Assembly: GCF_001870515.1 (NCBI RefSeq)
Contig: NZ_MDGT01000004.1
Span: 62,001 to 126,000 of the forward strand
Length of the DNA stretch: 64,000 nucleotides
From: Idiomarina sp. MD25a
Lineage (GTDB): Bacteria; Pseudomonadota; Gammaproteobacteria; Enterobacterales; Alteromonadaceae
Reading direction: 5' to 3'
The position numbers and the translations under genes are program-made. How positions within the stretch are numbered: the stretch's first letter is position 1; each line of letters begins with the position of its first letter. This document shows, piece by piece, positions 1 through 64,000 of the stretch. The notes below the pieces were generated by a model. It worked only from the letters and a program-made list of their open reading frames with translations, was not told where the DNA came from and made no database searches.

Positions 1-427
1 ATACCGAAATATCTCTGCGTTTAATCGCATCCGCCGTTTGCGCAATGGTGCCATGAGCTCGACCTTTATTTTTCCGGTCGATTAGAATATTACCCGCTAA
101 CCAATAGAGCTGACCAAAAAACGGAATATAGCGTAGGCTTTTTTTGCCGACGGTAACTGTGTTCGGCGGCAACATCGCTGCAATGGTAAAAATTTCCCAA
201 CTATTCTGGTGGTTGCAAATATAAACGTAAGGTCCGCCAGGCGGTACATCAGGGTGCACCTTGACCTCAAGTTTCACGCCCAATATACGTGTAACCGAAC
301 CGAAAATACGTGCCCATACGTATGTATTATTACGATGAAATGGCCTCAATATACAGAATATACAGCCGATAACTCCGAACAGGACGACAAAGATCCCTAA
401 AAATATCCAGCGTATCGCAGCTAACAT
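1..427 (-). CDS. plsC: 1-acyl-sn-glycerol-3-phosphate acyltransferase, N-terminal part (cut by window start)
   Basis: Membrane enzyme that adds the second acyl chain to lysophosphatidic acid to make phosphatidic acid. Reading from 427 down, the translation shows an N-terminal membrane segment, then NHQNSWE, the acyltransferase HX4D box with Glu in the acidic place, then VGKKSLRYIPFFGQLYW and IDRKNKGRAHGT, which follow E. coli PlsC closely. The C-terminal half lies outside the window. Two adjacent ATGs (430 and 427) follow AAGGAG; I prefer the second because of spacing. It sits next to the parC region, as in E. coli. The Glu variant is tolerated in related acyltransferases such as LpxL, so I expect it to be active. 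Confidence 0.9.
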   Translation of the reverse strand, partial: MLAAIRWIFLGIFVVLFGVIGCIFCILRPFHRNNTYVWARIFGSVTRILGVKLEVKVHPDVPPGGPYVYICNHQNSWEIFTIAAMLPPNTVTVGKKSLRYIPFFGQLYWLAGNILIDRKNKGRAHGTIAQTADAIKRRDISV

Positions 428-509
428 CATTACTCCTTGTTGTTTTGCTCGGCTAGTATATCGTGTTTATTCAAAATAAAACTCCGATCAGTCAATTATT
501 AGGTAAGTC

Positions 510-1610
510 ATGGCGCTATTCACTCGACCCGACATATCCACCGATATTTACATCGAGCTTATGGATGAGATTAAAGAACTCCATCAACAGGCGGAAAACA
601 GCGTAATTGCTTTAGAGTCTGCACCAAACTCCGAGTCTCATCAACAAACACTGTATCGTGCGATTCACACGATTAAGGGTGATCTTGGTATCATAGGACT
701 CGACCCTATGGTGCCGTTGATAGGCGCAATCGAAAACTTACTTGATGATGTACGCACTCAACGCTTAACTTTTAACGCGATCATCGGCGACATCGTGTTT
801 AACTTAATCGACCAAGTCCATGATTTTGTTCAATCGTGTAAAAATCACGTGCGAGTCGAGTTTCCCGAATCACGCTTCCAACGCGTCATCACACTGTGTC
901 GACAGCTCGATTACCAGCATATTGACGCATCTCTGCGAGAGATTCTAGCCACATTAGCGCCCGAATTAGTCATCACCACCGATCTGGATGAGCAACCCAG
1001 CTACAACCCGAATGCGGAAGATAACGCAGAGGCGGATTTAAACCTTTTTGAAGCGCTCATCAATCAAGCTGAGCAACGCTCAAGTTATTGGCAAGGCCGG
1101 GCAAAGAGGCAACTTAAACTCGCATTACTGATCAATCGTCATGCAGGGTCTCCCATTGATGACAGACAACTCACTGCTGCATGCTTCGTTCACGATTTTG
1201 GAATGTCCTTTCTACCGGTCTCGATTCTGCACGCGACCGACGCGCTCAGTGAAGTTCAAACGGAGACATTAAAAACGCACGTTTATCTATCGGCCAAGCT
1301 GCTCGAAAATTTACCACAATGGCAAGTAGCAAAACATATGGTATTGCAACACCACGAACGGGTGGACGGAACCGGTTATCCTAACGGACTGACACAGGCG
1401 CAAATATGTGATGGCGCAAAAATCTTAGCCATTGTTGATACCTTTGACGCAATGACCCATGAGCGCGCGCACAAACACCACTTGAAAAGGCCATTTAGCC
1501 GGGCTCGAGCAGAACTCAAGCGTTTAGCAGGGACACAGTTGTGTCCCTACTGGGTAACCGTTTTTAACGATGCTATGAACGATCTCGTTAAAGCCAAGCG
1601 TGCGCTTTAA
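510..1610 (+). CDS. Hpt domain plus HD-GYP phosphodiesterase-like signalling protein
   Basis: 366 residues, cytoplasmic, no membrane segment. Residues about 12-115 look like a histidine phosphotransfer (Hpt) four-helix domain: AIHTIKGDLG places the phospho-accepting His at 53. Residues about 195-350 are an HD-GYP domain, with HD at 228-229, His257 and HHERVDGTGYP at 281-291. HD-GYP proteins usually hydrolyse cyclic di-GMP. The HDxGK motif reads HDFGM here, so the conserved Lys is Met and activity is uncertain. Likely role: linking a phosphorelay to c-di-GMP turnover or sensing (inference). It diverges from plsC and ends one base from the parC stop codon. Confidence 0.85.
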   Translation: MALFTRPDISTDIYIELMDEIKELHQQAENSVIALESAPNSESHQQTLYRAIHTIKGDLGIIGLDPMVPLIGAIENLLDDVRTQRLTFNAIIGDIVFNLIDQVHDFVQSCKNHVRVEFPESRFQRVITLCRQLDYQHIDASLREILATLAPELVITTDLDEQPSYNPNAEDNAEADLNLFEALINQAEQRSSYWQGRAKRQLKLALLINRHAGSPIDDRQLTAACFVHDFGMSFLPVSILHATDALSEVQTETLKTHVYLSAKLLENLPQWQVAKHMVLQHHERVDGTGYPNGLTQAQICDGAKILAIVDTFDAMTHERAHKHHLKRPFSRARAELKRLAGTQLCPYWVTVFNDAMNDLVKAKRAL

Positions 1611-1611
1611 G

Positions 1612-3894
1612 CTATTCATCACTATCGTTGACAGAGTCAGATGAATCAGGCTCATTTGCGGTAGCTTCAACCTCGATACGGTCAACACGTTGCAAGCCTC
1701 GTGGCAATTTATTGCCCCGGCGTCCGCGTTCGCCGCGATAATGTGCCAGGTCAGCTGGTTTTAATGTTAGCTTACGACGTCCCGCGTGGAGTGTTACCGT
1801 ACTATCAGGACTCGCTACACTGGTCGCAACGACATATTCCTCCCGTGACTGCGCACGCAGCGCTGGAATACTGATCATCTTATTACCTTTCCCCTTTGCC
1901 AACTGCGGTAAATCAGCTATCGGGAACACCAACATACGGCCCTCATTTGAAACCACAATAACATGGGCCTTGGCCGTATCTTTTACTTCTACAGGCGGCA
2001 TTACCTTGGCCCCCGTAGGCAGACTTAAAATCGCCTTACCATTTTTATTACGAGAAACAAGGTCTTTAAACTGACACACAAAACCATAGCCAGCATCAGA
2101 GCTTAGTAAATAATATTGCTCATCTTTCGCCATCAACGCATGGTGCACAGTCTCTCCCGCGACCATATTAAATCGGCCGGTCAACGGTTCGCCTTGGCTT
2201 CTAGCTGAAGGTAGCGAATGCGCTTCACAAGAGTAGCTGCGCCCCGATGTATCAAGGAATACGACAGGTAGGTTGCTTTTGCCCTGAGCAGCCGCTTGGA
2301 AGCTGTCGCCCGACTTGTAGCTCAGTTTTTCACCATCAACATCATGCCCTTTGGCACAACGCACCCAACCTTTAGCAGAAAGCACCACGGTCACTGCTTC
2401 AGCAGGCGTGAGCTCTGTTTCGCTCAGTGCTTTGGCTTCCGCGCGTTCAACAAGGGGCGAACGACGTTCGTCGCCATACTTCTCGGCATCAGCAAGAATT
2501 TCCTTTTTAATAAGTGTTTTTAAACGACGGTCTGAATTTAATAATTGAGAAAGCTTTTCACGTTCTTTTTCAAGCTCATCTTGCTCGCCCTTTAACTTCA
2601 TTTCTTCTAAGCGCGCTAAATGGCGTAATTTCAACTCCAGAATAGCTTCTGCCTGAGTATCCGTCAGCGCGAAACGCTTGATTAGTTCCTTTTTCGGCTC
2701 GTCTTCATAACGAATAATTTCAATGACTTCGTCAATATTCAAAAACGCTATTAATAGACCCTGCAAAATATGTAGACGCGCTTCTACTTTGTCGAGACGA
2801 TACTGCAATCGACGAGTCACCGTTTGCTTACGGAACTCTAACCATTCACTTAAAATACCGACCAATGGCTTAACTTGCGGCCGGCCATCTAAGCCCAAAA
2901 TGTTCAAATTTACGCGGTACTGCTTCTCGAGATCTGTGGTGGCGAACAAGTGCTTCATCAGTTGCTCTGTGTCAACACGATTCGAGCGCGGTACCACGAC
3001 TAACCGAGTGGGGTTTTCGTGATCTGATTCATCACGTAAGTCAGAAACTAAGGGCAGTTTTTTTGCCTGCATCTGCGCTGCAATCTGCTCTAATACTTTC
3101 GCACCCGAGGCTTGATGTGGTAATGCAGTCAGCACGATCTCACCCTCTTCAAGGTGATACTTAGCACGCATTTTTACGGTCCCGCGCCCCGACTCATAGA
3201 GCTTCTTCAACTCAGTTTTAGGTGTAATAATTTCCGCGTCGGTGGGATAATCAGGTCCTTGTAGGTGCTCCATCACCTCATCTAAATCTGCGCTCGGCTT
3301 ATCAATCAATAATGCACACGCATTAGCCACTTCACGGGCATTATGAGGCGGAATATCGGTTGCCATCCCAACAGCGATACCAGTAACGCCGTTAAGCAAA
3401 ATATGCGGTAGCCGTGCCGGTAGCATTTTCGGCTCGCGCATCGTGCCATCAAAGTTTGGAATCCAGTCGACCGTGCCTTGCCCGAGCTCGCTCAACAGTA
3501 CCTCGCTAAAACGCGATAACTTAGCTTCAGTGTAACGCATGGCAGCGAACGACTTAGGATCATCCGGTGATCCCCAGTTTCCCTGACCATCAACGAGTGG
3601 GTGACGATAGCTAAATGGTTGTGCCATCAGTACCATTGCTTCATAACAGGCGCTATCACCATGAGGATGAAACTTACCAAGTACATCACCCACTGTACGA
3701 GCAGACTTTTTATATTTAGCCAATGCCGAAAGCCCAAGCTCGGACATTGCGTAAATAATTCGACGTTGCACCGGCTTTAGACCATCGCCAATATGCGGTA
3801 GCGCACGGTCCATAATGACGTACATCGAGTAGTTGAGGTACGCATCCTCAGTAAACTTACTCAGCGGTGTGCGTTCGGTTACTTCACTCGACAT
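1612..3894 (-). CDS. parC: DNA topoisomerase IV subunit A
   Basis: Cuts and rejoins DNA in topoisomerase IV, which decatenates daughter chromosomes; partner of ParE just upstream. The breakage-reunion domain contains [10 protein letters not shown] with the active-site Tyr, and the quinolone-determining stretch [10 protein letters not shown] keeps the Ser and Glu equivalent to E. coli S80 and E84, so no target-site resistance is visible. A C-terminal beta-pinwheel follows. An ATG at 3909 is in frame but has no ribosome site. The ATG at 3894 follows GGAG by nine bases and fits the E. coli N-terminus, giving 760 residues. It follows parE by a short gap and is surely co-transcribed. Confidence 0.97.
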
Positions 3895-3937
3895 TGAGCT
3901 GTTCTCCATTTAAATTCATTTCGCGCAGTGGTCATTT

Positions 3938-5830
3938 TTATAGTTCTGCCAAATCGGCCATATTGCCTTTGCTCTCTAGCCAAGTACGGCGATCGGCTGC
4001 ACGCTTTTTCGCTAATAACATATCCATCAATTCTTCCATCGCCTCAGCATCGTCAATAGTGAGCTGTACGAGTCGACGGGTATTGGGGTCCATGGTCGTT
4101 TCACGGAGTGTTAATGGGTTCATTTCACCCAATCCTTTAAAACGCTGCACGTTGACTTTTCCTTTGCGCTTCTCCGCCTCAATGCGATCAAGAATGCCCT
4201 GTTTCTCGCCTTCATCGAGGGCATAAAACACGTCTTTGCCGACATCAATGCGATACAGAGGTGGCATTGCCACAAAGATGTGTCCATTTTCGACCAAAGG
4301 TCGGAAGTGTTTTACAAACAAAGCGCACAATAAGGTCGCGATATGCAAACCATCGGAGTCAGCATCAGCAAGAATACAAATCTTGTTGTATCTCAGCTTG
4401 TCCAAATCTACCGAGTTCGGATCAACCCCTACAGCAACTGAAATATCGTGTATTTCTTGGGAAGCAAGGATCTGCTCAGGATCGACCTCCCAGGTATTGA
4501 GAATTTTGCCTCGTAACGGCATCACCGCTTGAAACTCACGATCGCGCGCCTGCTTTGCTGAGCCGCCCGCAGAGTCACCCTCGACCAGAAAGAGCTCGCT
4601 ACGTTCGCTATCTTGACCTGAGCAGTCTGTCAACTTGCCTGGTAATGCTGGGCCAGACGTTACTTTTTTACGAACAACTTTCTTACTGGCCTTTAAACGT
4701 CGCTGCGCGTTTGAGATACACAGTTCTGCAAGTGCCTCAGCTTGTTCGGTATGCTCATTAAGCCACAGACTGAATGAATCTTTTACGACACCTGAAACAA
4801 AACTCGCCGACTGGCGAGAAGACAAGCGCTCTTTCGTCTGTCCGGCAAATTGCGGGTCTTCCATTTTCAGTGAAAGAATATAACTACACCGCTCCCAAAC
4901 ATCATCAGGCGTTAATTTAACACCGCGTGGCGTTAAGTTGCGGAATTCACAGAATTCTCGCATGGCTTCTAACAAACCTTGTCGCAAGCCATTGACGTGC
5001 GTGCCACCTAGCGCAGTGGGAATTAAGTTCACATAACTTTCAGTGACCGCTTCCCCACCTTCTGGCAACCAAGTAACAGCCCATTCTGCCGCCTCAGTTT
5101 TACTGACAAAACTTCCATCAAAAGGCGCCTCAGGCAGTGTAGGGTATTCTTCAACCGCTTCTTTTAAGTAGTCCGTTAAGCCATCTTCGTATAACCAGCT
5201 GGTTTCCTCTCCGTCGATATGATTGATAAAGCGAATGTTCAATCCTGGACAAAGAACCGCTTTTGCACGTAGCAGATGGGTCAGCTTCAAAACTGAAAAT
5301 TTACTTGAATCGAAATACTGTTCATCGGGCCAAAAGTGAACACGGGTGCCCGTATTACGTTTACCACAGGTACCGGTGACTTCCAGTTCTGAAACTTTGT
5401 CTCCGTTTTCAAACGCCATTTCGTACACTTGACTGTCGCGGCGAATCGTTATTTCGACACGTTTGGATAACGCGTTAACAACCGAAATACCGACGCCATG
5501 AAGACCACCTGAAAATTGATAGTTCTTATTAGAGAATTTCCCACCCGCGTGAAGCTTACTCATTATCAGCTCCACCCCTGGGATTTTCTCCTCTGGGTGA
5601 ATATCGACAGGCATACCTCGACCATCGTCAGTTACTTCGAGTGACTGATCTTTGTGTAATACCACTGTGATGGTTTTAGCATGTCCTGCGAGCGCTTCAT
5701 CGACACTATTGTCGATAACTTCTTGACCAAGATGGTTAGGGCGCGACGTGTCTGTATACATACCCGGTCGACGTTGGACCGGCTCAAGGCCGTTTAAGAC
5801 CTCGATCGAATCGGATTTATAATCTGTCAT
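3938..5830 (-). CDS. parE: DNA topoisomerase IV subunit B (ATPase)
   Basis: ATP-driven subunit of topoisomerase IV, 630 residues, the same length as E. coli ParE. The GHKL ATPase motifs are visible (EVIDNSVDEALAG, then TDDGRGMPV and HGVGISVVNALS). The TOPRIM metal-binding motifs LVEGDSAGGSAKQ and DADSDGLHI are intact. The start MTDYKSDSIEVLNGLEPV matches the family. It lies in the nudF-yqiB-parE-parC run. The E. coli operon also has cpdA and yqiA between yqiB and parE; both are missing here, replaced by an 85-base gap. Confidence 0.97.
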   Translation of the reverse strand: MTDYKSDSIEVLNGLEPVQRRPGMYTDTSRPNHLGQEVIDNSVDEALAGHAKTITVVLHKDQSLEVTDDGRGMPVDIHPEEKIPGVELIMSKLHAGGKFSNKNYQFSGGLHGVGISVVNALSKRVEITIRRDSQVYEMAFENGDKVSELEVTGTCGKRNTGTRVHFWPDEQYFDSSKFSVLKLTHLLRAKAVLCPGLNIRFINHIDGEETSWLYEDGLTDYLKEAVEEYPTLPEAPFDGSFVSKTEAAEWAVTWLPEGGEAVTESYVNLIPTALGGTHVNGLRQGLLEAMREFCEFRNLTPRGVKLTPDDVWERCSYILSLKMEDPQFAGQTKERLSSRQSASFVSGVVKDSFSLWLNEHTEQAEALAELCISNAQRRLKASKKVVRKKVTSGPALPGKLTDCSGQDSERSELFLVEGDSAGGSAKQARDREFQAVMPLRGKILNTWEVDPEQILASQEIHDISVAVGVDPNSVDLDKLRYNKICILADADSDGLHIATLLCALFVKHFRPLVENGHIFVAMPPLYRIDVGKDVFYALDEGEKQGILDRIEAEKRKGKVNVQRFKGLGEMNPLTLRETTMDPNTRRLVQLTIDDAEAMEELMDMLLAKKRAADRRTWLESKGNMADLAEL

Positions 5831-5915
5831 GGTTATGATCTAATTTTTGGACCAGCGCGACACATTGTCGTTGATATGGTTGTTATTGTGGATTCAATGT
5901 ACCGCTATTATCGGT

Positions 5916-6368
5916 CTATTTGAAGTCGTGTGGTAAAAATTTATCTAAGCGCAGCATCGGCACTTGTCCACGCGTTTTAATGAGCATCAACCAATCAGCT
6001 AAGAACTGATTCACTTGGTGTTTTTCATCAGGATGTCGCATTTCTGGATTGGGCTGCTGATAGTTTACACGCAGCCGACTCACCCCCTGACTAGAAAGCA
6101 CTTCTGCCATCCGAACATCATGATATAAACGCACGTCGAGCTGTGTCAGTAAGTAATCAGCTGACCAATGCGCTCGCGTTTGCGCAATGCGAACATCACT
6201 CGTGTATTTTGACTCACTCAACTGAGTAATTTCAAAAGTTAGGTGCGCGCCAGCACGAATGACACGTGGGTGTTCTGAGTCCGGTACAAGTCGTACCAAC
6301 CCAGCATAGTTACGTTCATTAATACGATGTAACTCAGCTACATCAACAACGTACCGCTCATCTCTCAT
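5916..6368 (-). CDS. yqiB: YqiB family protein (DUF1249)
   Basis: 150-residue cytoplasmic protein of unknown biochemical function. The conserved family signature near the C-terminus (DEKHQVNQFLADWL) and VRLYHDVRMAEVLSSQ match E. coli YqiB. It is 21 bases downstream of nudF, in the same order as in enterobacteria. Function cannot be given from sequence; context suggests only co-expression with nudF and topoisomerase IV genes. Confidence 0.88.
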   Translation of the reverse strand: MRDERYVVDVAELHRINERNYAGLVRLVPDSEHPRVIRAGAHLTFEITQLSESKYTSDVRIAQTRAHWSADYLLTQLDVRLYHDVRMAEVLSSQGVSRLRVNYQQPNPEMRHPDEKHQVNQFLADWLMLIKTRGQVPMLRLDKFLPHDFK

Positions 6369-6389
6369 AGTCGACGCTTTACACCTTAA

Positions 6390-6998
6390 TTATTTGGCAA
6401 ATGGTAGCTTATTAATATGTAATTGAAGCCATTGTAGACCAATCACGCTAGCCGCATTATTAATGCGCCCTTGCTCTAACCATTCTATCACGCTTTCGAA
6501 GGGTTTGACGTGCACGCGGATATCCTCATGTTCTGATTCGACTCCTGCTAGCTCAGCCGCTTGGCTAGCATCGACTTCAGCAATATAGATAGTTAAGCGC
6601 TCGTCAGTACCACCCGGGCTTGAATAGTAACTCAATGCTTTGACTAACTGTTTAGCGCGCAACCCAGCCTCTTCAAATAATTCACGGTGAGCTACTTGTT
6701 CAGGTGTTTCATCACCATCAAACATACCTGCTACAAACTCGAGTAACCAAGGCCCATACTCGTTCGCCATCGCGCCCATACGAAACTGCTCTAAAACCAC
6801 CAGTTCCTGGGTGATTGGGTCATAGGGAATCACCACCACCGCATCACCGCGCTCCATCATTTCTCGCGTAATCGAGGGGCCCCACCCGCCAGCAAATAAT
6901 TTATGTTTAAGTTTGTACTGGTTGACCGACAAAAATCCCTTATAAAGTGAATCTTTACTTTCAATTTGAACATCATCTTTACTAAACTGTTTCACCAT
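6390..6998 (-). CDS. nudF: ADP-ribose pyrophosphatase (Nudix)
   Basis: Hydrolyses ADP-ribose to AMP and ribose 5-phosphate, clearing a reactive NAD breakdown product. 202 residues with an intact Nudix box at about 91-113 (G, five residues, E, then REL and FEEAG). The following YSSPGGTDERLTIYIAEVD matches the NudF family rather than other Nudix enzymes. First gene of the nudF-yqiB-parE-parC run and divergent from tolC, which is the E. coli arrangement. AGGGAG stands only two bases before the ATG. Confidence 0.94.
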   Translation of the reverse strand: MVKQFSKDDVQIESKDSLYKGFLSVNQYKLKHKLFAGGWGPSITREMMERGDAVVVIPYDPITQELVVLEQFRMGAMANEYGPWLLEFVAGMFDGDETPEQVAHRELFEEAGLRAKQLVKALSYYSSPGGTDERLTIYIAEVDASQAAELAGVESEHEDIRVHVKPFESVIEWLEQGRINNAASVIGLQWLQLHINKLPFAK

Positions 6999-7213
6999 GA
7001 CTCCCTAATTAACGCTAAAAAGAAGCAGCTCATCTATTTACATACATTCTGTTACACTTAAGCGTGATCTGAAACCTTCTTTCGCTTAAAGTTAAGCCAA
7101 ATTAAGTTTAAACTGGTAATCATTCAAACGTGTATGTAAACTTATTGAATATTAAAAGCGACTCATACACTGATTACACTGTCGAATACCATCAGCACAG
7201 GGCAACGTTAGCA

Positions 7214-8575
7214 ATGAAAAAACATCTAGTGTCCATTACTGTTGGCTTAGCGCTAGCCACAGCGAGTTTTACTACCAGCGCAGAAGATTTACGTGACGTA
7301 TACCAGTTAGCTGTGAAGAACGATCCAGCTCTACTCCGTGCAGCCGCCGAGCGTGATGCCGCACAAAAAAACGTCGACATCGCTAATTCCTCATTCTGGC
7401 CGCAGATCACCGGTGAAGTCGGCTTAAGTGATTCTTCAGCAGAATCATTCCAACCAGGTTTGGGCACCTTTGAACGTGATTCAAACGGTTGGAGCGCTGG
7501 CGTTAACTTAAATCAGAACATTTTTGACTGGAGCACGTGGAAACAGTCAGATATCGCCAATAAACAAGCGTATCGTGCTGAAGTCGCATTTCAAGCCGCA
7601 GAACAATCATTGCGCTTACGCGTGGTAAACGCCTACTTTGGTGCACTGCAAGCAAAAGATGACTTAGCCTTTGCTCAATCTGAAAAACGAGCAATCGAGC
7701 GCCAGCTAGAACAGACTAAACAACGGTTCTCGGTTGGTCTAACCGCGATCACTGACGTTCACGAAGCACAGGCTCAATATGACAGTGCCGTCGCGCGCGA
7801 GATTCAAGCGCGTAACGCTGTTGAAATTGCGATGGAAAATATTCGCGAAATCACAGGTCAGTATCCACAATCGCTCGCGGGTCTAAACACGGATACCTTC
7901 TCACCTTCAGATCCACAACCAGCAGAAGTATTACGTTGGGTCAAAAAGGCCGAAGAGAATAATTTAAACCTTATGCAAAGCATGGTGAATGTTGAGATCG
8001 CTGAGCAGCAAATCGAAGTTAATCAAGCCGGTCACTACCCGACCGTTGGCTTAACAGCAAGCTACAGTACTCAAGACAGTGAAACCACGATCGACGGTAC
8101 TACCACAGACTTACCTAGACTTGACTCACGCTCTATCGGTGTAAGTGTCTCTGTACCAATCTTTAGTGGTTTCCGTACCTCATCAGAAGTCGCTCAGGCT
8201 CGCGACAACTACGTTGCGGCCAGCCAGTCAATGGTGGAAACTCAGCGCTCAGTAGAGCGACAAGTCCGTAATGCCTACTATGAAGTCAACGCATCAATCG
8301 CGAGTATCCGTGCATTTCAGCAAGCTGTGACCTCAGCCGAGAGTGCACTTAAAGCGACGGAAGCAGGCTTTGAAGTGGGTACGCGTACCATTGTCGATGT
8401 ACTTAACAGCACTCGTAACTTGTTTGATGCGCGCCGTAATTTAGCGCAGGCCCGCTACGGTTATATTCGTCAGCGCATCAACCTTGAGCAAACCGTGGGT
8501 GAATTGCAAGCTGAAGATTTGCAAGCCATCAATGAAAGCCTCTCTGAAAATGTTGATAGCACTGCGGCTGAATAA
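7214..8575 (+). CDS. tolC: TolC family outer-membrane efflux channel
   Basis: Outer-membrane trimeric channel used by tripartite drug efflux pumps and type I secretion. The ATG at 7214 begins a clean signal peptide (MKKHLVSITVGLALATASF, cut near TSA|EDL), giving 453 residues. An in-frame start at 7130 would add 28 residues in front of the signal peptide and is rejected. Two OEP repeats are visible, with VGLTAITDVHEAQAQYDSA in the first and VGTRTIVDVLNSTRNLFDA in the second. It diverges from nudF as in E. coli and ends in a strong terminator. Confidence 0.94.
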   Translation: MKKHLVSITVGLALATASFTTSAEDLRDVYQLAVKNDPALLRAAAERDAAQKNVDIANSSFWPQITGEVGLSDSSAESFQPGLGTFERDSNGWSAGVNLNQNIFDWSTWKQSDIANKQAYRAEVAFQAAEQSLRLRVVNAYFGALQAKDDLAFAQSEKRAIERQLEQTKQRFSVGLTAITDVHEAQAQYDSAVAREIQARNAVEIAMENIREITGQYPQSLAGLNTDTFSPSDPQPAEVLRWVKKAEENNLNLMQSMVNVEIAEQQIEVNQAGHYPTVGLTASYSTQDSETTIDGTTTDLPRLDSRSIGVSVSVPIFSGFRTSSEVAQARDNYVAASQSMVETQRSVERQVRNAYYEVNASIASIRAFQQAVTSAESALKATEAGFEVGTRTIVDVLNSTRNLFDARRNLAQARYGYIRQRINLEQTVGELQAEDLQAINESLSENVDSTAAE

Positions 8576-8602
8576 GTCACTCAGTTAAGCTTCAACACTC
8601 AG

Positions 8603-8636
8603 CGTGCAGTGAATGGTCGGTTCACTGCACGTTTTT
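8603..8636 (+). terminator. Intrinsic terminator after tolC
   Basis: Perfect 11-base-pair stem (CGTGCAGTGAA with TTCACTGCACG), seven-base loop, then five Ts. It lies 28 bases after the tolC stop and separates tolC from lpxL. Confidence 0.92.
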
Positions 8637-8679
8637 GATTTGTGTTAACCTACGTATTATTCGTTCCAAAATAAGAACT

Positions 8680-9612
8680 GTGTCCGTGATCGAACAACCC
8701 AAGTTTAAACTCTATTTTTTACACCCTAAGTTCTGGCTAACTTGGCTCGGTGTTATTTTCCTTTATTCTGTTTCATGGTTACCGTATCGTCTACAAATCG
8801 CCATGGGTAAAGGCTTGGGCCGATTGTTGATGAAGGCCTTACCGCGTCGAGTCGCCATTGCCCGTCGTAACTTAACACTGGCATTTCCCGATAAACCGGC
8901 CGATGAGATCGAGCGATTAGTTAAGAAAAACTTAGAAAATACGGGAATCGCCTATTTCGAAGTGGGTATCGCTTGGTGGTGGCCGAATTGGCGTATCAAA
9001 CGCAAGCTGCACGTCCATGGCGAAGAAAACCTAAGAGATGCTCAAGAAGGCGGTAAAGGCGTATTAATGCTCTTGTTCCACTTCTTGAGTTTAGAGGTTC
9101 ATGCACGTTTACACGGCTTTGTTGAGCCTGCTGTAGGTCTATACCGCCCTCACAACAATGCCGTTATGGAATATTTGCAGACTAAAGGGCGCGCGCGTTC
9201 AAACAAGTATATGATCCAACGTCGCGATGTAAAAGGCATGGTCAATGCTATCAAGAACGGTGAAATAGCAGGTTACTTACCGGACCAAGACTATGGCCGT
9301 CGCCGCGTCGTATTCGCTCCCTTTTTCGCAGTCCCTGACGCTTCTACAACCACCGGCACCATGCTGTTCGCCAACCACAAAAACTGCAACGTTATTGTCA
9401 GTCTTTGTGTTCGACGTGAAGATGGAACGGGCTATGATGTTTACTACGAGCCTAAGCTTATCAACTTCCCAGTAGGCGACGATCTCAAAGACGCGACGCT
9501 CATCAACCAACTGGTTGAACAGGCCGTATTAAAAGCGCCCGAACAATATTTATGGGTTCATCGACGCTTCAAAACACGCCCCCACGAGGATATGCCGAGC
9601 TACTACAGCTAA
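8680..9612 (+). CDS. lpxL: Lipid A biosynthesis lauroyl acyltransferase
   Basis: Inner-membrane enzyme that transfers a secondary acyl chain onto Kdo2-lipid IVA. It follows E. coli LpxL through the HFLSLE acyltransferase box (HX4E), GLYRPHNNAVMEYLQTKGR, LPDQDYG and YLWVHRRFKTRP. A TTG at 8635 is in frame but sits in the T-run of the tolC terminator. The GTG at 8680 (or 8686) gives an N-terminus of the E. coli length, so I use 8680. Its stop overlaps that of convergent glnE by four bases. Confidence 0.92.
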   Translation: MSVIEQPKFKLYFLHPKFWLTWLGVIFLYSVSWLPYRLQIAMGKGLGRLLMKALPRRVAIARRNLTLAFPDKPADEIERLVKKNLENTGIAYFEVGIAWWWPNWRIKRKLHVHGEENLRDAQEGGKGVLMLLFHFLSLEVHARLHGFVEPAVGLYRPHNNAVMEYLQTKGRARSNKYMIQRRDVKGMVNAIKNGEIAGYLPDQDYGRRRVVFAPFFAVPDASTTTGTMLFANHKNCNVIVSLCVRREDGTGYDVYYEPKLINFPVGDDLKDATLINQLVEQAVLKAPEQYLWVHRRFKTRPHEDMPSYYS

Positions 9613-12452
9613 ATGGCGCTCGCGTTTTCACTCAGTAAACGAGACCAAACACGACGAACTGCATCACGCTCAGCGGTTAGGTCGTGTTGGCTCAATGCAT
9701 CTTGTCCCTGCAATGCCAACGCATGGCTCTCACAACGAAAAATTTGATACGCATTGATAAGATCTTGAGCCTCTACAGGATCGATTAAATGACATTGCTC
9801 AGCACAAGTTAGGATGCGAATATTATCCGAATACTCGGTCAATTGAGGATAATCATGCGCGTAGTTAAGTACTAAATATTGCGCAATAAACTCAATATCC
9901 GCTATACCGCCTGGATCTTGCTTGATATCGAAATGAGTCCCCCCACTTGAGAGATGTGCGCGCATCTTTTTACGCATCGCAAGAATATCTTCCCGTAAGC
10001 GATTCACTTCACGCGAGCGCGACAAAATGGCGCAACGAATATCTTGTAAGTCAGCTTGCAAAGCACCGGTCCCGTATATCGGCCGCGCACGCACCACAGC
10101 CTGTAACTCCCAAGTCCACGCGTCATCGCGTAAGTAACGGATAAACGAATCTAGCTGCGTCACTAATAAACCCGCTTGGCCTGAAGGTCTTAAACGTAAA
10201 TCAACCTCGTATAAAACACCCGCCACGGTTCGCGTGGTAAATAAGTGCAGAATACGCTGCGCTAATCGTAAGTAAAATTGTTGCACTTCGATAGGTTTGG
10301 CACCATCAGTATAGCCTTCGTACTGCGCGTGAGTCACAAAGACCAGATCAAGATCTGAACCATACCCAAGCTCCAATCCCCCGAGCTTGCCGTACGCCAA
10401 CACCCCAAACCCCGTATCTTGTATCGAACGTCCTGGCGGTGTGCCGTGACGCTGCGCCATTTGTCGCCAAGCCAGATGCACGACTTCTGCGGTCACCGCC
10501 TGAGCCAAATAACTCAAGTGGTCACTTACTTTCATAAGCTCTAAGCCACCCGTGATATCGGCAGCCGCAATTTTAAGCTGCAACACCTGTTTCGCTTGCC
10601 GTAACGCATCCATTTGTGATTCTAAATCATCTTCGGGCGTGCGTATCAGAAACTCATTGAGTACGCTTGGGTAATCAGTCAAATCAGGTAGTTGGTACAA
10701 GTGCTGCGGATCGATCAGCTCGTCGAGTAAAATAGGATGCAGTGCCAATTGCTGCGAAACCCACGGTGAAGCGGCACACAGACGACAAAGTTGAACTCGG
10801 GCGCCTGGGTTTTCGGCCAACAACTCAATGTAAGCTGTTCTACTCATAATGGCGCGAATAACAGTAAGCACACGCTCAAGAATCATCATCGATTGAGGTT
10901 GCGCTATCATCTGCCGAAATAACAATGGCATTAAACGCGCTAATGCGGCTCGACCTCGCGGCCCCGAACTTCGCTTGCGAGCTTCGGTACGAAACTGCTT
11001 GATTAAACGCCAGATACCGTCAACATCTTGCTCACCTTCTGCAGCAATAATTTCCAGTGCCGCGTCGTCTTCGAGCATATCTTGCCATAGCACTTGCAGA
11101 CTTTGCTCTTCCTCGTCGCACTCAGATCCTTCACCCACCACTTGCTTAAATTCATTGTGAATAAAGTCCATCGCTTGAACAATGCGTTGTTCAAGCTGAG
11201 CAAAGTCTTCCTCACCCATGAGATAAGCAAGTTTCTCTTGCGCTGATTCATCGTGAGGTAGCTTTTGCGTTTGCTCATCAGCTAATTGTTGCAGGCGATG
11301 TTCAACTTCACGAAGCAACTCATAGGCTTGCAGTAGACGTTTTGCCACTGACCCTTGGAAGATATCGAGGTTAACCATTGCCTCGTATGCACGATAGATT
11401 GAGCGCGTTTGTAGCGACTTTTCTCGTCCACCACGAATCAGTTGATGGGCTTGGGCGATGAACTCAACTTCCCGTATACCACCTGCGGCCAACTTGATAT
11501 TACCTTGAGCACCTTGTCGGCGCGTTTCCTGCGTGATCAGCAACTTCATTTTGCGTAGCGCCTCAATGGCACCAAAGTCAATATAACGCCGATAAACGAA
11601 GGGCCGAATCAGTTCTTGAAAAGCATCTGGTTGCTGATCGCCTAATCGATTCAGCAAACGCGCCTTAACCATCGCGTAGCGCTCCCAGTCGCGCCCCTGC
11701 TCCTGATAATAATGTTCTAATGCAGCTAAGCTCGTGACCAGCGGGCCTGACTGTCCAAAAGGTCGAAGCCGCATATCGACACGAAACGCTTGACCATCAA
11801 ACGTGTTTTCATCCAAAACAGCGATTAACGCCTGAGCTAATCGAGTAAAAAATACGGAGTTTTCTACCGACCGCGAGCCGCCCTGTGTTTCGCCCTGCTC
11901 TGGATAATAAAAAATAAGATCGATATCAGATGAAAAGTTAAGCTCGCGACCGCCGAGCTTACCCATACCGAGCACATAAAGATGCTGCAGTTCGCCATCA
12001 GTATCGAGCGGACGCCCTAAACGTTGATAAAAGCGTTGTTCAAGCCAGTGTAATGACTCGATAATCAATGTATCAGCGAGTTCCGAATAAAAGGCGAGTG
12101 ATTCAGCTAAGCTACGTTGACCTTGCCATTCAAGTAACGCACTCGCTGCCATGTGAGCATGCCTGAATCGCCTCACAGCAGCCTTCAGTTCATTCTCGGA
12201 CTCTACTCTCGCAATGTGATTTAAAAAGGCCTCGCGAGTCTCGTTTGCCGAAATAGGATCTAGCCAAGCTGCCACTAACGCCTCTGGATAGCGCTCAGCG
12301 ACTTCGGCAATAAATGAGGATACAGCCACGCCATGTCGTAACGGTTTGAGCATGCTTTGTGGCAAACTGATCTGTTCTTGAATACGCTGCCATGCGGGCT
12401 CTGAGGCTTCAATAAACTGTTTTGCCGGTACGCTCTCTAATCGGTTTTGCAT
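9609..12452 (-). CDS. glnE: Bifunctional glutamine synthetase adenylyltransferase / adenylyl-removing enzyme
   Basis: Switches glutamine synthetase off by adenylylation and on by deadenylylation, according to nitrogen signals through PII. About 947 residues with two nucleotidyltransferase domains: the N-terminal removase (GMGKLGGRELNFSSDIDLIF) and the C-terminal transferase (YGKLGGLELGYGSDLDLVF), both with the GSDxD metal motif. A GTG at 12485 would overlap ygiF by 23 bases; the ATG at 12452 leaves a ten-base gap and is my choice, but both are possible. Downstream of ygiF, as in E. coli. Confidence 0.95.
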   Translation of the reverse strand: MQNRLESVPAKQFIEASEPAWQRIQEQISLPQSMLKPLRHGVAVSSFIAEVAERYPEALVAAWLDPISANETREAFLNHIARVESENELKAAVRRFRHAHMAASALLEWQGQRSLAESLAFYSELADTLIIESLHWLEQRFYQRLGRPLDTDGELQHLYVLGMGKLGGRELNFSSDIDLIFYYPEQGETQGGSRSVENSVFFTRLAQALIAVLDENTFDGQAFRVDMRLRPFGQSGPLVTSLAALEHYYQEQGRDWERYAMVKARLLNRLGDQQPDAFQELIRPFVYRRYIDFGAIEALRKMKLLITQETRRQGAQGNIKLAAGGIREVEFIAQAHQLIRGGREKSLQTRSIYRAYEAMVNLDIFQGSVAKRLLQAYELLREVEHRLQQLADEQTQKLPHDESAQEKLAYLMGEEDFAQLEQRIVQAMDFIHNEFKQVVGEGSECDEEEQSLQVLWQDMLEDDAALEIIAAEGEQDVDGIWRLIKQFRTEARKRSSGPRGRAALARLMPLLFRQMIAQPQSMMILERVLTVIRAIMSRTAYIELLAENPGARVQLCRLCAASPWVSQQLALHPILLDELIDPQHLYQLPDLTDYPSVLNEFLIRTPEDDLESQMDALRQAKQVLQLKIAAADITGGLELMKVSDHLSYLAQAVTAEVVHLAWRQMAQRHGTPPGRSIQDTGFGVLAYGKLGGLELGYGSDLDLVFVTHAQYEGYTDGAKPIEVQQFYLRLAQRILHLFTTRTVAGVLYEVDLRLRPSGQAGLLVTQLDSFIRYLRDDAWTWELQAVVRARPIYGTGALQADLQDIRCAILSRSREVNRLREDILAMRKKMRAHLSSGGTHFDIKQDPGGIADIEFIAQYLVLNYAHDYPQLTEYSDNIRILTCAEQCHLIDPVEAQDLINAYQIFRCESHALALQGQDALSQHDLTAERDAVRRVWSRLLSENASAI

Positions 12453-12462
12453 GCTCACCCAA

Positions 12463-13962
12463 CTATTGCTGCCAATAAGGTTCACGACGTAATGCCGCCT
12501 TTCGTGAGTACTCTAAAGCAGTCAGTAAGGATTCACGTTGAACTTTTTGCCACTCCAATAATTTTTCATCGGCCAGATCATCACTGTTTTTTACCATTTC
12601 ATGCAGAATATGAAGCGCGTTAATTTCTCGAATCCCCCGCGCTAGGTCAAGCCAAGGTGAACGGAAGCTATCACGTTGCTGCGCATCATAAAGCTGACCT
12701 AAACAAGTGCCGAGCATTAAACTGTGTTGTAGCGAAGGGAGTAGCTTCAAATAACGCTCCTCCGTCATATCCTCAACTTCTTCAAAAGCGGCTTGCACAT
12801 CTTTCCAGTCATTACGCAATAACTCTGTGCTCCAATTTTGACAGGGTTGCTCAAGCGCCTCATTGGTTGGTTTTACCATTAAAAACTGGGACAGATCGAG
12901 CAACACGCGCTGGTAGTCATTGGAACGCACCACATTAACCAGCTCAGCGAGTTGAATAACTTGTTGCTGAGTATCTTGTAAATGTTCGTATAAGCTGGAT
13001 TGCTTCTTAAGAGCACGATGATAAGCCCCATCCTCAGCGGTCAATTCGGCGAGTCCTTCAAATCGTTTCAACCAGTTTAGCGACTGATGGATCTCGGCCA
13101 TGCGTTCGGCCAAGTCACTACAGTCAATATTAAGTCCTTGTAACTGGTCAAGCACTGAGCGGCACAAGTAAATCCCATCAGCCATACCCTGCGCGGCACG
13201 CACATGTGCGTGATGTTCTAAACAAGCCTCATTGTGCTGCCAGTGACGCAAACCATATTCAAGAGATTTATACAGCGCATCGGCAAGCGTGTAGTCCGCA
13301 CTGATATCGACGAAATGCGTTTGCACAAACGGTTCGAGCGCACTTTTACCCGCCAGCAGATAGCCGCGCGCGGCTTTGCTCAAAGACCCCATACGTGCAC
13401 CGGCATTTTTTACCAAGCGCTCTGCCAACCGATACACATCAGTGAGTTCACCACCTTGCAACTCCAATTCCATCTCGACAATCCGCTCCGTTTTATCACC
13501 GGCACGGATCTCGCCAATATCCAAAACCAGCTCAATTTGCCCCTCTCCACTGGGGATATGCCACTTGTGTCGGGTAAAGTCTGTTTTAAAAAGTTCCTGC
13601 AGGTCACGTTGAATATCGTAAATTGGAAAGTCATCCGGCCAGATGGTCTCATCAAAAAGAGTAATATCGGGCTCCATGGAGTCCACGTCTAGATTGTATT
13701 CGGGACGTTCGTGCATACCACCTAATACACGTCCGGCTAACTTGATTGTCTGTTCTAGATGATCTCCTGACTGTCTAATACGTAACCCCATATCATACTG
13801 TCGTAATCGCAGATCGCTGGTATCAAAGTATGCGTTCGCCAATTCGAGCGCCTGATAAGACGATTCTGCCCCGTGCTCTTGAGCCACGGTTCGACATTCA
13901 TTGAGTGTATTCTCACGCTGTTGTGGCTCAATTAATAGTTTGAGCTCAATTTCTTGTGACAT
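12463..13962 (-). CDS. ygiF: Inorganic triphosphatase, CYTH and CHAD domains
   Basis: 499 residues. The N-terminal CYTH domain begins with the ExExK signature (EIELKLLIEP) and includes GLRIRQSGDHLEQTIKLAGR and GSLSKAARGYLLAGK. It matches E. coli YgiF, which hydrolyses tripolyphosphate. The C-terminal CHAD domain (about 225-499) is rich in His and charged helices and may bind polyphosphate. First gene of a pair with glnE, a conserved arrangement. Confidence 0.93.
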   Translation of the reverse strand: MSQEIELKLLIEPQQRENTLNECRTVAQEHGAESSYQALELANAYFDTSDLRLRQYDMGLRIRQSGDHLEQTIKLAGRVLGGMHERPEYNLDVDSMEPDITLFDETIWPDDFPIYDIQRDLQELFKTDFTRHKWHIPSGEGQIELVLDIGEIRAGDKTERIVEMELELQGGELTDVYRLAERLVKNAGARMGSLSKAARGYLLAGKSALEPFVQTHFVDISADYTLADALYKSLEYGLRHWQHNEACLEHHAHVRAAQGMADGIYLCRSVLDQLQGLNIDCSDLAERMAEIHQSLNWLKRFEGLAELTAEDGAYHRALKKQSSLYEHLQDTQQQVIQLAELVNVVRSNDYQRVLLDLSQFLMVKPTNEALEQPCQNWSTELLRNDWKDVQAAFEEVEDMTEERYLKLLPSLQHSLMLGTCLGQLYDAQQRDSFRSPWLDLARGIREINALHILHEMVKNSDDLADEKLLEWQKVQRESLLTALEYSRKAALRREPYWQQ

Positions 13963-14090
13963 GTTGGGATACCCAGTGCTAGAAGCTTTGTGCTAAAGGT
14001 ACTGACTTGTTTCCAAAGGGTCAATAAACATTGTTTTCAAGGCTTTATTGACAGCCATCGAGAAAATATGCAACGTGGCCTTTGAAAGTC

Positions 14091-14118
14091 TTTACCGGCG
14101 CAAAAATAATCGTATACT
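14091..14118 (+). promoter_or_regulatory. Candidate sigma-70 promoter for putA
   Basis: TTTACC, 16 bases, TATACT, ending 63 bases before the putA ATG. The -10 is a five-of-six match and the -35 four of six. The rest of the 219-base ygiF-putA gap holds only a small GCCGA/TCGGC hairpin near 14149-14161. Confidence 0.42.
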
Positions 14119-14181
14119 TGCGCCCGATTCCCATCGTTGGGGAAGCACGCCGAGCTTCGGCCTGGCCAAACAGGAGATGCT

Positions 14182-17100
14182 ATGTTCAAAGCGAGTGAGG
14201 TGCTATCCAGAAGCCATCAGGCAGAGGATCTGAAGTCCTTGCAGCAAGCAATAACCGACAATTATATCGTCGATGAAGATGCATATATGCGTGAGTTGTT
14301 GCCGCTGGTGCCGTCAGATGATGACGCGGTTAGTACAGTGACGGAGAGCGCCGCTAAGTTAGTCGAGCAAGTGCGAGAGCAAGCCGACAACGGTATGGTC
14401 GATTCGTTTTTGCAAGAGTACAGCTTAGACACCAAAGAGGGAATTATCCTCATGTGTCTCGCCGAGGCTCTGTTACGTATTCCCGATGCAGCCACTGCAG
14501 ACGCCCTGATACAAGACAAATTGTCAGGCGGTGATTGGCAAAAGCATATGGGCCAAAGTGCTTCATGGCTAGTGAATTCGGGAACCTGGGGATTAGCACT
14601 AACAAATAGTGTAATTAATCCGACAGGCAAAGCGATGGAAACGCCACGTGGCACCTTCCGTCGCATGATCCGCAAGCTGGGCAAGCCCGTGGTTCGTAAA
14701 GCCACGTATGCCGCCATGCAAATTATGGGTAAGCAGTTTGTTTTGGGCCGTACCATTGAAGAAGCGTTAAAAGAAAGTCGCGAGAACCGCGGCAAAGGAT
14801 ATACCCACGCTTACGATATGCTTGGCGAAGCCGCTTTGACGATGAGCGATGCTGAATACTATAAGCAACAGTACGTCAACTCGATAAAAACCATCACGAA
14901 TGAAAATTTCAATAACCCAGATGCGCCGCGCCCAACGATTTCTATCAAACTTTCGGCACTACATCCACGTTATGAAGCAGCTAACCATGAACGCGTGTTG
15001 ACCGAGTTAGCGACGACGCTAACCGACCTTGTAAAACTAGCGAAAGAAGCTGATGTTGGCGTGACTATCGATGCCGAAGAAGCGGATCGCCACGAGTTAT
15101 CGCTTGAGCTCTTTGAGAAAGTATATCGGAGCGGTGTATGTAAAGGCTGGCCGCGTTTTGGTTTAGTAGTGCAAGCATATTCTAAACGTGCATTACCAAC
15201 GCTATGTTGGATCACCGCGCTTGCTCGTGAGTGCGGCGACGAAATTCCTGTACGTTTAGTAAAAGGCGCCTATTGGGATAACGAAATCAAGTGGAGCCAA
15301 GAAAATGGTGTCACAGGCTATCCAGTGTTCACCCGCAAGGCTCACAGTGACCTTTCTTACATTGCCTGCGCACGTTACTTACTAAGCGACGATACCGATG
15401 GTGCTATCTACCCTCAGTTTGCAACCCATAATGCGCAAACCATCATGGCTATTGAGCACATGAATGAAACGCATAAACGTCGTATCGAGTATCAACGCCT
15501 GCACGGCATGGGTGACAATTTATACGATACGTTGATGAAGCAGAAGCCAGGTATGGTTGTGCGCATATATGCGCCGGTGGGTCCTCATCGCGATCTATTA
15601 CCTTACTTAGTGCGCCGCTTACTCGAGAACGGTGCTAACTCGTCATTCGTTCATAAGCTACTTGATGCTGATACACCAGTCGACGAATTGGTTGTACATC
15701 CGCTGAAGACAGCAATGCGTCACGAAGTTTATGCTAACGACAAGATTCCACTTCCTCCTGCAATGTATGAGGAACGCAAAAATTCATTAGGATTGAATAT
15801 GAATATTCACTCACAAGCAGATGATTTCATTGCCGCAGTACAACAGTATCGCGACAAACAATGGCAAGGTGGCCCAATTGTTGACGGTAAGACCGTAGAG
15901 ACCGACCACCAAGTAAGCATCACAAGCCCGCAGGAAACCGCTAAGCAGGTCGGTAGTATTTACTGGGGCGATAAAAAGTTGGCAGAGAAAGCATTACAAA
16001 GCGCCAACAAGGCCTATCGTGCATGGCGCGAGGTGCCGGTTGACGAGCGTGCGACCTGTCTAGAGAAATTTGCCGACTTGATGGAAGCTAACCGCAATGA
16101 GTTAATTGCACTATGCTCGGTTGAAGCGGGTAAAGGCTTGCAAGACGGCATTGATGAAGTCCGCGAGGCCGTTGATTTCTGCCGCTACTACGCGAAAGAA
16201 GCGCGTAAATTAATGGACGGCGAGATTCAGTTGCCAGGCCCAACAGGCGAAGACAACAAACTGAAACTCGAAGGTCGCGGTACCTTTATTTGCATCAGCC
16301 CGTGGAACTTCCCTCTCGCTATTTTCGTTGGCCAAGTCGTCGCTGCACTGGTAACCGGTAACTCTGTTATCGCTAAACCAGCTGAGCAAACTGGGCTTAT
16401 AGCATATCGTGCAGTACAACTTGCTCTAGAAGCCGGTGTGCCAGGCAATGTCTTGCACTTTATGCCAGGTAGTGGTGCCGAAGTCGGTAGTTTCCTGACT
16501 TCTCAGGAAGACATCGGCGGTGTTTGCTTCACAGGCTCTACCTATACAGCACAGGCAATCAACCGCGCTTTAGCAGCGCGTACTGGCCCTATCGTGCCTC
16601 TGATTGCCGAAACAGGCGGTCAGAATGCCATGTTAATCGATTCAACGTCGCTACCAGAGCAAGTAGTCACTGATGTTGTCGCAAGTGCATTCCAAAGTGC
16701 AGGCCAGCGCTGTTCAGCGCTGCGTGTACTGTTTGTCCAAGATGACATTGCTGACCGTATCTTTGACTTGCTGCGCGGCGCGATGGAAGAACTTGAAGTG
16801 GGCGACCCGTTGTTGCACGAGACCGATGTCGGTCCAGTCATTGACGGTATCGCTAAAACCAACTTGGAGCAGCATATCTCAGATATCCAGCAAGCGGGTC
16901 GTCTGATTGCTCGTGCGCCAATGCCTGATTACACTCAAGGCGGCACTTTTGTTGCGCCAACGGCTATTGAAATCGACAGCATTAGCCAGTTAGTTAAGGA
17001 AAACTTTGGTCCAATTCTTCATGTCATCCGCTACAAAACTGAAGAGTTGGATGATGTAATCGACAGTATCAACGGCACAGGTTACGGTCTTACTTTTGGC

Positions 17101-17349
17101 ATTCATAGCCGTAACGAAACGTTCGCGTATGACATCGCAAGCCGTGTTGATGTCGGTAACGTTTACATCAACCGTAACCAGATCGGTGCGATTGTCGGCG
17201 TTCAACCATTCGGCGGACGTGGTATGTCAGGTACTGGACCGAAAGCAGGTGGACCACACTACCTCACGCGTTTCATTACTGAAAAAACGCGTTCCGACAA
17301 CATCACTGCTGTCGGTGGCAATGCGACACTACTCTCGCTGGACGACTAA
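14182..17349 (+). CDS. putA: Bifunctional proline dehydrogenase / L-glutamate gamma-semialdehyde dehydrogenase
   Basis: Oxidises proline to glutamate through P5C, passing electrons to FAD and then NAD. The ATG at 14182 follows AGGAG by five bases; an in-frame start at 14137 lacks support. 1,055 residues: a helical arm (1-about 120), the FAD-binding PRODH barrel (KLSALHPRYE, LVKGAYWDNEIKW), then an aldehyde dehydrogenase with AETGGQNAMLID and catalytic Cys844 in SAGQRCSALR. The ribbon-helix-helix DNA-binding domain of E. coli PutA is absent, so this enzyme should not repress its own gene. It ends in a bidirectional terminator. Confidence 0.97.
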   Translation: MFKASEVLSRSHQAEDLKSLQQAITDNYIVDEDAYMRELLPLVPSDDDAVSTVTESAAKLVEQVREQADNGMVDSFLQEYSLDTKEGIILMCLAEALLRIPDAATADALIQDKLSGGDWQKHMGQSASWLVNSGTWGLALTNSVINPTGKAMETPRGTFRRMIRKLGKPVVRKATYAAMQIMGKQFVLGRTIEEALKESRENRGKGYTHAYDMLGEAALTMSDAEYYKQQYVNSIKTITNENFNNPDAPRPTISIKLSALHPRYEAANHERVLTELATTLTDLVKLAKEADVGVTIDAEEADRHELSLELFEKVYRSGVCKGWPRFGLVVQAYSKRALPTLCWITALARECGDEIPVRLVKGAYWDNEIKWSQENGVTGYPVFTRKAHSDLSYIACARYLLSDDTDGAIYPQFATHNAQTIMAIEHMNETHKRRIEYQRLHGMGDNLYDTLMKQKPGMVVRIYAPVGPHRDLLPYLVRRLLENGANSSFVHKLLDADTPVDELVVHPLKTAMRHEVYANDKIPLPPAMYEERKNSLGLNMNIHSQADDFIAAVQQYRDKQWQGGPIVDGKTVETDHQVSITSPQETAKQVGSIYWGDKKLAEKALQSANKAYRAWREVPVDERATCLEKFADLMEANRNELIALCSVEAGKGLQDGIDEVREAVDFCRYYAKEARKLMDGEIQLPGPTGEDNKLKLEGRGTFICISPWNFPLAIFVGQVVAALVTGNSVIAKPAEQTGLIAYRAVQLALEAGVPGNVLHFMPGSGAEVGSFLTSQEDIGGVCFTGSTYTAQAINRALAARTGPIVPLIAETGGQNAMLIDSTSLPEQVVTDVVASAFQSAGQRCSALRVLFVQDDIADRIFDLLRGAMEELEVGDPLLHETDVGPVIDGIAKTNLEQHISDIQQAGRLIARAPMPDYTQGGTFVAPTAIEIDSISQLVKENFGPILHVIRYKTEELDDVIDSINGTGYGLTFGIHSRNETFAYDIASRVDVGNVYINRNQIGAIVGVQPFGGRGMSGTGPKAGGPHYLTRFITEKTRSDNITAVGGNATLLSLDD

Positions 17350-17376
17350 TCGATCGAGTCGTCTATCGATGCAAAC

Positions 17377-17405
17377 AAAAGCGGCGCCTCAGGCGCCGCT
17401 TTTTT
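17377..17405. terminator. Bidirectional intrinsic terminator between putA and the 17.4 kb gene
   Basis: AAAA, then GCGGCGCC, loop TCA, GGCGCCGC, then six Ts. A- and T-runs on both sides let it serve putA and the convergent small gene. Confidence 0.93.
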
Positions 17406-17410
17406 ATAGG

Positions 17411-17833
17411 CTATCGGTTATCCTTAATAACAATGTCTGTTCCCTCAAGCTGCTGCTCAAGAGCTTCATCGTAAATAATATAAACTTCATGTTTACCACC
17501 TCCGTCACTAAATTCGACGGCTGCTATATCCGCTTCATGGCGCACAATTCGTGGTGGTTCATTCAGCAGATAATGTTTCGGTGGCAAGATAAAACGCTGC
17601 TCAACAAGTTCTCGCCCATCCCACCGCACGGCCTCCTGCTTAGGTCGGAACTTAACCACGATAAAGATAAATACCATCATCGTCGCCAGTGCGCCAATAG
17701 CTATCAGCCACAACGGAACCTTTCCGCCAATATAAATCGCCATCCATAGCGCTAAAAAAAAGCCGCCCCAACCTTGGGGGCGGCGACTATCGCGATAAAA
17801 GCTAATTGTTTGTTTAGAAGTCTTCGTCGTCAT
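17411..17833 (-). CDS. Small membrane protein of unknown function
   Basis: 140 residues; not recognised. Starts MTTKTSKQTISFYRDSRRPQGWGG, followed by two hydrophobic segments (about 25-42 and 45-62), then a soluble mostly beta tail of about 75 residues. The ATG at 17833 overlaps the end of the acyl-CoA dehydrogenase by 20 bases, so translation may be coupled; a GTG at 17869 would overlap more. Codons for RRPQGWGGFFL form a textbook intrinsic terminator (17754-17784), so most transcripts entering from the dehydrogenase should stop inside this gene. It could also have its own promoter within the dehydrogenase gene. Confidence 0.7.
   Translation of the reverse strand: MTTKTSKQTISFYRDSRRPQGWGGFFLALWMAIYIGGKVPLWLIAIGALATMMVFIFIVVKFRPKQEAVRWDGRELVEQRFILPPKHYLLNEPPRIVRHEADIAAVEFSDGGGKHEVYIIYDEALEQQLEGTDIVIKDNR
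17754..17784 (-). terminator. Intrinsic terminator hairpin lying inside a coding region
   Basis: On the minus strand: GCCGCCCC, seven-base loop, GGGGCGGC, then eight Ts. It starts 30 bases after the acyl-CoA dehydrogenase stop codon and falls at codons 17-27 of the next gene. By sequence it is as strong as the putA terminator. Confidence 0.85.
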
Positions 17834-19595
17834 GTAAATATAAGCTCTCACTACCGTCTTCGATGGCACTGATCAATGACGAAATACGTGGCAATATCCG
17901 CGCAAAATAAAACCGTGCTGTCTTAATTTTGCTCGCCAAATAAGGACGTTCGCCTTGCTTTGTCTCTGCAACCAATGCCATACGTAACCATAAGTATGCA
18001 TACGCAATATAACCGACCAAATGCAAATACTCCACCGCAACGGAGTTGACTTGATTCTCGTCATTTTGCGTGCGCTCAATGATTTGTCCGGTCACGCGTT
18101 CTAGTTCATCAACGGCCTGTTTGAGTTGATTAAATTGAGCATTCCAATTGTCGGTGCCAGCTTTATCAATAAATGCTTTAATCTCGGCAACAAATGGATG
18201 TAGCAGCTGACCTTTAGAACCAACCACTTTGCGCCCGAGTAAGTCGAGTGCCTGAATACCATTGGTGCCTTCATAAATTTGTGCAATGCGGGTGTCACGA
18301 ATGAGTTGCTCTTGCCCCCACTCTCGCACATAGCCGTGACCGCCGAAGATTTGTTGCCCATGAATTGTTGACTCAAGCCCCGTATCCGTCAAAAAGGCTT
18401 TTGCAACAGGAGTTAGCAATGCCACCATTGCGTCCGCCTGTTGCTTCACTTCATCTGACTCACCGTATTTTGCTCGGTCAAGTTGTTGCCCGACCCAGGT
18501 TGAAAACGCACGTCCACCTTCGGTGAGTGACTTCATGGTTAACAACATGCGGCGGATGTCGCCATGCACCAATAAAGGATCAGCGGCTGCACTCATATCA
18601 CGTGTCGCTTTTGCACCACGTCCTTGAATACGCTCTCTCGCATACTCCAACGCATTTTGATAAGAGCGTTCTGCGGTACCAAGGCCCTGAATCCCCACTC
18701 CCAGACGTTCATAGTTCATCATGGTAAACATCGCAGCCAAACCACGGTTAGGCTCACCGACCATCCAGCCGCGTGCACCGTCAAAGTTCATCACGCAAGT
18801 AGCTGAACCATGGATACCCATTTTATGTTCAATGGAGCCACAACTGACCGCATTACGCTCACCGACTGAGCCATCGCCGTTGACTAAAAATTTCGGCACT
18901 ACAAAAAGCGATATACCTTTCGTGCCAGCGGGTGCGTCAGGCAGTTTTGCCAGCACTAGGTGTACGATATTATCAACCAAATCATGTTCACCACCGGTAA
19001 TGAAAATCTTGGTTCCCGAAATCAGATAGCTATCGTCACCTTGTGGTTCGGCTTTAGTTTTTATAATCCCTAAGTCAGTACCCGCATGAGGTTCAGTTAA
19101 GCACATGGTGCCGGTCCACTCGCCTTGCACCATTTTCTCTAAATACGTTTGTTTGATGTCATCGCTGCCATGCAAATCAAGCGTCATGATGGCGCCAGAG
19201 GTCAACCCAGGGTAAAGGGAAAAAGCGACGTCGGCCGAACACAGCATTTCTTCATACTGAGCTGAGAGTGATTTCGGTAGCCCCATACCACCAAAATCGG
19301 GGTTTGCGGTAACCCCGACCCAGCCACCTTCAGCTAATTGGCGGAAGTTTTCCTTGTACGCTGCGGGCGTCGTGACTTCACCGCCGTTAAAACTCACGCC
19401 TTCCTCATCCGCCTGACGAGATACCGGCGCGATAAGCTGTTCTGCGACCTTAGCGGCTTCATCAAGGATCGCTGACGCCGTGTCTTGATCCATCATCTCC
19501 GCAAGCATATCGCTTTTTTGCCAATCCGCAGTGACATTAAATACATCATGAAGGACAAAATCCATGTCATCTCTTGGCGCACGATAATCGGCCAT
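17814..19595 (-). CDS. Acyl-CoA dehydrogenase, large form with extra C-terminal domain
   Basis: FAD enzyme introducing a trans-2 double bond in an acyl-CoA, with electrons passed to ETF. 593 residues, about 200 longer than ordinary short/medium-chain enzymes. It has the family's N-terminal extension (MADYRAPRDDMDFVLHDV), the core signatures CLTEPHAGTDLG and ISGTKIFITGGEHDL, and the C-terminal EGTNGIQALDLLGRK carrying the likely base Glu. The group includes long-chain enzymes and the methylmercaptopropionyl-CoA dehydrogenase DmdC; sequence alone does not settle the substrate. AGAGAGG precedes the ATG. Confidence 0.9.
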   Translation of the reverse strand: MADYRAPRDDMDFVLHDVFNVTADWQKSDMLAEMMDQDTASAILDEAAKVAEQLIAPVSRQADEEGVSFNGGEVTTPAAYKENFRQLAEGGWVGVTANPDFGGMGLPKSLSAQYEEMLCSADVAFSLYPGLTSGAIMTLDLHGSDDIKQTYLEKMVQGEWTGTMCLTEPHAGTDLGIIKTKAEPQGDDSYLISGTKIFITGGEHDLVDNIVHLVLAKLPDAPAGTKGISLFVVPKFLVNGDGSVGERNAVSCGSIEHKMGIHGSATCVMNFDGARGWMVGEPNRGLAAMFTMMNYERLGVGIQGLGTAERSYQNALEYARERIQGRGAKATRDMSAAADPLLVHGDIRRMLLTMKSLTEGGRAFSTWVGQQLDRAKYGESDEVKQQADAMVALLTPVAKAFLTDTGLESTIHGQQIFGGHGYVREWGQEQLIRDTRIAQIYEGTNGIQALDLLGRKVVGSKGQLLHPFVAEIKAFIDKAGTDNWNAQFNQLKQAVDELERVTGQIIERTQNDENQVNSVAVEYLHLVGYIAYAYLWLRMALVAETKQGERPYLASKIKTARFYFARILPRISSLISAIEDGSESLYLHDDEDF

Positions 19596-19697
19596 GACCT
19601 ACCTCTCTTTATACAAAGTTGAACCTGTCCGAGACATTTTCAAACAGGTGTTTAATTCAGTTATTTAAAGAGTAAAAAGGTCGCGCTCAATTGTCAA

Positions 19698-20405
19698 TCA
19701 TTGGGCGCCTTTCCAATCAACCAGCGCTTCGACTGCGAAAAGCTTGCCCTGTCTGCGTAAAACCACTCGTTGTGGCTCGATCTTTACAACTTGCATGTCG
19801 CGAAATTGATCGCCAACCATTAGTTTTTGTTGATCAAGCTCTATCCACCGACGACTCTCATCAGAAACGTACATGTGTGCATCGTACGTGAACGCGCGAA
19901 TTTGCCGCTGTAGCGAAGGGTTGAGCTTCGATAACGTGGGAATCACACTATCGACGTCATTTTGCTTAGCATCGGCCGTTGCCTTCACAGCCTGTTCAAA
20001 GCGACTCAGCAAATCCTCAGAAATGCCGTCAGTAGCCAACGCATCTTGCTGGCTTGCTGGCTGCTGAGCCGTTTGCCCTCTCGGATTAACAATTATCGGC
20101 TCGGGTTCAGCCGGCTTAGGCTCAGGTGCTGCCGCCCAATCGATATTAGGTACAGCAGCCGCGTCTCCCCAACGATAGACCTCTGTTTGCTGGACCTGTT
20201 GTGCTGCAGCGTTGTCTTGCTGACCCAAAGGTAGATACAAAACCATTAAACTGCAGGCTATGGCAGCCACACAAGCACCGATAGCCCACTTCGCAGTACC
20301 CGAATCCGAACTTTTTTGCGCTGCGAATAACTCATTATTAAGTTGGCTTTGTGTGCGCACGATGGGTGACTGCTGTTGCTTCAACGCTTTTAAGATAGAA
20401 GACAT
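19698..20405 (-). CDS. gspB: Type II secretion assembly protein GspB
   Basis: 235 residues: short cytoplasmic start (MSSILKALKQQQSP), one membrane segment about 45-62, a Pro- and Gln-rich periplasmic linker, and a C-terminal GspB domain (HMYVSDESRRWIELD, VVLRRQGKLF). In Aeromonas, ExeA and ExeB work together to place the secretin in the outer membrane through the peptidoglycan. Its ATG overlaps the gspA TGA by one base, after AGGAGG. No other gsp genes are in the window. Confidence 0.86.
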   Translation of the reverse strand: MSSILKALKQQQSPIVRTQSQLNNELFAAQKSSDSGTAKWAIGACVAAIACSLMVLYLPLGQQDNAAAQQVQQTEVYRWGDAAAVPNIDWAAAPEPKPAEPEPIIVNPRGQTAQQPASQQDALATDGISEDLLSRFEQAVKATADAKQNDVDSVIPTLSKLNPSLQRQIRAFTYDAHMYVSDESRRWIELDQQKLMVGDQFRDMQVVKIEPQRVVLRRQGKLFAVEALVDWKGAQ

Positions 20406-21847
20406 CAGTTAACCTCCTGTATGCGCGGACCGGATTCGAAATAACGTGCACTCAACCACGCCAACGTAGCTTGATTTAACTCGCCAGTGATCGGCAGTCC
20501 AGCTTGCCGTTGAATCACTTGTAATTGTGCTTGCGCATTCAAACGCTGTTGGGCATCGCTTAAATAACGCGCCAATTGCTCCTTAACCCATTGAGTCAAA
20601 GCTTCAGATTCCGTAGCCCCATCTTGGTATCGAATATCGGGTCGCTGATACAAGCCGATGACTTCTCCTGTCCACCCCTGGGTATCAACCGGCTCCATCG
20701 ACTTCAATACGATGCCTGTTTGAGCATCACGTAACAATAACGCCGGATAGTTTATTTGCTGTAATTGCGACACGCTGACCGCATTGGTTTTTAAGCAAGC
20801 GAGCTGATAATTCTGTACCCAATCACAAAAAGCTTGTTGCCGAGGCGGTTGAGGTAATTGCCACGCAGTCGCCAGTAATTGCGCATTTTGATAGTCATAG
20901 CTGCTGGTAGGTTCTTCCACCTGACCCTCGGCAGCCGGCCACCAGCGTATAATGGCGGCTATGATGACTGCAGCGACCGGCAGTAAAAGCCACGGCCAAC
21001 GTGACGATGTATGGCCATTTTGTTGAGGCTCATCAAATTGACCAAGCTCTTGTGAGGCGCGTTTAACATGCGCTTTCTCGACTTGCATTTGACCATCTGC
21101 GTAAGCAACTAAGAGCGCGCGATCACAGAGTAAATTTAACAATCGGGGCACTCCGCCCGTTAGTCTGTGAGCCGTCATCGCCGCAGGCTGAGTAAACAGC
21201 GCTCGGTTGGCGCCCGCCATCTGACAGCGATAAGCGATATATCTTTCTGTATCGTAGTTGGTTAATGGCAACAAGTGATAACGAGCAGTAATACGCTGTG
21301 CCAGCTGTCGAAGCTCTTGCCGTTTTAATAAGGTTTGTAGCTCAGGCTGTCCGATTAAAATTACCCGTAGTAACTTGTTTTTTGTCGTTTCTAAATTGGT
21401 TAGTAACCGCAGCTGCTCGAGTACTTGGGGCTTTAAGTGTTGCGCTTCATCAATCAACACAACACACTGACGATCCTGTTGATGAGCATCAAGTAGAAAT
21501 TGACTGATTTTATCGGTCAGTACTTTGCGTGTGGCACGCCCTTTTTGATAGCGGATCCCCCACTCATCACATAACGTCGCCAGTAATTCATCCTCGTTGA
21601 GCATAGGATTTAGGATAAAAGCAATTTCTGTCGACTCGGGCAGTTGTTCAAGTAAAGCACGCGATACCGTGGTTTTACCCGTGCCAACTTCTCCGGTTAA
21701 TAGAATAAAACCACCGCTCCCCTGCAACCCTTGCACTAAATGCGCGAGCGCTTCTTGGTGACGTTCGCTATGATAGAGAAAGTGCGGGTCGGGCGCGATC
21801 GAAAACGGTTCTGCGGTTAATCCAAAATGCTGTTGATACATAGTCAT
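20405..21847 (-). CDS. gspA: Type II secretion ATPase GspA/ExeA
   Basis: 480 residues. Residues 1-about 280 are an AAA ATPase with Walker A GEVGTGKTT and Walker B CVVLIDEAQHL. A single membrane segment (WPWLLLPVAAVIIAAII) follows near 290, then a periplasmic region ending in a peptidoglycan-binding domain (LQVIQRQAGLPITGELNQATLAWLS). The order fits ExeA, which uses ATP to help pass the secretin through the cell wall. Starts MTMYQQHFGLTAEPFSIAPDP, typical of the family; no clear ribosome site precedes it. Confidence 0.9.
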   Translation of the reverse strand: MTMYQQHFGLTAEPFSIAPDPHFLYHSERHQEALAHLVQGLQGSGGFILLTGEVGTGKTTVSRALLEQLPESTEIAFILNPMLNEDELLATLCDEWGIRYQKGRATRKVLTDKISQFLLDAHQQDRQCVVLIDEAQHLKPQVLEQLRLLTNLETTKNKLLRVILIGQPELQTLLKRQELRQLAQRITARYHLLPLTNYDTERYIAYRCQMAGANRALFTQPAAMTAHRLTGGVPRLLNLLCDRALLVAYADGQMQVEKAHVKRASQELGQFDEPQQNGHTSSRWPWLLLPVAAVIIAAIIRWWPAAEGQVEEPTSSYDYQNAQLLATAWQLPQPPRQQAFCDWVQNYQLACLKTNAVSVSQLQQINYPALLLRDAQTGIVLKSMEPVDTQGWTGEVIGLYQRPDIRYQDGATESEALTQWVKEQLARYLSDAQQRLNAQAQLQVIQRQAGLPITGELNQATLAWLSARYFESGPRIQEVN

Positions 21848-21933
21848 GCCAAACTTTTTTAGCCTCAGTGTAACGAGTTACTTGCGCTTAAACTAGTGAT
21901 TCGCGATCATCACCTTAAAGCATGGAGGTGTAC

Positions 21934-23022
21934 TTGGATATATATTTAGTCGGTGGAGCCGTTCGAGACCAGCTATTGGGCTGTCCTGTCGGTGATAAAG
22001 ATTATGTTGTGGTGGGCGCAACCCCTGACCAAATGCTCGCTTTAGGTTATCAACAAGTGGGTAAGGATTTTCCTGTGTTCTTACACCCACAGACACGGGA
22101 AGAATATGCACTGGCGCGTACTGAGCGTAAGCAAGGACAAGGATACACGGGGTTTCAAGTTAATACAGATACCACGATAACGCTTTCCCAAGACTTAGAA
22201 CGCCGAGATTTAACCATTAATGCCATCGCTCAAGACGAGCACGGATACCTGATTGATCCCTATGGCGGACAGCAAGATATTGAACGTAAGTTATTGCGTC
22301 ACGTATCTCCGGCTTTCGTTGAAGATCCGTTACGTGTGCTCCGTGTGGCACGTTTTTATGCGCGGTTTAAACCCTTGGGCTTTACGGTCGCACAGGAAAC
22401 CAAACGCCTGATGACAGCCATGGCTCAATCGGGCGAATTAACGACACTGGTTGCCGAGCGGGTGTGGCGAGAGTGGGAAAAAGCGCTTTCCACGCATGCG
22501 CCAGCGGCGTTTATTGAGCTCTTGGTCGAAATTGATGCATGGTCTCAGGTGATGCCTGAATTGACAATATCGCCCTCATCGCTCAGCGACTTACAACAAA
22601 TTAGCCAAGTCACACCGTGTACTCATACACGATTTGCAACGCTCATGTTACGTCAAAGCGATACCTTTGAAATCAATTTGTTGAGCCAAAGGCTACGACT
22701 ACCCAATCAGTATAAACGGTTAGCACAAGCAGTGTTTGGTAACCGCGAGCGGTTATTGCAACCTTCACCACTCAGTCCCGCACAACTATTGGAGCTTGCT
22801 AATGGCACCGATATGTGGCGCCAACCCGAGCGTATCGAGCAATTGGCGCACATCCGCCATATCGCACGACCCAATATCAGTGATGGCTGTATTGTAAGTG
22901 CCTTAAATCAGGCACGAGCGATTGATGCGTCATCTATCGTTGCACGAGGTCTTAAAGGGCCTGAGGTAGGCCAAGCGCTGAATGAGGAGCGCTTGTTGGC
23001 GATAAAACGAGGCTTAGTTTAA
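21934..23022 (+). CDS. cca: CCA tRNA nucleotidyltransferase lacking the HD phosphohydrolase motif
   Basis: Adds or repairs the CCA end of tRNAs. The N-terminal catalytic domain has GGAVRDQLLG and the metal pair in DKDYVVVG, then HVSPAFVEDPLRVLRVARF. I choose the TTG at 21934: GGAGGT lies five bases upstream and MDIYLVGGAVRD matches E. coli MKIYLVGGAVRD in length; an ATG at 21922 contains that ribosome site. About 362 residues against 412 in E. coli. The missing stretch removes HDLGKG and the following His motif: RFATL runs almost straight into the QRLRLPN region. The extra phosphatase and phosphodiesterase activities should be lost. Confidence 0.93.
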   Translation: MDIYLVGGAVRDQLLGCPVGDKDYVVVGATPDQMLALGYQQVGKDFPVFLHPQTREEYALARTERKQGQGYTGFQVNTDTTITLSQDLERRDLTINAIAQDEHGYLIDPYGGQQDIERKLLRHVSPAFVEDPLRVLRVARFYARFKPLGFTVAQETKRLMTAMAQSGELTTLVAERVWREWEKALSTHAPAAFIELLVEIDAWSQVMPELTISPSSLSDLQQISQVTPCTHTRFATLMLRQSDTFEINLLSQRLRLPNQYKRLAQAVFGNRERLLQPSPLSPAQLLELANGTDMWRQPERIEQLAHIRHIARPNISDGCIVSALNQARAIDASSIVARGLKGPEVGQALNEERLLAIKRGLV

Positions 23023-23513
23023 AACGGCAGCCAACGCTCGTCTTTAAGTGGGGCTAGCTGTTGGGTTCGGTTATAAGTTTGCCACAGAGCACGATAGGTC
23101 TTGCCGATAACCGGATGTCTGCGCATCGGTGCGATATCCGCTAACGGCAATAAAACGAAGGCATTTTCTAAGATTTCAGCACGCGGTAATTGAGGTTCTG
23201 ATTCGCGAACCAGGTCATCGTAGAGCAATACATCGATATCCAACGTACGCGGACTAAACTTAGGATCGCCATGTGTACGCCCATGAGCTTTCTCTATCGT
23301 CTTGCATTGTTGTAACACCGACTCGACATCGAGCGTTGTGGTTACTTCAACTACAAGGTTATAAAACGCATGACCTGCAAAACCAACCGCTTCACTTTCA
23401 TAGACCCGAGAACGCTGCACCCAATTAAAGTGCTCGTTGATATCAATCAGACCATTAAGAATATGTCGCTCTCGGTCCGAGTTCGAACCAACACCCAAAA
23501 ATACACGTGCCAT
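23019..23513 (-). CDS. folK: 6-hydroxymethyl-dihydropterin pyrophosphokinase
   Basis: Transfers pyrophosphate from ATP to 6-hydroxymethyl-7,8-dihydropterin in folate synthesis. 164 residues with GVGSNSDRERHI at the start, SRVYESEAVGF, and the catalytic loop and metal site SPRTLDIDVLLYDD. It lies five bases after folB, the preceding pathway step, and overlaps the end of convergent cca by four bases. Confidence 0.95.
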   Translation of the reverse strand: MARVFLGVGSNSDRERHILNGLIDINEHFNWVQRSRVYESEAVGFAGHAFYNLVVEVTTTLDVESVLQQCKTIEKAHGRTHGDPKFSPRTLDIDVLLYDDLVRESEPQLPRAEILENAFVLLPLADIAPMRRHPVIGKTYRALWQTYNRTQQLAPLKDERWLPF

Positions 23514-23518
23514 CGCAA

Positions 23519-23902
23519 CTATCCGAATGGGCCGTCTACACGGGTGCGCTGTATTTTTACAGCCACATTAGCTGCTGTTGGTACTGCGCCGGGCTTACTT
23601 ACTTTGACCTGCACTTCGGTGACACCAAAGTCTTTGAATAACAACTCGGCAATACCCTCGGCAACCGTTTCGATGAGCGCTCTTGGCTTTGCTTGAATCC
23701 AGCGCTCAACCGCCTGGCTCACCGCCGCATAATCGAGCGCATCATTAATTTCATCTGACTGACTGGCACGCTGGCAATCCCAAGCCAGTACAAGATCAAT
23801 GACCAGCTTTTGTTGAATACCCTGCTCCCAGTCATAAACGCCAATGACTGCGTCGACTTCGAGCCCCTCAATGAGCACCTCATCTAAACCTTGCTGGGAC
23901 AT
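23519..23902 (-). CDS. folB: Dihydroneopterin aldolase
   Basis: Cleaves 7,8-dihydroneopterin to glycolaldehyde and the FolK substrate. 127 residues; LIEGLEVDAVIGVYDWE near the start, ALDYAAVSQAVERWI, ETVAEGIAELL and VKVSKPGAVP are family signatures. The first in-frame ATG (23914) is immediately followed by AGGA, which serves better as ribosome site for the ATG at 23902. Paired with folK. Confidence 0.94.
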   Translation of the reverse strand: MSQQGLDEVLIEGLEVDAVIGVYDWEQGIQQKLVIDLVLAWDCQRASQSDEINDALDYAAVSQAVERWIQAKPRALIETVAEGIAELLFKDFGVTEVQVKVSKPGAVPTAANVAVKIQRTRVDGPFG

Positions 23903-23986
23903 AAATTTCCTCATTGGTAATTCAACTAAAAACCGCTTATTCTAGATCTATAAAGCTTAACCTAATCTTGGAAAGAATCGAACCCT

Positions 23987-24577
23987 ATGAGTGCACTGAC
24001 TTTACTGATGATACTCGTTGCCTACCTACTGGGCTCGATCAGTAGCGCAGTGCTAATCTGTAAACTGTGGAGGTTGCCCGATCCGCGGTTATCCGGTTCA
24101 GGAAACCCAGGAGCCACTAACGTCTACCGAGTCGGCGGCAAACTTCCAGCCATACTGACGCTGCTATTTGACGTACTCAAAGGCATGATTCCTGTTTGGG
24201 GCTCTTATTTTTTAGGTATCTCTCCTTTTTTCTTAGGATTGATTGCCGTTGCAGCCTGCCTCGGCCATATCTTTCCGTTGTACTTTAACTTTCGCGGCGG
24301 CAAAGCAGTCGCGACGGCTTTGGGGTCGATGTTTCCCGTAGCTTGGGAAATGGCGTTATTACTTATTGCAACCTGGCTTTTGGTATTCAAGCTGAGTCGC
24401 ATTTCCTCTCTCGCCGCATTGGTAACAGTTTGTCTAGCACCGTTTTATGCTTTTTGGATTAAACCACAATATACCGTGCCGGTGATTATGATTTCAGCAC
24501 TCATACTGTGGCGCCACCAAGCTAATATTGCACGGCTGACCTCGGGTAAAGAAACGTCCTTCCGTCGCAATCAGTAG
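23987..24577 (+). CDS. plsY: Acyl-phosphate:glycerol-3-phosphate acyltransferase
   Basis: Integral membrane enzyme that makes lysophosphatidic acid from acyl-phosphate; its product feeds plsC. 196 residues with several membrane segments and the conserved loops [27 protein letters not shown] and [13 protein letters not shown]. Divergent from folB and convergent with tsaD, the usual gammaproteobacterial neighbourhood. Confidence 0.95.
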
Positions 24578-24584
24578 CTCTGAG

Positions 24585-25601
24585 CTAAGCATGCGGGGCT
24601 AAGTCAGTGAGCGGCCAACGTGGGAAGGTCTTTATTGCCAATCCCGTTTGCTCACCCGCTTGCAGACGAAATGCTCCGGCAAGCGCAATCATAGCCCCAT
24701 TATCGGTGCAAAATTCAGTTCTTGGGTAATACACCTGACCATTTAATTGCTTCATTAACTGCTCAAGCTGCTCCCTCAGATGCTTATTGGCACTCACACC
24801 ACCTGCAACAACCAAGCGTTTACGCCCTGTTTGCTTCAGTGCTCGCTTACATTTTATCGCTAAGGTGTCGACGACGGCGTCCTCGAACGCCCGAGCTATA
24901 TCAGCCCGCGTCTGGTCATCACTCGGACTGTCGGCCAAGGTGTTGGCGGTAAAGGTTTTTAAACCACTAAAGGAAAAGTCGAGGCCTGGGCGATCAGTCA
25001 TGGGACGCGGAAACTTAAAGCGATCAGAGCGCCCATTTTCAGCCAGCTTGGCGAGTCGAGGTCCACCCGGATAATCTAAATCCATCAGCTTTGCAGTCTT
25101 ATCAAAGGCCTCACCCGCAGCATCATCGACTGATTCACCAAGCAGCTCATACTCCCCGATACCCTTCACATCCACGAGTTGGGTGTGTCCGCCAGAAACT
25201 AATAAAGCAACAAAAGGAAAGTCAGGTTGTTTATCTTCAAGCATTGGCGCCAGCAGATGTCCTTCCATGTGGTGAACACCGACTGCCGGAATATCCCAAG
25301 CAAATGCTAAGCTACGCCCTATACAACTACCAACCAGTAAGGCACCTACTAGCCCTGGACCACAGGTGTAAGCAATAGCATCAATATCCTCGCGTGCCAA
25401 ATGAGCTTCCGTGAGCGCTTCCTTAATAAGCGGTAATACCTTGCGTACGTGATCGCGTGAAGCCAGTTCTGGAACAACCCCGCCATAATCCGCGTGTAAC
25501 TTTACTTGCGAATATAGCTGGTGGGCTAACAGTCCGTTTTCAGTGTCATAAATGGCGATACCCGTCTCATCACATGACGTTTCGATACCCAGAACTTTCA
25601 T
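24585..25601 (-). CDS. tsaD: tRNA N6-adenosine threonylcarbamoyltransferase
   Basis: Transfers the threonylcarbamoyl group to A37 of ANN-decoding tRNAs, with TsaB and TsaE. About 338 residues from the ATG at 25601 ([14 protein letters not shown]); an in-frame start at 25628 adds nine residues not seen in E. coli. The ASKHA fold is plain: [12 protein letters not shown] with the metal-binding His pair, [11 protein letters not shown] and [12 protein letters not shown]. The upstream neighbour is an amidase rather than the rpsU-dnaG genes common in relatives. Confidence 0.96.
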
Positions 25602-25719
25602 ACCTATACAACCTGCTGTAAATCTCAATATTCCGCTATTCTACCTTATTTTTTCTCGCCTTACCTAAGAAGGTATGCGATTTTAACAATACAAAAAAAT
25701 AACAAGGATCACACTGGCT

Positions 25720-27345
25720 ATGAGTCTTAATACACTCACAAAAACCACATTATCACTTAGTTTCGCCTTAGCGCTGGCCGCTTGTCAGACGCCTCCAGTC
25801 CAAACCACTCAGACCTCCGCTACGTTGCAGCAGAGCGAGGTCGGTTTCAAATTTGCTCATGCCGATTACCAAGCGATTAACCAAGCACTTGAGCAAGGCG
25901 AACTCACTTCTGTAGAGCTTGTTTCATACTATCTGCAGCGTATTCAAGCACACAACCAACAAGGCGCCGAATTAAGAGCTGTCATTAGCTTGAACCCAGA
26001 TGCACTCGCCGAAGCTGAAGCACTCGACAAAGCACGAAAACAAGGCGATGTGCGCGGTTCGCTGCACGGTATACCAGTGCTCCTCAAGGATAATATCGAC
26101 ACCGCAGACGGTTTAGCCAATACCGCGGGCTCTCTGCTTTTTGCTGAGAACTTCCCCGAGGACGATGCGGCGCTTGTAACAAATTTGCGAGCGCAAGGTG
26201 CAATTATCCTCGGAAAGGCGAATTTAAGCGAGTGGGCCAACTTTCGTTCAACACGCTCAAGTTCTGGTTGGAGTGGCGTCGGCGGACTTGCGCGCAACCC
26301 ATATGACACAACTCGCTCAACATGCGGTTCGAGTGCAGGTTCCGGCGCAGCGGTGGCCGCCGACTTTACCACGTTCGCAGTGGGCACGGAGACAGATGGT
26401 TCTTTAGTATGCCCTGGCGCGGTGAACGGTATTGTAAGTATCAAGCCGACGTTAGGCTTGATCAGCCGCGACGGCATCATTCCTATCTCACACAGTCAAG
26501 ATACCGCCGGCCCGATGGCACGCAGTGTTGCGGGTGCAGTGACCTTGATGCAGGCGATGGCGTCATATGATGGTAGCGATGCTGCCAGCTTTCGCACGGA
26601 TACCCTGTTTACTGAGTATCTGAATGAAGATGGCTTAGAAGGTAAGCGGATTGGCGTAGTACGCAACTTGATGGGCTACAATGAATTGCTAGATAACCAA
26701 TTTGAACAGCAACTAGAGGTTCTAGAAGCGCAGGGGGCAACCTTGGTTGATGTCGAGATGCCAACTTATGGCGAGTATGGTGATGCGGAATTCACCGTTC
26801 TACTCTATGAGTTCAAACAGGATATGGCGCACTATTTAGCGACCACCAACTTGCCTTATCGCAACATGGCCGATCTTATCGAAGCCAACAATAAAATGGC
26901 TCAACAAGAGCTTCCTTACTTTGGCCAAGAACTCTTTATCATGGCAAACAATATGACTGAAGCTGATGAGCCTCGTTATCAAAAGGCGTTGGAGAAAAGT
27001 AAACGCTTAGCAGGCGCAGAAGGTATCGATGCAATGCTCGCCGACCATAATCTAGACCTTTTAGTAGCACCTACTACGGGCCCGAGCTGGAAAATCGACT
27101 TGGTGAATGGTGATCACTACGCGGGATCAGCAAGTTCACCTGCAGCTGTAGCAGGATACCCACATATAACGGTGCCAATGGGCTATATCGAATTACCCAA
27201 GCAACCTAAACTACCAGTCGGTATCAGCTTTTTCTCCACCGCCCACGCTGAGCCTGTTTTGATCGAAGCCGCGTACAGTTATGAGCAGGCGACTCAACAT
27301 CGCCAACCACCACAACTGAGTATTACTGCAACTCACTCAAATTAA
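25720..27345 (+). CDS. Amidase-signature family lipoprotein
   Basis: 541 residues. A lipoprotein signal peptide ends in LALAAC (Cys22), so it should be anchored in the envelope. The amidase fold carries the Ser-cisSer-Lys triad: LLKDNID (Lys), TCGSSAGSGAAVA (cis-Ser) and TETDGSLVCPG (nucleophile Ser). A long soluble C-terminal part includes LVAPTTGPSW. The substrate cannot be read; relatives cleave peptide amides, aryl amides or nitrile-derived amides. Its stop overlaps the convergent PhoD-like gene by 23 bases. Confidence 0.88.
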   Translation: MSLNTLTKTTLSLSFALALAACQTPPVQTTQTSATLQQSEVGFKFAHADYQAINQALEQGELTSVELVSYYLQRIQAHNQQGAELRAVISLNPDALAEAEALDKARKQGDVRGSLHGIPVLLKDNIDTADGLANTAGSLLFAENFPEDDAALVTNLRAQGAIILGKANLSEWANFRSTRSSSGWSGVGGLARNPYDTTRSTCGSSAGSGAAVAADFTTFAVGTETDGSLVCPGAVNGIVSIKPTLGLISRDGIIPISHSQDTAGPMARSVAGAVTLMQAMASYDGSDAASFRTDTLFTEYLNEDGLEGKRIGVVRNLMGYNELLDNQFEQQLEVLEAQGATLVDVEMPTYGEYGDAEFTVLLYEFKQDMAHYLATTNLPYRNMADLIEANNKMAQQELPYFGQELFIMANNMTEADEPRYQKALEKSKRLAGAEGIDAMLADHNLDLLVAPTTGPSWKIDLVNGDHYAGSASSPAAVAGYPHITVPMGYIELPKQPKLPVGISFFSTAHAEPVLIEAAYSYEQATQHRQPPQLSITATHSN

Positions 27346-28354
27346 TCGTTGTGGAAGACAGCGACCGACCGTTGACGTCACGGAGTGACAGCGTCACGGT
27401 CGGTTGTTCTAACCACGTAATTTCGATCATACCAAATCGCGTACTCGGCTCGCCCGAACCTTGTCGCTGATTAAACCGATAAGGTGTTTTATCGTCTCGA
27501 TTAATGGTGCCGGAACTGATTTGCCAAACAGGATAGTCTAATAACTCAGGCGCTTTGACAATTTGCCCAAAGTTAATACCACCATGGCCCAATAAAACGT
27601 GCTTTACATTGAGATTTTTTAGTAGCGCAAACAGTCGCTTCTGCTCCTGTGTAAACAACGCCCAACTCGGATATCCGTTCTGTGGAGCTACAAATGGCAT
27701 TTCAGAGAGCAAAATACGTACTTCAGCCTCTTTCGAGAGTTGCTGCTCTAACCACTGCCATTGGCCTTCGCCTAGCAGCCTATTAGCAGCACCCGCTTGT
27801 AACGAGCCCTTATTTTCATCAAAATAATTGCTGACGCGCTTAAGCAGACCTTTTTTCTTCAACGGTTCGCGCGCCCAACGCGTATCCAATAAAATCACCT
27901 GTACCCGCTGCGGCGCTTCCCCGATGATAAAGCTTTTAGCAATACCGTGCTCTTGAAACATGCGTTCAGATGCCAACGGTTCACGCCAAAAGGTAAGAAA
28001 GTGATTGCGAACGGCATAACGCTGTGGATTGTCGGCACCGACGTGTCCATCGATACTGTAATCGTCCGCGCCCCACGTCGAGACAAAAGCGCTATTTCTG
28101 CGCAACAGGCGCGGGCCTCGGTAGCGATTAAAGACTTCATAAGCGGCAAGCAAGTCATCCATATCATCAGCGTCTGCTGAGACGCCATTACCGAGCAAAG
28201 CGAATACCTCAGGTTCGGCTAGGTTAAGGGCATCCCATACCGCCTGCCGCTCGCTTTGGTCGATACAACAACCCAACGCAATTCGCGTTGACTGCTGTGC
28301 CTGTACAGCCAGCGAGAGAGTCAAAATGACAATCGCACACCCGAGTCGTATCAC
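27323..28354 (-). CDS. Exported PhoD-like metallophosphatase homologue, metal motifs lost
   Basis: 343 residues with a signal peptide (MIRLGCAIVILTLSLAVQA). The fold resembles PhoD-type phosphatases: IALGCCIDQ, VQVILLDTRWAREPL and LLGEGQWQWLEQQL sit in the expected order. The metal ligands do not survive: LGDNxY reads LGNG (54-57), WDDHDY reads WGADDY (94-99) and the GDRH site reads GGIN (258-261). A binding or structural role is more likely than catalysis (inference). GTG start after GAGGA, overlapping the pilT stop by one base, so it is probably expressed with pilT. Confidence 0.75.
   Translation of the reverse strand: MIRLGCAIVILTLSLAVQAQQSTRIALGCCIDQSERQAVWDALNLAEPEVFALLGNGVSADADDMDDLLAAYEVFNRYRGPRLLRRNSAFVSTWGADDYSIDGHVGADNPQRYAVRNHFLTFWREPLASERMFQEHGIAKSFIIGEAPQRVQVILLDTRWAREPLKKKGLLKRVSNYFDENKGSLQAGAANRLLGEGQWQWLEQQLSKEAEVRILLSEMPFVAPQNGYPSWALFTQEQKRLFALLKNLNVKHVLLGHGGINFGQIVKAPELLDYPVWQISSGTINRDDKTPYRFNQRQGSGEPSTRFGMIEITWLEQPTVTLSLRDVNGRSLSSTTINLSELQ
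27364..27404 (+). terminator. Long hairpin after the amidase gene, antisense inside the next gene
   Basis: ACCGACCG, a one-base bulge, TGACG, then TCAC-GGA-GTGA, three unpaired bases, CGTCA and CGGTCGGT: about 17 base pairs. It begins 18 bases after the amidase stop. The following TGTTCT is a weak T-tract, so termination is likely but unproven. Confidence 0.42.
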
Positions 28355-29388
28355 TAGAAATCCTCTTTATTCGCGGCGCAACGGCGCGCCTCTTCTTTAT
28401 CTATATCGCCCCGCGAAAGCAATTTCTTTAATGATTGATCGAGCGTTTGCATTCCCTTTTCTTGTCCCGTCTGTATCACAGAGTACATCTGTGCGACTTT
28501 ATCCTCGCGAATCAAATTTTTAATCGCCGGGGTTGTCAGCATAATCTCATGCGCGGCCACGCGACCACCGCCCACGCGCTTTAACAAACTTTGCGAAATG
28601 ACAGCCCGTAATGATTCAGAGAGCATCGAGCGCACCATGGGTTTATCGTCTCCGGGGAACACATCGATAATGCGATCAACCGTTTTGGGTGCAGACGTGG
28701 TGTGCAAGGTGCCGAGCACCAAATGTCCTGTTTCAGCCGCAGTCATCGCTAATCGAATGGTTTGGAGATCGCGCATCTCGCCGACCAGAATAACATCAGG
28801 ATCTTCCCTTAGTGCCGAGCGCAAGGCTGCTTCAAAGCTGCGCGTATCACGATGAACCTCGCGCTGGCTGATTAAGCTTTGCTTGTTCTCATGCACAAAT
28901 TCAATCGGGTCTTCAATGGTCAAAATATGTTGTGAGCGAGAACGATTAATATAATCGACCATCGCCGCCAATGTTGTTGACTTACCGGACCCTGTAGGCC
29001 CTGTAACCAAAACTAAACCCCGTGGGGCATCGACGATATCTTTAAATATTTCGGGTGCATCGAGCGCTTCGAGCGTCGTGACTTCGCTGGGAATAACGCG
29101 GAATGCAGCGGCAATGCCATGTCTTTGCGTAAAAACGTTAACACGAAAGCGCGCAACGGATTCGATCGCAAAAGAAAAATCGCACTCAAAGCGTTCTTTA
29201 AACTCCTCCTGTTGACTCTCAGACATTACGTCGAACAACATGGACTGGAGTTCCTCATGGGAATGAGGATCCATTTTCAGTGGTCGAATATCGCCATCTA
29301 CTCGTATCATAGGCACACTGCCCGCAGAAAGATGCAAATCTGAAGCCGATTGCTTCATACTAAAGGAAAGCAGTTCGCTTACATTCAT
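28354..29388 (-). CDS. pilT: Type IV pilus retraction ATPase PilT
   Basis: Hexameric cytoplasmic ATPase that pulls type IV pili in, driving twitching. 344 residues, the usual PilT length, with SASDLHLSAG near the start, Walker A TGPTGSGKSTT, the Asp box TIEDPIEF, Walker B DVILVGEMRD, GTLHTTSA and the PilT C-terminal motif AAHEIM (AIRNLIRE reads AIKNLIRE). Divergent from yggS, as in Pseudomonas. No pilU follows. Confidence 0.95.
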   Translation of the reverse strand: MNVSELLSFSMKQSASDLHLSAGSVPMIRVDGDIRPLKMDPHSHEELQSMLFDVMSESQQEEFKERFECDFSFAIESVARFRVNVFTQRHGIAAAFRVIPSEVTTLEALDAPEIFKDIVDAPRGLVLVTGPTGSGKSTTLAAMVDYINRSRSQHILTIEDPIEFVHENKQSLISQREVHRDTRSFEAALRSALREDPDVILVGEMRDLQTIRLAMTAAETGHLVLGTLHTTSAPKTVDRIIDVFPGDDKPMVRSMLSESLRAVISQSLLKRVGGGRVAAHEIMLTTPAIKNLIREDKVAQMYSVIQTGQEKGMQTLDQSLKKLLSRGDIDKEEARRCAANKEDF

Positions 29389-29420
29389 TGTTGAATTCTC
29401 TATTTGATAAACAAGGAATA

Positions 29421-30116
29421 ATGGTGACCAAGGTAGCAGAAAATATTGTCAAAAGTCTTGAGCAAATTCGCCAAGATATTGATGCGATAGCAGAGCACAG
29501 TGACTTCAATGAATCGGTTCGACTCCTTGCAGTGAGTAAAAAGCATCCTGCAGACGCCATTCGAACGGCTTACGACGCCGGGCAACGCGAGTTCGCCGAA
29601 AACTATGTACAAGAAGGCGTGGATAAAATTCAACAGCTTAAAGCGCTGGATGTGACGTGGCATTTTATTGGCCCGCTTCAATCGAATAAAACCAAACTCG
29701 TCGCTGAGCACTTTGACTGGGTACAAAGCATTGAACGTGAAAAGATTGCTCGCCGGTTAAATGAACAACGCCCAGACGCGTTACCGCCACTCAACGTACT
29801 CTTGCAGGTGAACATCGACAATGATCCGAATAAATCGGGCGTACAAAAAAAAGATGTGTACGCACTCGCAGAGTTCGTAAGTCAGTGCTCGCACTTGAAA
29901 CTGCGAGGCATCATGACCATCTTAGAAGCAGATACCGATGAAAACCAACAACTAAATAGCTTCGCGGCCATGCGCTCGCTGTACGAAAAATTACAGCAAA
30001 TGCACCCGTCCGTTGACACGCTCTCTATGGGAATGAGCGGCGACATGCGACAAGCAATACACGCAGGTGCTAACATGGTACGTATTGGAAGTGCAATTTT
30101 TGGACAACGGGAGTGA
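29421..30116 (+). CDS. yggS: Pyridoxal-phosphate homeostasis protein
   Basis: PLP-binding barrel protein (COG0325) that buffers vitamin B6; no catalytic role. About 231 residues from the ATG at 29421. A TTG at 29388 is in frame but overlaps the pilT start codon and lacks a ribosome site. Signatures: LLAVSKKHPADAIR with the PLP Lys, FAENYVQEG, WHFIGPLQSNK and GMSGDMRQAIHAGANMVRIG. First gene of yggS-proC-yggT-DUF4426. Confidence 0.94.
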   Translation: MVTKVAENIVKSLEQIRQDIDAIAEHSDFNESVRLLAVSKKHPADAIRTAYDAGQREFAENYVQEGVDKIQQLKALDVTWHFIGPLQSNKTKLVAEHFDWVQSIEREKIARRLNEQRPDALPPLNVLLQVNIDNDPNKSGVQKKDVYALAEFVSQCSHLKLRGIMTILEADTDENQQLNSFAAMRSLYEKLQQMHPSVDTLSMGMSGDMRQAIHAGANMVRIGSAIFGQRE

Positions 30117-30118
30117 TA

Positions 30119-30940
30119 ATGAACGATATTCGTAAGATCGCATTTATTGGCGCAGGAAACATGACACAAAGCATTGTTGGTGGCATGTGCAAAAGTGGCT
30201 ATCCAGCTGACCATATTTTTGTCAGCAACCCGAGCCCTGAGAAACTTGAAAAGATGAAGTCCAACTTAGGCGTCAATACTAGCCAAGATAATATTGAGGT
30301 TATTGAGCAAGCCGATGTCATCGTGCTCTCGGTCAAACCTCAGTTAATGGAGCAAGTTTGCGCAGATATTAAGAGCAAAATCAGTAATCTTGCAGATAAG
30401 CTGATTATCACCATCGCTGCCGGTATTCGTATGCCCAAATACCGCACCTATTTAGGCGATGACATTACTATCATCCGTGTAATGCCAAATACGCCATCAT
30501 TGGTTGGCCAAGGCATGTCAGGCTTAGTAACTGATAGTGCTAATGATAAAGATAAAGCCTATGTGACAGACGTATTCGATGGTGTGGGCGATACTTTATG
30601 GGTCGCCGATGAAGACCAACTGGATATCCTAGGTGCCGTTGCAGGCAGTGGTCCAGCGTACTTTTTTGAATTTATGGATAGCCTCGCCAAAGGCGCAATG
30701 GAACTCGGCTTTGATCCAGAAAAAGCGCGCGCTATGGTTCAGCAAACCTGTTTAGGTGCTGCACAAATGGCAAAGGAAAGTGACTTAACATTAGAAGATT
30801 TACGCAAGCAAGTAACCAGTAAAGGCGGTTCAACCGCGAAAGGCGTAGAGGTTTATCAACAACGTGACCTGCATAATATTTCGGCAGATGCTGTGAAAGC
30901 CGCTGTGAAACGTAATCAGGAAATGGCGGATCTGTTTTAG
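30119..30940 (+). CDS. proC: Pyrroline-5-carboxylate reductase
   Basis: Last step of proline synthesis, reducing P5C with NADPH. 273 residues; N-terminal Rossmann motif IAFIGAGNMTQSIVGGM, then RVMPNTPSLVGQGM and AVAGSGPAYFFEFMDSL. The ATG at 30119 follows GGGAG by five bases, and the yggS stop lies within that spacer; a GTG at 30113 is less likely. The earlier-step genes proB and proA are 8 kb downstream. Confidence 0.96.
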   Translation: MNDIRKIAFIGAGNMTQSIVGGMCKSGYPADHIFVSNPSPEKLEKMKSNLGVNTSQDNIEVIEQADVIVLSVKPQLMEQVCADIKSKISNLADKLIITIAAGIRMPKYRTYLGDDITIIRVMPNTPSLVGQGMSGLVTDSANDKDKAYVTDVFDGVGDTLWVADEDQLDILGAVAGSGPAYFFEFMDSLAKGAMELGFDPEKARAMVQQTCLGAAQMAKESDLTLEDLRKQVTSKGGSTAKGVEVYQQRDLHNISADAVKAAVKRNQEMADLF

Positions 30941-30948
30941 GAGCGACC

Positions 30949-31476
30949 ATGAATAACGCAATGCAGTTTCTGGTAACCACCTTAATCGAACTTTATTCGA
31001 TCGTGGTTATTTTACGACTCTGGATGCAAGCCGTTCGAGCGGATTACTATAATCCGCTCAGTCAGTTTGTTGTCAAAGCAACCGAGCCTGTGGTGGGTCC
31101 TTTGCGCAAGGTTATCCCATCGCGGGGAAGAATTGATCTAGCCTGTTTAATACTCGCTATTGCGCTAGGCATGCTCAAAATAGGTGCGTTGGTTTGGTTA
31201 AATGACATCCCGGTGAACCCCTTGGTGATTGTTGTACAGGGCTTACTGTCGACCGTCAGTGCCTTTTTAACCACACTGTTCTGGATTCTCATCATCCGAG
31301 CACTGCTGAGCTGGTTCTCTCAAGGCTATAACCCAATGGAAGCGATGCTGTATCAATTGACGGAACCGTTCCTCGCGCCCGTGCGTCGCATCATACCGCC
31401 TCTGGGTGGCCTCGACCTTTCGGTTTTAATTGTCATTATTGTGATTCAGTTCTTGCGCATCTTAATCGGCGTATAG
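30949..31476 (+). CDS. yggT: YggT family membrane protein
   Basis: 175-residue inner-membrane protein with two YGGT repeats. Each repeat has an amphipathic region followed by P(V/I)RR- or PLRK-like motifs (EPVVGPLRKVIPSRGRIDLA and EPFLAPVRRIIPPLGGLDLS). E. coli YggT has been linked to osmotic stress survival; the biochemical role is unclear. It follows proC after an AGGAG site. Confidence 0.93.
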   Translation: MNNAMQFLVTTLIELYSIVVILRLWMQAVRADYYNPLSQFVVKATEPVVGPLRKVIPSRGRIDLACLILAIALGMLKIGALVWLNDIPVNPLVIVVQGLLSTVSAFLTTLFWILIIRALLSWFSQGYNPMEAMLYQLTEPFLAPVRRIIPPLGGLDLSVLIVIIVIQFLRILIGV

Positions 31477-31485
31477 GAGCAAACA

Positions 31486-31926
31486 ATGCAACAATTGAGT
31501 CGTTATTTAACCTTTACATTGCTATTGGCAGCGAGCACCTTTACCGGTGCTTCGCTAGCTGAGCAAAAGCAACAGCTCGGCGAGTGGGATGTCCACTACA
31601 ACGCATTTAATTCTACATTTCTGACGCCAGAGATCGCTTCGACCTATGACATCCAGCGCAGCGAAAAGACAGGATTGGTCAATATTGCAGTATTAAATCG
31701 TGCCAACCAACAAGCCGTTGCAGCCAATGTAAAGGGCCATGTGATAAATCCTCGGGGCGGCGTACAGACACTAGAGTTCCAAAAGATTGACGAAGGCACT
31801 AGCGTTTACTATATCGCCGATTTTTTATTTGGTGATGAAGAATTGATGCGCTTTAAAGTTGATATCCGCGATGCAGCCGGCCATAGCCACCGCCTTGAAT
31901 TTGAGCAAAAAATGTATCAAGAGTGA
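31486..31926 (+). CDS. Exported DUF4426 protein
   Basis: 146 residues with a signal peptide ending near SLAEQKQ. The mature domain begins LGEWDVHYNAFNSTFLTPEIA, the DUF4426 signature. Function unknown. In Pseudomonas the homologue follows metX-metW in the pilT-to-hemW block; those two genes are missing here, so this gene directly follows yggT. Its stop codon is inside a terminator stem. Confidence 0.86.
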   Translation: MQQLSRYLTFTLLLAASTFTGASLAEQKQQLGEWDVHYNAFNSTFLTPEIASTYDIQRSEKTGLVNIAVLNRANQQAVAANVKGHVINPRGGVQTLEFQKIDEGTSVYYIADFLFGDEELMRFKVDIRDAAGHSHRLEFEQKMYQE

Positions 31927-31944
31927 GCGCCTGCTCACTCTTTT
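31918..31944 (+). terminator. Intrinsic terminator holding the stop codons of both flanking genes
   Basis: AGAGTGAGC, loop GCCT, GCTCACTCT, then further Ts. The DUF4426 stop TGA (31924-31926) and the convergent antiporter stop (31935-31937) are both in the stem. Confidence 0.82.
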
Positions 31945-33668
31945 GCTTTAACACCAACCGCTTCAATATCACCTGTTTTATTTAAGCTACGCACTGTCAC
32001 TGTCAACGCGCCAATAACCAAGCTATCACCGATAACTACACGGCGATGGAACTTTTCCTTAAAGTGATCATTCAGGGTCATGCTGAGGATAGACTCATCC
32101 ACATCGCCTGCCGGGTATACACTCGCCAACTCGGCTATGGTCAAATCGCCACGTAAGGTAAAGTCACCGAAGAAGCCTTTATCACTCATTTGTACACCTT
32201 TACCACCTGACGCCAAAATACGACTGACCTCATCAATATCTTTAACGGTTGCAGTCACCAACAGCACATCTCCCTCGCGTACGATAGGTTGTGTTTCTGG
32301 CTGTAGCCAATCACCATCACGGATAACACCGACAAACGTAGCAGGTGCAGTTAACTTCAACTCTTTCCACGCGTGATCACAGGCGGGTGAATCTTTATCG
32401 ATAGGATAAGACCAAACCTCTAATGCCTCGCGACTCGACACTGACGCCAGCGGCATCCGTTGCGCCGGTTCCGGGCGTTTGGGTACCTCTAACTGTAACC
32501 AACGCGCCACAGGTGCGATGGTCCACCCTTGAATAATTAGCGAGATGAGCACCACGACAAAGGCCACATCAAAATAGAGTTCTTGTTGTTCAACCCCACT
32601 TAGCCAAGGGAACAAAGCTAAGATAATAGGCACCGCCCCACGGAGCCCAACCCAGCTGATAAACACTTGCTCACGCCAAGGGAAGCTGAACGGCAATAGA
32701 CTGACCAATACTGCTATCGGACGCGCTACGAATATCAGGGTAAAGGCAACACCCACTGCGACGGGTAAATATTGCACGACATGAGACGGTGTCACTAATA
32801 AACCGAGTATTAAAAACATACTGATTTGACTTAACCACGCCAACCCGTCTTGTACATGTAAAATATGAACCAGTTGTGGCAGCCTTGAATTACCGATAAC
32901 AAAGCCCATTAGATAAACGGCTAAAAATCCGCTGGCGCCTACGAACGCGGTCAGTGCGTATATCATCACTGCACTGGCAATCGCCAATAAGGGTAGAAAT
33001 GAGAAACTAAGCGGTAATTTCCTGGCTGCGATAATGAATGCACGGCCCGCTAACCATCCCATCGCCAAGCCACCTACAAGCTGCCAGGCAACATTACCTA
33101 GCATATGATACCACGCTGAAAATTCGCCAGAAGCGGCGGCGCTGGTCATGGTCAGCGTGAGAATAACCGCCATCGGGTCGTTGCTACCTGACTCTATCTC
33201 AAGTGTCGCACCGACCCGCTCTTTAATCTGTAAACCCTGCGACTGAAAGATTCCAAATACAGCGGCCGCGTCGGTAGAGCTTAAAATGGCGCCTATCAAT
33301 AAGGCAGCCGTCCAAGGCAGATCGAATAAATATACTGCTGTCGTTGCAACCAACGTGCAGGTTAAGGCCACCCCGATAGTTGCCAAACTGATAGCGGGCC
33401 ACAGTGCAACCCTAAAGCGCTCAGGATTGGTGCGCATGCCGCCATCAAATAGAATAATCACCAGCGCTATCGAGCCAATGAAAAACGCAATATTGGGACT
33501 ATCAAAACTTAATCCTAGGACACCGTCCGTGCCCGCGAGCATACCCACGATAAGAAACACGAGTAGAATCGGTGCACCCAAGCGATTAGAAATAATTCCT
33601 GCAAGGATACTCACCACCAACAAAAAACCACACACTAGAATCAGTGTATTTGCAGCATCCAAGTGCAT
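31935..33668 (-). CDS. cvrA: Potassium/proton antiporter, CPA1 family
   Basis: 577 residues, the same size as E. coli CvrA/YcgO (NhaP2). About a dozen membrane segments in the first 390 residues, with FDGGMR, SSTDAAAVFG and the ion-site ESGSNDP motif. A cytoplasmic TrkA_C-like domain (about 400-490) and a further regulatory domain follow. Vibrio NhaP2 exchanges K+ or Na+ for H+ and protects at low pH. It lies on the opposite strand between two parts of a conserved block, suggesting it was inserted there. Confidence 0.9.
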   Translation of the reverse strand: MHLDAANTLILVCGFLLVVSILAGIISNRLGAPILLVFLIVGMLAGTDGVLGLSFDSPNIAFFIGSIALVIILFDGGMRTNPERFRVALWPAISLATIGVALTCTLVATTAVYLFDLPWTAALLIGAILSSTDAAAVFGIFQSQGLQIKERVGATLEIESGSNDPMAVILTLTMTSAAASGEFSAWYHMLGNVAWQLVGGLAMGWLAGRAFIIAARKLPLSFSFLPLLAIASAVMIYALTAFVGASGFLAVYLMGFVIGNSRLPQLVHILHVQDGLAWLSQISMFLILGLLVTPSHVVQYLPVAVGVAFTLIFVARPIAVLVSLLPFSFPWREQVFISWVGLRGAVPIILALFPWLSGVEQQELYFDVAFVVVLISLIIQGWTIAPVARWLQLEVPKRPEPAQRMPLASVSSREALEVWSYPIDKDSPACDHAWKELKLTAPATFVGVIRDGDWLQPETQPIVREGDVLLVTATVKDIDEVSRILASGGKGVQMSDKGFFGDFTLRGDLTIAELASVYPAGDVDESILSMTLNDHFKEKFHRRVVIGDSLVIGALTVTVRSLNKTGDIEAVGVKAKE

Positions 33669-33777
33669 TCTCCTTTTATTCTTTTATTTTATTCGTGCCG
33701 TTTATTATGAATCATTGATTTTAAAAGACACGCTCAAACGGTATCATGATGTCACCCATTTGACTTGAGATTTTTCT

Positions 33778-34392
33778 ATGACAACAAGCGATTTTACTCT
33801 GGTGCTCGCAACTGGAAACCAAGGAAAAGTAAGCGAGTTGCAAACGATGTTGGCGAGCCAACCTGCGACTCAATCTTGGCGAGTCCGCCCACAGAGTGAA
33901 TGGGACGTGCCCGAAGCAGAAGAAACTGGCACAACGTTTGTCGAAAACGCCATCATTAAAGCGCGCAATGCCTGTCTACATACGGGCTTACCCGCTATAG
34001 CGGATGACTCAGGCCTGGAAATTCCTGCGCTCGATGGTGCCCCTGGCGTTTACTCGGCGCGTTATGCGGGCGAAAATGCGACGGATCAAGATAACATCGA
34101 TCGTGTACTTGCCGATATGTCAGACATAGAGCAACGCCAAGCCCGCTTTCATTGTGTACTGGTTTATATGCGCCACGCCGCTGATCCAACGCCATTAATC
34201 TGCCACGGACAATGGCAAGGCGAGCTATTAACGCAGCCGCAAGGCGACCACGGTTTCGGGTACGATCCAATTTTTTATGTCGCTGATCAACGGTGCTCAG
34301 CAGCCCAACTCGATAAAGCGGCTAAACAGCAATTGAGTCACCGTGGCAAAGCGCTCTCACAATTACTGCAGCACATGGCAGAACAGGCTTAA
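33778..34392 (+). CDS. rdgB: XTP/dITP pyrophosphatase
   Basis: House-cleaning enzyme that removes inosine and xanthosine triphosphates. 204 residues, with LATGNQGKVSELQ at the start, ADDSGLEIPALDGAPGVYSARYAG and GFGYDPIFYV, all family signatures. hemW follows after one base, a common pair. Confidence 0.96.
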   Translation: MTTSDFTLVLATGNQGKVSELQTMLASQPATQSWRVRPQSEWDVPEAEETGTTFVENAIIKARNACLHTGLPAIADDSGLEIPALDGAPGVYSARYAGENATDQDNIDRVLADMSDIEQRQARFHCVLVYMRHAADPTPLICHGQWQGELLTQPQGDHGFGYDPIFYVADQRCSAAQLDKAAKQQLSHRGKALSQLLQHMAEQA

Positions 34393-34393
34393 T

Positions 34394-35545
34394 ATGTCAC
34401 TTACACTCCCACCGTTGTCACTCTATATCCATATTCCATGGTGTGTCGAGAAGTGCCCCTACTGCGACTTTAACTCGCACAAGATCCAAGGCAGCATTCC
34501 TGAACAAGCTTATATAGGTCGTTTGCTAGATGACCTGTCAGCCGATCTCGACGGTGTGCAAGGTCGCGCTATCCAATCCATTTTTATTGGCGGCGGTACC
34601 CCGAGCGTGATTACTGCGGAGGGTATCCAACGGTTACTCGATGGTGTGCGTAAACGCCTAGCTCTTGCCGATGATTGTGAGGTCACGTTGGAAGCCAATC
34701 CAGGTACTTTCGAGGTCGAGCGTTTTGCGGGTTTCATCGACGCGGGTGTCAACAGACTCTCTATCGGTATTCAAAGCCTCAATGCAGAACACTTACGTAC
34801 ACTCGGTCGTATCCATGATCCACAGCAAGCGCGCATAGCTGCTGAGCATGCCGGGCAGCTATCACTGAAGAGCTTTAATTTGGATTTGATGCATGGTCTG
34901 CCCGATCAATCTGCGGAAGACGCAATGAGCGATCTCGAGGGCGTTATTGCACTTAACCCACCTCATATTTCATGGTATCAGCTGACCATCGAACCCAACA
35001 CTATGTTTGCCAGCCGACCGCCTAAACTACCCGATGATGATACGCTGTGGGCCATCTATCAACGCGGCCACGAGAGATTACTGAAAGCCGGTTATCAACA
35101 ATACGAAGTCAGTGCTTACTGTAAACCCGAGCACCAAAGTCTACACAACACTAACTATTGGGAGTTTGGTGATTATTTAGGTATCGGTTGCGGAGCACAC
35201 AGTAAAATAACCTCGCCAGAGCAAAATAAAATAGTGCGTTGCGAAAAGGTGAAACACCCTCAGGGCTATCTCGATTTAACGCGTCCATTACGTTATCGGG
35301 AGTGGGACGTTGAACCCGAAGAGCGAAGCTTCGAGTTCTTCATGAATCAATTTCGTCTATTTCAGCCTGTATCTAAACAGCAATTTACTGATTTTACCGG
35401 ATTATCTATCGAACACGGTGAGCTTGCACTAGCAGAAGCCAAAAGAAAAGGTTGGGTCGAATCAGACGGTGACCATTGGCAGCTAAGTCAGCTCGGTCAC
35501 CGATTTCTGAACGACGTTTTAACTACGTTGCTTTCTGAAACTTAA
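34394..35545 (+). CDS. hemW: Radical SAM heme chaperone HemW
   Basis: Heme-binding chaperone of the coproporphyrinogen-oxidase-like radical SAM family. About 383 residues from the ATG at 34394, one base after the rdgB stop; an in-frame start at 34343 lies inside rdg[21 protein letters not shown] carries the CxxxCxxC cluster. GGGTPSVI and SIGIQSLN are also present. It lacks the extra N-terminal region of true HemN, supporting HemW. The end overlaps convergent trmB by 23 bases. Confidence 0.94.
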
Positions 35546-36242
35546 GATCCCAGACACCGTGGCCTTTTGTTTCACCACGTTGTTCAAACTTGGTTTTAGG
35601 GCGCTCTTCTGGGCGCGGAATAAAGTCACCCGCGGTCGATAAATTGCTCAAACGTGGCTCGCCGGACAACACCTCAAGCATATGTTCGGCGTAGTTTTCC
35701 CAGTCGGTGGCTAAGTGAATCACACCGTTGGGTTTAAGCTTTTTACACAGGTGAGCAACAAACTCCGGTTGAATTAGTCGGCGTTTATGGTGACGCTTCT
35801 TATGCCACGGGTCAGGAAAGAAAATTTGCACCTGCTGTAAGCTCCCGTCAGCAATACACTGCTCAAGTACTTCAACTGCATCGTCATTGAATAGGCGTAA
35901 ATTAGTAACACCGGCATCCTCGGCAGCCATCAAGCAGGCACCAACGCCCGGTTCATGCACTTCGATACCGATGAAGTTTTGCTCGGGTGCATTCTTTGCC
36001 ATCTCAACCAAAGAGTGCCCCATACCAAAGCCTATTTCTAAAGTGACTGGGTTGCTGTTATTGAATACTGTTTCAAAGTTGAGCAGACCTTGCTCTAGCG
36101 CAAGACCGAGTTGCGGCCATTGACGTTCAATTGCCGCCGCTTGGCCTTTAGTTAATCGCCCTTCACGCTTCACAAAACTGCGAATTCGACGTACGTATTT
36201 TCCAGCCGCTGCGGCCTCTTCAGCGCTTTTAAACTGACTCAT
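35523..36242 (-). CDS. trmB: tRNA (guanine-N7-)-methyltransferase
   Basis: Makes m7G46 in tRNA variable loops using SAM. 239 residues: the SAM motif [43 protein letters not shown] and [14 protein letters not shown] are characteristic. An extended, basic N-terminus fits the family. Stands alone on the minus strand. Confidence 0.96.
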
Positions 36243-36274
36243 CTATTTACACTCAACTGTTGCTGTCACCATAA

Positions 36275-36306
36275 TAAAAAAGCAGGCTCATTTTCATGAG
36301 CCTGCT
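36275..36306 (-). terminator. Intrinsic terminator after the OmpA-family gene
   Basis: Perfect 11-base-pair stem (AGCAGGCTCAT with ATGAGCCTGCT), four-base loop and, on the minus strand, a T-run (TTTTTTATTAT). It lies 36 bases past the porin stop codon. Confidence 0.92.
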
Positions 36307-36341
36307 CTCTATTATCACCCAATTAAGGTTATTAACGCAAT

Positions 36342-37436
36342 TTAGTTCTTTTCAACAGGTACGCGAGTAACAACCTTCAATTCTGCTTCAATGCGACGGT
36401 TCTCTTGACGATCTGCGGCGCTGTTTTCTTTAACTTTAGGCTGGCTCTCACCATGACCGACTGACTTAACGCGGCTAGCAGAAATACCGTAACTGTTCAC
36501 TAACACATCAGCGACTGACTTCGCACGACGCTCTGACAACCATTGGTTGTATTTCGCTTCGCCTGTCGTGTCAGTATGACCATGGATAGTGATATCAAGC
36601 TGTGGATGCTTCTTCATGAACTCCGCCATTTCAGCGATCGGTTCCATCGCATCTTTACGCACTTTAGATGAGTTTAAGTCAAACTCGACTAAAAGCTCCT
36701 CGCGGATGGTCTCATTTTTGTACATAACACAGCCATTTGCATCAACCGAATAGGTTGCCGGTGTATTTGCACATTGGTCACGACTGTCAACAACGCCATC
36801 ACCATCGCTGTCGACTGGCTGCTGAGGCTCTGGCTGTGGTGCCGGTTCAGATGGCTGCGCTGGCATTGGACGTGGTTTTGCTTCCGTCACAGCATCACGA
36901 CCACCAAAGAACCACTGTAGACCAAAGTTTGCAAAACCTTCAGTGTAGTCTTCATCAAAGCCTTGCTGAACACCACCCTCTACACGCCACGCTAGATGGT
37001 CGTTAATGAACGATCGATGGCCTACAGTTAAGCGCGCAGCTTTATCGGCAATACCACCAATGTCAGTGCTAACTACGCCTAGACCACCATAAATAAGATC
37101 ATTGAAGTGGTAGAGGATATCCGAACCGTAGCTTTCGCCATAAGCGGTTCCGGTCGGAACTAAGTCTGACTCCATGTAGTCATAATAGACACGTGCTTCC
37201 CACGCTTTGGTCAGCATCACACCCACTTCAAGACCTGTCGCAAGTGTGTCAAAGCCACTGTCTACAGGTACCAGCATATTGTTGTCGATTGCTACGCGCT
37301 CTGAATCAGGAGCAAAAGCGCCGAAGCGAGCACCTACATAAATATCGTTCTGTTCAACTTGCGTTTGTTGCGCCATCGCCGTTCCTGTGACGCCGGCACC
37401 AACTAAAGCTAAAACTATTGCGTTTAATTTATTCAT
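36342..37436 (-). CDS. OmpA/OprF-like outer-membrane protein
   Basis: About 364 residues. The ATG at 37436 follows AAGGAG by six bases and opens a signal peptide cut after GTAMA. Residues about 22-185 form the predicted eight-stranded barrel, then a Pro/Gln linker, a thrombospondin type 3 calcium-like repeat (DSDGDGVVDSRDQC) with a Cys pair, and a C-terminal OmpA domain that grips peptidoglycan (GHTDTTGEAKYNQWLSERRA). The order is that of OprF. Probably abundant, given the strong ribosome site and terminator. Confidence 0.93.
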   Translation of the reverse strand: MNKLNAIVLALVGAGVTGTAMAQQTQVEQNDIYVGARFGAFAPDSERVAIDNNMLVPVDSGFDTLATGLEVGVMLTKAWEARVYYDYMESDLVPTGTAYGESYGSDILYHFNDLIYGGLGVVSTDIGGIADKAARLTVGHRSFINDHLAWRVEGGVQQGFDEDYTEGFANFGLQWFFGGRDAVTEAKPRPMPAQPSEPAPQPEPQQPVDSDGDGVVDSRDQCANTPATYSVDANGCVMYKNETIREELLVEFDLNSSKVRKDAMEPIAEMAEFMKKHPQLDITIHGHTDTTGEAKYNQWLSERRAKSVADVLVNSYGISASRVKSVGHGESQPKVKENSAADRQENRRIEAELKVVTRVPVEKN

Positions 37437-37529
37437 TGCAATCTCCTTCTTCATGCAATTAAGAGTCTCGTACTTCATTTACTAATCTAGTACGACAAAT
37501 AACATATGCAGATCATAATGTTCGTTCAT

Positions 37530-37548
37530 AATAATGAGAATTATAGAG
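37530..37548. promoter_or_regulatory. Possible Fur box between the porin gene and mutY
   Basis: AATAATGAGAATTATAGAG resembles the 19-base Fur consensus, matching well in its first two thirds and poorly at the right end. It lies in an AT-rich 212-base divergent gap, about 95 bases from each start codon. Confidence 0.25.
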
Positions 37549-37648
37549 CTATTTTTTTATTTGTCAGATAGGTTTGCGGTTTATTTACACAGCTTTTGAC
37601 AATAGACTGAATACTATGAAAATAAGTTGATGCTAATCAGAGGCCTTA

Positions 37649-38686
37649 ATGAAAGAGCAGTTTTCAGACCTTGTACTCCGTTGGTTTGATAAGTTTGGGC
37701 GCAAAACACTTCCTTGGCAAATTGATAAGACCCCCTATAAAGTGTGGCTATCAGAAATTATGTTGCAACAAACCCAAGTAAATACGGTAATTCCCTATTT
37801 TAATAGATTCTTAGAACGCTTTCCATCACTATCCGATTTGGCTAGAGCGGATCAAGATACCGTGCTCAGTTTATGGACTGGATTAGGATATTATGCTCGT
37901 GCTCGTAATCTTTATAAAGCAGCGCAAGTGGCAGTTGAGCAGTATAACGGTGAATTGCCTGATTCGCAGACTGAACTTGAATCATTACCCGGTATCGGTC
38001 GCTCCACCGCAGGCGCTATTTTATCACTTGGTTTTGGCAAGCCCGCAGCGATTCTCGACGGCAATGTAAAACGTGTACTTGCTCGATATTTCGGTGAAAC
38101 AGAATGGCCCGGCAAAACAGCCGTACAACGCTCTCTATGGCAGCAATCCGAAGCACTTACACCGACTATTCGACATGATGACTATAACCAGGCGATGATG
38201 GACTTGGGCGCGCTCGTATGCACGCGCAGCAAGCCTAATTGTGAGGCATGCCCTTTGACGGGTAACTGTATTGCGTTTAAAACCAATACGGTTGCCACAA
38301 TTCCGGCCCCCAAGCCCAAAAAGGCTAACCCGACTCGTAGCGTTTACCTGCTCATTCAACGGGATACGAAAAGTCGGTCAGTTATGTTAGAGCAACGTCC
38401 ATCGACGGGTATCTGGGGCGGACTTTGGAGTTTTCCAGAGTATGAAAATAAAGCAGCTTTATTAAACGCGGCCCCCACTCAACCCGAGCAGTTGGTCGAA
38501 TTATCACCATTCAAGCACGTTTTTAGTCACTTCACCCTGCATTGTTATCCGATCGTAGTTGACAGTCGCGCTACAGATGCCATTAATGAAAGGCAACAAC
38601 GTTGGGTGCCACTTCACGAGGATCAAGAACTCGGGTATTCCGCCGTAACAGTAAAACTTTTTAAAAAGCTAAGGATGTTAAAATGA
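37649..38686 (+). CDS. mutY: Adenine DNA glycosylase
   Basis: Removes adenine mispaired with 8-oxoguanine. 345 residues: [10 protein letters not shown] holds the catalytic Glu, [13 protein letters not shown] is the helix-hairpin-helix with the Asp in [10 protein letters not shown], and [17 protein letters not shown] binds the 4Fe-4S cluster. The C-terminal Nudix-like domain recognises 8-oxoG. Its stop overlaps the yggX start (ATGA), the same pair as in E. coli. Confidence 0.97.
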
Positions 38687-38955
38687 GCAGAACCGTCTAT
38701 TGCGAATTTCTACAAAAAGAAGCTGAGGGACTCGACTTTCAGCTTTACCCCGGTGAGCTCGGTGAGCGTATATTTAATCATATCTCCAAAGAAGCTTGGG
38801 CGGAGTGGCAGAAAAAGCAAACCATGCTAATTAACGAAAATCGTTTAAATATGATGGCCGAAGACGATCGAAAATTCCTCGAAGAACGTATGAAAGAATT
38901 CCTATTCGAAAGAAAGGATGTCACGGTTGAGGGTTACACTCCGCCAAGTGATTAA
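38683..38955 (+). CDS. yggX: Fe(II)-trafficking protein YggX
   Basis: 90-residue protein that protects iron-sulphur clusters from oxidation. [16 protein letters not shown] with the conserved Cys7, [14 protein letters not shown] and [14 protein letters not shown] follow E. coli YggX nearly residue for residue. Translationally coupled to mutY, itself an iron-sulphur enzyme. Confidence 0.96.
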
Positions 38956-38968
38956 TTGATGCACAAAT

Positions 38969-38992
38969 TCACTAACACAGTGATTTATTTTT
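38969..38992 (+). terminator. Weak candidate terminator after yggX
   Basis: Five-base-pair stem TCACT/AGTGA with a five-base loop, followed by TTTATTTTT. Short stem but a good T-rich tail. Confidence 0.4.
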
Positions 38993-39102
38993 GACTAATA
39001 TATTGACAATAGCTTTGGCTTATGAAGCTTTAAAGCTCTGTGAGTAGAGAAAAAAAAGCCAATCTGTTAGACTACTAACGAATTCATGAAAAGGGAGTCT
39101 AT

Positions 39103-40218
39103 ATGAAAGCGCCATCCTGGCGAAGAGCCGTCCTAAAGGTAGGCAGTGCGCTCATTGCGCCAGATGAAACCGGAGTGAGTACCAAGTACCTACTGCCAAT
39201 CGCTCGTTTCATCAACGAGTGCAGAGAACGCGGCCAAGAGGTCGTACTCGTTTCTTCAGGCAGTGTTGCCGCTGGAAGAAAGCATATTCCATTTGAGCAT
39301 CAAAAGTTACCCGTCACCGTTCGTAAAGCCATGTCAGCTGTAGGACAGAACGAGATGATGGCGTATTGGTCGCGCTTTTTTGACTTTCCATGCGCCCAAC
39401 TATTGATGACGCACAGTGATTTGCGTGACCGTGCACGTTACGTAAGTATCAAGAACACACTGAATAGATTGTTAGAACACGACATTTTACCTGTTGTGAA
39501 TGAGAACGATGCACTTGCCACTGACGAAATGAAAGTGGGCGACAACGATAACTTAGCGGCGATGGTCGCAACGCTCGTTGACGCAGATGCATTATTTATT
39601 TGCTCAGACATCGATGGGCTTTATGACGCCGATCCGAATGTTAACCCAGACGCCAAGAAAATTCCTGTGGTTGAGCAAATCGATGAAAGTATTTTCTCGC
39701 TAGCAGGCGGCTCTGTCAGTGCGGTTGGCACGGGTGGCATGAGAACGAAAGTCGAGGCTGCAGAAAAAGCAACTTCGCACGGTATCGATACGTATATTGT
39801 CAACGGCCGCAAAGGCGAGACTTTTGAATCGCTGTTACAAGGCGAGATTCCTGGCACTTTATTTAGACGTCAATCAGACCCAATTAGCAACAAGAAGCAC
39901 TGGTTGCGTCACACGCTTGTCGCGCAAGGCGAGATTTTAATCGATGAGGGTGCAGAAAAAGCTTTATTAGAGAACGGTGCGTCACTATTAAGTTCCGGTA
40001 TTGTCGATGTTCAAGGCGACTTTGACCGAGGCGACGCGGTACTTGTCCGCAGCGCAAATGATACAGACGCAATCGCTAAGGGTATTTGCCAATACAGTTC
40101 TCACGAACTGTTACACATCAAAGGTCAGCAGACGGAAGATATTGCTGAACAATTTGGTTACAGCCCAATTACAGAAGTGATTCACCGTGACGATTTGATG
40201 ATTTTGGAGGACTCATGA
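39103..40218 (+). CDS. proB: Glutamate 5-kinase
   Basis: First step of proline synthesis, phosphorylating glutamate. 371 residues: an amino-acid-kinase domain (VLKVGSALIAP, VLVSSGSVAAGRK, VVNENDALATDE, VGTGGMRTKVEAAEKA) followed by a PUA domain from about 280. Usually feedback-inhibited by proline. AAGGGAG precedes the ATG. It overlaps proA by four bases. Confidence 0.96.
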   Translation: MKAPSWRRAVLKVGSALIAPDETGVSTKYLLPIARFINECRERGQEVVLVSSGSVAAGRKHIPFEHQKLPVTVRKAMSAVGQNEMMAYWSRFFDFPCAQLLMTHSDLRDRARYVSIKNTLNRLLEHDILPVVNENDALATDEMKVGDNDNLAAMVATLVDADALFICSDIDGLYDADPNVNPDAKKIPVVEQIDESIFSLAGGSVSAVGTGGMRTKVEAAEKATSHGIDTYIVNGRKGETFESLLQGEIPGTLFRRQSDPISNKKHWLRHTLVAQGEILIDEGAEKALLENGASLLSSGIVDVQGDFDRGDAVLVRSANDTDAIAKGICQYSSHELLHIKGQQTEDIAEQFGYSPITEVIHRDDLMILEDS

Positions 40219-41468
40219 GTCAAGATTTAGCACAACAGATTGCCAAACGTGCGGCCGATGCGGCACACGCGGTGGCAACACTGTCAGAAAAAGAGAAAAA
40301 CGCCGTACTACAGAAGATGGCCGATGCGATTCGTGCACATAAAGATGAAATTCTTAAAGTGAACGAAACCGATATGAAAACAGGCAAAGAAAAAGGCCTG
40401 AGCGATGCCATGATGGATCGTCTTCATTTGACTGAAGAACGTGTTGAAGGCATGGCAACTGCTATCGAAGAGATTATCGACTTAAAAGACCCCGTAGGTG
40501 ATAGCTACCTCTTGGAAGAGCGCCCTAACGGGTTGAAAATCGAAAAAATGCGTATTCCGCTGGGTGTCATTTGCATGATTTATGAAGCACGTCCTAACGT
40601 CACAGCAGATGCGGGCGCACTGTGCTTTAAATCAGGTAACGCGGTTATCTTACGTTGTGGTCGCGAAGCAATCGAAAGTAGTAAGGCGATTGCAGACGCT
40701 CTTCACGAGGCGTTAGAACAAAGTGGCTTACCAAAAGATGTAATTACTGTTGTACCAACGCCCGATCGCGAAGTCATGACCGAGCTATTACAGCAGAAAG
40801 ATTACATCGACTTAGTTATCCCTCGCGGTGGCGAAGGCTTGATCCACTTCGTAAGCGATACCAGTAAGATCCCAGTGATTCAACACTACAAAGGCGTGTG
40901 CCATCTTTATGTTGATAAAGATGCCGACCTCGATAAGGCGCTCGCTATCTTGCTTAATGGTAAGACCCAGCGCACGGGTGTATGTAATGCGTTGGAAGGT
41001 TTGTTAGTACATCAAGATATCGCTGATAAATTCTTACCGATGGCAGCCAAGGCTTTAGCCGAAAAGGACGTGACTATTCACGCTTGCAACAAGTCTGTAG
41101 GTTATTTTGACGGTGCCGACGAAATCTCAGTCGATGATTTCGGCCAAGAATACCTTGCGCTTGAGATTGCTATACGTACCGTTGATGACTTTGATGGTGC
41201 ACTTGAGCACATCAAACGTTTTGGCAGCGGACACACCGAAGTCATCGTCACTGAAAACGATCAGACAGCTAAGCGTTTTATTCGCGAAGTGGATTCTGCC
41301 GTCACTATGGCAAATGCATCTTCACGCTTCTCTGACGGTGGTCAGCTTGGCTTAGGCGCTGAGATTGGTATCTCAACCAGTAAGTTGCACGCATACGGCC
41401 CAATGGGCTTACAAGCGCTTACAACCGAGAAGTTCGTAGTGACAGGTAACGGACAGATTCGCGACTAA
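40215..41468 (+). CDS. proA: Gamma-glutamyl phosphate reductase
   Basis: Reduces glutamyl 5-phosphate to glutamate semialdehyde, which cyclises to P5C. 417 residues of the aldehyde dehydrogenase superfamily: MIYEARPNVTADAGALCFKSGNA, VIPRGGEGLIHFV and the catalytic Cys region KTQRTGVCNALEGLLVH. The ATG overlaps the proB stop after TTTTGGAGG. Ends in a strong bidirectional terminator. Confidence 0.97.
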   Translation: MSQDLAQQIAKRAADAAHAVATLSEKEKNAVLQKMADAIRAHKDEILKVNETDMKTGKEKGLSDAMMDRLHLTEERVEGMATAIEEIIDLKDPVGDSYLLEERPNGLKIEKMRIPLGVICMIYEARPNVTADAGALCFKSGNAVILRCGREAIESSKAIADALHEALEQSGLPKDVITVVPTPDREVMTELLQQKDYIDLVIPRGGEGLIHFVSDTSKIPVIQHYKGVCHLYVDKDADLDKALAILLNGKTQRTGVCNALEGLLVHQDIADKFLPMAAKALAEKDVTIHACNKSVGYFDGADEISVDDFGQEYLALEIAIRTVDDFDGALEHIKRFGSGHTEVIVTENDQTAKRFIREVDSAVTMANASSRFSDGGQLGLGAEIGISTSKLHAYGPMGLQALTTEKFVVTGNGQIRD

Positions 41469-41490
41469 TCATTTTAGGTTGCGACAGCAC

Positions 41491-41527
41491 AAAAAAGGCC
41501 TGCCAAGTTAACTTGGCAGGCCTTTTT
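41491..41527. terminator. Bidirectional terminator between proA and waaA-kdkA
   Basis: Nearly perfect palindrome: AAAAAGGCCTGCCAAG, loop TTAA, CTTGGCAGGCCTTTTT. Sixteen base pairs including the A/T flanks. Confidence 0.95.
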
Positions 41528-41548
41528 ATTAGACGTTTAGAGTAAGTG

Positions 41549-43543
41549 CTAACCTTTTTCGTAACCCGTCAGTAACTCGGGCCAGTCACGACTCTCTTTC
41601 CAATAAAAGGTATCGTACTTTGACTTTTCCTTTTTCAATGAGCGCAATAGCCTGTCTAAATTTTCTTTTTTCCACTCACCTGGTTCTCTGAACCCACACT
41701 TATCAAAATCAACGATCCACGGCTTATCATTATCATCGAGCATGATATTGTGGCAGTTCAAGTCTGAGTGAAACACATTCTTATCGTGTAACTGCCGTAT
41801 CGCAGCGCCCAACGATTGCCATTGTTCTACATTCAATTGACGTTCACGAAGCAAACGGTAAACATCCACGGCACCGGGAATCACCTCAACTAAAATATCT
41901 GCGGTGTAGCTCATAACACCCACTTTGCGCATACGAGCAGCAATAGGCCGAGGTACAGGTAAATTTTGATTGCGTAGCTTTACCAACAAATCAAACTCTG
42001 CGATAGCACGGCTTCGCTCTACCGGCTCTCGCATAAACTTATCTTTATTGACCTTACCTACAAGCCCACCACGATAATAGTGCCGCAACACCATGCCGTG
42101 GTCACCCTGCTGGATGAACCATACCGTTGCTCGACCCGTTGCATTACCTGCTATCGCTTTTTTCTGCTGCCAATATTTGGCAGAAAAAAAGTTATCCTCA
42201 AATTCTGGCAACACGTCCTTATCAAACTTAATCACATCACGTTTTGTCGTAAATGTCGCTATCATTTGCTGTCCTATATCGCTAAATCTTTGCGCATGCT
42301 CAAGCATACGTCGACTGGCGCCCTGATGCGTGCTAAGCACGTTTTCAGCGGCACTTACGCTCGCTTTTCTTACTGAATCATTATCAAATAAATATTGCAG
42401 AGGTGTGGCAAGATCAAAATCCTTAGCCCAATGCACGGCCCGCTGCTTGTCTAACAACCGATACACCTCGGCAAAATTAAATATGTGCTTTCCACTGATA
42501 ACAGCTGAGCTTGCCGCTACGGCCTCGAGCGGATTATGTCCGCCTCGCTGAATTAAACTTCCACCCACGAAAGTCACCTGAGCAACACTGCACCATTTCA
42601 ACATCTCGCCAATTGAGTCGGCTAACAACACATTACAGCGAGTTGAGATACCTTGATCACTCAACTCACTGCGGCGCATCCAATCGAGTTCAGAACTCTG
42701 GAGCTGCGCTGCAACTTCGTCAAACCGCTCAGGATGACGTGGTGCCCAAATCAGCAGCATCGCTGGATACGTTGCTAACAGTTTTTGATGAGCGCTCAGT
42801 ACAGCTTGTTCCTCGCCTGGATGGGTACTTGCAGCAAGCCAGACTAATCGATTTCCGCGCAATTTCAGCAGTTGCTCTGCAGCAGCTTCTTCTGATGTGG
42901 GCACGGACACATCATATTTCAAGTTACCATCAATATAGAGTCGCTTATCTCTTACCCCCAAACATAACATGCGCTTACTCGTTGCACGTGATTGGGCACC
43001 AACGTAGGCTAGGCTTCGCCAAGATTCACGCATCAGTTTCCCAACCCGAGCGTAACCACGCGCTGAGCGTTTCGATAGACGTGCATTTAGGAGGCTCACT
43101 GGAATATGACGTTGGCCGGCGTGATACAACAAATTAGGCCAAAGCTCAGTTTCCATCACCCAAATCGCGCGCGGTCTGAGCTTCGACAGAAAGCTCCGCA
43201 CTGCACAAGGATGATCGATGGGCAAGTAACACACAGTCACCCTATCACCAAAACTTTGCTCAATAAGACGACGCGCGGTAGGCGTCATGCAGCTAATTGT
43301 AATGGGGCTATTAGGAAACTGTTCAATGGCTTGTTGGATCAATTGGCGCGCAGCTATCGTCTCACCGACCGATACGGTATGAATAAGTAGCCCATTTTGC
43401 TGAGCATCAGTCACCGCGAGCTTACCGAGTCGTTCAGCAAGGTGCGCTCGATAACCGTTATCTTTTCGGCCTCTATAATAGAACCAAGCAAGCGCCAACG
43501 GTGCAACGCCTGTCATTACACCGCTGTAGAGCCAACGTAACAT
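41549..43543 (-). CDS. waaA: Fused Kdo transferase (WaaA) and Kdo kinase (KdkA)
   Basis: 664 residues. Residues 1-about 428 are a complete WaaA: an N-terminal membrane anchor, HTVSVGET with catalytic Glu61, METELWPN, IWAPRHPERF and VGGSLIQRGGHNPLEA. Residues about 450-664 are a KdkA-type kinase: HSDLNCHNIML (Asp594 and Asn599) and the DFG-like VDFDKCGFR (612-620). WaaA attaches Kdo to lipid IVA; KdkA phosphorylates that Kdo in Haemophilus and Vibrio. The reading frame is continuous with no break at the join. I know these as separate genes; the fusion suggests transfer and phosphorylation are done by one polypeptide. Confidence 0.93.
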   Translation of the reverse strand: MLRWLYSGVMTGVAPLALAWFYYRGRKDNGYRAHLAERLGKLAVTDAQQNGLLIHTVSVGETIAARQLIQQAIEQFPNSPITISCMTPTARRLIEQSFGDRVTVCYLPIDHPCAVRSFLSKLRPRAIWVMETELWPNLLYHAGQRHIPVSLLNARLSKRSARGYARVGKLMRESWRSLAYVGAQSRATSKRMLCLGVRDKRLYIDGNLKYDVSVPTSEEAAAEQLLKLRGNRLVWLAASTHPGEEQAVLSAHQKLLATYPAMLLIWAPRHPERFDEVAAQLQSSELDWMRRSELSDQGISTRCNVLLADSIGEMLKWCSVAQVTFVGGSLIQRGGHNPLEAVAASSAVISGKHIFNFAEVYRLLDKQRAVHWAKDFDLATPLQYLFDNDSVRKASVSAAENVLSTHQGASRRMLEHAQRFSDIGQQMIATFTTKRDVIKFDKDVLPEFEDNFFSAKYWQQKKAIAGNATGRATVWFIQQGDHGMVLRHYYRGGLVGKVNKDKFMREPVERSRAIAEFDLLVKLRNQNLPVPRPIAARMRKVGVMSYTADILVEVIPGAVDVYRLLRERQLNVEQWQSLGAAIRQLHDKNVFHSDLNCHNIMLDDNDKPWIVDFDKCGFREPGEWKKENLDRLLRSLKKEKSKYDTFYWKESRDWPELLTGYEKG

Positions 43544-43545
43544 GC

Positions 43546-44298
43546 TTATTGCCAGTATTCAGCTATCCAACGAGTCGGCAGAACTTTGCGATACCACTTT
43601 CCACTTCGTCCTGCCAACGCATCATCAGGGTGTGGTTTACCGTGGAAAATAATAACACGCGCATCATCGGGGATCCGCGGCTGTTGGAAAAAGCTCAACG
43701 GGAATGGTCGAATACAATGACGTTTAAAGCTTCGACACCACTTCTCTGGCCAGTACTTCAGACGATTTTGGCGGTCGACAAATTGTGTAATGTATTCTTG
43801 TTCATTACGTACAGGCTCCGTCGCTTTCTCTGGATCGGCTTTTAAATAATCCAGCGCATCCTCATGAGCGCCCGCTTCAAAACGGAATACCGAGGTATTA
43901 CCGGTAGCATCTGACTTGTCCCACTCTTTAATAACCATGAAGTCACCTTCCGGTTTAAAAAAGTCATCGAGCGAACCAACAATGACGATGTCCAAATCAA
44001 GAAACAGCGTGGGTCCGGTTAAATCAGAAAGTGGATTCGCAAAACACGTTAACTTCAACCACCCATGTGCTTTCGCCCATGCTTTCTTCTCGTCGAAATC
44101 TTCAAACCCAATTTTTGGAATCGGCTTAACTTCGACCTCATCACGAATACCTTCTGCTTCGTCTGTAAAGCATACAAATCGATAGGGTAGGCTCAGGTTC
44201 CGGCTGACCATCGAGTACAATGTATTGACGTAGTCGTTCCCGTATTTGTCACCCCATTTGATGCAGATTACATTAACTTTTTGTTGTGCGTCGCTCAT
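43546..44298 (-). CDS. Putative cell-envelope glycosyltransferase
   Basis: 250 residues, no membrane segment. VNVICIKWGDKYGNDYVNTLYSMV at the start and the metal motif FLDLDIVIVGSLDD indicate a GT-A fold resembling family 8 transferases. Sugar donor and acceptor cannot be told. It ends two bases before the WaaA-KdkA start and is surely co-transcribed, so lipopolysaccharide core is the likeliest target. AGGGAG precedes the ATG. Confidence 0.78.
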   Translation of the reverse strand: MSDAQQKVNVICIKWGDKYGNDYVNTLYSMVSRNLSLPYRFVCFTDEAEGIRDEVEVKPIPKIGFEDFDEKKAWAKAHGWLKLTCFANPLSDLTGPTLFLDLDIVIVGSLDDFFKPEGDFMVIKEWDKSDATGNTSVFRFEAGAHEDALDYLKADPEKATEPVRNEQEYITQFVDRQNRLKYWPEKWCRSFKRHCIRPFPLSFFQQPRIPDDARVIIFHGKPHPDDALAGRSGKWYRKVLPTRWIAEYWQ

Positions 44299-44412
44299 AA
44301 CGGCTCCCTAATCATCTAATCTGCCCATAATGCCACAAATTAAAGCAGTTCGGTATTAGATCCTATCCCAAGATTAGCACGTAACTGAAGGCAAAAGAGG
44401 AGTATTCAACTT

Positions 44413-45078
44413 ATGACAAAGCATATCGCTCAGGCCGACTTGGCTAATATGGATAACCGCCGTCGTGTTAATTTCATCAACTCATTATCGGGTTATAAAA
44501 GCGCAAACTTAATTGGTACTAGTAGCCGTAAAAATGAAGACAACTTGGCCATCGTCAGCTCAGTGGTTCATTTAGGCGCTAACCCTCCCCTTATTGGCTT
44601 CATCATGCGCCCCGATTCAGTTGAGCGCCATACATTGGAAAATATTGAAGAAACAGGTGTTTATACAATTAATCATGTATCCCAATCGATAGTTAAAGCG
44701 GCACATCAAACGGCAGCGCGATACGATAGAAAAGTATCAGAGTTTGAAGCAACCGGCTTAACGCCTGACCGTTGTAATGGTTTTCACGCTCCCTTCGTTA
44801 AAGAAAGCCCGCTCTCAATGGGTGTAAAGCTCGTCGAAATTACCAATATTACGCACAATGGTACCGACTTTGTCATTGGCGAAATTCAATGGATTCAAAC
44901 TGACGAGGAGGCGATCCAAGAAGATGGCTTTATTGATCTGAGCACATTAGAGACCGTCGCGGTATCAGGCCTTGATAGCTATCACAGTGCCTCTAGACTA
45001 TTTCGACTCAGTTATGCTAAACCCGATAAGGCCCTAGAAGAGATCCCTCTCAAGGGGGCCGATACGTACGATGAGTGA
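44413..45078 (+). CDS. Flavin reductase-like FMN-binding protein
   Basis: 221 residues of the flavin reductase-like split-barrel family: NLIGTSSRKNEDNLAIVSSVVHLGANPPLIGFI and RHTLENIEETGVYTINHV contact FMN in relatives. It overlaps the photolyase start by eight bases. A plausible role is supplying reduced flavin or keeping FMN available for the photolyase (inference). GAGGAG lies ten bases before the ATG. Confidence 0.82.
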   Translation: MTKHIAQADLANMDNRRRVNFINSLSGYKSANLIGTSSRKNEDNLAIVSSVVHLGANPPLIGFIMRPDSVERHTLENIEETGVYTINHVSQSIVKAAHQTAARYDRKVSEFEATGLTPDRCNGFHAPFVKESPLSMGVKLVEITNITHNGTDFVIGEIQWIQTDEEAIQEDGFIDLSTLETVAVSGLDSYHSASRLFRLSYAKPDKALEEIPLKGADTYDE

Positions 45079-46627
45079 CATTAGGGAAGTTCGCTTAATA
45101 TTGGGCGACCAGCTTAACGCGAAGCACACTTGGTTGCGCACGCAGCATGATAACGTGCTGTACGTGATGATGGAGATGCGCCAAGAGACTGATTACGTCA
45201 AACACCATATACAAAAGATCGTTGCTTTTTTTGCCGCGATGCGTAATTTTGCCAGCGCCATTGAGCAAGCAGGTCATCGAGTTCATTACATGAAACTGGA
45301 TGATGCAAACAACACCCAGTCACTTACTCAGAACTTAGCGGCCATATTAGCCCAGCACCCCAAAGCGAAGCTCAGCTGCATGCTGCCCGACGAATACCGG
45401 GTTGATCATCAACTCCGTAGCTGGGCTGGGAAAGAAGATATACACATTGACTGGGTCGACAGTGAGCACTTCCTTTCCCAACGAACCGTTTTGGCTGAGT
45501 GGTTTCCCGATCGTGATAATTTTTTGATGGAGAGCTTTTACCGTCGCGTACGAAAGCAGTTCGATATCATGATGGACGGCGACAAACCCGAAGGTGGTCA
45601 GTGGAACTATGATCATGATAACCGTAACAAGCTACCAAAAAGTAGCTCTGTTATTGCGCCAAGCTGCCCAGCGAATGATGTCACAGGTATTCACCAAATG
45701 GTGACCCAACAGAATATTAATTACTTTGGAGAAATCGACCCTCAACACTTTATTTGGCCGACCACACGCAAGCAAGCTCGGGATATTTTATCATTCTTTT
45801 GCCAACATCAATTAGCTCACTTTGGCACCTACCAAGATGCGATAACGGATACTAAAGTGCACGCTCACGCATGGAGCTTGTACCATTCGCGTTTATCGTT
45901 TGCGATGAACAGCAAAATGTTACATCCAATGGAAGTCGTGAACGCAGTTCTCGCTCATTGGCGCGAAAATGAAGACACCATCAGTATCAATCAAGTTGAA
46001 GGGTTTATTCGACAAATTATTGGTTGGCGAGAATTTATCCGCGCCATTTACTGGCATCACATGCCTGAATATAAGAATCTTAATGCGCTCGGACATCAAC
46101 GCGATCTGCCGAAGTTCTTTTGGGATGGTGAGACACATATGCGTTGTCTATCGCAAGCCATTAAACAGTCTTTAAAGTACGCTTACGCACACCACATTCA
46201 ACGTCTTATGCTGACTGGAAATTTTGCACTATTAGCGGGCTGCGATCCCGACCAAGTCGATGAATGGTACCTCGGTATTTATATTGATGCATTGGAGTGG
46301 GTCGAGCTCCCTAATACGCGCGGTATGAGCCAGTATGCTGACAATGGTGTGTTAGCTACCAAACCCTATATCTCAAGCGCAAATTACATAAAGAAAATGA
46401 GTCACCATTGCTCGCAGTGTCGCTATAGTCCAGATAAAAAGACAGGTGAGGGGTCATGTCCGTTTAATTCGCTCTACTGGCAATTCTTGGCTCGACATGA
46501 ATCTCATTTTAGTAATAATCAGCGTATGGCGATGATGTACTCCGTTTGGAATAAAAAGCCACAAGAAGAACAGAGAGCGCTTATTGAACAAGCAGAGTAT
46601 TACCTAAACAACATAGATGAGTTATAG
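45071..46627 (+). CDS. Iron-sulphur bacterial cryptochrome / (6-4) photolyase
   Basis: 518 residues of the photolyase-related (PF04244) family, like Agrobacterium PhrB, which repairs (6-4) photoproducts using blue light, FAD and a lumazine antenna. RLILGDQLN opens the antenna domain. Cys359, Cys447, Cys450 and Cys463 have the spacing of the PhrB 4Fe-4S ligands (88, 3 and 13 residues). GWREFIRAIYWHHMP and TGNFALLAGCDPDQVDEWY belong to the FAD domain. It could be a sensor instead of a repair enzyme. Overlaps the flavin reductase gene. Confidence 0.92.
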   Translation: MSDIREVRLILGDQLNAKHTWLRTQHDNVLYVMMEMRQETDYVKHHIQKIVAFFAAMRNFASAIEQAGHRVHYMKLDDANNTQSLTQNLAAILAQHPKAKLSCMLPDEYRVDHQLRSWAGKEDIHIDWVDSEHFLSQRTVLAEWFPDRDNFLMESFYRRVRKQFDIMMDGDKPEGGQWNYDHDNRNKLPKSSSVIAPSCPANDVTGIHQMVTQQNINYFGEIDPQHFIWPTTRKQARDILSFFCQHQLAHFGTYQDAITDTKVHAHAWSLYHSRLSFAMNSKMLHPMEVVNAVLAHWRENEDTISINQVEGFIRQIIGWREFIRAIYWHHMPEYKNLNALGHQRDLPKFFWDGETHMRCLSQAIKQSLKYAYAHHIQRLMLTGNFALLAGCDPDQVDEWYLGIYIDALEWVELPNTRGMSQYADNGVLATKPYISSANYIKKMSHHCSQCRYSPDKKTGEGSCPFNSLYWQFLARHESHFSNNQRMAMMYSVWNKKPQEEQRALIEQAEYYLNNIDEL

Positions 46628-46628
46628 C

Positions 46629-47189
46629 ATGAGTTATTTAAGCAAGGCATTATTCGGTCTTTTTACGTTAACGGTATTATCCACTCTGCCCGGCTGCAAA
46701 TCTGACCCGACTCCGGTGGCGCCGACAGTAAAACAGTTCTCAGCGGAAAAATATTTGGGCAAATGGTATGAAATTATCCGTATGCCGCACAGCTTTGAAG
46801 AGAACCTGCAAGGCGTCACCGCAGAGTACCGACTCAATGCTGACGGCACTATCGAGGTGACTAATCGCGGTTATAATGTAGTGGATGACGAATGGCAGAC
46901 CGCAATTGGCAAAGCCGAGCCGGTAGAAGGCATGACAGCGGCTTACAAAGTCACCTTCTTTTGGCCGTTTTACGGTGGCTATTATGTCAGTTGGCTATCA
47001 CCCGACTACAAAATGGCGATTGTTACGAGCGATTCACACGACTACTTTTGGTTTTTGGCGCGCTCACCTAATGTCGATCAAAGCGATATTGATTTCGCAT
47101 TAGCGAAGGCAAAACAGTGGGGATATGATATCGACCAGATGATTATCACACAATCTCTGGCCGACATCGGGGTAGCTAACGCCGATTAA
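46629..47189 (+). CDS. blc: Outer-membrane lipocalin lipoprotein
   Basis: About 186 residues. The signal peptide ends in the lipobox STLPGC. The lipocalin signature KYLGKWYEIIRMPHSFE and the later WFLARSP match bacterial lipocalin Blc, which binds lysophospholipids or fatty acids. An ATG at 46617 also fits, but the one at 46629, just after the photolyase stop, suffices. Third gene of flavin reductase-photolyase-lipocalin. Photolyases and lipocalins recur together in light- or singlet-oxygen-response clusters. Overlaps the end of deaD by four bases. Confidence 0.9.
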   Translation: MSYLSKALFGLFTLTVLSTLPGCKSDPTPVAPTVKQFSAEKYLGKWYEIIRMPHSFEENLQGVTAEYRLNADGTIEVTNRGYNVVDDEWQTAIGKAEPVEGMTAAYKVTFFWPFYGGYYVSWLSPDYKMAIVTSDSHDYFWFLARSPNVDQSDIDFALAKAKQWGYDIDQMIITQSLADIGVANAD

Positions 47190-48949
47190 TTGAATCGACG
47201 TGCAGCAGGTTGACCTTTACGCGGGGCGCGGCGACGATTGTCGCTGTTGCCTTTGCTCGCACGAGGCGGCATTTTCTTGAGCGGGCTATCAGATAACTCA
47301 AGTGCCATCGGCTGTTGACGCACGCGAGTACGTTGCAACGCTTTCTTCAATTCAGCAGGCATCCCCTTGGGCAGCTGTACCAACGAATGCTGTGCGAACA
47401 GTTGGATCTGACCAATGAATTGGCTATCGATCTCAGCTTCATTGGCAATGGCACCCACGATATCGCCCGGACGCGCACCGTGGTCACGGCCGACCTGAAT
47501 TTTATACGTATCAAACTCGCTATCCGGCACACGTTTAGTGTTGGCGCGTACACGCTTTTCACCACGCTGAGGACGTCCGTTATCACGATCAGCACGCTCT
47601 GCGCGTTCAGGACGCGGACGACGCTCCTCTTTTACGAATAACGGCTGCTGCTGGTTACGCTGAGCCAATAGGCTCAGCGCGATCTGTTCAGCGGTCATCG
47701 ACCCGTCAGCTAACCAACTACTGAGAAGCTTCTGAATGTTGCTGTCAACATCCGACTCAAGTTGCTTCAATAGGCTTTGCTGCAATTGCTCTTGGCGGAA
47801 GCTACTCAGTTCTTCTGCTGAAGGTACGTCAAAGTATTCAATTGAACCGTTTGTCAGTTTTTCATAATGACGTAACAAGTGACGCTCTTTACCGCGATAG
47901 AACAAGATAGCCTCGCCGCTACGACCTGCACGGCCGGTACGACCGATACGGTGAACGTATGACTCGGTGTCACTCGGTAGATCGTAGTTAATGACGTGAG
48001 TAATTTCTGGTACATCAAGACCACGCGCAACAACATCGGTTGCCACGAGTACTTTAATATGACCGCTACGTAATTGAGTAACCGTTTGCTCACGTTGTGC
48101 TTGGTTCAAATCACCACTCAATGGCGCCGCACGGAATCCTTGACGCTGTAAAAGCTCTGCCACGTCCATAGTATCTTGACGCGTACGCACGAACACTAAC
48201 GCGCGTTGGTATTCAGTCACTTCTAAAAGACGAGTCAACGCTGTCATTTTAGTCATGCCCATGACTTTCCACGCGCGCTGACGAATATTTGCCTTCGCCT
48301 GCTCTACTGGAGCAATACGGATGTTAACAGGGTCGGTTAAGTACGTTTTGGCTAACTTACGAATAGCGGTTGGCATCGTCGCCGAGAACAACGCACGTTG
48401 TGCGGTATCGGGCACCGACTGTAAAATAGTTTCGATGTCTTCAATAAAGCCCATGTTTAGCATTTCATCGGCTTCATCCAACACAGCAAAGCGCAGCCCG
48501 TCAAGCTTCAACACTTTCTTGTTGAGTAAGTCGATCAATCGACCTGGCGTACCAACAACCACAGAAGCACCACGTTTTAGCGCTTGAATTTGTGGGCCAA
48601 AGGCGCTGCCACCATAAACGGTTGCAACTTCCATACCCTTCATTTGCTTGGAGAAGCTTTCGATGGCATCAGCGACCTGAATCGCGAGCTCACGGGTAGG
48701 AGTGACAACGAGCATTTGTGTTTGACGTTGGCTGACATCAATAGCCGCTAAAGCAGGCAAAGAAAACGCGGCGGTTTTACCCGTACCAGTTTGCGCTTCA
48801 CCCAGTACGTCATTACCTTCTAACAGGCTAGGAATGGCTTGTTGTTGGATAGGTGTAGGTTGTGTAAAACCTAACGCTTCAAGTTGATTTAAGACAACAG
48901 GAGGCAGAGCCATGTCTTGGAAAGACACAGCAGTAGTATCATTTTTCAT
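47186..48949 (-). CDS. deaD: ATP-dependent RNA helicase DeaD/CsdA
   Basis: Cold-shock helicase for ribosome assembly and mRNA decay. 587 residues: Q motif PTPIQQQAIP, Walker A AQTGTGKTA, DEAD in VLDEADEML, SAT in LFSATMP and HRIGRTGRAGR, then a basic linker (RPRPERAERADRDN) and a DbpA-type RNA-binding domain with a basic tail. A structured leader precedes it. The ribosome site is weak. Confidence 0.96.
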   Translation of the reverse strand: MKNDTTAVSFQDMALPPVVLNQLEALGFTQPTPIQQQAIPSLLEGNDVLGEAQTGTGKTAAFSLPALAAIDVSQRQTQMLVVTPTRELAIQVADAIESFSKQMKGMEVATVYGGSAFGPQIQALKRGASVVVGTPGRLIDLLNKKVLKLDGLRFAVLDEADEMLNMGFIEDIETILQSVPDTAQRALFSATMPTAIRKLAKTYLTDPVNIRIAPVEQAKANIRQRAWKVMGMTKMTALTRLLEVTEYQRALVFVRTRQDTMDVAELLQRQGFRAAPLSGDLNQAQREQTVTQLRSGHIKVLVATDVVARGLDVPEITHVINYDLPSDTESYVHRIGRTGRAGRSGEAILFYRGKERHLLRHYEKLTNGSIEYFDVPSAEELSSFRQEQLQQSLLKQLESDVDSNIQKLLSSWLADGSMTAEQIALSLLAQRNQQQPLFVKEERRPRPERAERADRDNGRPQRGEKRVRANTKRVPDSEFDTYKIQVGRDHGARPGDIVGAIANEAEIDSQFIGQIQLFAQHSLVQLPKGMPAELKKALQRTRVRQQPMALELSDSPLKKMPPRASKGNSDNRRRAPRKGQPAARRFN

Positions 48950-49092
48950 AAAAATCTCAAAGTCATAAGGTGGTTATTAACCACGATGTGTGTTCGAGGG
49001 TTTCGCCCGGCCACCATTATGCTTTTGAGCATCTCTAGAAATTAGGCTTACCCTTACTCGGTCGCAGGTTCATGTGAACGGATAACTGCGAG
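48950..49092 (-). promoter_or_regulatory. Structured 5' leader of deaD
   Basis: About 143 bases of predicted untranslated leader. Minus-strand hairpins in order: CGCAG...CTGCG enclosing GTTCA-CA-TGAAC, then TGCT-CAAA-AGCA, then GTGGTTA-A-TAACCAC 20 bases before the ATG. E. coli deaD also has a long regulatory leader. No open reading frame of note lies in it. Confidence 0.5.
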
Positions 49093-49098
49093 GCGCGA

Positions 49099-49126
49099 AT
49101 TGTACCTAGTTATTGGAAAATTACAA
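49099..49126 (-). promoter_or_regulatory. Candidate sigma-70 promoter for deaD
   Basis: On the minus strand: TTGTAA, 16 bases, TACAAT. Predicted start near 49092, about 143 bases before the deaD ATG. Confidence 0.5.
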
Positions 49127-49214
49127 CTCATTTGTATACGTTTTATGCATTTACGCATAGATGGTCATTTATTTTTCTAAAAAACTGAACCATTCCGTTG
49201 GTTTTTGCCTACAT

Positions 49215-49223
49215 TGATATACT
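49215..49223 (+). promoter_or_regulatory. Candidate extended -10 promoter for gabD
   Basis: TGATATACT, an extended -10 (TGn plus TATACT), 22 bases before the gabD ATG. No good -35. Predicted start near 49230 leaves a short leader containing AGGAGG. Confidence 0.38.
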
Positions 49224-49245
49224 AACCCGAATAACAGGAGGCGTT

Positions 49246-50703
49246 ATGTCATCTCACTCTATGTCGTCACTCACAAAACAGGATTGTTTCATTGAGGGGC
49301 ATTGGGTACCGACCGAAAAGCGGTTCGCCGTTACAAACCCTGCCAATGGCGAGGTAATCACAGAAGTGGCCGACGCCGACGGCGATCTCACGAAGCGAGC
49401 GATTAACGCCGCTGAAGTAGCATTGGCTAAATGGCGTGCCACATCCACTCAAGAGCGCGCAGCATTGTTACGCAAGTGGTATCAAGCCATCATGGACAAC
49501 AAGCAGGCTTTGGGCGAACTGATGAGCGCCGAGCAAGGCAAACCTGTTCCTGAAGCTGTTGGTGAGGTCGAGTACGGCGCCAGCTTTGTCGATTGGTTTG
49601 CCGGTGAAGCGGAGCGCATCAACGGCGATATTCTACCGATTACCGATAATAGCAAGCGTGTCATGGTGATCAAACAACCGGTAGGCGTATGCGCCGCCAT
49701 CACGCCTTGGAACTTCCCTAACGCAATGATCACGCGCAAGGTAGCGCCAGCGTTGGCAGCCGGTTGCACCATCGTTGTTAAACCACCACAACTGACACCC
49801 TTATCAAGTCTCGCACTGGCTCAGCTCGCGAGCGAAGTCGGCATTCCTGACGGTGTCATTAATATTTTACCGACTACGGATTCAAAAACCGTGGGCGAAA
49901 TTCTGGCAACATCAAAACAAGTTAGAAAACTATCTTTCACTGGTTCAACGGGTGTCGGCAAGATCTTAATGAAGCAATGTGCCGAGAACGTTAAAAAGAT
50001 CTCGCTCGAACTCGGTGGCAATGCCCCCTTTATCGTGTTCGATGATGCCGATTTAGATGCAGCCGCCGAACAATTGATGGCATGCAAATTCCGCAACGGC
50101 GGTCAAACTTGTATTTCAGCGAACCGTGTGTTGGTGCAGGATAGCGTGAAAGAAGAGTTCATTAAGAAAGTGGTCTCTAAAGTTAAAGCGCTTAATGTGG
50201 GTCCAGGTGATAAAGAAGATGTCGATCTGGGACCATTGATTGACCAAGACGCTGTCGATAAGGTTCAACGTTTAGTCATCAGCGCTAAATCTGATGGCGC
50301 AGAGATAGAAGAAGGCGGATCAGTAATGACCGATATGGGCGACTTATTCTATGCCCCGACGGTTATTTCGGGTGTGACTCAGGACATGGAAATCACGCAA
50401 GAAGAAATTTTCGGTCCCGTCATCGCAATTTCGAGCTTTGAAACTGAGGAAGAAGCGATTCAACAGGCGAACAACACTCCGTTCGGTCTTGCTTCCTACT
50501 TTGCCGCTAAAGATACTGCACGCATATTCCGAGTCAGTGAAGGGCTTGAATATGGCATGGTTGGCGTTAATACGGGCGCTATCTCGCATGCCTACAACCC
50601 CTTCGGCGGAATTAAAGAATCGGGTATTGGACGTGAAGGGTCAAAATACGGTATAGATGAGTACTTGGAAATTAAGACCATCACCTTAGGCGGCCTTGAA
50701 TGA
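49246..50703 (+). CDS. gabD: Succinate-semialdehyde dehydrogenase (GabD family)
   Basis: Oxidises succinic semialdehyde to succinate with NAD(P). 485 residues from the ATG at 49246, four bases after AGGAGG; an in-frame start at 49198 is unsupported. AITPWNFPNAMITRKVAPALAAG, SLELGGNAPFIVFDDADLD with the base Glu and catalytic Cys289 in NGGQTCISANR follow E. coli GabD closely. No gabT is nearby, so the aldehyde may come from another route. The stop overlaps the next dehydrogenase (ATGA). Confidence 0.9.
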   Translation: MSSHSMSSLTKQDCFIEGHWVPTEKRFAVTNPANGEVITEVADADGDLTKRAINAAEVALAKWRATSTQERAALLRKWYQAIMDNKQALGELMSAEQGKPVPEAVGEVEYGASFVDWFAGEAERINGDILPITDNSKRVMVIKQPVGVCAAITPWNFPNAMITRKVAPALAAGCTIVVKPPQLTPLSSLALAQLASEVGIPDGVINILPTTDSKTVGEILATSKQVRKLSFTGSTGVGKILMKQCAENVKKISLELGGNAPFIVFDDADLDAAAEQLMACKFRNGGQTCISANRVLVQDSVKEEFIKKVVSKVKALNVGPGDKEDVDLGPLIDQDAVDKVQRLVISAKSDGAEIEEGGSVMTDMGDLFYAPTVISGVTQDMEITQEEIFGPVIAISSFETEEEAIQQANNTPFGLASYFAAKDTARIFRVSEGLEYGMVGVNTGAISHAYNPFGGIKESGIGREGSKYGIDEYLEIKTITLGGLE

Positions 50704-52085
50704 GTACGACCCCAACAATAGCTGAGTTATTTGATTCGCTCAGTAATACCTACAAAACCGGGCTTTCACGCCCGGTTTTTTGGCGTAAACAACAGCTAGA
50801 AGGCATTAAAAACTTTCTAAATAAGGAGCAGTCTTCGATCGAGCGCGCCCTCACGCAGGACTTGGGTAAACATCCGAGCGAAAGTCGATTAACTGAGCTC
50901 AACTATTTATTAAGTCACATCGATTACACACTGAAGCATCTCAATAAATGGGTTAAGCCGACGCGTGTAAAAACACCGTTACTGGCTTGGCCTGGCTCAA
51001 GTCAGCTCTATCCTGAACCACTCGGTACCGTGCTTATTTTAGGGGCGTGGAATTATCCCCTGCAGCTACTTATCGCGCCCGCTATTGCCGCCATTGCGGC
51101 TGGAAACTGTGTGATACTGAAGCCATCAGAACATGCGCCAAACACCGCAGAGGTCATCGCCAATAAGTTGGGCGACTATATCGACAACCATGCGATTAAG
51201 GTTGTCACCGGTGATGTCTCGGTTGCTGACGAACTTACCCAACAACCTTTTGATCATATTTTCTACACCGGCGGTAGTAATGGCGCTAAAGCTGTTTTAC
51301 GTAACGCAGCGCAACACCTGACACCGACAACACTGGAGCTCGGTGGTAAAAGTCCGGCAATTGTAAGTGAAGATTGCGATATTGAGGTCACCGCTCGACG
51401 CTTGGTCTGGGGCAAATATCTTAACGCCGGTCAAACCTGTATAGCGCCGGATTATGTACTGGTTCAGGACAGCATTCGCGATACGTTGATAAGCAAAATC
51501 AAAGAGCAAATCGAACTGTTTTACGGCAGTGACCCGCAACAGAGCGATGATTACGGTCGAATTATTAGTGCCAACCATTGGCAACGTCTCGTAAAGCTAC
51601 TCGACGACACAGACATCATCAGTGGCGGAGACTATCAGCGTAAAGATAACTACATCGCACCCACACTTATCAACTTAGATGGACTGGACAGCGAGCACCC
51701 ACTTCATCACGAAGAGATCTTTGGTCCGCTACTCCCAATCAAATCAGTGACATCCATACAAGCCGCCATTGATTACGTGATAGCAAAGCCGAAACCGTTA
51801 GCGTGCTATGCCTTTAGTAAAAATAATCGCACCCTAGAACAAGTTAAGCACCAAGTCAGTGCCGGAAGCTACTGCGCAAACGATACGTTGATGTTTATGC
51901 TTAACGAGGAGCTTCCGTTTGGAGGCGTTGGCCAAAGTGGCATGGGTCGTTATCACGGTAAATTTGGTTTTGACACGCTCAGTCATCAAAAGGCAGTCAT
52001 GCAACGTTCCTTTAAGTTCGACGTAGCGCTGCGTTACCCACCTTACACCAAACTTAAAGACAAGCTGCTGGCGTGGCTCAAGTAA
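50700..52085 (+). CDS. Aldehyde dehydrogenase, class 3 (fatty or aryl aldehyde) type
   Basis: 461 residues without the N-terminal arm of GabD. GAWNYPLQLLIAPAIAAIAAGNCVILKPSE, TLELGGKSPAIV and catalytic Cys247 in AGQTCIAPDYV are class 3 features. The C-terminus has a hydrophobic, basic end. Likely substrates are long-chain or aromatic aldehydes (family knowledge). Translationally coupled to gabD, but codons 19-28 form an intrinsic terminator (50754-50781), so expression may need ribosomes to follow directly behind polymerase. Confidence 0.9.
   Translation: MSTTPTIAELFDSLSNTYKTGLSRPVFWRKQQLEGIKNFLNKEQSSIERALTQDLGKHPSESRLTELNYLLSHIDYTLKHLNKWVKPTRVKTPLLAWPGSSQLYPEPLGTVLILGAWNYPLQLLIAPAIAAIAAGNCVILKPSEHAPNTAEVIANKLGDYIDNHAIKVVTGDVSVADELTQQPFDHIFYTGGSNGAKAVLRNAAQHLTPTTLELGGKSPAIVSEDCDIEVTARRLVWGKYLNAGQTCIAPDYVLVQDSIRDTLISKIKEQIELFYGSDPQQSDDYGRIISANHWQRLVKLLDDTDIISGGDYQRKDNYIAPTLINLDGLDSEHPLHHEEIFGPLLPIKSVTSIQAAIDYVIAKPKPLACYAFSKNNRTLEQVKHQVSAGSYCANDTLMFMLNEELPFGGVGQSGMGRYHGKFGFDTLSHQKAVMQRSFKFDVALRYPPYTKLKDKLLAWLK
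50754..50781 (+). terminator. Intrinsic terminator hairpin inside the class 3 aldehyde dehydrogenase gene
   Basis: AAA-ACCGGGC, loop TTTCAC, GCCCGGT, then Ts (six in a row). It starts 51 bases after the gabD stop codon. Stem of seven GC-rich pairs plus three A/T pairs. Confidence 0.82.
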
Positions 52086-52157
52086 TGATGCCATTGAATT
52101 TTCAATGGGTTGCCCCGATGTTGCTATGTATTGATACATATAAATAAAGGCTGACTC

Positions 52158-53009
52158 ATGGCACAAAGCAATATTGTCGACATTACGCTACAAAATTTTC
52201 AGCAAGTTTTATTAGAAGGCTCCAAAGAGCGATTAGTGATCATCGATTTTTGGGCCGACTGGTGCGAGCCTTGCAAACAATTAATGCCGGTATTAGAGCG
52301 TATTGCGAGCCAATACCCCGACGACATTACCTTGGCAAAAATTAATTGTGACGAGCAACAAGAGCTTGCCATGCAGTTTGGCGTTCGTAGTTTGCCTACC
52401 GTGGCCTTCTTTAAGGACGGTCAGCCCGTTGACAGCTTCGCGGGGGTTAAATCTGAAACTGAAATCATGACAATGCTCGAACCCCATTTGCCAAGCCCAG
52501 CCGATAGTTTTATTCAAAATGCACAACAAGCGCTTGCCGAAGGCAACGCTGCAGAAGCTTACACTCAAGCCAAACAGGCTTTTGACATTGATAATAGCAA
52601 CATGACCGCCATCAAATTATTGGCAGAGGCAGCGGTCGACCACGGTCGTTTAGCACAAGCTAAGGAGCTCGCGGCGACGATCCCAATGGTCGAGCAAGAT
52701 AGTGACTATCAACGGATCATGAGCAAAATCGAACTCGCTGAAGATAGCGCCGACTCGCCAGAGATTAAAGCACTACAAGCGCAGGTCGAGGAAGAGCCAG
52801 ATAATAGCGAATTAAAAATCAAACTCGCGCTGCAATTGCACCAGTCGCACCGAGATGAAGAAGCCATTTCATTGTTATTTGAAGTGATGCGAAAGGATCC
52901 CGCACGCACTGAAGCTAAAAAATATGCACTCGACGTTATCAATCAATTACCTGACGGTGATCCGCTTGCATCGAAGGCGCGTAGAACTCTTTACAGCATG
53001 ATGTATTAA
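52158..53009 (+). CDS. cnoX: Thioredoxin-fold co-chaperone (CnoX/YbbN type)
   Basis: 283 residues: an N-terminal thioredoxin domain (1-110) with WCEPC (Cys36 and Cys39), followed by TPR-like helices from about 115. E. coli CnoX has lost the CxxC pair and acts as a holdase working with GroEL; here both Cys remain, so redox activity is likely. Preceded by AAAGG. A strong terminator follows and abuts the zapE start. Confidence 0.91.
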   Translation: MAQSNIVDITLQNFQQVLLEGSKERLVIIDFWADWCEPCKQLMPVLERIASQYPDDITLAKINCDEQQELAMQFGVRSLPTVAFFKDGQPVDSFAGVKSETEIMTMLEPHLPSPADSFIQNAQQALAEGNAAEAYTQAKQAFDIDNSNMTAIKLLAEAAVDHGRLAQAKELAATIPMVEQDSDYQRIMSKIELAEDSADSPEIKALQAQVEEEPDNSELKIKLALQLHQSHRDEEAISLLFEVMRKDPARTEAKKYALDVINQLPDGDPLASKARRTLYSMMY

Positions 53010-53032
53010 TGGCTGTTCACTAGCAACGAGTT

Positions 53033-53062
53033 CGGCCGGTTCCCTCAACCGGCCGCTTTTTT
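53033..53062 (+). terminator. Intrinsic terminator after cnoX, ending at the zapE start codon
   Basis: CGGCCGGTT, loop CCCTC, AACCGGCCG, C, then six Ts at 53057-53062. The zapE ATG begins at 53063. Confidence 0.92.
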
Positions 53063-54130
53063 ATGATAAAGACACAGTATCAAAGCCTTATTCACTCAGG
53101 AAAATTGCAAGCGGATGCACTGCAAGAATCGGTGTGCGCTCGTCTTGATATTCTGCGCCAGCAACTTGTTCAATCGGCGCATCCACAATCGGTTTATATT
53201 TACGGTCCCGTCGGTCGCGGTAAATCGATGCTGATGGATTTGTTTTATCGCAGCCTAGCCGTACCAAGCAAAATCAGATTGCATTATCACCACTTCATGA
53301 AGCGCATTCACGATCAGCTCAATCAACACCAAGGCGAAGCGGACCCCCTACTAACTATCGCTGACGCATGGGCGCGAGAATATCGAGTGATATGTTTAGA
53401 TGAGTTTATCGTCGAAGACATTGGTGATGCCATGCTGTTAGCTAATCTCTGGCAGGCGTTGTTTAGTCACGGTGTCACCCTCGTCACGACCTCAAATACG
53501 CCACCGTCAGAGCTGTATCGGGGCGGCCTTGCACGGCACCGCTTTGAACCCTTCATTCAGTTGCTCGAGCGCCAATGCCAAATCATTGACCTTGATTCAG
53601 GTATTGATTACCGCCGACTAAAGCAGGGTGAAGCGCCGTATTACTTTATTGAGCAGTCAGCACAAGACTTTCAGCAGCAAGTCGCCGCACGCTTTGGTCA
53701 GTTACCTGATAATAAGCCTGTGACCATCATGAACCGCGAGTTACCTTGTATATGTCGTTCAGAAAAGACGATTCTATTTGACTTCGCTCAGCTCTGCTCG
53801 GGTCCAAGAAGCCAGCGTGACTATATGGAACTCGCGGAAGACTATAAGCAGATCGCCGTTGATAAGGTTCCACGTTTTACTTTTAAGCCGAAAAGTTCGA
53901 CTCAACAAGGTGTCGAGGACGGCTACCAACGCGAAGCGACTCATCAACACGAAAGTCACTTGGATAATGAGGCACGCCGTTTTATCGCGTTAGTCGATGA
54001 GTGCTACGACCGCGGTTGCTTACTCATACTTAATGCTGCCGATGAGCCCGATCGCCTGTATCAAGCCGAGTTACTTAAATTTCCGTTCCAGCGCTGTGTC
54101 TCACGAATTATAGAAATGCAGTCTTGGTAA
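53063..54130 (+). CDS. zapE: Cell division ATPase ZapE
   Basis: 355-residue AFG1-like ATPase that acts on the FtsZ ring at constriction. Walker A is YGPVGRGKSMLMDLFY, Walker B VICLDEFIVEDIGDAM; TSNTPPSELYRGGLAR and EARRFIALVDECYDRG are family motifs. The N-terminus TQYQSLIHSGKLQADALQES aligns with E. coli ZapE, so the ATG at 53063 seems genuine. It stands directly on the T-run of the cnoX terminator with no ribosome site, unlike its neighbours. Confidence 0.91.
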   Translation: MIKTQYQSLIHSGKLQADALQESVCARLDILRQQLVQSAHPQSVYIYGPVGRGKSMLMDLFYRSLAVPSKIRLHYHHFMKRIHDQLNQHQGEADPLLTIADAWAREYRVICLDEFIVEDIGDAMLLANLWQALFSHGVTLVTTSNTPPSELYRGGLARHRFEPFIQLLERQCQIIDLDSGIDYRRLKQGEAPYYFIEQSAQDFQQQVAARFGQLPDNKPVTIMNRELPCICRSEKTILFDFAQLCSGPRSQRDYMELAEDYKQIAVDKVPRFTFKPKSSTQQGVEDGYQREATHQHESHLDNEARRFIALVDECYDRGCLLILNAADEPDRLYQAELLKFPFQRCVSRIIEMQSW

Positions 54131-54297
54131 GACTTAAAGCTTCTTAAATTTCCTTATTAAACCTGCGCTTTACACCTTTAATCGCAGAACAGGCAGGCGC
54201 ACGCTTGCCGACTGCCCTGCCCCTTGCTAGGATTGCTTAAATTTTTAGCTCGCAAAAAAGAGCTCGACAATAACAATTAAAAAGAAGAAGGAAACTA

Positions 54298-55716
54298 ATG
54301 AGCGAACAACGCGATCAATTCAGTTCTAAGATCGGGTTCATCCTGGCTGCTGCGGGTTCAGCGGTTGGTATTGGTAACCTGGTTGGATTCCCTGTCGCTG
54401 CAACTAAAAATGGTGGTGGAGCGTTTCTTTTAATCTACGCACTCTTTGTTGCATTTATATGTCTGCCTATTATGCTCGCCGAAATGGGGCTTGGTCGCAA
54501 AGCGCAGAAAAACCCTTTGGGCTCATACTTAACACTAGGCAGCGGTAAACCGTTTTGGAGCTTTTCAGGTTTTCTTGCTGTACTCACGCCTTTCATGATC
54601 GCCATCTTTTATATGGTTATCACTGTCTGGATCTTCGGATATCTTTATCACGCAGCCATTGGTGACCTCAATAAATTGGCCGATCCCAGTTACTTCGGAC
54701 AATTTGTAAATGACTATAGTTTTGTTGGCTTCCTCGTTGCGGTCACGTTAATCGTCAACGTGATTCTCATGGGAGGCGTTCGCCAGGGTATTGAGAAAGC
54801 AGCTAAATTCCTGATGCCAGCATTATTTATTATGCTTATTCTGCTGGTTATCTTTGTACTCTCATTGGATAACGCCTCAATCGGTATCCAATTCTATTTA
54901 GTCCCAGATTTCAGTAAAATTGACGGTTCTGTCATCAGTGGCGCCTTGTCACAAGCCTTTTTCAGCTTGTCACTCGGTATGGGCATTCTCATCACTTATG
55001 GCTCTTATTTCAGCCGCAAGGACGATATTGTAACCTCCGGTAAGCTTGTCGCAATTACAGACACCGCGGTCGCTTTCACCGCAGGCCTTATGACCTTGCC
55101 GGCGATATTCGCAATTAACCCGAATACCGACCCTAACTCACTTAGCGATTCTTCGGTAAGCATGATCTTTTCATTCTTCCCACAAATTTTTATCGCTTTA
55201 GAAGCATCAATTGGATACGTTGGGGCAAGCATTGCAGCCACCATTTTCTTCTTGCTCGCTTTTGTCGCTGCCATTACCTCGTTGGTTTCTATTATCGAGG
55301 TACCGACGGCTGCCATCATTCAACAACGCGGCATATCGCGTAAAAAAGCGTTATCTATTATGTGTGTTGCGACCACAGTACTCACAATTATCGCAGCCAC
55401 TTCATTTGGATTTATACCAGCATTTACCGAATTTGTTAGCTACGGCGGTGTAACCAAATCTGTCTTTGATGTCATTTACGATGTGTTTTATGACACCATT
55501 TTACCGCTTAACGGTTTGCTCATTTGCTTATTTGTTTGGTGGCACTGGCGGTATAGCAGCCTTGAAAAAGAGTTATCTGAGGGTAATAGCAATTACCCCA
55601 ATACCTTCTTAGCTAAATACGTACGTGTGTCCATTACCACCTTTATTCCAGCTATCCTATTTGTGGTATTCATCAACACCGTATTAAGCAAATTCTTTGG
55701 TATCACGTGGTTCTAG
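54298..55716 (+). CDS. Sodium-dependent transporter, NSS (SNF) family
   Basis: 472-residue inner-membrane symporter. The LeuT-type first helix with the unwound Na+ site is clear: GFILAAAGSAVGIGNLVGFP. About 11-12 membrane segments follow. Bacterial relatives carry amino acids such as tryptophan, tyrosine or leucine with Na+; the substrate here cannot be read. AAGAAGGAAA precedes the ATG. The 167-base gap from zapE holds a GC-rich inverted repeat (about 54189-54217) of unclear role. Overlaps tmcA by ten bases. Confidence 0.92.
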   Translation: MSEQRDQFSSKIGFILAAAGSAVGIGNLVGFPVAATKNGGGAFLLIYALFVAFICLPIMLAEMGLGRKAQKNPLGSYLTLGSGKPFWSFSGFLAVLTPFMIAIFYMVITVWIFGYLYHAAIGDLNKLADPSYFGQFVNDYSFVGFLVAVTLIVNVILMGGVRQGIEKAAKFLMPALFIMLILLVIFVLSLDNASIGIQFYLVPDFSKIDGSVISGALSQAFFSLSLGMGILITYGSYFSRKDDIVTSGKLVAITDTAVAFTAGLMTLPAIFAINPNTDPNSLSDSSVSMIFSFFPQIFIALEASIGYVGASIAATIFFLLAFVAAITSLVSIIEVPTAAIIQQRGISRKKALSIMCVATTVLTIIAATSFGFIPAFTEFVSYGGVTKSVFDVIYDVFYDTILPLNGLLICLFVWWHWRYSSLEKELSEGNSNYPNTFLAKYVRVSITTFIPAILFVVFINTVLSKFFGITWF

Positions 55717-57476
55717 AACATACTGACTTTAGACAGTTACGTATCGTTTCAGATGGGGCTCTTTTGAGCCCCTCTTTCGAAATATGCCCCAACAACCTTT
55801 CGCTTTATTTATCTGACTCTGATACAGCAGCCCATGCGGCCAGCAACCGTTATAGAGACTATCTTGGACACGAGTTCAACCAGGTCGTCATTGACTGTCG
55901 AAACCAACTGAATTTTGATGCCATAGCCGCTTTGTGTGGCACTTTAATCGCCGGTGGCGAGCTTGTGCTACTGACGCCACAACGACCTTCTCCCGCGTTA
56001 AATCGGCTCATCGATTGTTGGCAAATGCGTTCGCCCATTGAGACCACAAGCGGTGCTATACCACCTTCACTGCCTACGGCAGCCCAACAGGACCTTGTCC
56101 AACAGTTGCAGGACAAAGAATCCGTGCATATCGTTATTGCATCACGAGGCCGTGGTAAAAGCAGTTGTTTAGGGACAGCGCTTGCTCAAGCCGACAACGC
56201 AAGTCAATGTATTGTCACGGCGCCCAGAAAAGCTAATGCTCAAGTATTACTGAAGCACGCACCTCATGCTCACTTTGTTGCTTGGGACACACTGATCGAG
56301 CAACCTGGTTCAACAGAGCGACTCATTATCGATGAAGCGGCAGGTATTCCTTTATGGGCGATTCAAAAGTTGGTGCAAAAGTATCCCGCGTGGATGCTAG
56401 CGACGACTGTGGATGGTTATGAGGGGTGTGGCCGAGGCTTTGCTATTCACTTTGTTGAGTGGGCCGAACGGATATTTTCCAGAATCAAGGTACATACGTT
56501 ACAAGAACCATTGCGTTGGTTAACGGGTGACCCCTTAGAGCATTGGCTACAGCAAGCATTACTGCTGAATGCGGCGCCTCTACAATTGACCCATTCAATA
56601 GATAGCGGCGTTTATCATGCGAGCCAGCTACCTGAGGATGCACTGCACCAAGCGTTTGAGTTACTACTCGAAGCCCACTACCAAAGTAGTCCAAATGATC
56701 TCAAACTATTACTCGATGAACCGCAGCATTATCTTTACTTGCACGTTAACAATGGCTCTGTCATAGCGGTTGCTTGGCTCGCGCTAGAAGGCCCACTGGC
56801 AGATGATCTCGCTTTGCAAGTGCAATTAGGCAAACGACGTCCAGCTGGAAATTTATTGCCTCAAAGTCTCAGTTACTTCATGCAAAGTCCGCGTCTAGCG
56901 ACATTACGATGGTGCCGAGTGAGTAGAGTCGCCGTCCAAGAAAGTCACCGTCGACAACATATCGCCTCGAATGTACTTAATGCCGTTCGACGCTGGGCAG
57001 CAACGCAAAACGTGCATGCGCTCGGTACAAGCTTTGGTTACGATCCAGGTTTAGCTCAGTTTTGGCGTGCCAACGGCTACCACCTGGTCCGACTCAGTAG
57101 TAAGCAAGATCGCGTCAGCGCTCGCTATGCTTCGCTTTGGGTCTTCCCAATAACAGCTGAAGCTGAAGCGTTGTGTGCGTCTCTTTGTGAATGGGGAGCA
57201 GCGCAACAACGTTGGTGGTTTAACGGGCAGATTCCATCAAACACACTCGACGCTACCACAAACGCTTTACTCAGCGCCTTTAAAGAAGCCATTTTGCCGC
57301 TAGACAGTGTGCTATTTGCCTGTGCGTTAGTCAGCAACCATGATGCGCTCACATTTACTCCATCTGACTTTGCCGTTCCTCAAAACGCGATGCAGTCACT
57401 CAAACATACTTATAAAGCAGACTCCTTCAAACAACTCAGCGCACTAATGCGTTCAGATATCGCTAAAATTCTGTAA
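55707..57476 (+). CDS. tmcA: tRNA(Met) cytidine acetyltransferase
   Basis: Makes N4-acetylcytidine at the wobble base of elongator tRNA-Met. 589 residues: an N-terminal domain, an RNA-helicase-like ATPase with ASRGRGKSSCLG (Walker A) and LIIDEAAGIPL, then a GNAT domain with VSRVAVQESHRRQHIASNV. About 80 residues shorter than E. coli TmcA, mostly at the C-terminus. GTG start inside the transporter gene; FRQLRIVSDGALL aligns with the E. coli N-terminus, so it is not further downstream. A hairpin lies at codons 17-24. Confidence 0.92.
   Translation: MVLEHTDFRQLRIVSDGALLSPSFEICPNNLSLYLSDSDTAAHAASNRYRDYLGHEFNQVVIDCRNQLNFDAIAALCGTLIAGGELVLLTPQRPSPALNRLIDCWQMRSPIETTSGAIPPSLPTAAQQDLVQQLQDKESVHIVIASRGRGKSSCLGTALAQADNASQCIVTAPRKANAQVLLKHAPHAHFVAWDTLIEQPGSTERLIIDEAAGIPLWAIQKLVQKYPAWMLATTVDGYEGCGRGFAIHFVEWAERIFSRIKVHTLQEPLRWLTGDPLEHWLQQALLLNAAPLQLTHSIDSGVYHASQLPEDALHQAFELLLEAHYQSSPNDLKLLLDEPQHYLYLHVNNGSVIAVAWLALEGPLADDLALQVQLGKRRPAGNLLPQSLSYFMQSPRLATLRWCRVSRVAVQESHRRQHIASNVLNAVRRWAATQNVHALGTSFGYDPGLAQFWRANGYHLVRLSSKQDRVSARYASLWVFPITAEAEALCASLCEWGAAQQRWWFNGQIPSNTLDATTNALLSAFKEAILPLDSVLFACALVSNHDALTFTPSDFAVPQNAMQSLKHTYKADSFKQLSALMRSDIAKIL
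55755..55777 (+). terminator. Terminator-like hairpin in the first codons of tmcA
   Basis: GGGGCTC, loop TTTT, GAGCCCC, then TCTTT. It begins 39 bases after the transporter stop codon. The stem is strong; the T-tract is short and interrupted. Confidence 0.58.
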
Positions 57477-57540
57477 AGCGATTGAGTCACTGAGTCAGGG
57501 TTCATAGAATAGTACGTTCATTTCACCAAAGGGATATCCT

Positions 57541-59691
57541 ATGAAGCACACACGGTTTGCTAGCCTGTTAATTTTCGCTTTAGTCTCAGCGTGCTCGAGC
57601 CAGAACGAAAAACCAGCAGCCAAGCCTGAGAATCCCTATGGCTATCCCACTCTTGCCTCAAAATCCGTGACCGATAACTATCACGGCGAAGAAGTCACTG
57701 ACGACTTTCGCAGCCTAGAAGATGAACAGCACTCGGAAGTCATAAAGTGGCTGGCGGCAGAGGACCGTTATACAGAACAACGCTTAGGTCAGTTAAGCAG
57801 CGCTGAGTTTATTCGACAACGGCTGACCGAGTTATCAAATTACGAACGTACCAGTGCGCCTACCGAAGTCGCTGGACATTGGTTCTATCTGCAAAACGAT
57901 GGCTTGCAAGATCAGTCGGTACTCTACGTGCGTCAATCAGACTCGGGCGCACCACATATCGTGGTCGATCCCAACCAACTTGATCCCTCTGGCACTACCT
58001 CGATTCACGACTATAGTGTATCGCCTGACGGCATGACTATCGCTTACTCGTTAAGTCAGCAGGGCAGCGACTGGGTCGATTGGTACATCACGCCAGTTGC
58101 CGAGCCAAAACCGCCCGAACAACCAGTGATCAGTGGTGTGAAGTTTACTCCACTCGCCTGGACTATGGACTCGAAAGGGTTTTACTACAGTCGCTATCCG
58201 CAAAGCAGTGATGGCGGTTATGATGGCCAAGCACCGGTTCAAACATACTTCCATAAGCTAGGTTCTGCACAAACGCAAGACAAACGGATTGCAACCGGGA
58301 TAGAAAATGACAGCTATATCTATACGTTACCCGATACCTCAGCATTATTAATCAAGGAGACGTCTGGCTTTGACAAAAATCGTTGGTACTTACTGGCTGA
58401 TGTAAAGCAGCCCAGCGAACTGATTGCCATAAACTTTCCTGATAATGAATTTGCCTCGTTTATCGGCCGCAGCGGACAATCACTTATATTTCAACTGCGG
58501 GGCAAGCAAGGTCGAGGGTTACTCGCTGCATTAGACATCCAGCAACCGCGGCACTCTCAGAAAATCGTGGTAGAGGAACAACAGCAAACGTTAGCTGACG
58601 CCGTTGTGATTGATGATCAGATCATTGCTCATTATTTAGATAACGCTCAGTCACGCTTAGTCATTTTTAACCAAGAAGGACACGTGTTAAGAGAGTTAGC
58701 GCTACCTGGGCAGGGTCATATTTCGGAGCTCACAGCAGATAAAGTCGGGCGCGAGGCTTTCTTTAAATTTGAACAGTTCACTCAACCTGGCAGCATCTAT
58801 CGCTACCAAGCAGAACAGCAACGCACGACACTTTGGCGTTCGTTCAAACAGCCGGCAGGCGTCGACAGCTATCAAGCTAAGCAAGTTACCTACACTTCAT
58901 CTGATGGCCAGCGGGTCCCTATGTTTATCGTTGGCAAAGATGTTGCGTCCGCACCCACGGCTCGCCCAACGCTGCTCATCGCCTACGGTGGTTTTGGTAT
59001 CTCGATGCTTCCTACATACAACCCTGCTTGGTTGACGTGGCTGGAGCTCGGTGGTCAAGTGGCTATAGCCAATGTTCGCGGTGGGGGCGAGTTTGGCGAA
59101 CAATGGCACGACGCGGGTCGATTAGCTGGTAAGCTACAGGCCATTCGCGACATTAAAGGCGCCGCCCAATATCTGCTCAACAACCAATACACCACGCGCG
59201 ATCAGATAGCATTTTACGGTCGCAGCAACGGCGCAATGCTTGGCGCTGCGGTGATGGTCGATTCGCCAGAGTTGTTTAACGTCGCGTTACTTGATAATGG
59301 CTTATTTGACATGCTGCGCTATCAAACAGCCAACGCGAACGCCAAAGCGTGGGCGACCGAATATGGACTGAGTAGCGATGCGTCGCAATTCAATACGCTC
59401 TATAACTATTCGCCACTGCACAATATCGAAAAAGCAAGCTGTTATCCGGCGACTATTGTCAGCACATCCCAAAACAATACTCGCGTTGCACCTTGGCACA
59501 GCTATAAGCTTGCTGCAGCTTTGCAACGCGCGCAAAACTGCGACAAACCGATACTGCTGCTTACACAGCCTTCTGCTGGTCACTTAAATGATCGACCAAC
59601 ATGGATGACCATCGAACACGTCAGCAAGCTTTGGACATTTGCGGCAAATAAGCTCAACATGACAGTTACACAAGGCAAAGATAGCGAATGA
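57541..59691 (+). CDS. Prolyl oligopeptidase family (S9A) lipoprotein
   Basis: 716 residues. Lipobox VSAC (Cys18) predicts envelope anchoring. Residues about 30-430 are the beta-propeller, 440-716 the alpha/beta hydrolase: NVRGGGEFGEQWHDAGR, nucleophile Ser562 in GRSNGA and His681 in SAGH. The catalytic Asp of S9A enzymes (first D of DDRV) aligns with Asn646 in NNTRV, so the triad looks incomplete although the substrate Arg (648) is kept. It may be a weak or altered peptidase. Family members cut short peptides after proline. Confidence 0.87.
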   Translation: MKHTRFASLLIFALVSACSSQNEKPAAKPENPYGYPTLASKSVTDNYHGEEVTDDFRSLEDEQHSEVIKWLAAEDRYTEQRLGQLSSAEFIRQRLTELSNYERTSAPTEVAGHWFYLQNDGLQDQSVLYVRQSDSGAPHIVVDPNQLDPSGTTSIHDYSVSPDGMTIAYSLSQQGSDWVDWYITPVAEPKPPEQPVISGVKFTPLAWTMDSKGFYYSRYPQSSDGGYDGQAPVQTYFHKLGSAQTQDKRIATGIENDSYIYTLPDTSALLIKETSGFDKNRWYLLADVKQPSELIAINFPDNEFASFIGRSGQSLIFQLRGKQGRGLLAALDIQQPRHSQKIVVEEQQQTLADAVVIDDQIIAHYLDNAQSRLVIFNQEGHVLRELALPGQGHISELTADKVGREAFFKFEQFTQPGSIYRYQAEQQRTTLWRSFKQPAGVDSYQAKQVTYTSSDGQRVPMFIVGKDVASAPTARPTLLIAYGGFGISMLPTYNPAWLTWLELGGQVAIANVRGGGEFGEQWHDAGRLAGKLQAIRDIKGAAQYLLNNQYTTRDQIAFYGRSNGAMLGAAVMVDSPELFNVALLDNGLFDMLRYQTANANAKAWATEYGLSSDASQFNTLYNYSPLHNIEKASCYPATIVSTSQNNTRVAPWHSYKLAAALQRAQNCDKPILLLTQPSAGHLNDRPTWMTIEHVSKLWTFAANKLNMTVTQGKDSE

Positions 59692-59761
59692 AGCACTGAT
59701 AATTTTATGCTATCTTTCGCAGCAAGAAATGATACTGCATTTACGATAGAGGATAGAGCGA

Positions 59762-60961
59762 ATGTCTAAGGTTTTAATCATTGGCGCGGGCGGTGTTGCC
59801 GGCGTAGTTGTACAAAAATGTGCCAAGCTGCCAGAAGTGTTCTCAGAAATTCATTTGGCAAGCCGTACCCTTTCTAAGTGTGAAGCCTTGCAGGAACAAG
59901 CCGGCGCCGATCGCGTAGTGGGTGTGTATCAGGTCGACGCTGACGATTCTGCTAAAGTCGCGGATCTGATTCGCCAAGTGCAGCCTAAACTAGTGATCAA
60001 CGTAGCCCTGCCATACCAAGACTTACCAATCATGGATGCGTGTTTGGAAACCGGCGTGCACTACCTCGACACCGCTAACTATGAACCAAAAGATGAAGCT
60101 AAATTCGAATACTCTTGGCAATGGGCTTATCAAGAACGCTTCAAAGAGAAGGGTCTGATGGCGCTGTTAGGCGCGGGATTCGATCCGGGTGTGACTAACG
60201 TATTCACAGCCTACGCTGCTAAACACTACTTTGACGAGATTCATTATCTCGATATCGTCGATTGTAATGGCGGTGACCACGGGCAAGCCTTTGCGACCAA
60301 CTTTAATCCAGAAATCAATATTCGTGAAATCACGCAAAAAGGTAAGTTCTGGGAAAATGGCGAATGGCACGAAACCGATCCAATCAGCGTCCGCAAGGAT
60401 TTAGATTATCCCAATGTTGGCGAACGTCCTTCTTATCTGCTGTATCACGAAGAGCTTGAATCTTTGGTTAAGCACTTCCCAACCATCAAGCGCGCGCGTT
60501 TCTGGATGACCTTTGGCGATCAATACTTGACGCATTTGCGTGTGTTGGAGAATGTTGGCATGACTTCAATCAAGCCCGTTCAGTTCCAAGGACAAGACAT
60601 CGTGCCGCTTGAGTTTCTGAAGGCCGTATTGCCTAACCCAGGCTCATTAGCTGAAGGCTACACCGGTAAAACTTGTATTGGTACCTATGTAACAGGTATG
60701 AAAGATGGCAAAGAGAAAACCATCTTTATTTACAATAACTGTGACCATGCTGAAACGAACAAAGAAGTGGGCGCACAAGCGGTCTCATACACTACTGGCG
60801 TACCGGCTATGATTGGCGCGGCGATGATGTTGCAAGGCGAATGGATGAAACCAGGCGTTTGGAACATGGAACAATTCGACCCAGATGAATTCATGAATCG
60901 CCTCAATCAGTATGGCTTGCCTTGGCACGTTACTGAGTGTGAGCAGCCTTTTGGTGAGTAA
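59762..60961 (+). CDS. Carboxynorspermidine synthase (saccharopine dehydrogenase-like)
   Basis: Condenses aspartate semialdehyde with diaminopropane or putrescine and reduces the product to carboxynorspermidine or carboxyspermidine. 399 residues: Rossmann motif VLIIGAGGVAGVVVQKCA, LVINVALPYQDLPIMDACLETG and GFDPGVTNVFTAYAA, typical of the CANSDH group rather than lysine pathway enzymes. nspC follows after one base. GAGG lies upstream of the ATG. Confidence 0.92.
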   Translation: MSKVLIIGAGGVAGVVVQKCAKLPEVFSEIHLASRTLSKCEALQEQAGADRVVGVYQVDADDSAKVADLIRQVQPKLVINVALPYQDLPIMDACLETGVHYLDTANYEPKDEAKFEYSWQWAYQERFKEKGLMALLGAGFDPGVTNVFTAYAAKHYFDEIHYLDIVDCNGGDHGQAFATNFNPEINIREITQKGKFWENGEWHETDPISVRKDLDYPNVGERPSYLLYHEELESLVKHFPTIKRARFWMTFGDQYLTHLRVLENVGMTSIKPVQFQGQDIVPLEFLKAVLPNPGSLAEGYTGKTCIGTYVTGMKDGKEKTIFIYNNCDHAETNKEVGAQAVSYTTGVPAMIGAAMMLQGEWMKPGVWNMEQFDPDEFMNRLNQYGLPWHVTECEQPFGE

Positions 60962-60962
60962 T

Positions 60963-62096
60963 ATGAACAAGTATCTGCGTGAGGATATACCCTCGCCTTG
61001 TTACGTACTCGACGAAGCATTGCTGCGTAACAATCTAGAGTTGATGAAACGTGTGCAAGAAGAAAGTGGCGCCAGTATCATTCTGGCGCTTAAGGGCTAC
61101 TCGATGTGGTCTGCTTTTCCGCTTATCAAGCAGTATTTGAAAGGATGTACAGCAAGCTCGGTTTGGGAAGCTCAACTCGCTGCCGATAAGTTCGGCAGCG
61201 AAGTCCATGCTTATGCTCCAGCCTACAAGGCTGAGGATATCAAACAGTTGTTGCCGATTGTTAATCACATCTCTTTTAATAGCATCTCGCAATGGGAAGC
61301 CTACGCCGACCAAGCAAAGGCGGCAGGCGTATCTGTTGGTTTGCGGGTCAATCCCGAACACCAAGAGGCCGATACCGAACTCTATGATCCTAGCGCACCG
61401 GGATCGCGACTGGGTGTACGCGCAAGTGAGCTTGAAAACGTCTCGCTAGACGATGTCGAAGGCATACACGTACACAACTTATGTGAATGCGATTCCTATG
61501 CTTTAGAGCGGACGCTCGCTGCAGTAGAGAGTAAGTTTGGCAATTTGTTGCATCAGGTGAAGTGGTTAAACCTGGGCGGCGGTCATTTAATGACGCGCGA
61601 AGGGTATGATGTTGACCATCTAATTAGCCAGTTGCAACGGTTAAAAGCGACTTACAACTTGGACATTATTTTAGAACCCGGGTCAGCAGTTGCTTGGCAA
61701 ACAGGTCCATTGGTCTGTGAAGTGGTGGATGTTGTCGAGAACCAAGGTTCTATCGCACTGTTAGACATCTCGGCTACTGCGCACATGCCAGACGTTCTTG
61801 AAATGCCATACCGACCGCATATCGAAGGTGCAGGGTTACCTGCTGATAAACCTTACCGATACCGCCTCGGTGGCAACAGTTGTTTGGCAGGTGACGTCAT
61901 CGGCGAATACAGCTTTGATGAGCCGTTAAAAGCCGGCGACCGATTAGTCTTTGCTGACATGATGCATTACACCATGGTAAAAACAACGTTCTTTAATGGT
62001 GTACAACATCCAGATATTGGCATTCTGCGTGAAGACGGCAACTTTGATGTTGTCCGACACTTCACCTATGACGATTTCCGCTCACGACTATCTTGA
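60963..62096 (+). CDS. nspC: Carboxynorspermidine decarboxylase
   Basis: PLP enzyme that decarboxylates carboxynorspermidine to norspermidine (or carboxyspermidine to spermidine). 377 residues from the ATG at 60963, the length of Vibrio NspC; an in-frame upstream start lies inside the dehydrogenase gene. ILALKGYSMWS carries the PLP Lys, LNLGGGHLM and LEPGSAVAW the phosphate site, VHNLCECD the other active-site face. The diaminopropane-forming enzyme found beside it in Vibrio is not in this window. Confidence 0.94.
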   Translation: MNKYLREDIPSPCYVLDEALLRNNLELMKRVQEESGASIILALKGYSMWSAFPLIKQYLKGCTASSVWEAQLAADKFGSEVHAYAPAYKAEDIKQLLPIVNHISFNSISQWEAYADQAKAAGVSVGLRVNPEHQEADTELYDPSAPGSRLGVRASELENVSLDDVEGIHVHNLCECDSYALERTLAAVESKFGNLLHQVKWLNLGGGHLMTREGYDVDHLISQLQRLKATYNLDIILEPGSAVAWQTGPLVCEVVDVVENQGSIALLDISATAHMPDVLEMPYRPHIEGAGLPADKPYRYRLGGNSCLAGDVIGEYSFDEPLKAGDRLVFADMMHYTMVKTTFFNGVQHPDIGILREDGNFDVVRHFTYDDFRSRLS

Positions 62097-62107
62097 ATCA
62101 GTTCATT

Positions 62108-62136
62108 AAAAAAGCCCCTAATTTAAGGGGCTTTTT
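62108..62136. terminator. Bidirectional terminator between nspC and motX
   Basis: AAAAAGCCCCT, six-base loop, AGGGGCTTTTT. The motX stop codon (62118-62120) overlaps the stem end, so its last codons are part of the hairpin. Confidence 0.92.
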
Positions 62137-62753
62137 GCATCTTCAACGACCGAAGGTGGCATTAGCTGCTCGAGCTGGCTCATCCGTTTTGTAATCGCCT
62201 GATGCGTCGATTCATTAGCGGTTACCGCATGGTGTAACCATCGATAGGCGTTTTTAAAGTCGTAGGGACTTCCCTGACCTGCAATCAAGATATCGGCAAG
62301 CCGCAATTGTGCGGGTATATTCCCGAGTGAAGCAGCCTCCCGCAGATACAATATCGCTCTATCAACGTCTTTTTGTACCAGAGTACCTTGGTGATAATAA
62401 CGTCCCAATTGCTCAAGTGCTGCAATAAGACCTTGCTGTGCAGCCTTTTCCATATAGAGAATACCCAACGCCTCATCTTGTTCATAGCAAATTCCCCAAG
62501 CGAGCATATCACCGTATAGAAACTGATATGTCGGACGTTGTTCAATATCGGCTTGTGCTTCGATATCCTGAACTAGCTGGCAACGGTCTTGTTTCTCTAC
62601 ACGATTCAAGTGCGTGTTATTAGCAAACATATCGACCAGATCGGCATCACTGTAAAGTTGAACCGCCTCAAGCTCTCCGCCCTGTTCCTGTGCTACAACA
62701 GAGCCAGAGCAAAAGACAGTCAACGCGACTACGATAAAGAACTGCCTCATCAT
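62118..62753 (-). CDS. motX: Sodium-type flagellar motor protein MotX
   Basis: 211 residues with a signal peptide (cut near VVAQ) and Sel1-type repeats in the C-terminal half (YMEKAAQQGLIAALEQLGRYY, AILYLREAASLGNIPAQLRLA). The whole protein, including DRCQLVQDIEAQA and FLYGDMLAWGICYEQ with its Cys, follows Vibrio MotX as I recall it. MotX and MotY form the T ring that holds the PomAB stator of a Na+-driven polar flagellum. Plain Sel1 proteins would lack this N-terminal match. Stands alone here. Confidence 0.85.
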   Translation of the reverse strand: MMRQFFIVVALTVFCSGSVVAQEQGGELEAVQLYSDADLVDMFANNTHLNRVEKQDRCQLVQDIEAQADIEQRPTYQFLYGDMLAWGICYEQDEALGILYMEKAAQQGLIAALEQLGRYYHQGTLVQKDVDRAILYLREAASLGNIPAQLRLADILIAGQGSPYDFKNAYRWLHHAVTANESTHQAITKRMSQLEQLMPPSVVEDAKSPLN

Positions 62754-62772
62754 CCTACCTTAAAGCCAATGT

Positions 62773-63534
62773 TTATAACTCATTATCGGCAGCGACAAGC
62801 AAACCCTTAAATACTAAATCATCTTTTCGAATATAGTTAATAGGTTCTAAACGGCTCACAGATTGGATGAGTCGTTCGCCATCGCCGCCTGTTACTACAA
62901 TATCAAACGGTTGGTCGTTAAAATGCTGTCGGCTTACGTGGAGCGCCTGACTAATTGCTCCCACTAGCGCGTAGTGAACACCATAACTCATTGCAGTCAC
63001 GGTATTGGTTGCAGGCTCCCGGAAGCATTCCTCAGAGAGCTCACCCTTAACCAACGCCGTTTTTTGGTGCATCGATTCGTGCATTAAGCGACGTCCTGGC
63101 ACAATCCATCCACCCAAATGCTGCCCCGCAGCCGTCATCCAATCGATGGTCATGGCAGTACCTGCATCGATGATCATACAATTTTTACGCGCTTCAGAAC
63201 GGTAACCTAATAAAGCGAACCAACGGTCAGCCCCCAGTTTCTCGGGCTCTGAATAGGCATTTTTTACATCCCGCCAAGCACTCATACTGGCTAACCAATC
63301 AATCGAGATTGCCAGCCGACTTAGACCTTGCTCGATTGCCCGCTTAACTTCTTGGTTAGCAACTGAGCAGCCACACGATGACTCAATGTCACCCGCAACG
63401 TCTACTAACTCATTGACCCACTGGTCACTGAAAAGCAATTCAGTGTTAACGTATTTGTGTTCACGAACGAGTTGCCTATTGTCGTAGATCGCAAGTTTAG
63501 TTCGCGTATTGCCGCTATCAATAACTAGTCGCAT
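62773..63534 (-). CDS. coaX: Type III pantothenate kinase
   Basis: First step of coenzyme A synthesis; the type III enzyme needs a monovalent cation and is not inhibited by CoA. 253 residues of the ASKHA fold: LVIDSGNTRTKLAIYD, LGADRWFALLGYRS, IIDAGTAMTIDWM, GGWIVPGRRLMHESM and VTGGDGERL. It overlaps birA by 17 bases, as in Pseudomonas. Confidence 0.95.
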   Translation of the reverse strand: MRLVIDSGNTRTKLAIYDNRQLVREHKYVNTELLFSDQWVNELVDVAGDIESSCGCSVANQEVKRAIEQGLSRLAISIDWLASMSAWRDVKNAYSEPEKLGADRWFALLGYRSEARKNCMIIDAGTAMTIDWMTAAGQHLGGWIVPGRRLMHESMHQKTALVKGELSEECFREPATNTVTAMSYGVHYALVGAISQALHVSRQHFNDQPFDIVVTGGDGERLIQSVSRLEPINYIRKDDLVFKGLLVAADNEL

Positions 63535-64000
63535 CAGCAGACCTCACAGATATCTCGCCACCAAAAAAGCGTTTTACACCACCGTCTACCTCAACTAACA
63601 GTGCGCCTGTATCGTCTACACCACGACACAGCCCATCAACCTTACGCTCACCTAACAATAATCGAACGGGCTTGTTATCGAACTTATCGTACTGTCGCCA
63701 CAATGAAGCAAACTGTGCGAAACCAGAGTTTTCATACTCTTTTAGCGTACTGACAAGATATTGATGTAAGCGACCGGCAAATCGATTCCGCTGTAACGGT
63801 AAAGGCAAATGGCTATTCACGTCGGTCCATGCTTGATCAATGGACTGCGCCGCTGTCTCTGGTAAAGTCAAATTGATACCTATACCAATCACACAACGCG
63901 CACTGCCATCATCAAGGCTGTCGATGTCTATCAAAATGCCAGCCACTTTCTGATTGTTAATGTACACATCGTTAGGCCACTTAACTGAAACGTGTTCTAT
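63518..64000 (-). CDS. birA: Biotin-protein ligase, C-terminal part (cut by window end)
   Basis: Attaches biotin to acetyl-CoA carboxylase carrier protein; long forms also repress biotin genes. The window holds 160 codons plus stop: VKWPNDVYINNQKVAGILIDI with the biotin-site Lys, then CVIGIGINLTLP, and a C-terminal SH3-like domain ending in GGEISVRSAD. The frame stays open to the last base, so the true start is beyond the window and the helix-turn-helix domain cannot be checked. Operon with coaX. Confidence 0.93.
   Translation of the reverse strand: MEHVSVKWPNDVYINNQKVAGILIDIDSLDDGSARCVIGIGINLTLPETAAQSIDQAWTDVNSHLPLPLQRNRFAGRLHQYLVSTLKEYENSGFAQFASLWRQYDKFDNKPVRLLLGERKVDGLCRGVDDTGALLVEVDGGVKRFFGGEISVRSADATSY

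Follow-up and report, generated by a model that had tools for sequence, protein, structure and literature searches.

A conserved waaA-kdkA fusion gene in Idiomarina, with a Shine-Dalgarno sequence and ATG kept at the native kinase start

In Idiomarina sp. MD25a the Kdo transferase WaaA and the Kdo kinase KdkA are encoded as two parts of one uninterrupted gene, and the same arrangement is conserved across the genus and in several related genera. This is a real fusion within a known pathway. What is new here is that a Shine-Dalgarno sequence and an in-frame ATG have been kept within the fused gene, where the native kdkA would begin, and we regard this kept kinase start as the most interesting and most testable part of the fusion. 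The conservation of such a signal at that position indicates that the gene probably yields a free kinase as well as the fusion. We found no report of a WaaA-KdkA fusion in the open-access literature (titles, abstract openings and selected passages), nor any that combined internal translation initiation with Kdo; domain databases may already list the architecture.

The fused gene and its two enzyme parts

The window, that is the whole stretch of 64,000 nucleotides analysed, carries on its minus strand a stop-free frame of 664 codons running from 43543 to 41549 (Table 1). An earlier note on this DNA had placed the gene correctly and left out the strand; its claim that the frame holds a complete WaaA followed by a complete KdkA-type kinase is borne out by Pfam, NCBIfam and the catalytic residues. 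Glycos_transf_N matches residues 34-212 (E 1.3e-54, 184.9 bits against a cut-off of 23.9) and the Kdo/WaaP kinase domain PF06293 matches 456-661 (E 5.5e-46, 157.1 bits against 21.3), while the NCBIfam Kdo kinase model PRK01723 scores 281.4 bits against a cut-off of 142 at 428-663. The waaA equivalog PRK05749.1-4 missed its cut-off by 3 bits (434.9 against 438, residues 1-419) and was the closest of five NCBIfam waaA models, all of them below cut-off and the other four further below. This is a near miss at one curated threshold, and on its remaining features we class the N-terminal part as WaaA. In a profile search of the genome the fusion is the sole PF04413 match, and the only other PF06293 match is weak and partial (contig C5, E 1.4e-4).

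Table 1. Features of the fusion locus (window coordinates)
Feature	Coordinates	Strand	Basis or remark
waaA-kdkA fusion gene, 664 codons + stop	41549..43543	-	Pfam and NCBIfam domains; one frame in 18/19 genus genomes
WaaA (Kdo transferase) part, residues 1-419	42287..43543	-	NCBIfam PRK05749.1-4 at 1-419; Foldseek top match WaaA 2xci, E 1.3e-20
KdkA (Kdo kinase) part, residues 428-664	41552..42262	-	NCBIfam PRK01723 at 428-663; Pfam PF06293 at 456-661; first kinase strand from 428 (AlphaFold)
Internal Shine-Dalgarno-like AGGA, 6 bases before the internal ATG	42272..42275	-	same in 17/17 genus fused genes other than G012
Internal in-frame ATG (Met427), at the native kdkA start position	42263..42265	-	alignment with unfused G014; conservation
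Nested frame for a putative free KdkA, 238 codons + stop	41549..42265	-	internal start signal
P0002, 250-aa putative glycosyltransferase, candidate Kdo O-5 glucosyltransferase	43546..44298	-	two bases upstream of the fusion; weak glycogenin structural match
Perfect palindrome, 36 bases, A and T ends, in the proA / fusion gene interval	41492..41527	.	probable shared terminator

The motifs named in the earlier note are all present in the translation: Glu61, METELWPN (130-137), HSDLNCHNIML (592-602) and VDFDKCGFR (from 611). Glu61, in an SVGE motif, we take to be the catalytic Glu of WaaA, and HxDLxxxN and DFD presumably supply the kinase catalytic residues, here D594, N599, D612 and D614; all five are identical in 47 of 47 fused proteins. 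A plain extension of WaaA lacking kinase residues, which the note had considered for the C-terminal part, is thereby ruled out, and the stop or frameshift that it had envisaged at the join does not appear, the frame being open across it in 18 of the 19 genomes of the genus.

An AlphaFold model of the whole chain, built with 37 fused relatives, is confident (mean pLDDT 91.1, pTM 0.81). The final helix of WaaA stops at residue 421 and the first strand of the kinase begins at 428, so that the join, which the note had put near 430-450, exists and lies slightly earlier, at about 421-428. Searched against solved structures with Foldseek, the WaaA part has as its best match the Aquifex aeolicus enzyme (TM by target 0.72), and human PRPK, a kinase, appears at rank 50.

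By eye, the start of the fusion lacks a clear Shine-Dalgarno sequence and lies two bases past the stop codon of the upstream gene, P0002 (TAAGCATG, window 43543-43548); together these suggest translational coupling from P0002 to the fusion gene. The palindrome beyond the other end of the gene was absent from the output of a terminator scan.

Distribution and origin of the fusion

Within the window's genus the fusion occupies one frame in 18 of 19 genomes, the exception (G014) having two genes. Named matches include I. baltica (94%), I. fontislapidosi (85%), I. seosinensis (61%) and I. rhizosphaerae (55%), and a metagenome-assembled genome of Idiomarinaceae matches at 95%; the remaining 28 of the 33 loci in that search belong to Aeromonas and matched in the WaaA part only. 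Among the matches listed for 295 sampled genomes of the family, where fused rows rank top, at least 65 are fused (64 full-length rows free of stops and G121, which has both halves within one 706-codon frame). By genus, these matches give 15/16 for the window's genus, 14/14 for g51, 15/15 for g18, 14/15 for g69, 5/6 for g66, 1/13 for g11 and 1/1 for g72. The two enzymes had been familiar to the note's author only as separate genes; that layout holds in unfused relatives, but fused genes are conserved across several genera.

Outside the family, no full-length fusion appeared among the matches listed for 394 genomes sampled from the order, 369 from the class and 398 from the phylum. Fifteen further genomes, 14 outside the family and one (G286) inside, have a WaaA frame of about 590 codons or more and no full-length match; in the stretches inspected, with a Pfam scan covering 6 of the 15 loci, none has WaaA and a Kdo kinase in one frame. 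A different combination was seen once, in another family of the phylum: in G1128, a genome 75% complete, an 816-codon frame (L129:1508-3955) joins WaaA (PF04413, 35-212) to LpxK, the tetraacyldisaccharide 4'-kinase (PF02606, 462-791), and the frame of a relative in the same genus (L130) is without LpxK.

A quick tree of each domain (73 WaaA rows, 70 kinase rows) requires at least five switches between the fused and separate states. These trees left out 28 Aeromonas loci (L039-L066), the named copies (L034-L038), repeats (L023-L025, L075) and the outgroup loci L026, L027, L029 and L031-L033. In the WaaA tree a single branch holds 46 of the 47 fused rows together with eight unfused rows, seven of g11 plus G014, and the fused row of G250 adjoins unfused g11 rows. 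The remaining fused row, G089, falls with unfused relatives in each of the two trees, away from the other fusions, and has the appearance of an independent fusion event. Among fused genes of the window's genus, divergence is much faster in WaaA than in the kinase: P0001 and L009, for example, share 48% identity over the former half and 73% over the latter.

The unfused relatives suggest how the fusion arose. In G014, G028, G100, G021, G273, G084 and G244, waaA and kdkA lie on the same strand and adjoin or overlap; elsewhere they form same-strand pairs about 1 kb apart, are distant (G235, G161) or, outside the family, lie on opposite strands. Since such neighbouring same-strand genes persist, loss of the stop codon between them is the likely route. 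Two loci resemble near-fusions, with waaA and kdkA adjacent and in the same frame: one stop separates them in G084 (L095), and two stops 12 bases apart in G244 (L096).

The upstream gene and the lipooligosaccharide core

P0002 adjoins the fusion on its upstream side in 18 of the 19 genus genomes and is absent from G014. Heptosyltransferase genes of family GT9 show the reverse pattern, with none in those 18 genomes and a copy in G014. In the wider family, GT9 is missing from eight further genomes in which a relative of P0002 lies upstream of the fusion (complete in six, truncated by the stretch end in two). Conversely, G104, G256, G242 and G086 carry GT9, and the stretches inspected show no P0002 relative; G035 likewise has GT9 and lacks a P0002 relative. 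The exceptions to this exclusion are G038, outside the family, which has both, and G028, which has neither. Among 60 relatives P0002 was found in the 18 genus genomes, G038 and G057, and it also occurs in stretches of g51, g66, g18 and g69.

What P0002 resembles is less plain. It matches no Pfam family at E 0.001 and no NCBIfam family, across its 26 relatives any Pfam matches are at chance level (from E 0.03), and by sequence it has no relative among solved structures (best E 0.39). Being well conserved and without such a family, it perhaps represents an undescribed family of glycosyltransferases. Its structural model is weak (mean pLDDT 58.4), so that a match to glycogenin, a glucosyltransferase (E 7.1e-3, TM 0.39), serves as a lead only.

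The core structure published for a species of the genus bears on both genes. For I. zobellii KMM 231T the lipooligosaccharide is given as Neu-(2-6)-Glc-(1-5)-Kdo4P-(2-6)-GlcN4P-GlcN1P, with a single Kdo carrying a 4-phosphate, glucose on O-5 and no heptose (PMC9695755). A mono-functional WaaA acting with a Kdo kinase would give one phosphorylated Kdo, and the earlier note had predicted this from the fusion; the prediction agrees with this structure. The note's suggestion that the upstream glycosyltransferase adds the next sugar likewise gains support from the absence of GT9 in the 18 genomes with P0002 and from the glucose on Kdo O-5. Together, the mutual exclusion in the genus and the published glucose make P0002 a candidate Kdo glucosyltransferase, and we consider it likely that it acts at O-5; it would then be a candidate gene for the attachment of glucose to Kdo in heptose-free cores. 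The I. zobellii structure is the expected product of the fusion and the upstream glycosyltransferase, gene and structure being linked at the level of the genus. Kdo4P is also found in Kangiella japonica, of a different genus, though in a core with heptose (PMC12472108).

The internal start signal and the proposed mechanism

In unfused G014, kdkA starts 10 bases past the stop codon of waaA, at MIEQQTSASETIVYDD, and its Met aligns with Met427 of the fusion, where the counterpart in the window begins (MIATFTTKRDVIKFD). In all 17 genus genes compared, G012 being left out, Gly424 is encoded by GGA with an A directly ahead of it, and codon 427 is ATG, although the intervening residues vary. For a residue shared between subclades of the genus, of which there are three, the probability of an identical codon is 0.38 gene-wide and 0.86 in the best window of the linker, and the top seven of 612 codon-conservation windows all lie in the linker. 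When three representatives are used, the linker remains first among 629 windows. Shuffles reached as high a maximum anywhere in the gene in 215 of 300 cases and at the linker in 5 of 300, which makes the place of the maximum unusual but not its height. In g51 taken by itself, other windows score above the linker.

The signal extends beyond the genus. A Shine-Dalgarno tetramer and an in-frame linker ATG, 6 to 11 bases apart, occur in 36 of the 47 fused genes. Counted by 27 representatives of the 47, a set that omits near copies as well as G263, G250 and G089, it is present in 4/4 from the window's genus, 10/10 from g51 and 4/4 from g66 with part of g18, and in 0/9 from a fourth group made up of g69 and the remainder of g18. 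The grouping is one of convenience, and the last two groups are not clean branches of the trees. As a control, other in-frame ATGs with such a signal number 0/55, 1/94, 0/32 and 0/96 by group, or 1/277 in total and 1/181 within the three signal-bearing groups, in each of which none of 500 synonymous shuffles reached the observed count. In g51 the signal is made with AGG in 9 of 12 genes; this codon accounts for 19 of the 621 Arg codons there, nine of them at this site. An internal promoter in place of an internal ribosome site gained no support from a simple promoter scan, which gave no site near the linker and, between 41400 and 44700, found 3 sites against 5.0 expected from shuffling.

From these patterns we consider that ribosomes probably also initiate at Met427 and release a free kinase. 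We lean towards a nested pair, in which a single mRNA would give the WaaA-KdkA fusion, bound to the membrane, and also free KdkA through a selected internal start, leaving the kinase in surplus over the transferase. There is a real, if minority, chance that the gene makes the fusion only, in which case the internal AGGA and ATG would be a relic, or would cause a pause that aids folding of the first domain. The 11 of 47 fused genes that manage without an internal start, including both outlying fusions (G250, G089) and all nine representatives of the fourth group, fit that view and show that the internal start is not required for every fusion; the energy of the Shine-Dalgarno pairing is also moderate in the genus (-3.9 to -4.3 kcal/mol, rank 1 to 4 among in-frame ATGs). 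A relic is harder to reconcile with an AGGA and ATG that are kept while nearby amino acids change, in genes of such low overall codon identity across the three subclades, and the spacing to the in-frame ATG fits initiation. Moreover, the mRNA at the site is less folded than the gene mean in 27 of 27 genes tested (of 30; three g51 genes without AGGA were skipped).

Two other readings concern the fusion itself. WaaP-type kinases phosphorylate other sugars, and PF06293 spans them as well, so one part of the fusion might be inactive or have a different substrate, the kinase acting, for example, on another sugar. We think this improbable, given five invariant catalytic residues, a Kdo kinase score of 281 against a cut-off of 142, the lack of a second strong Kdo kinase match in the genome and the Kdo 4-phosphate of a species of the genus (PMC9695755). 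That the join is an artefact of assembly or sequencing is scarcely conceivable: the same open frame recurs in several other genera and in separately deposited Idiomarina records, and as a general explanation assembly error is ruled out by the 18 fused genomes of 19 in the genus.

Our overall explanation is that a stop codon between adjacent, same-strand waaA and kdkA genes was lost, and that kdkA kept its ribosome-binding site and its start codon inside the resulting frame in Idiomarina and in two further groups of related genera. The WaaA part would add one Kdo onto lipid IVA and the KdkA part of the same polypeptide would then phosphorylate it at O-4, so that, as we infer from domains and catalytic residues, both activities would reside in one chain. 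Ribosomes that also started at Met427 would supply free kinase, and P0002 would place glucose on O-5 of the phosphorylated Kdo, replacing heptose. Taken as a whole, we hold this explanation with considerable confidence.

In Vibrio cholerae, Haemophilus and Bordetella, Kdo phosphate is required before LpxL-type acyltransferases act (PMC3178793), and because of this an unphosphorylated Kdo intermediate could stall the assembly of lipid A; a tethered kinase would avert such stalling. The family displays side by side what may be the stages of the process, from distant genes through adjacent genes to fusions with and without the kinase start, and this allows tests of why enzymes of consecutive steps fuse and of whether a fused gene still makes one partner alone. 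If the nested pair is real, relatives without the internal start would depend on the fusion alone, and the family offers a natural comparison of tethered and free kinase at a step of the lipopolysaccharide core.

These features have analogues in other systems. Haemophilus influenzae and Vibrio cholerae have a mono-functional WaaA and a KdkA that yield one phosphorylated Kdo (PMC3078933, PMC3178793); the activities and their order are the same, but theirs are two separate proteins, whereas Idiomarina has one chain and possibly a second product. The I. zobellii work concerns structure only, and its main text contains neither 'WaaA' nor 'genome' (PMC9695755). Among solved structures, the N-terminal part is closest to Aquifex aeolicus WaaA (2xci), and the CMP-Kdo domain of Acinetobacter WaaA (4bfc) is also among the best matches, but both are WaaA-only chains, of 352-354 and 193 residues respectively. 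For the internal start the nearest analogues are cheA and infB, in which an internal start gives a long and a short product. The common feature is a nested in-frame start with its own Shine-Dalgarno sequence, the second product in Idiomarina being one that the sequence predicts.
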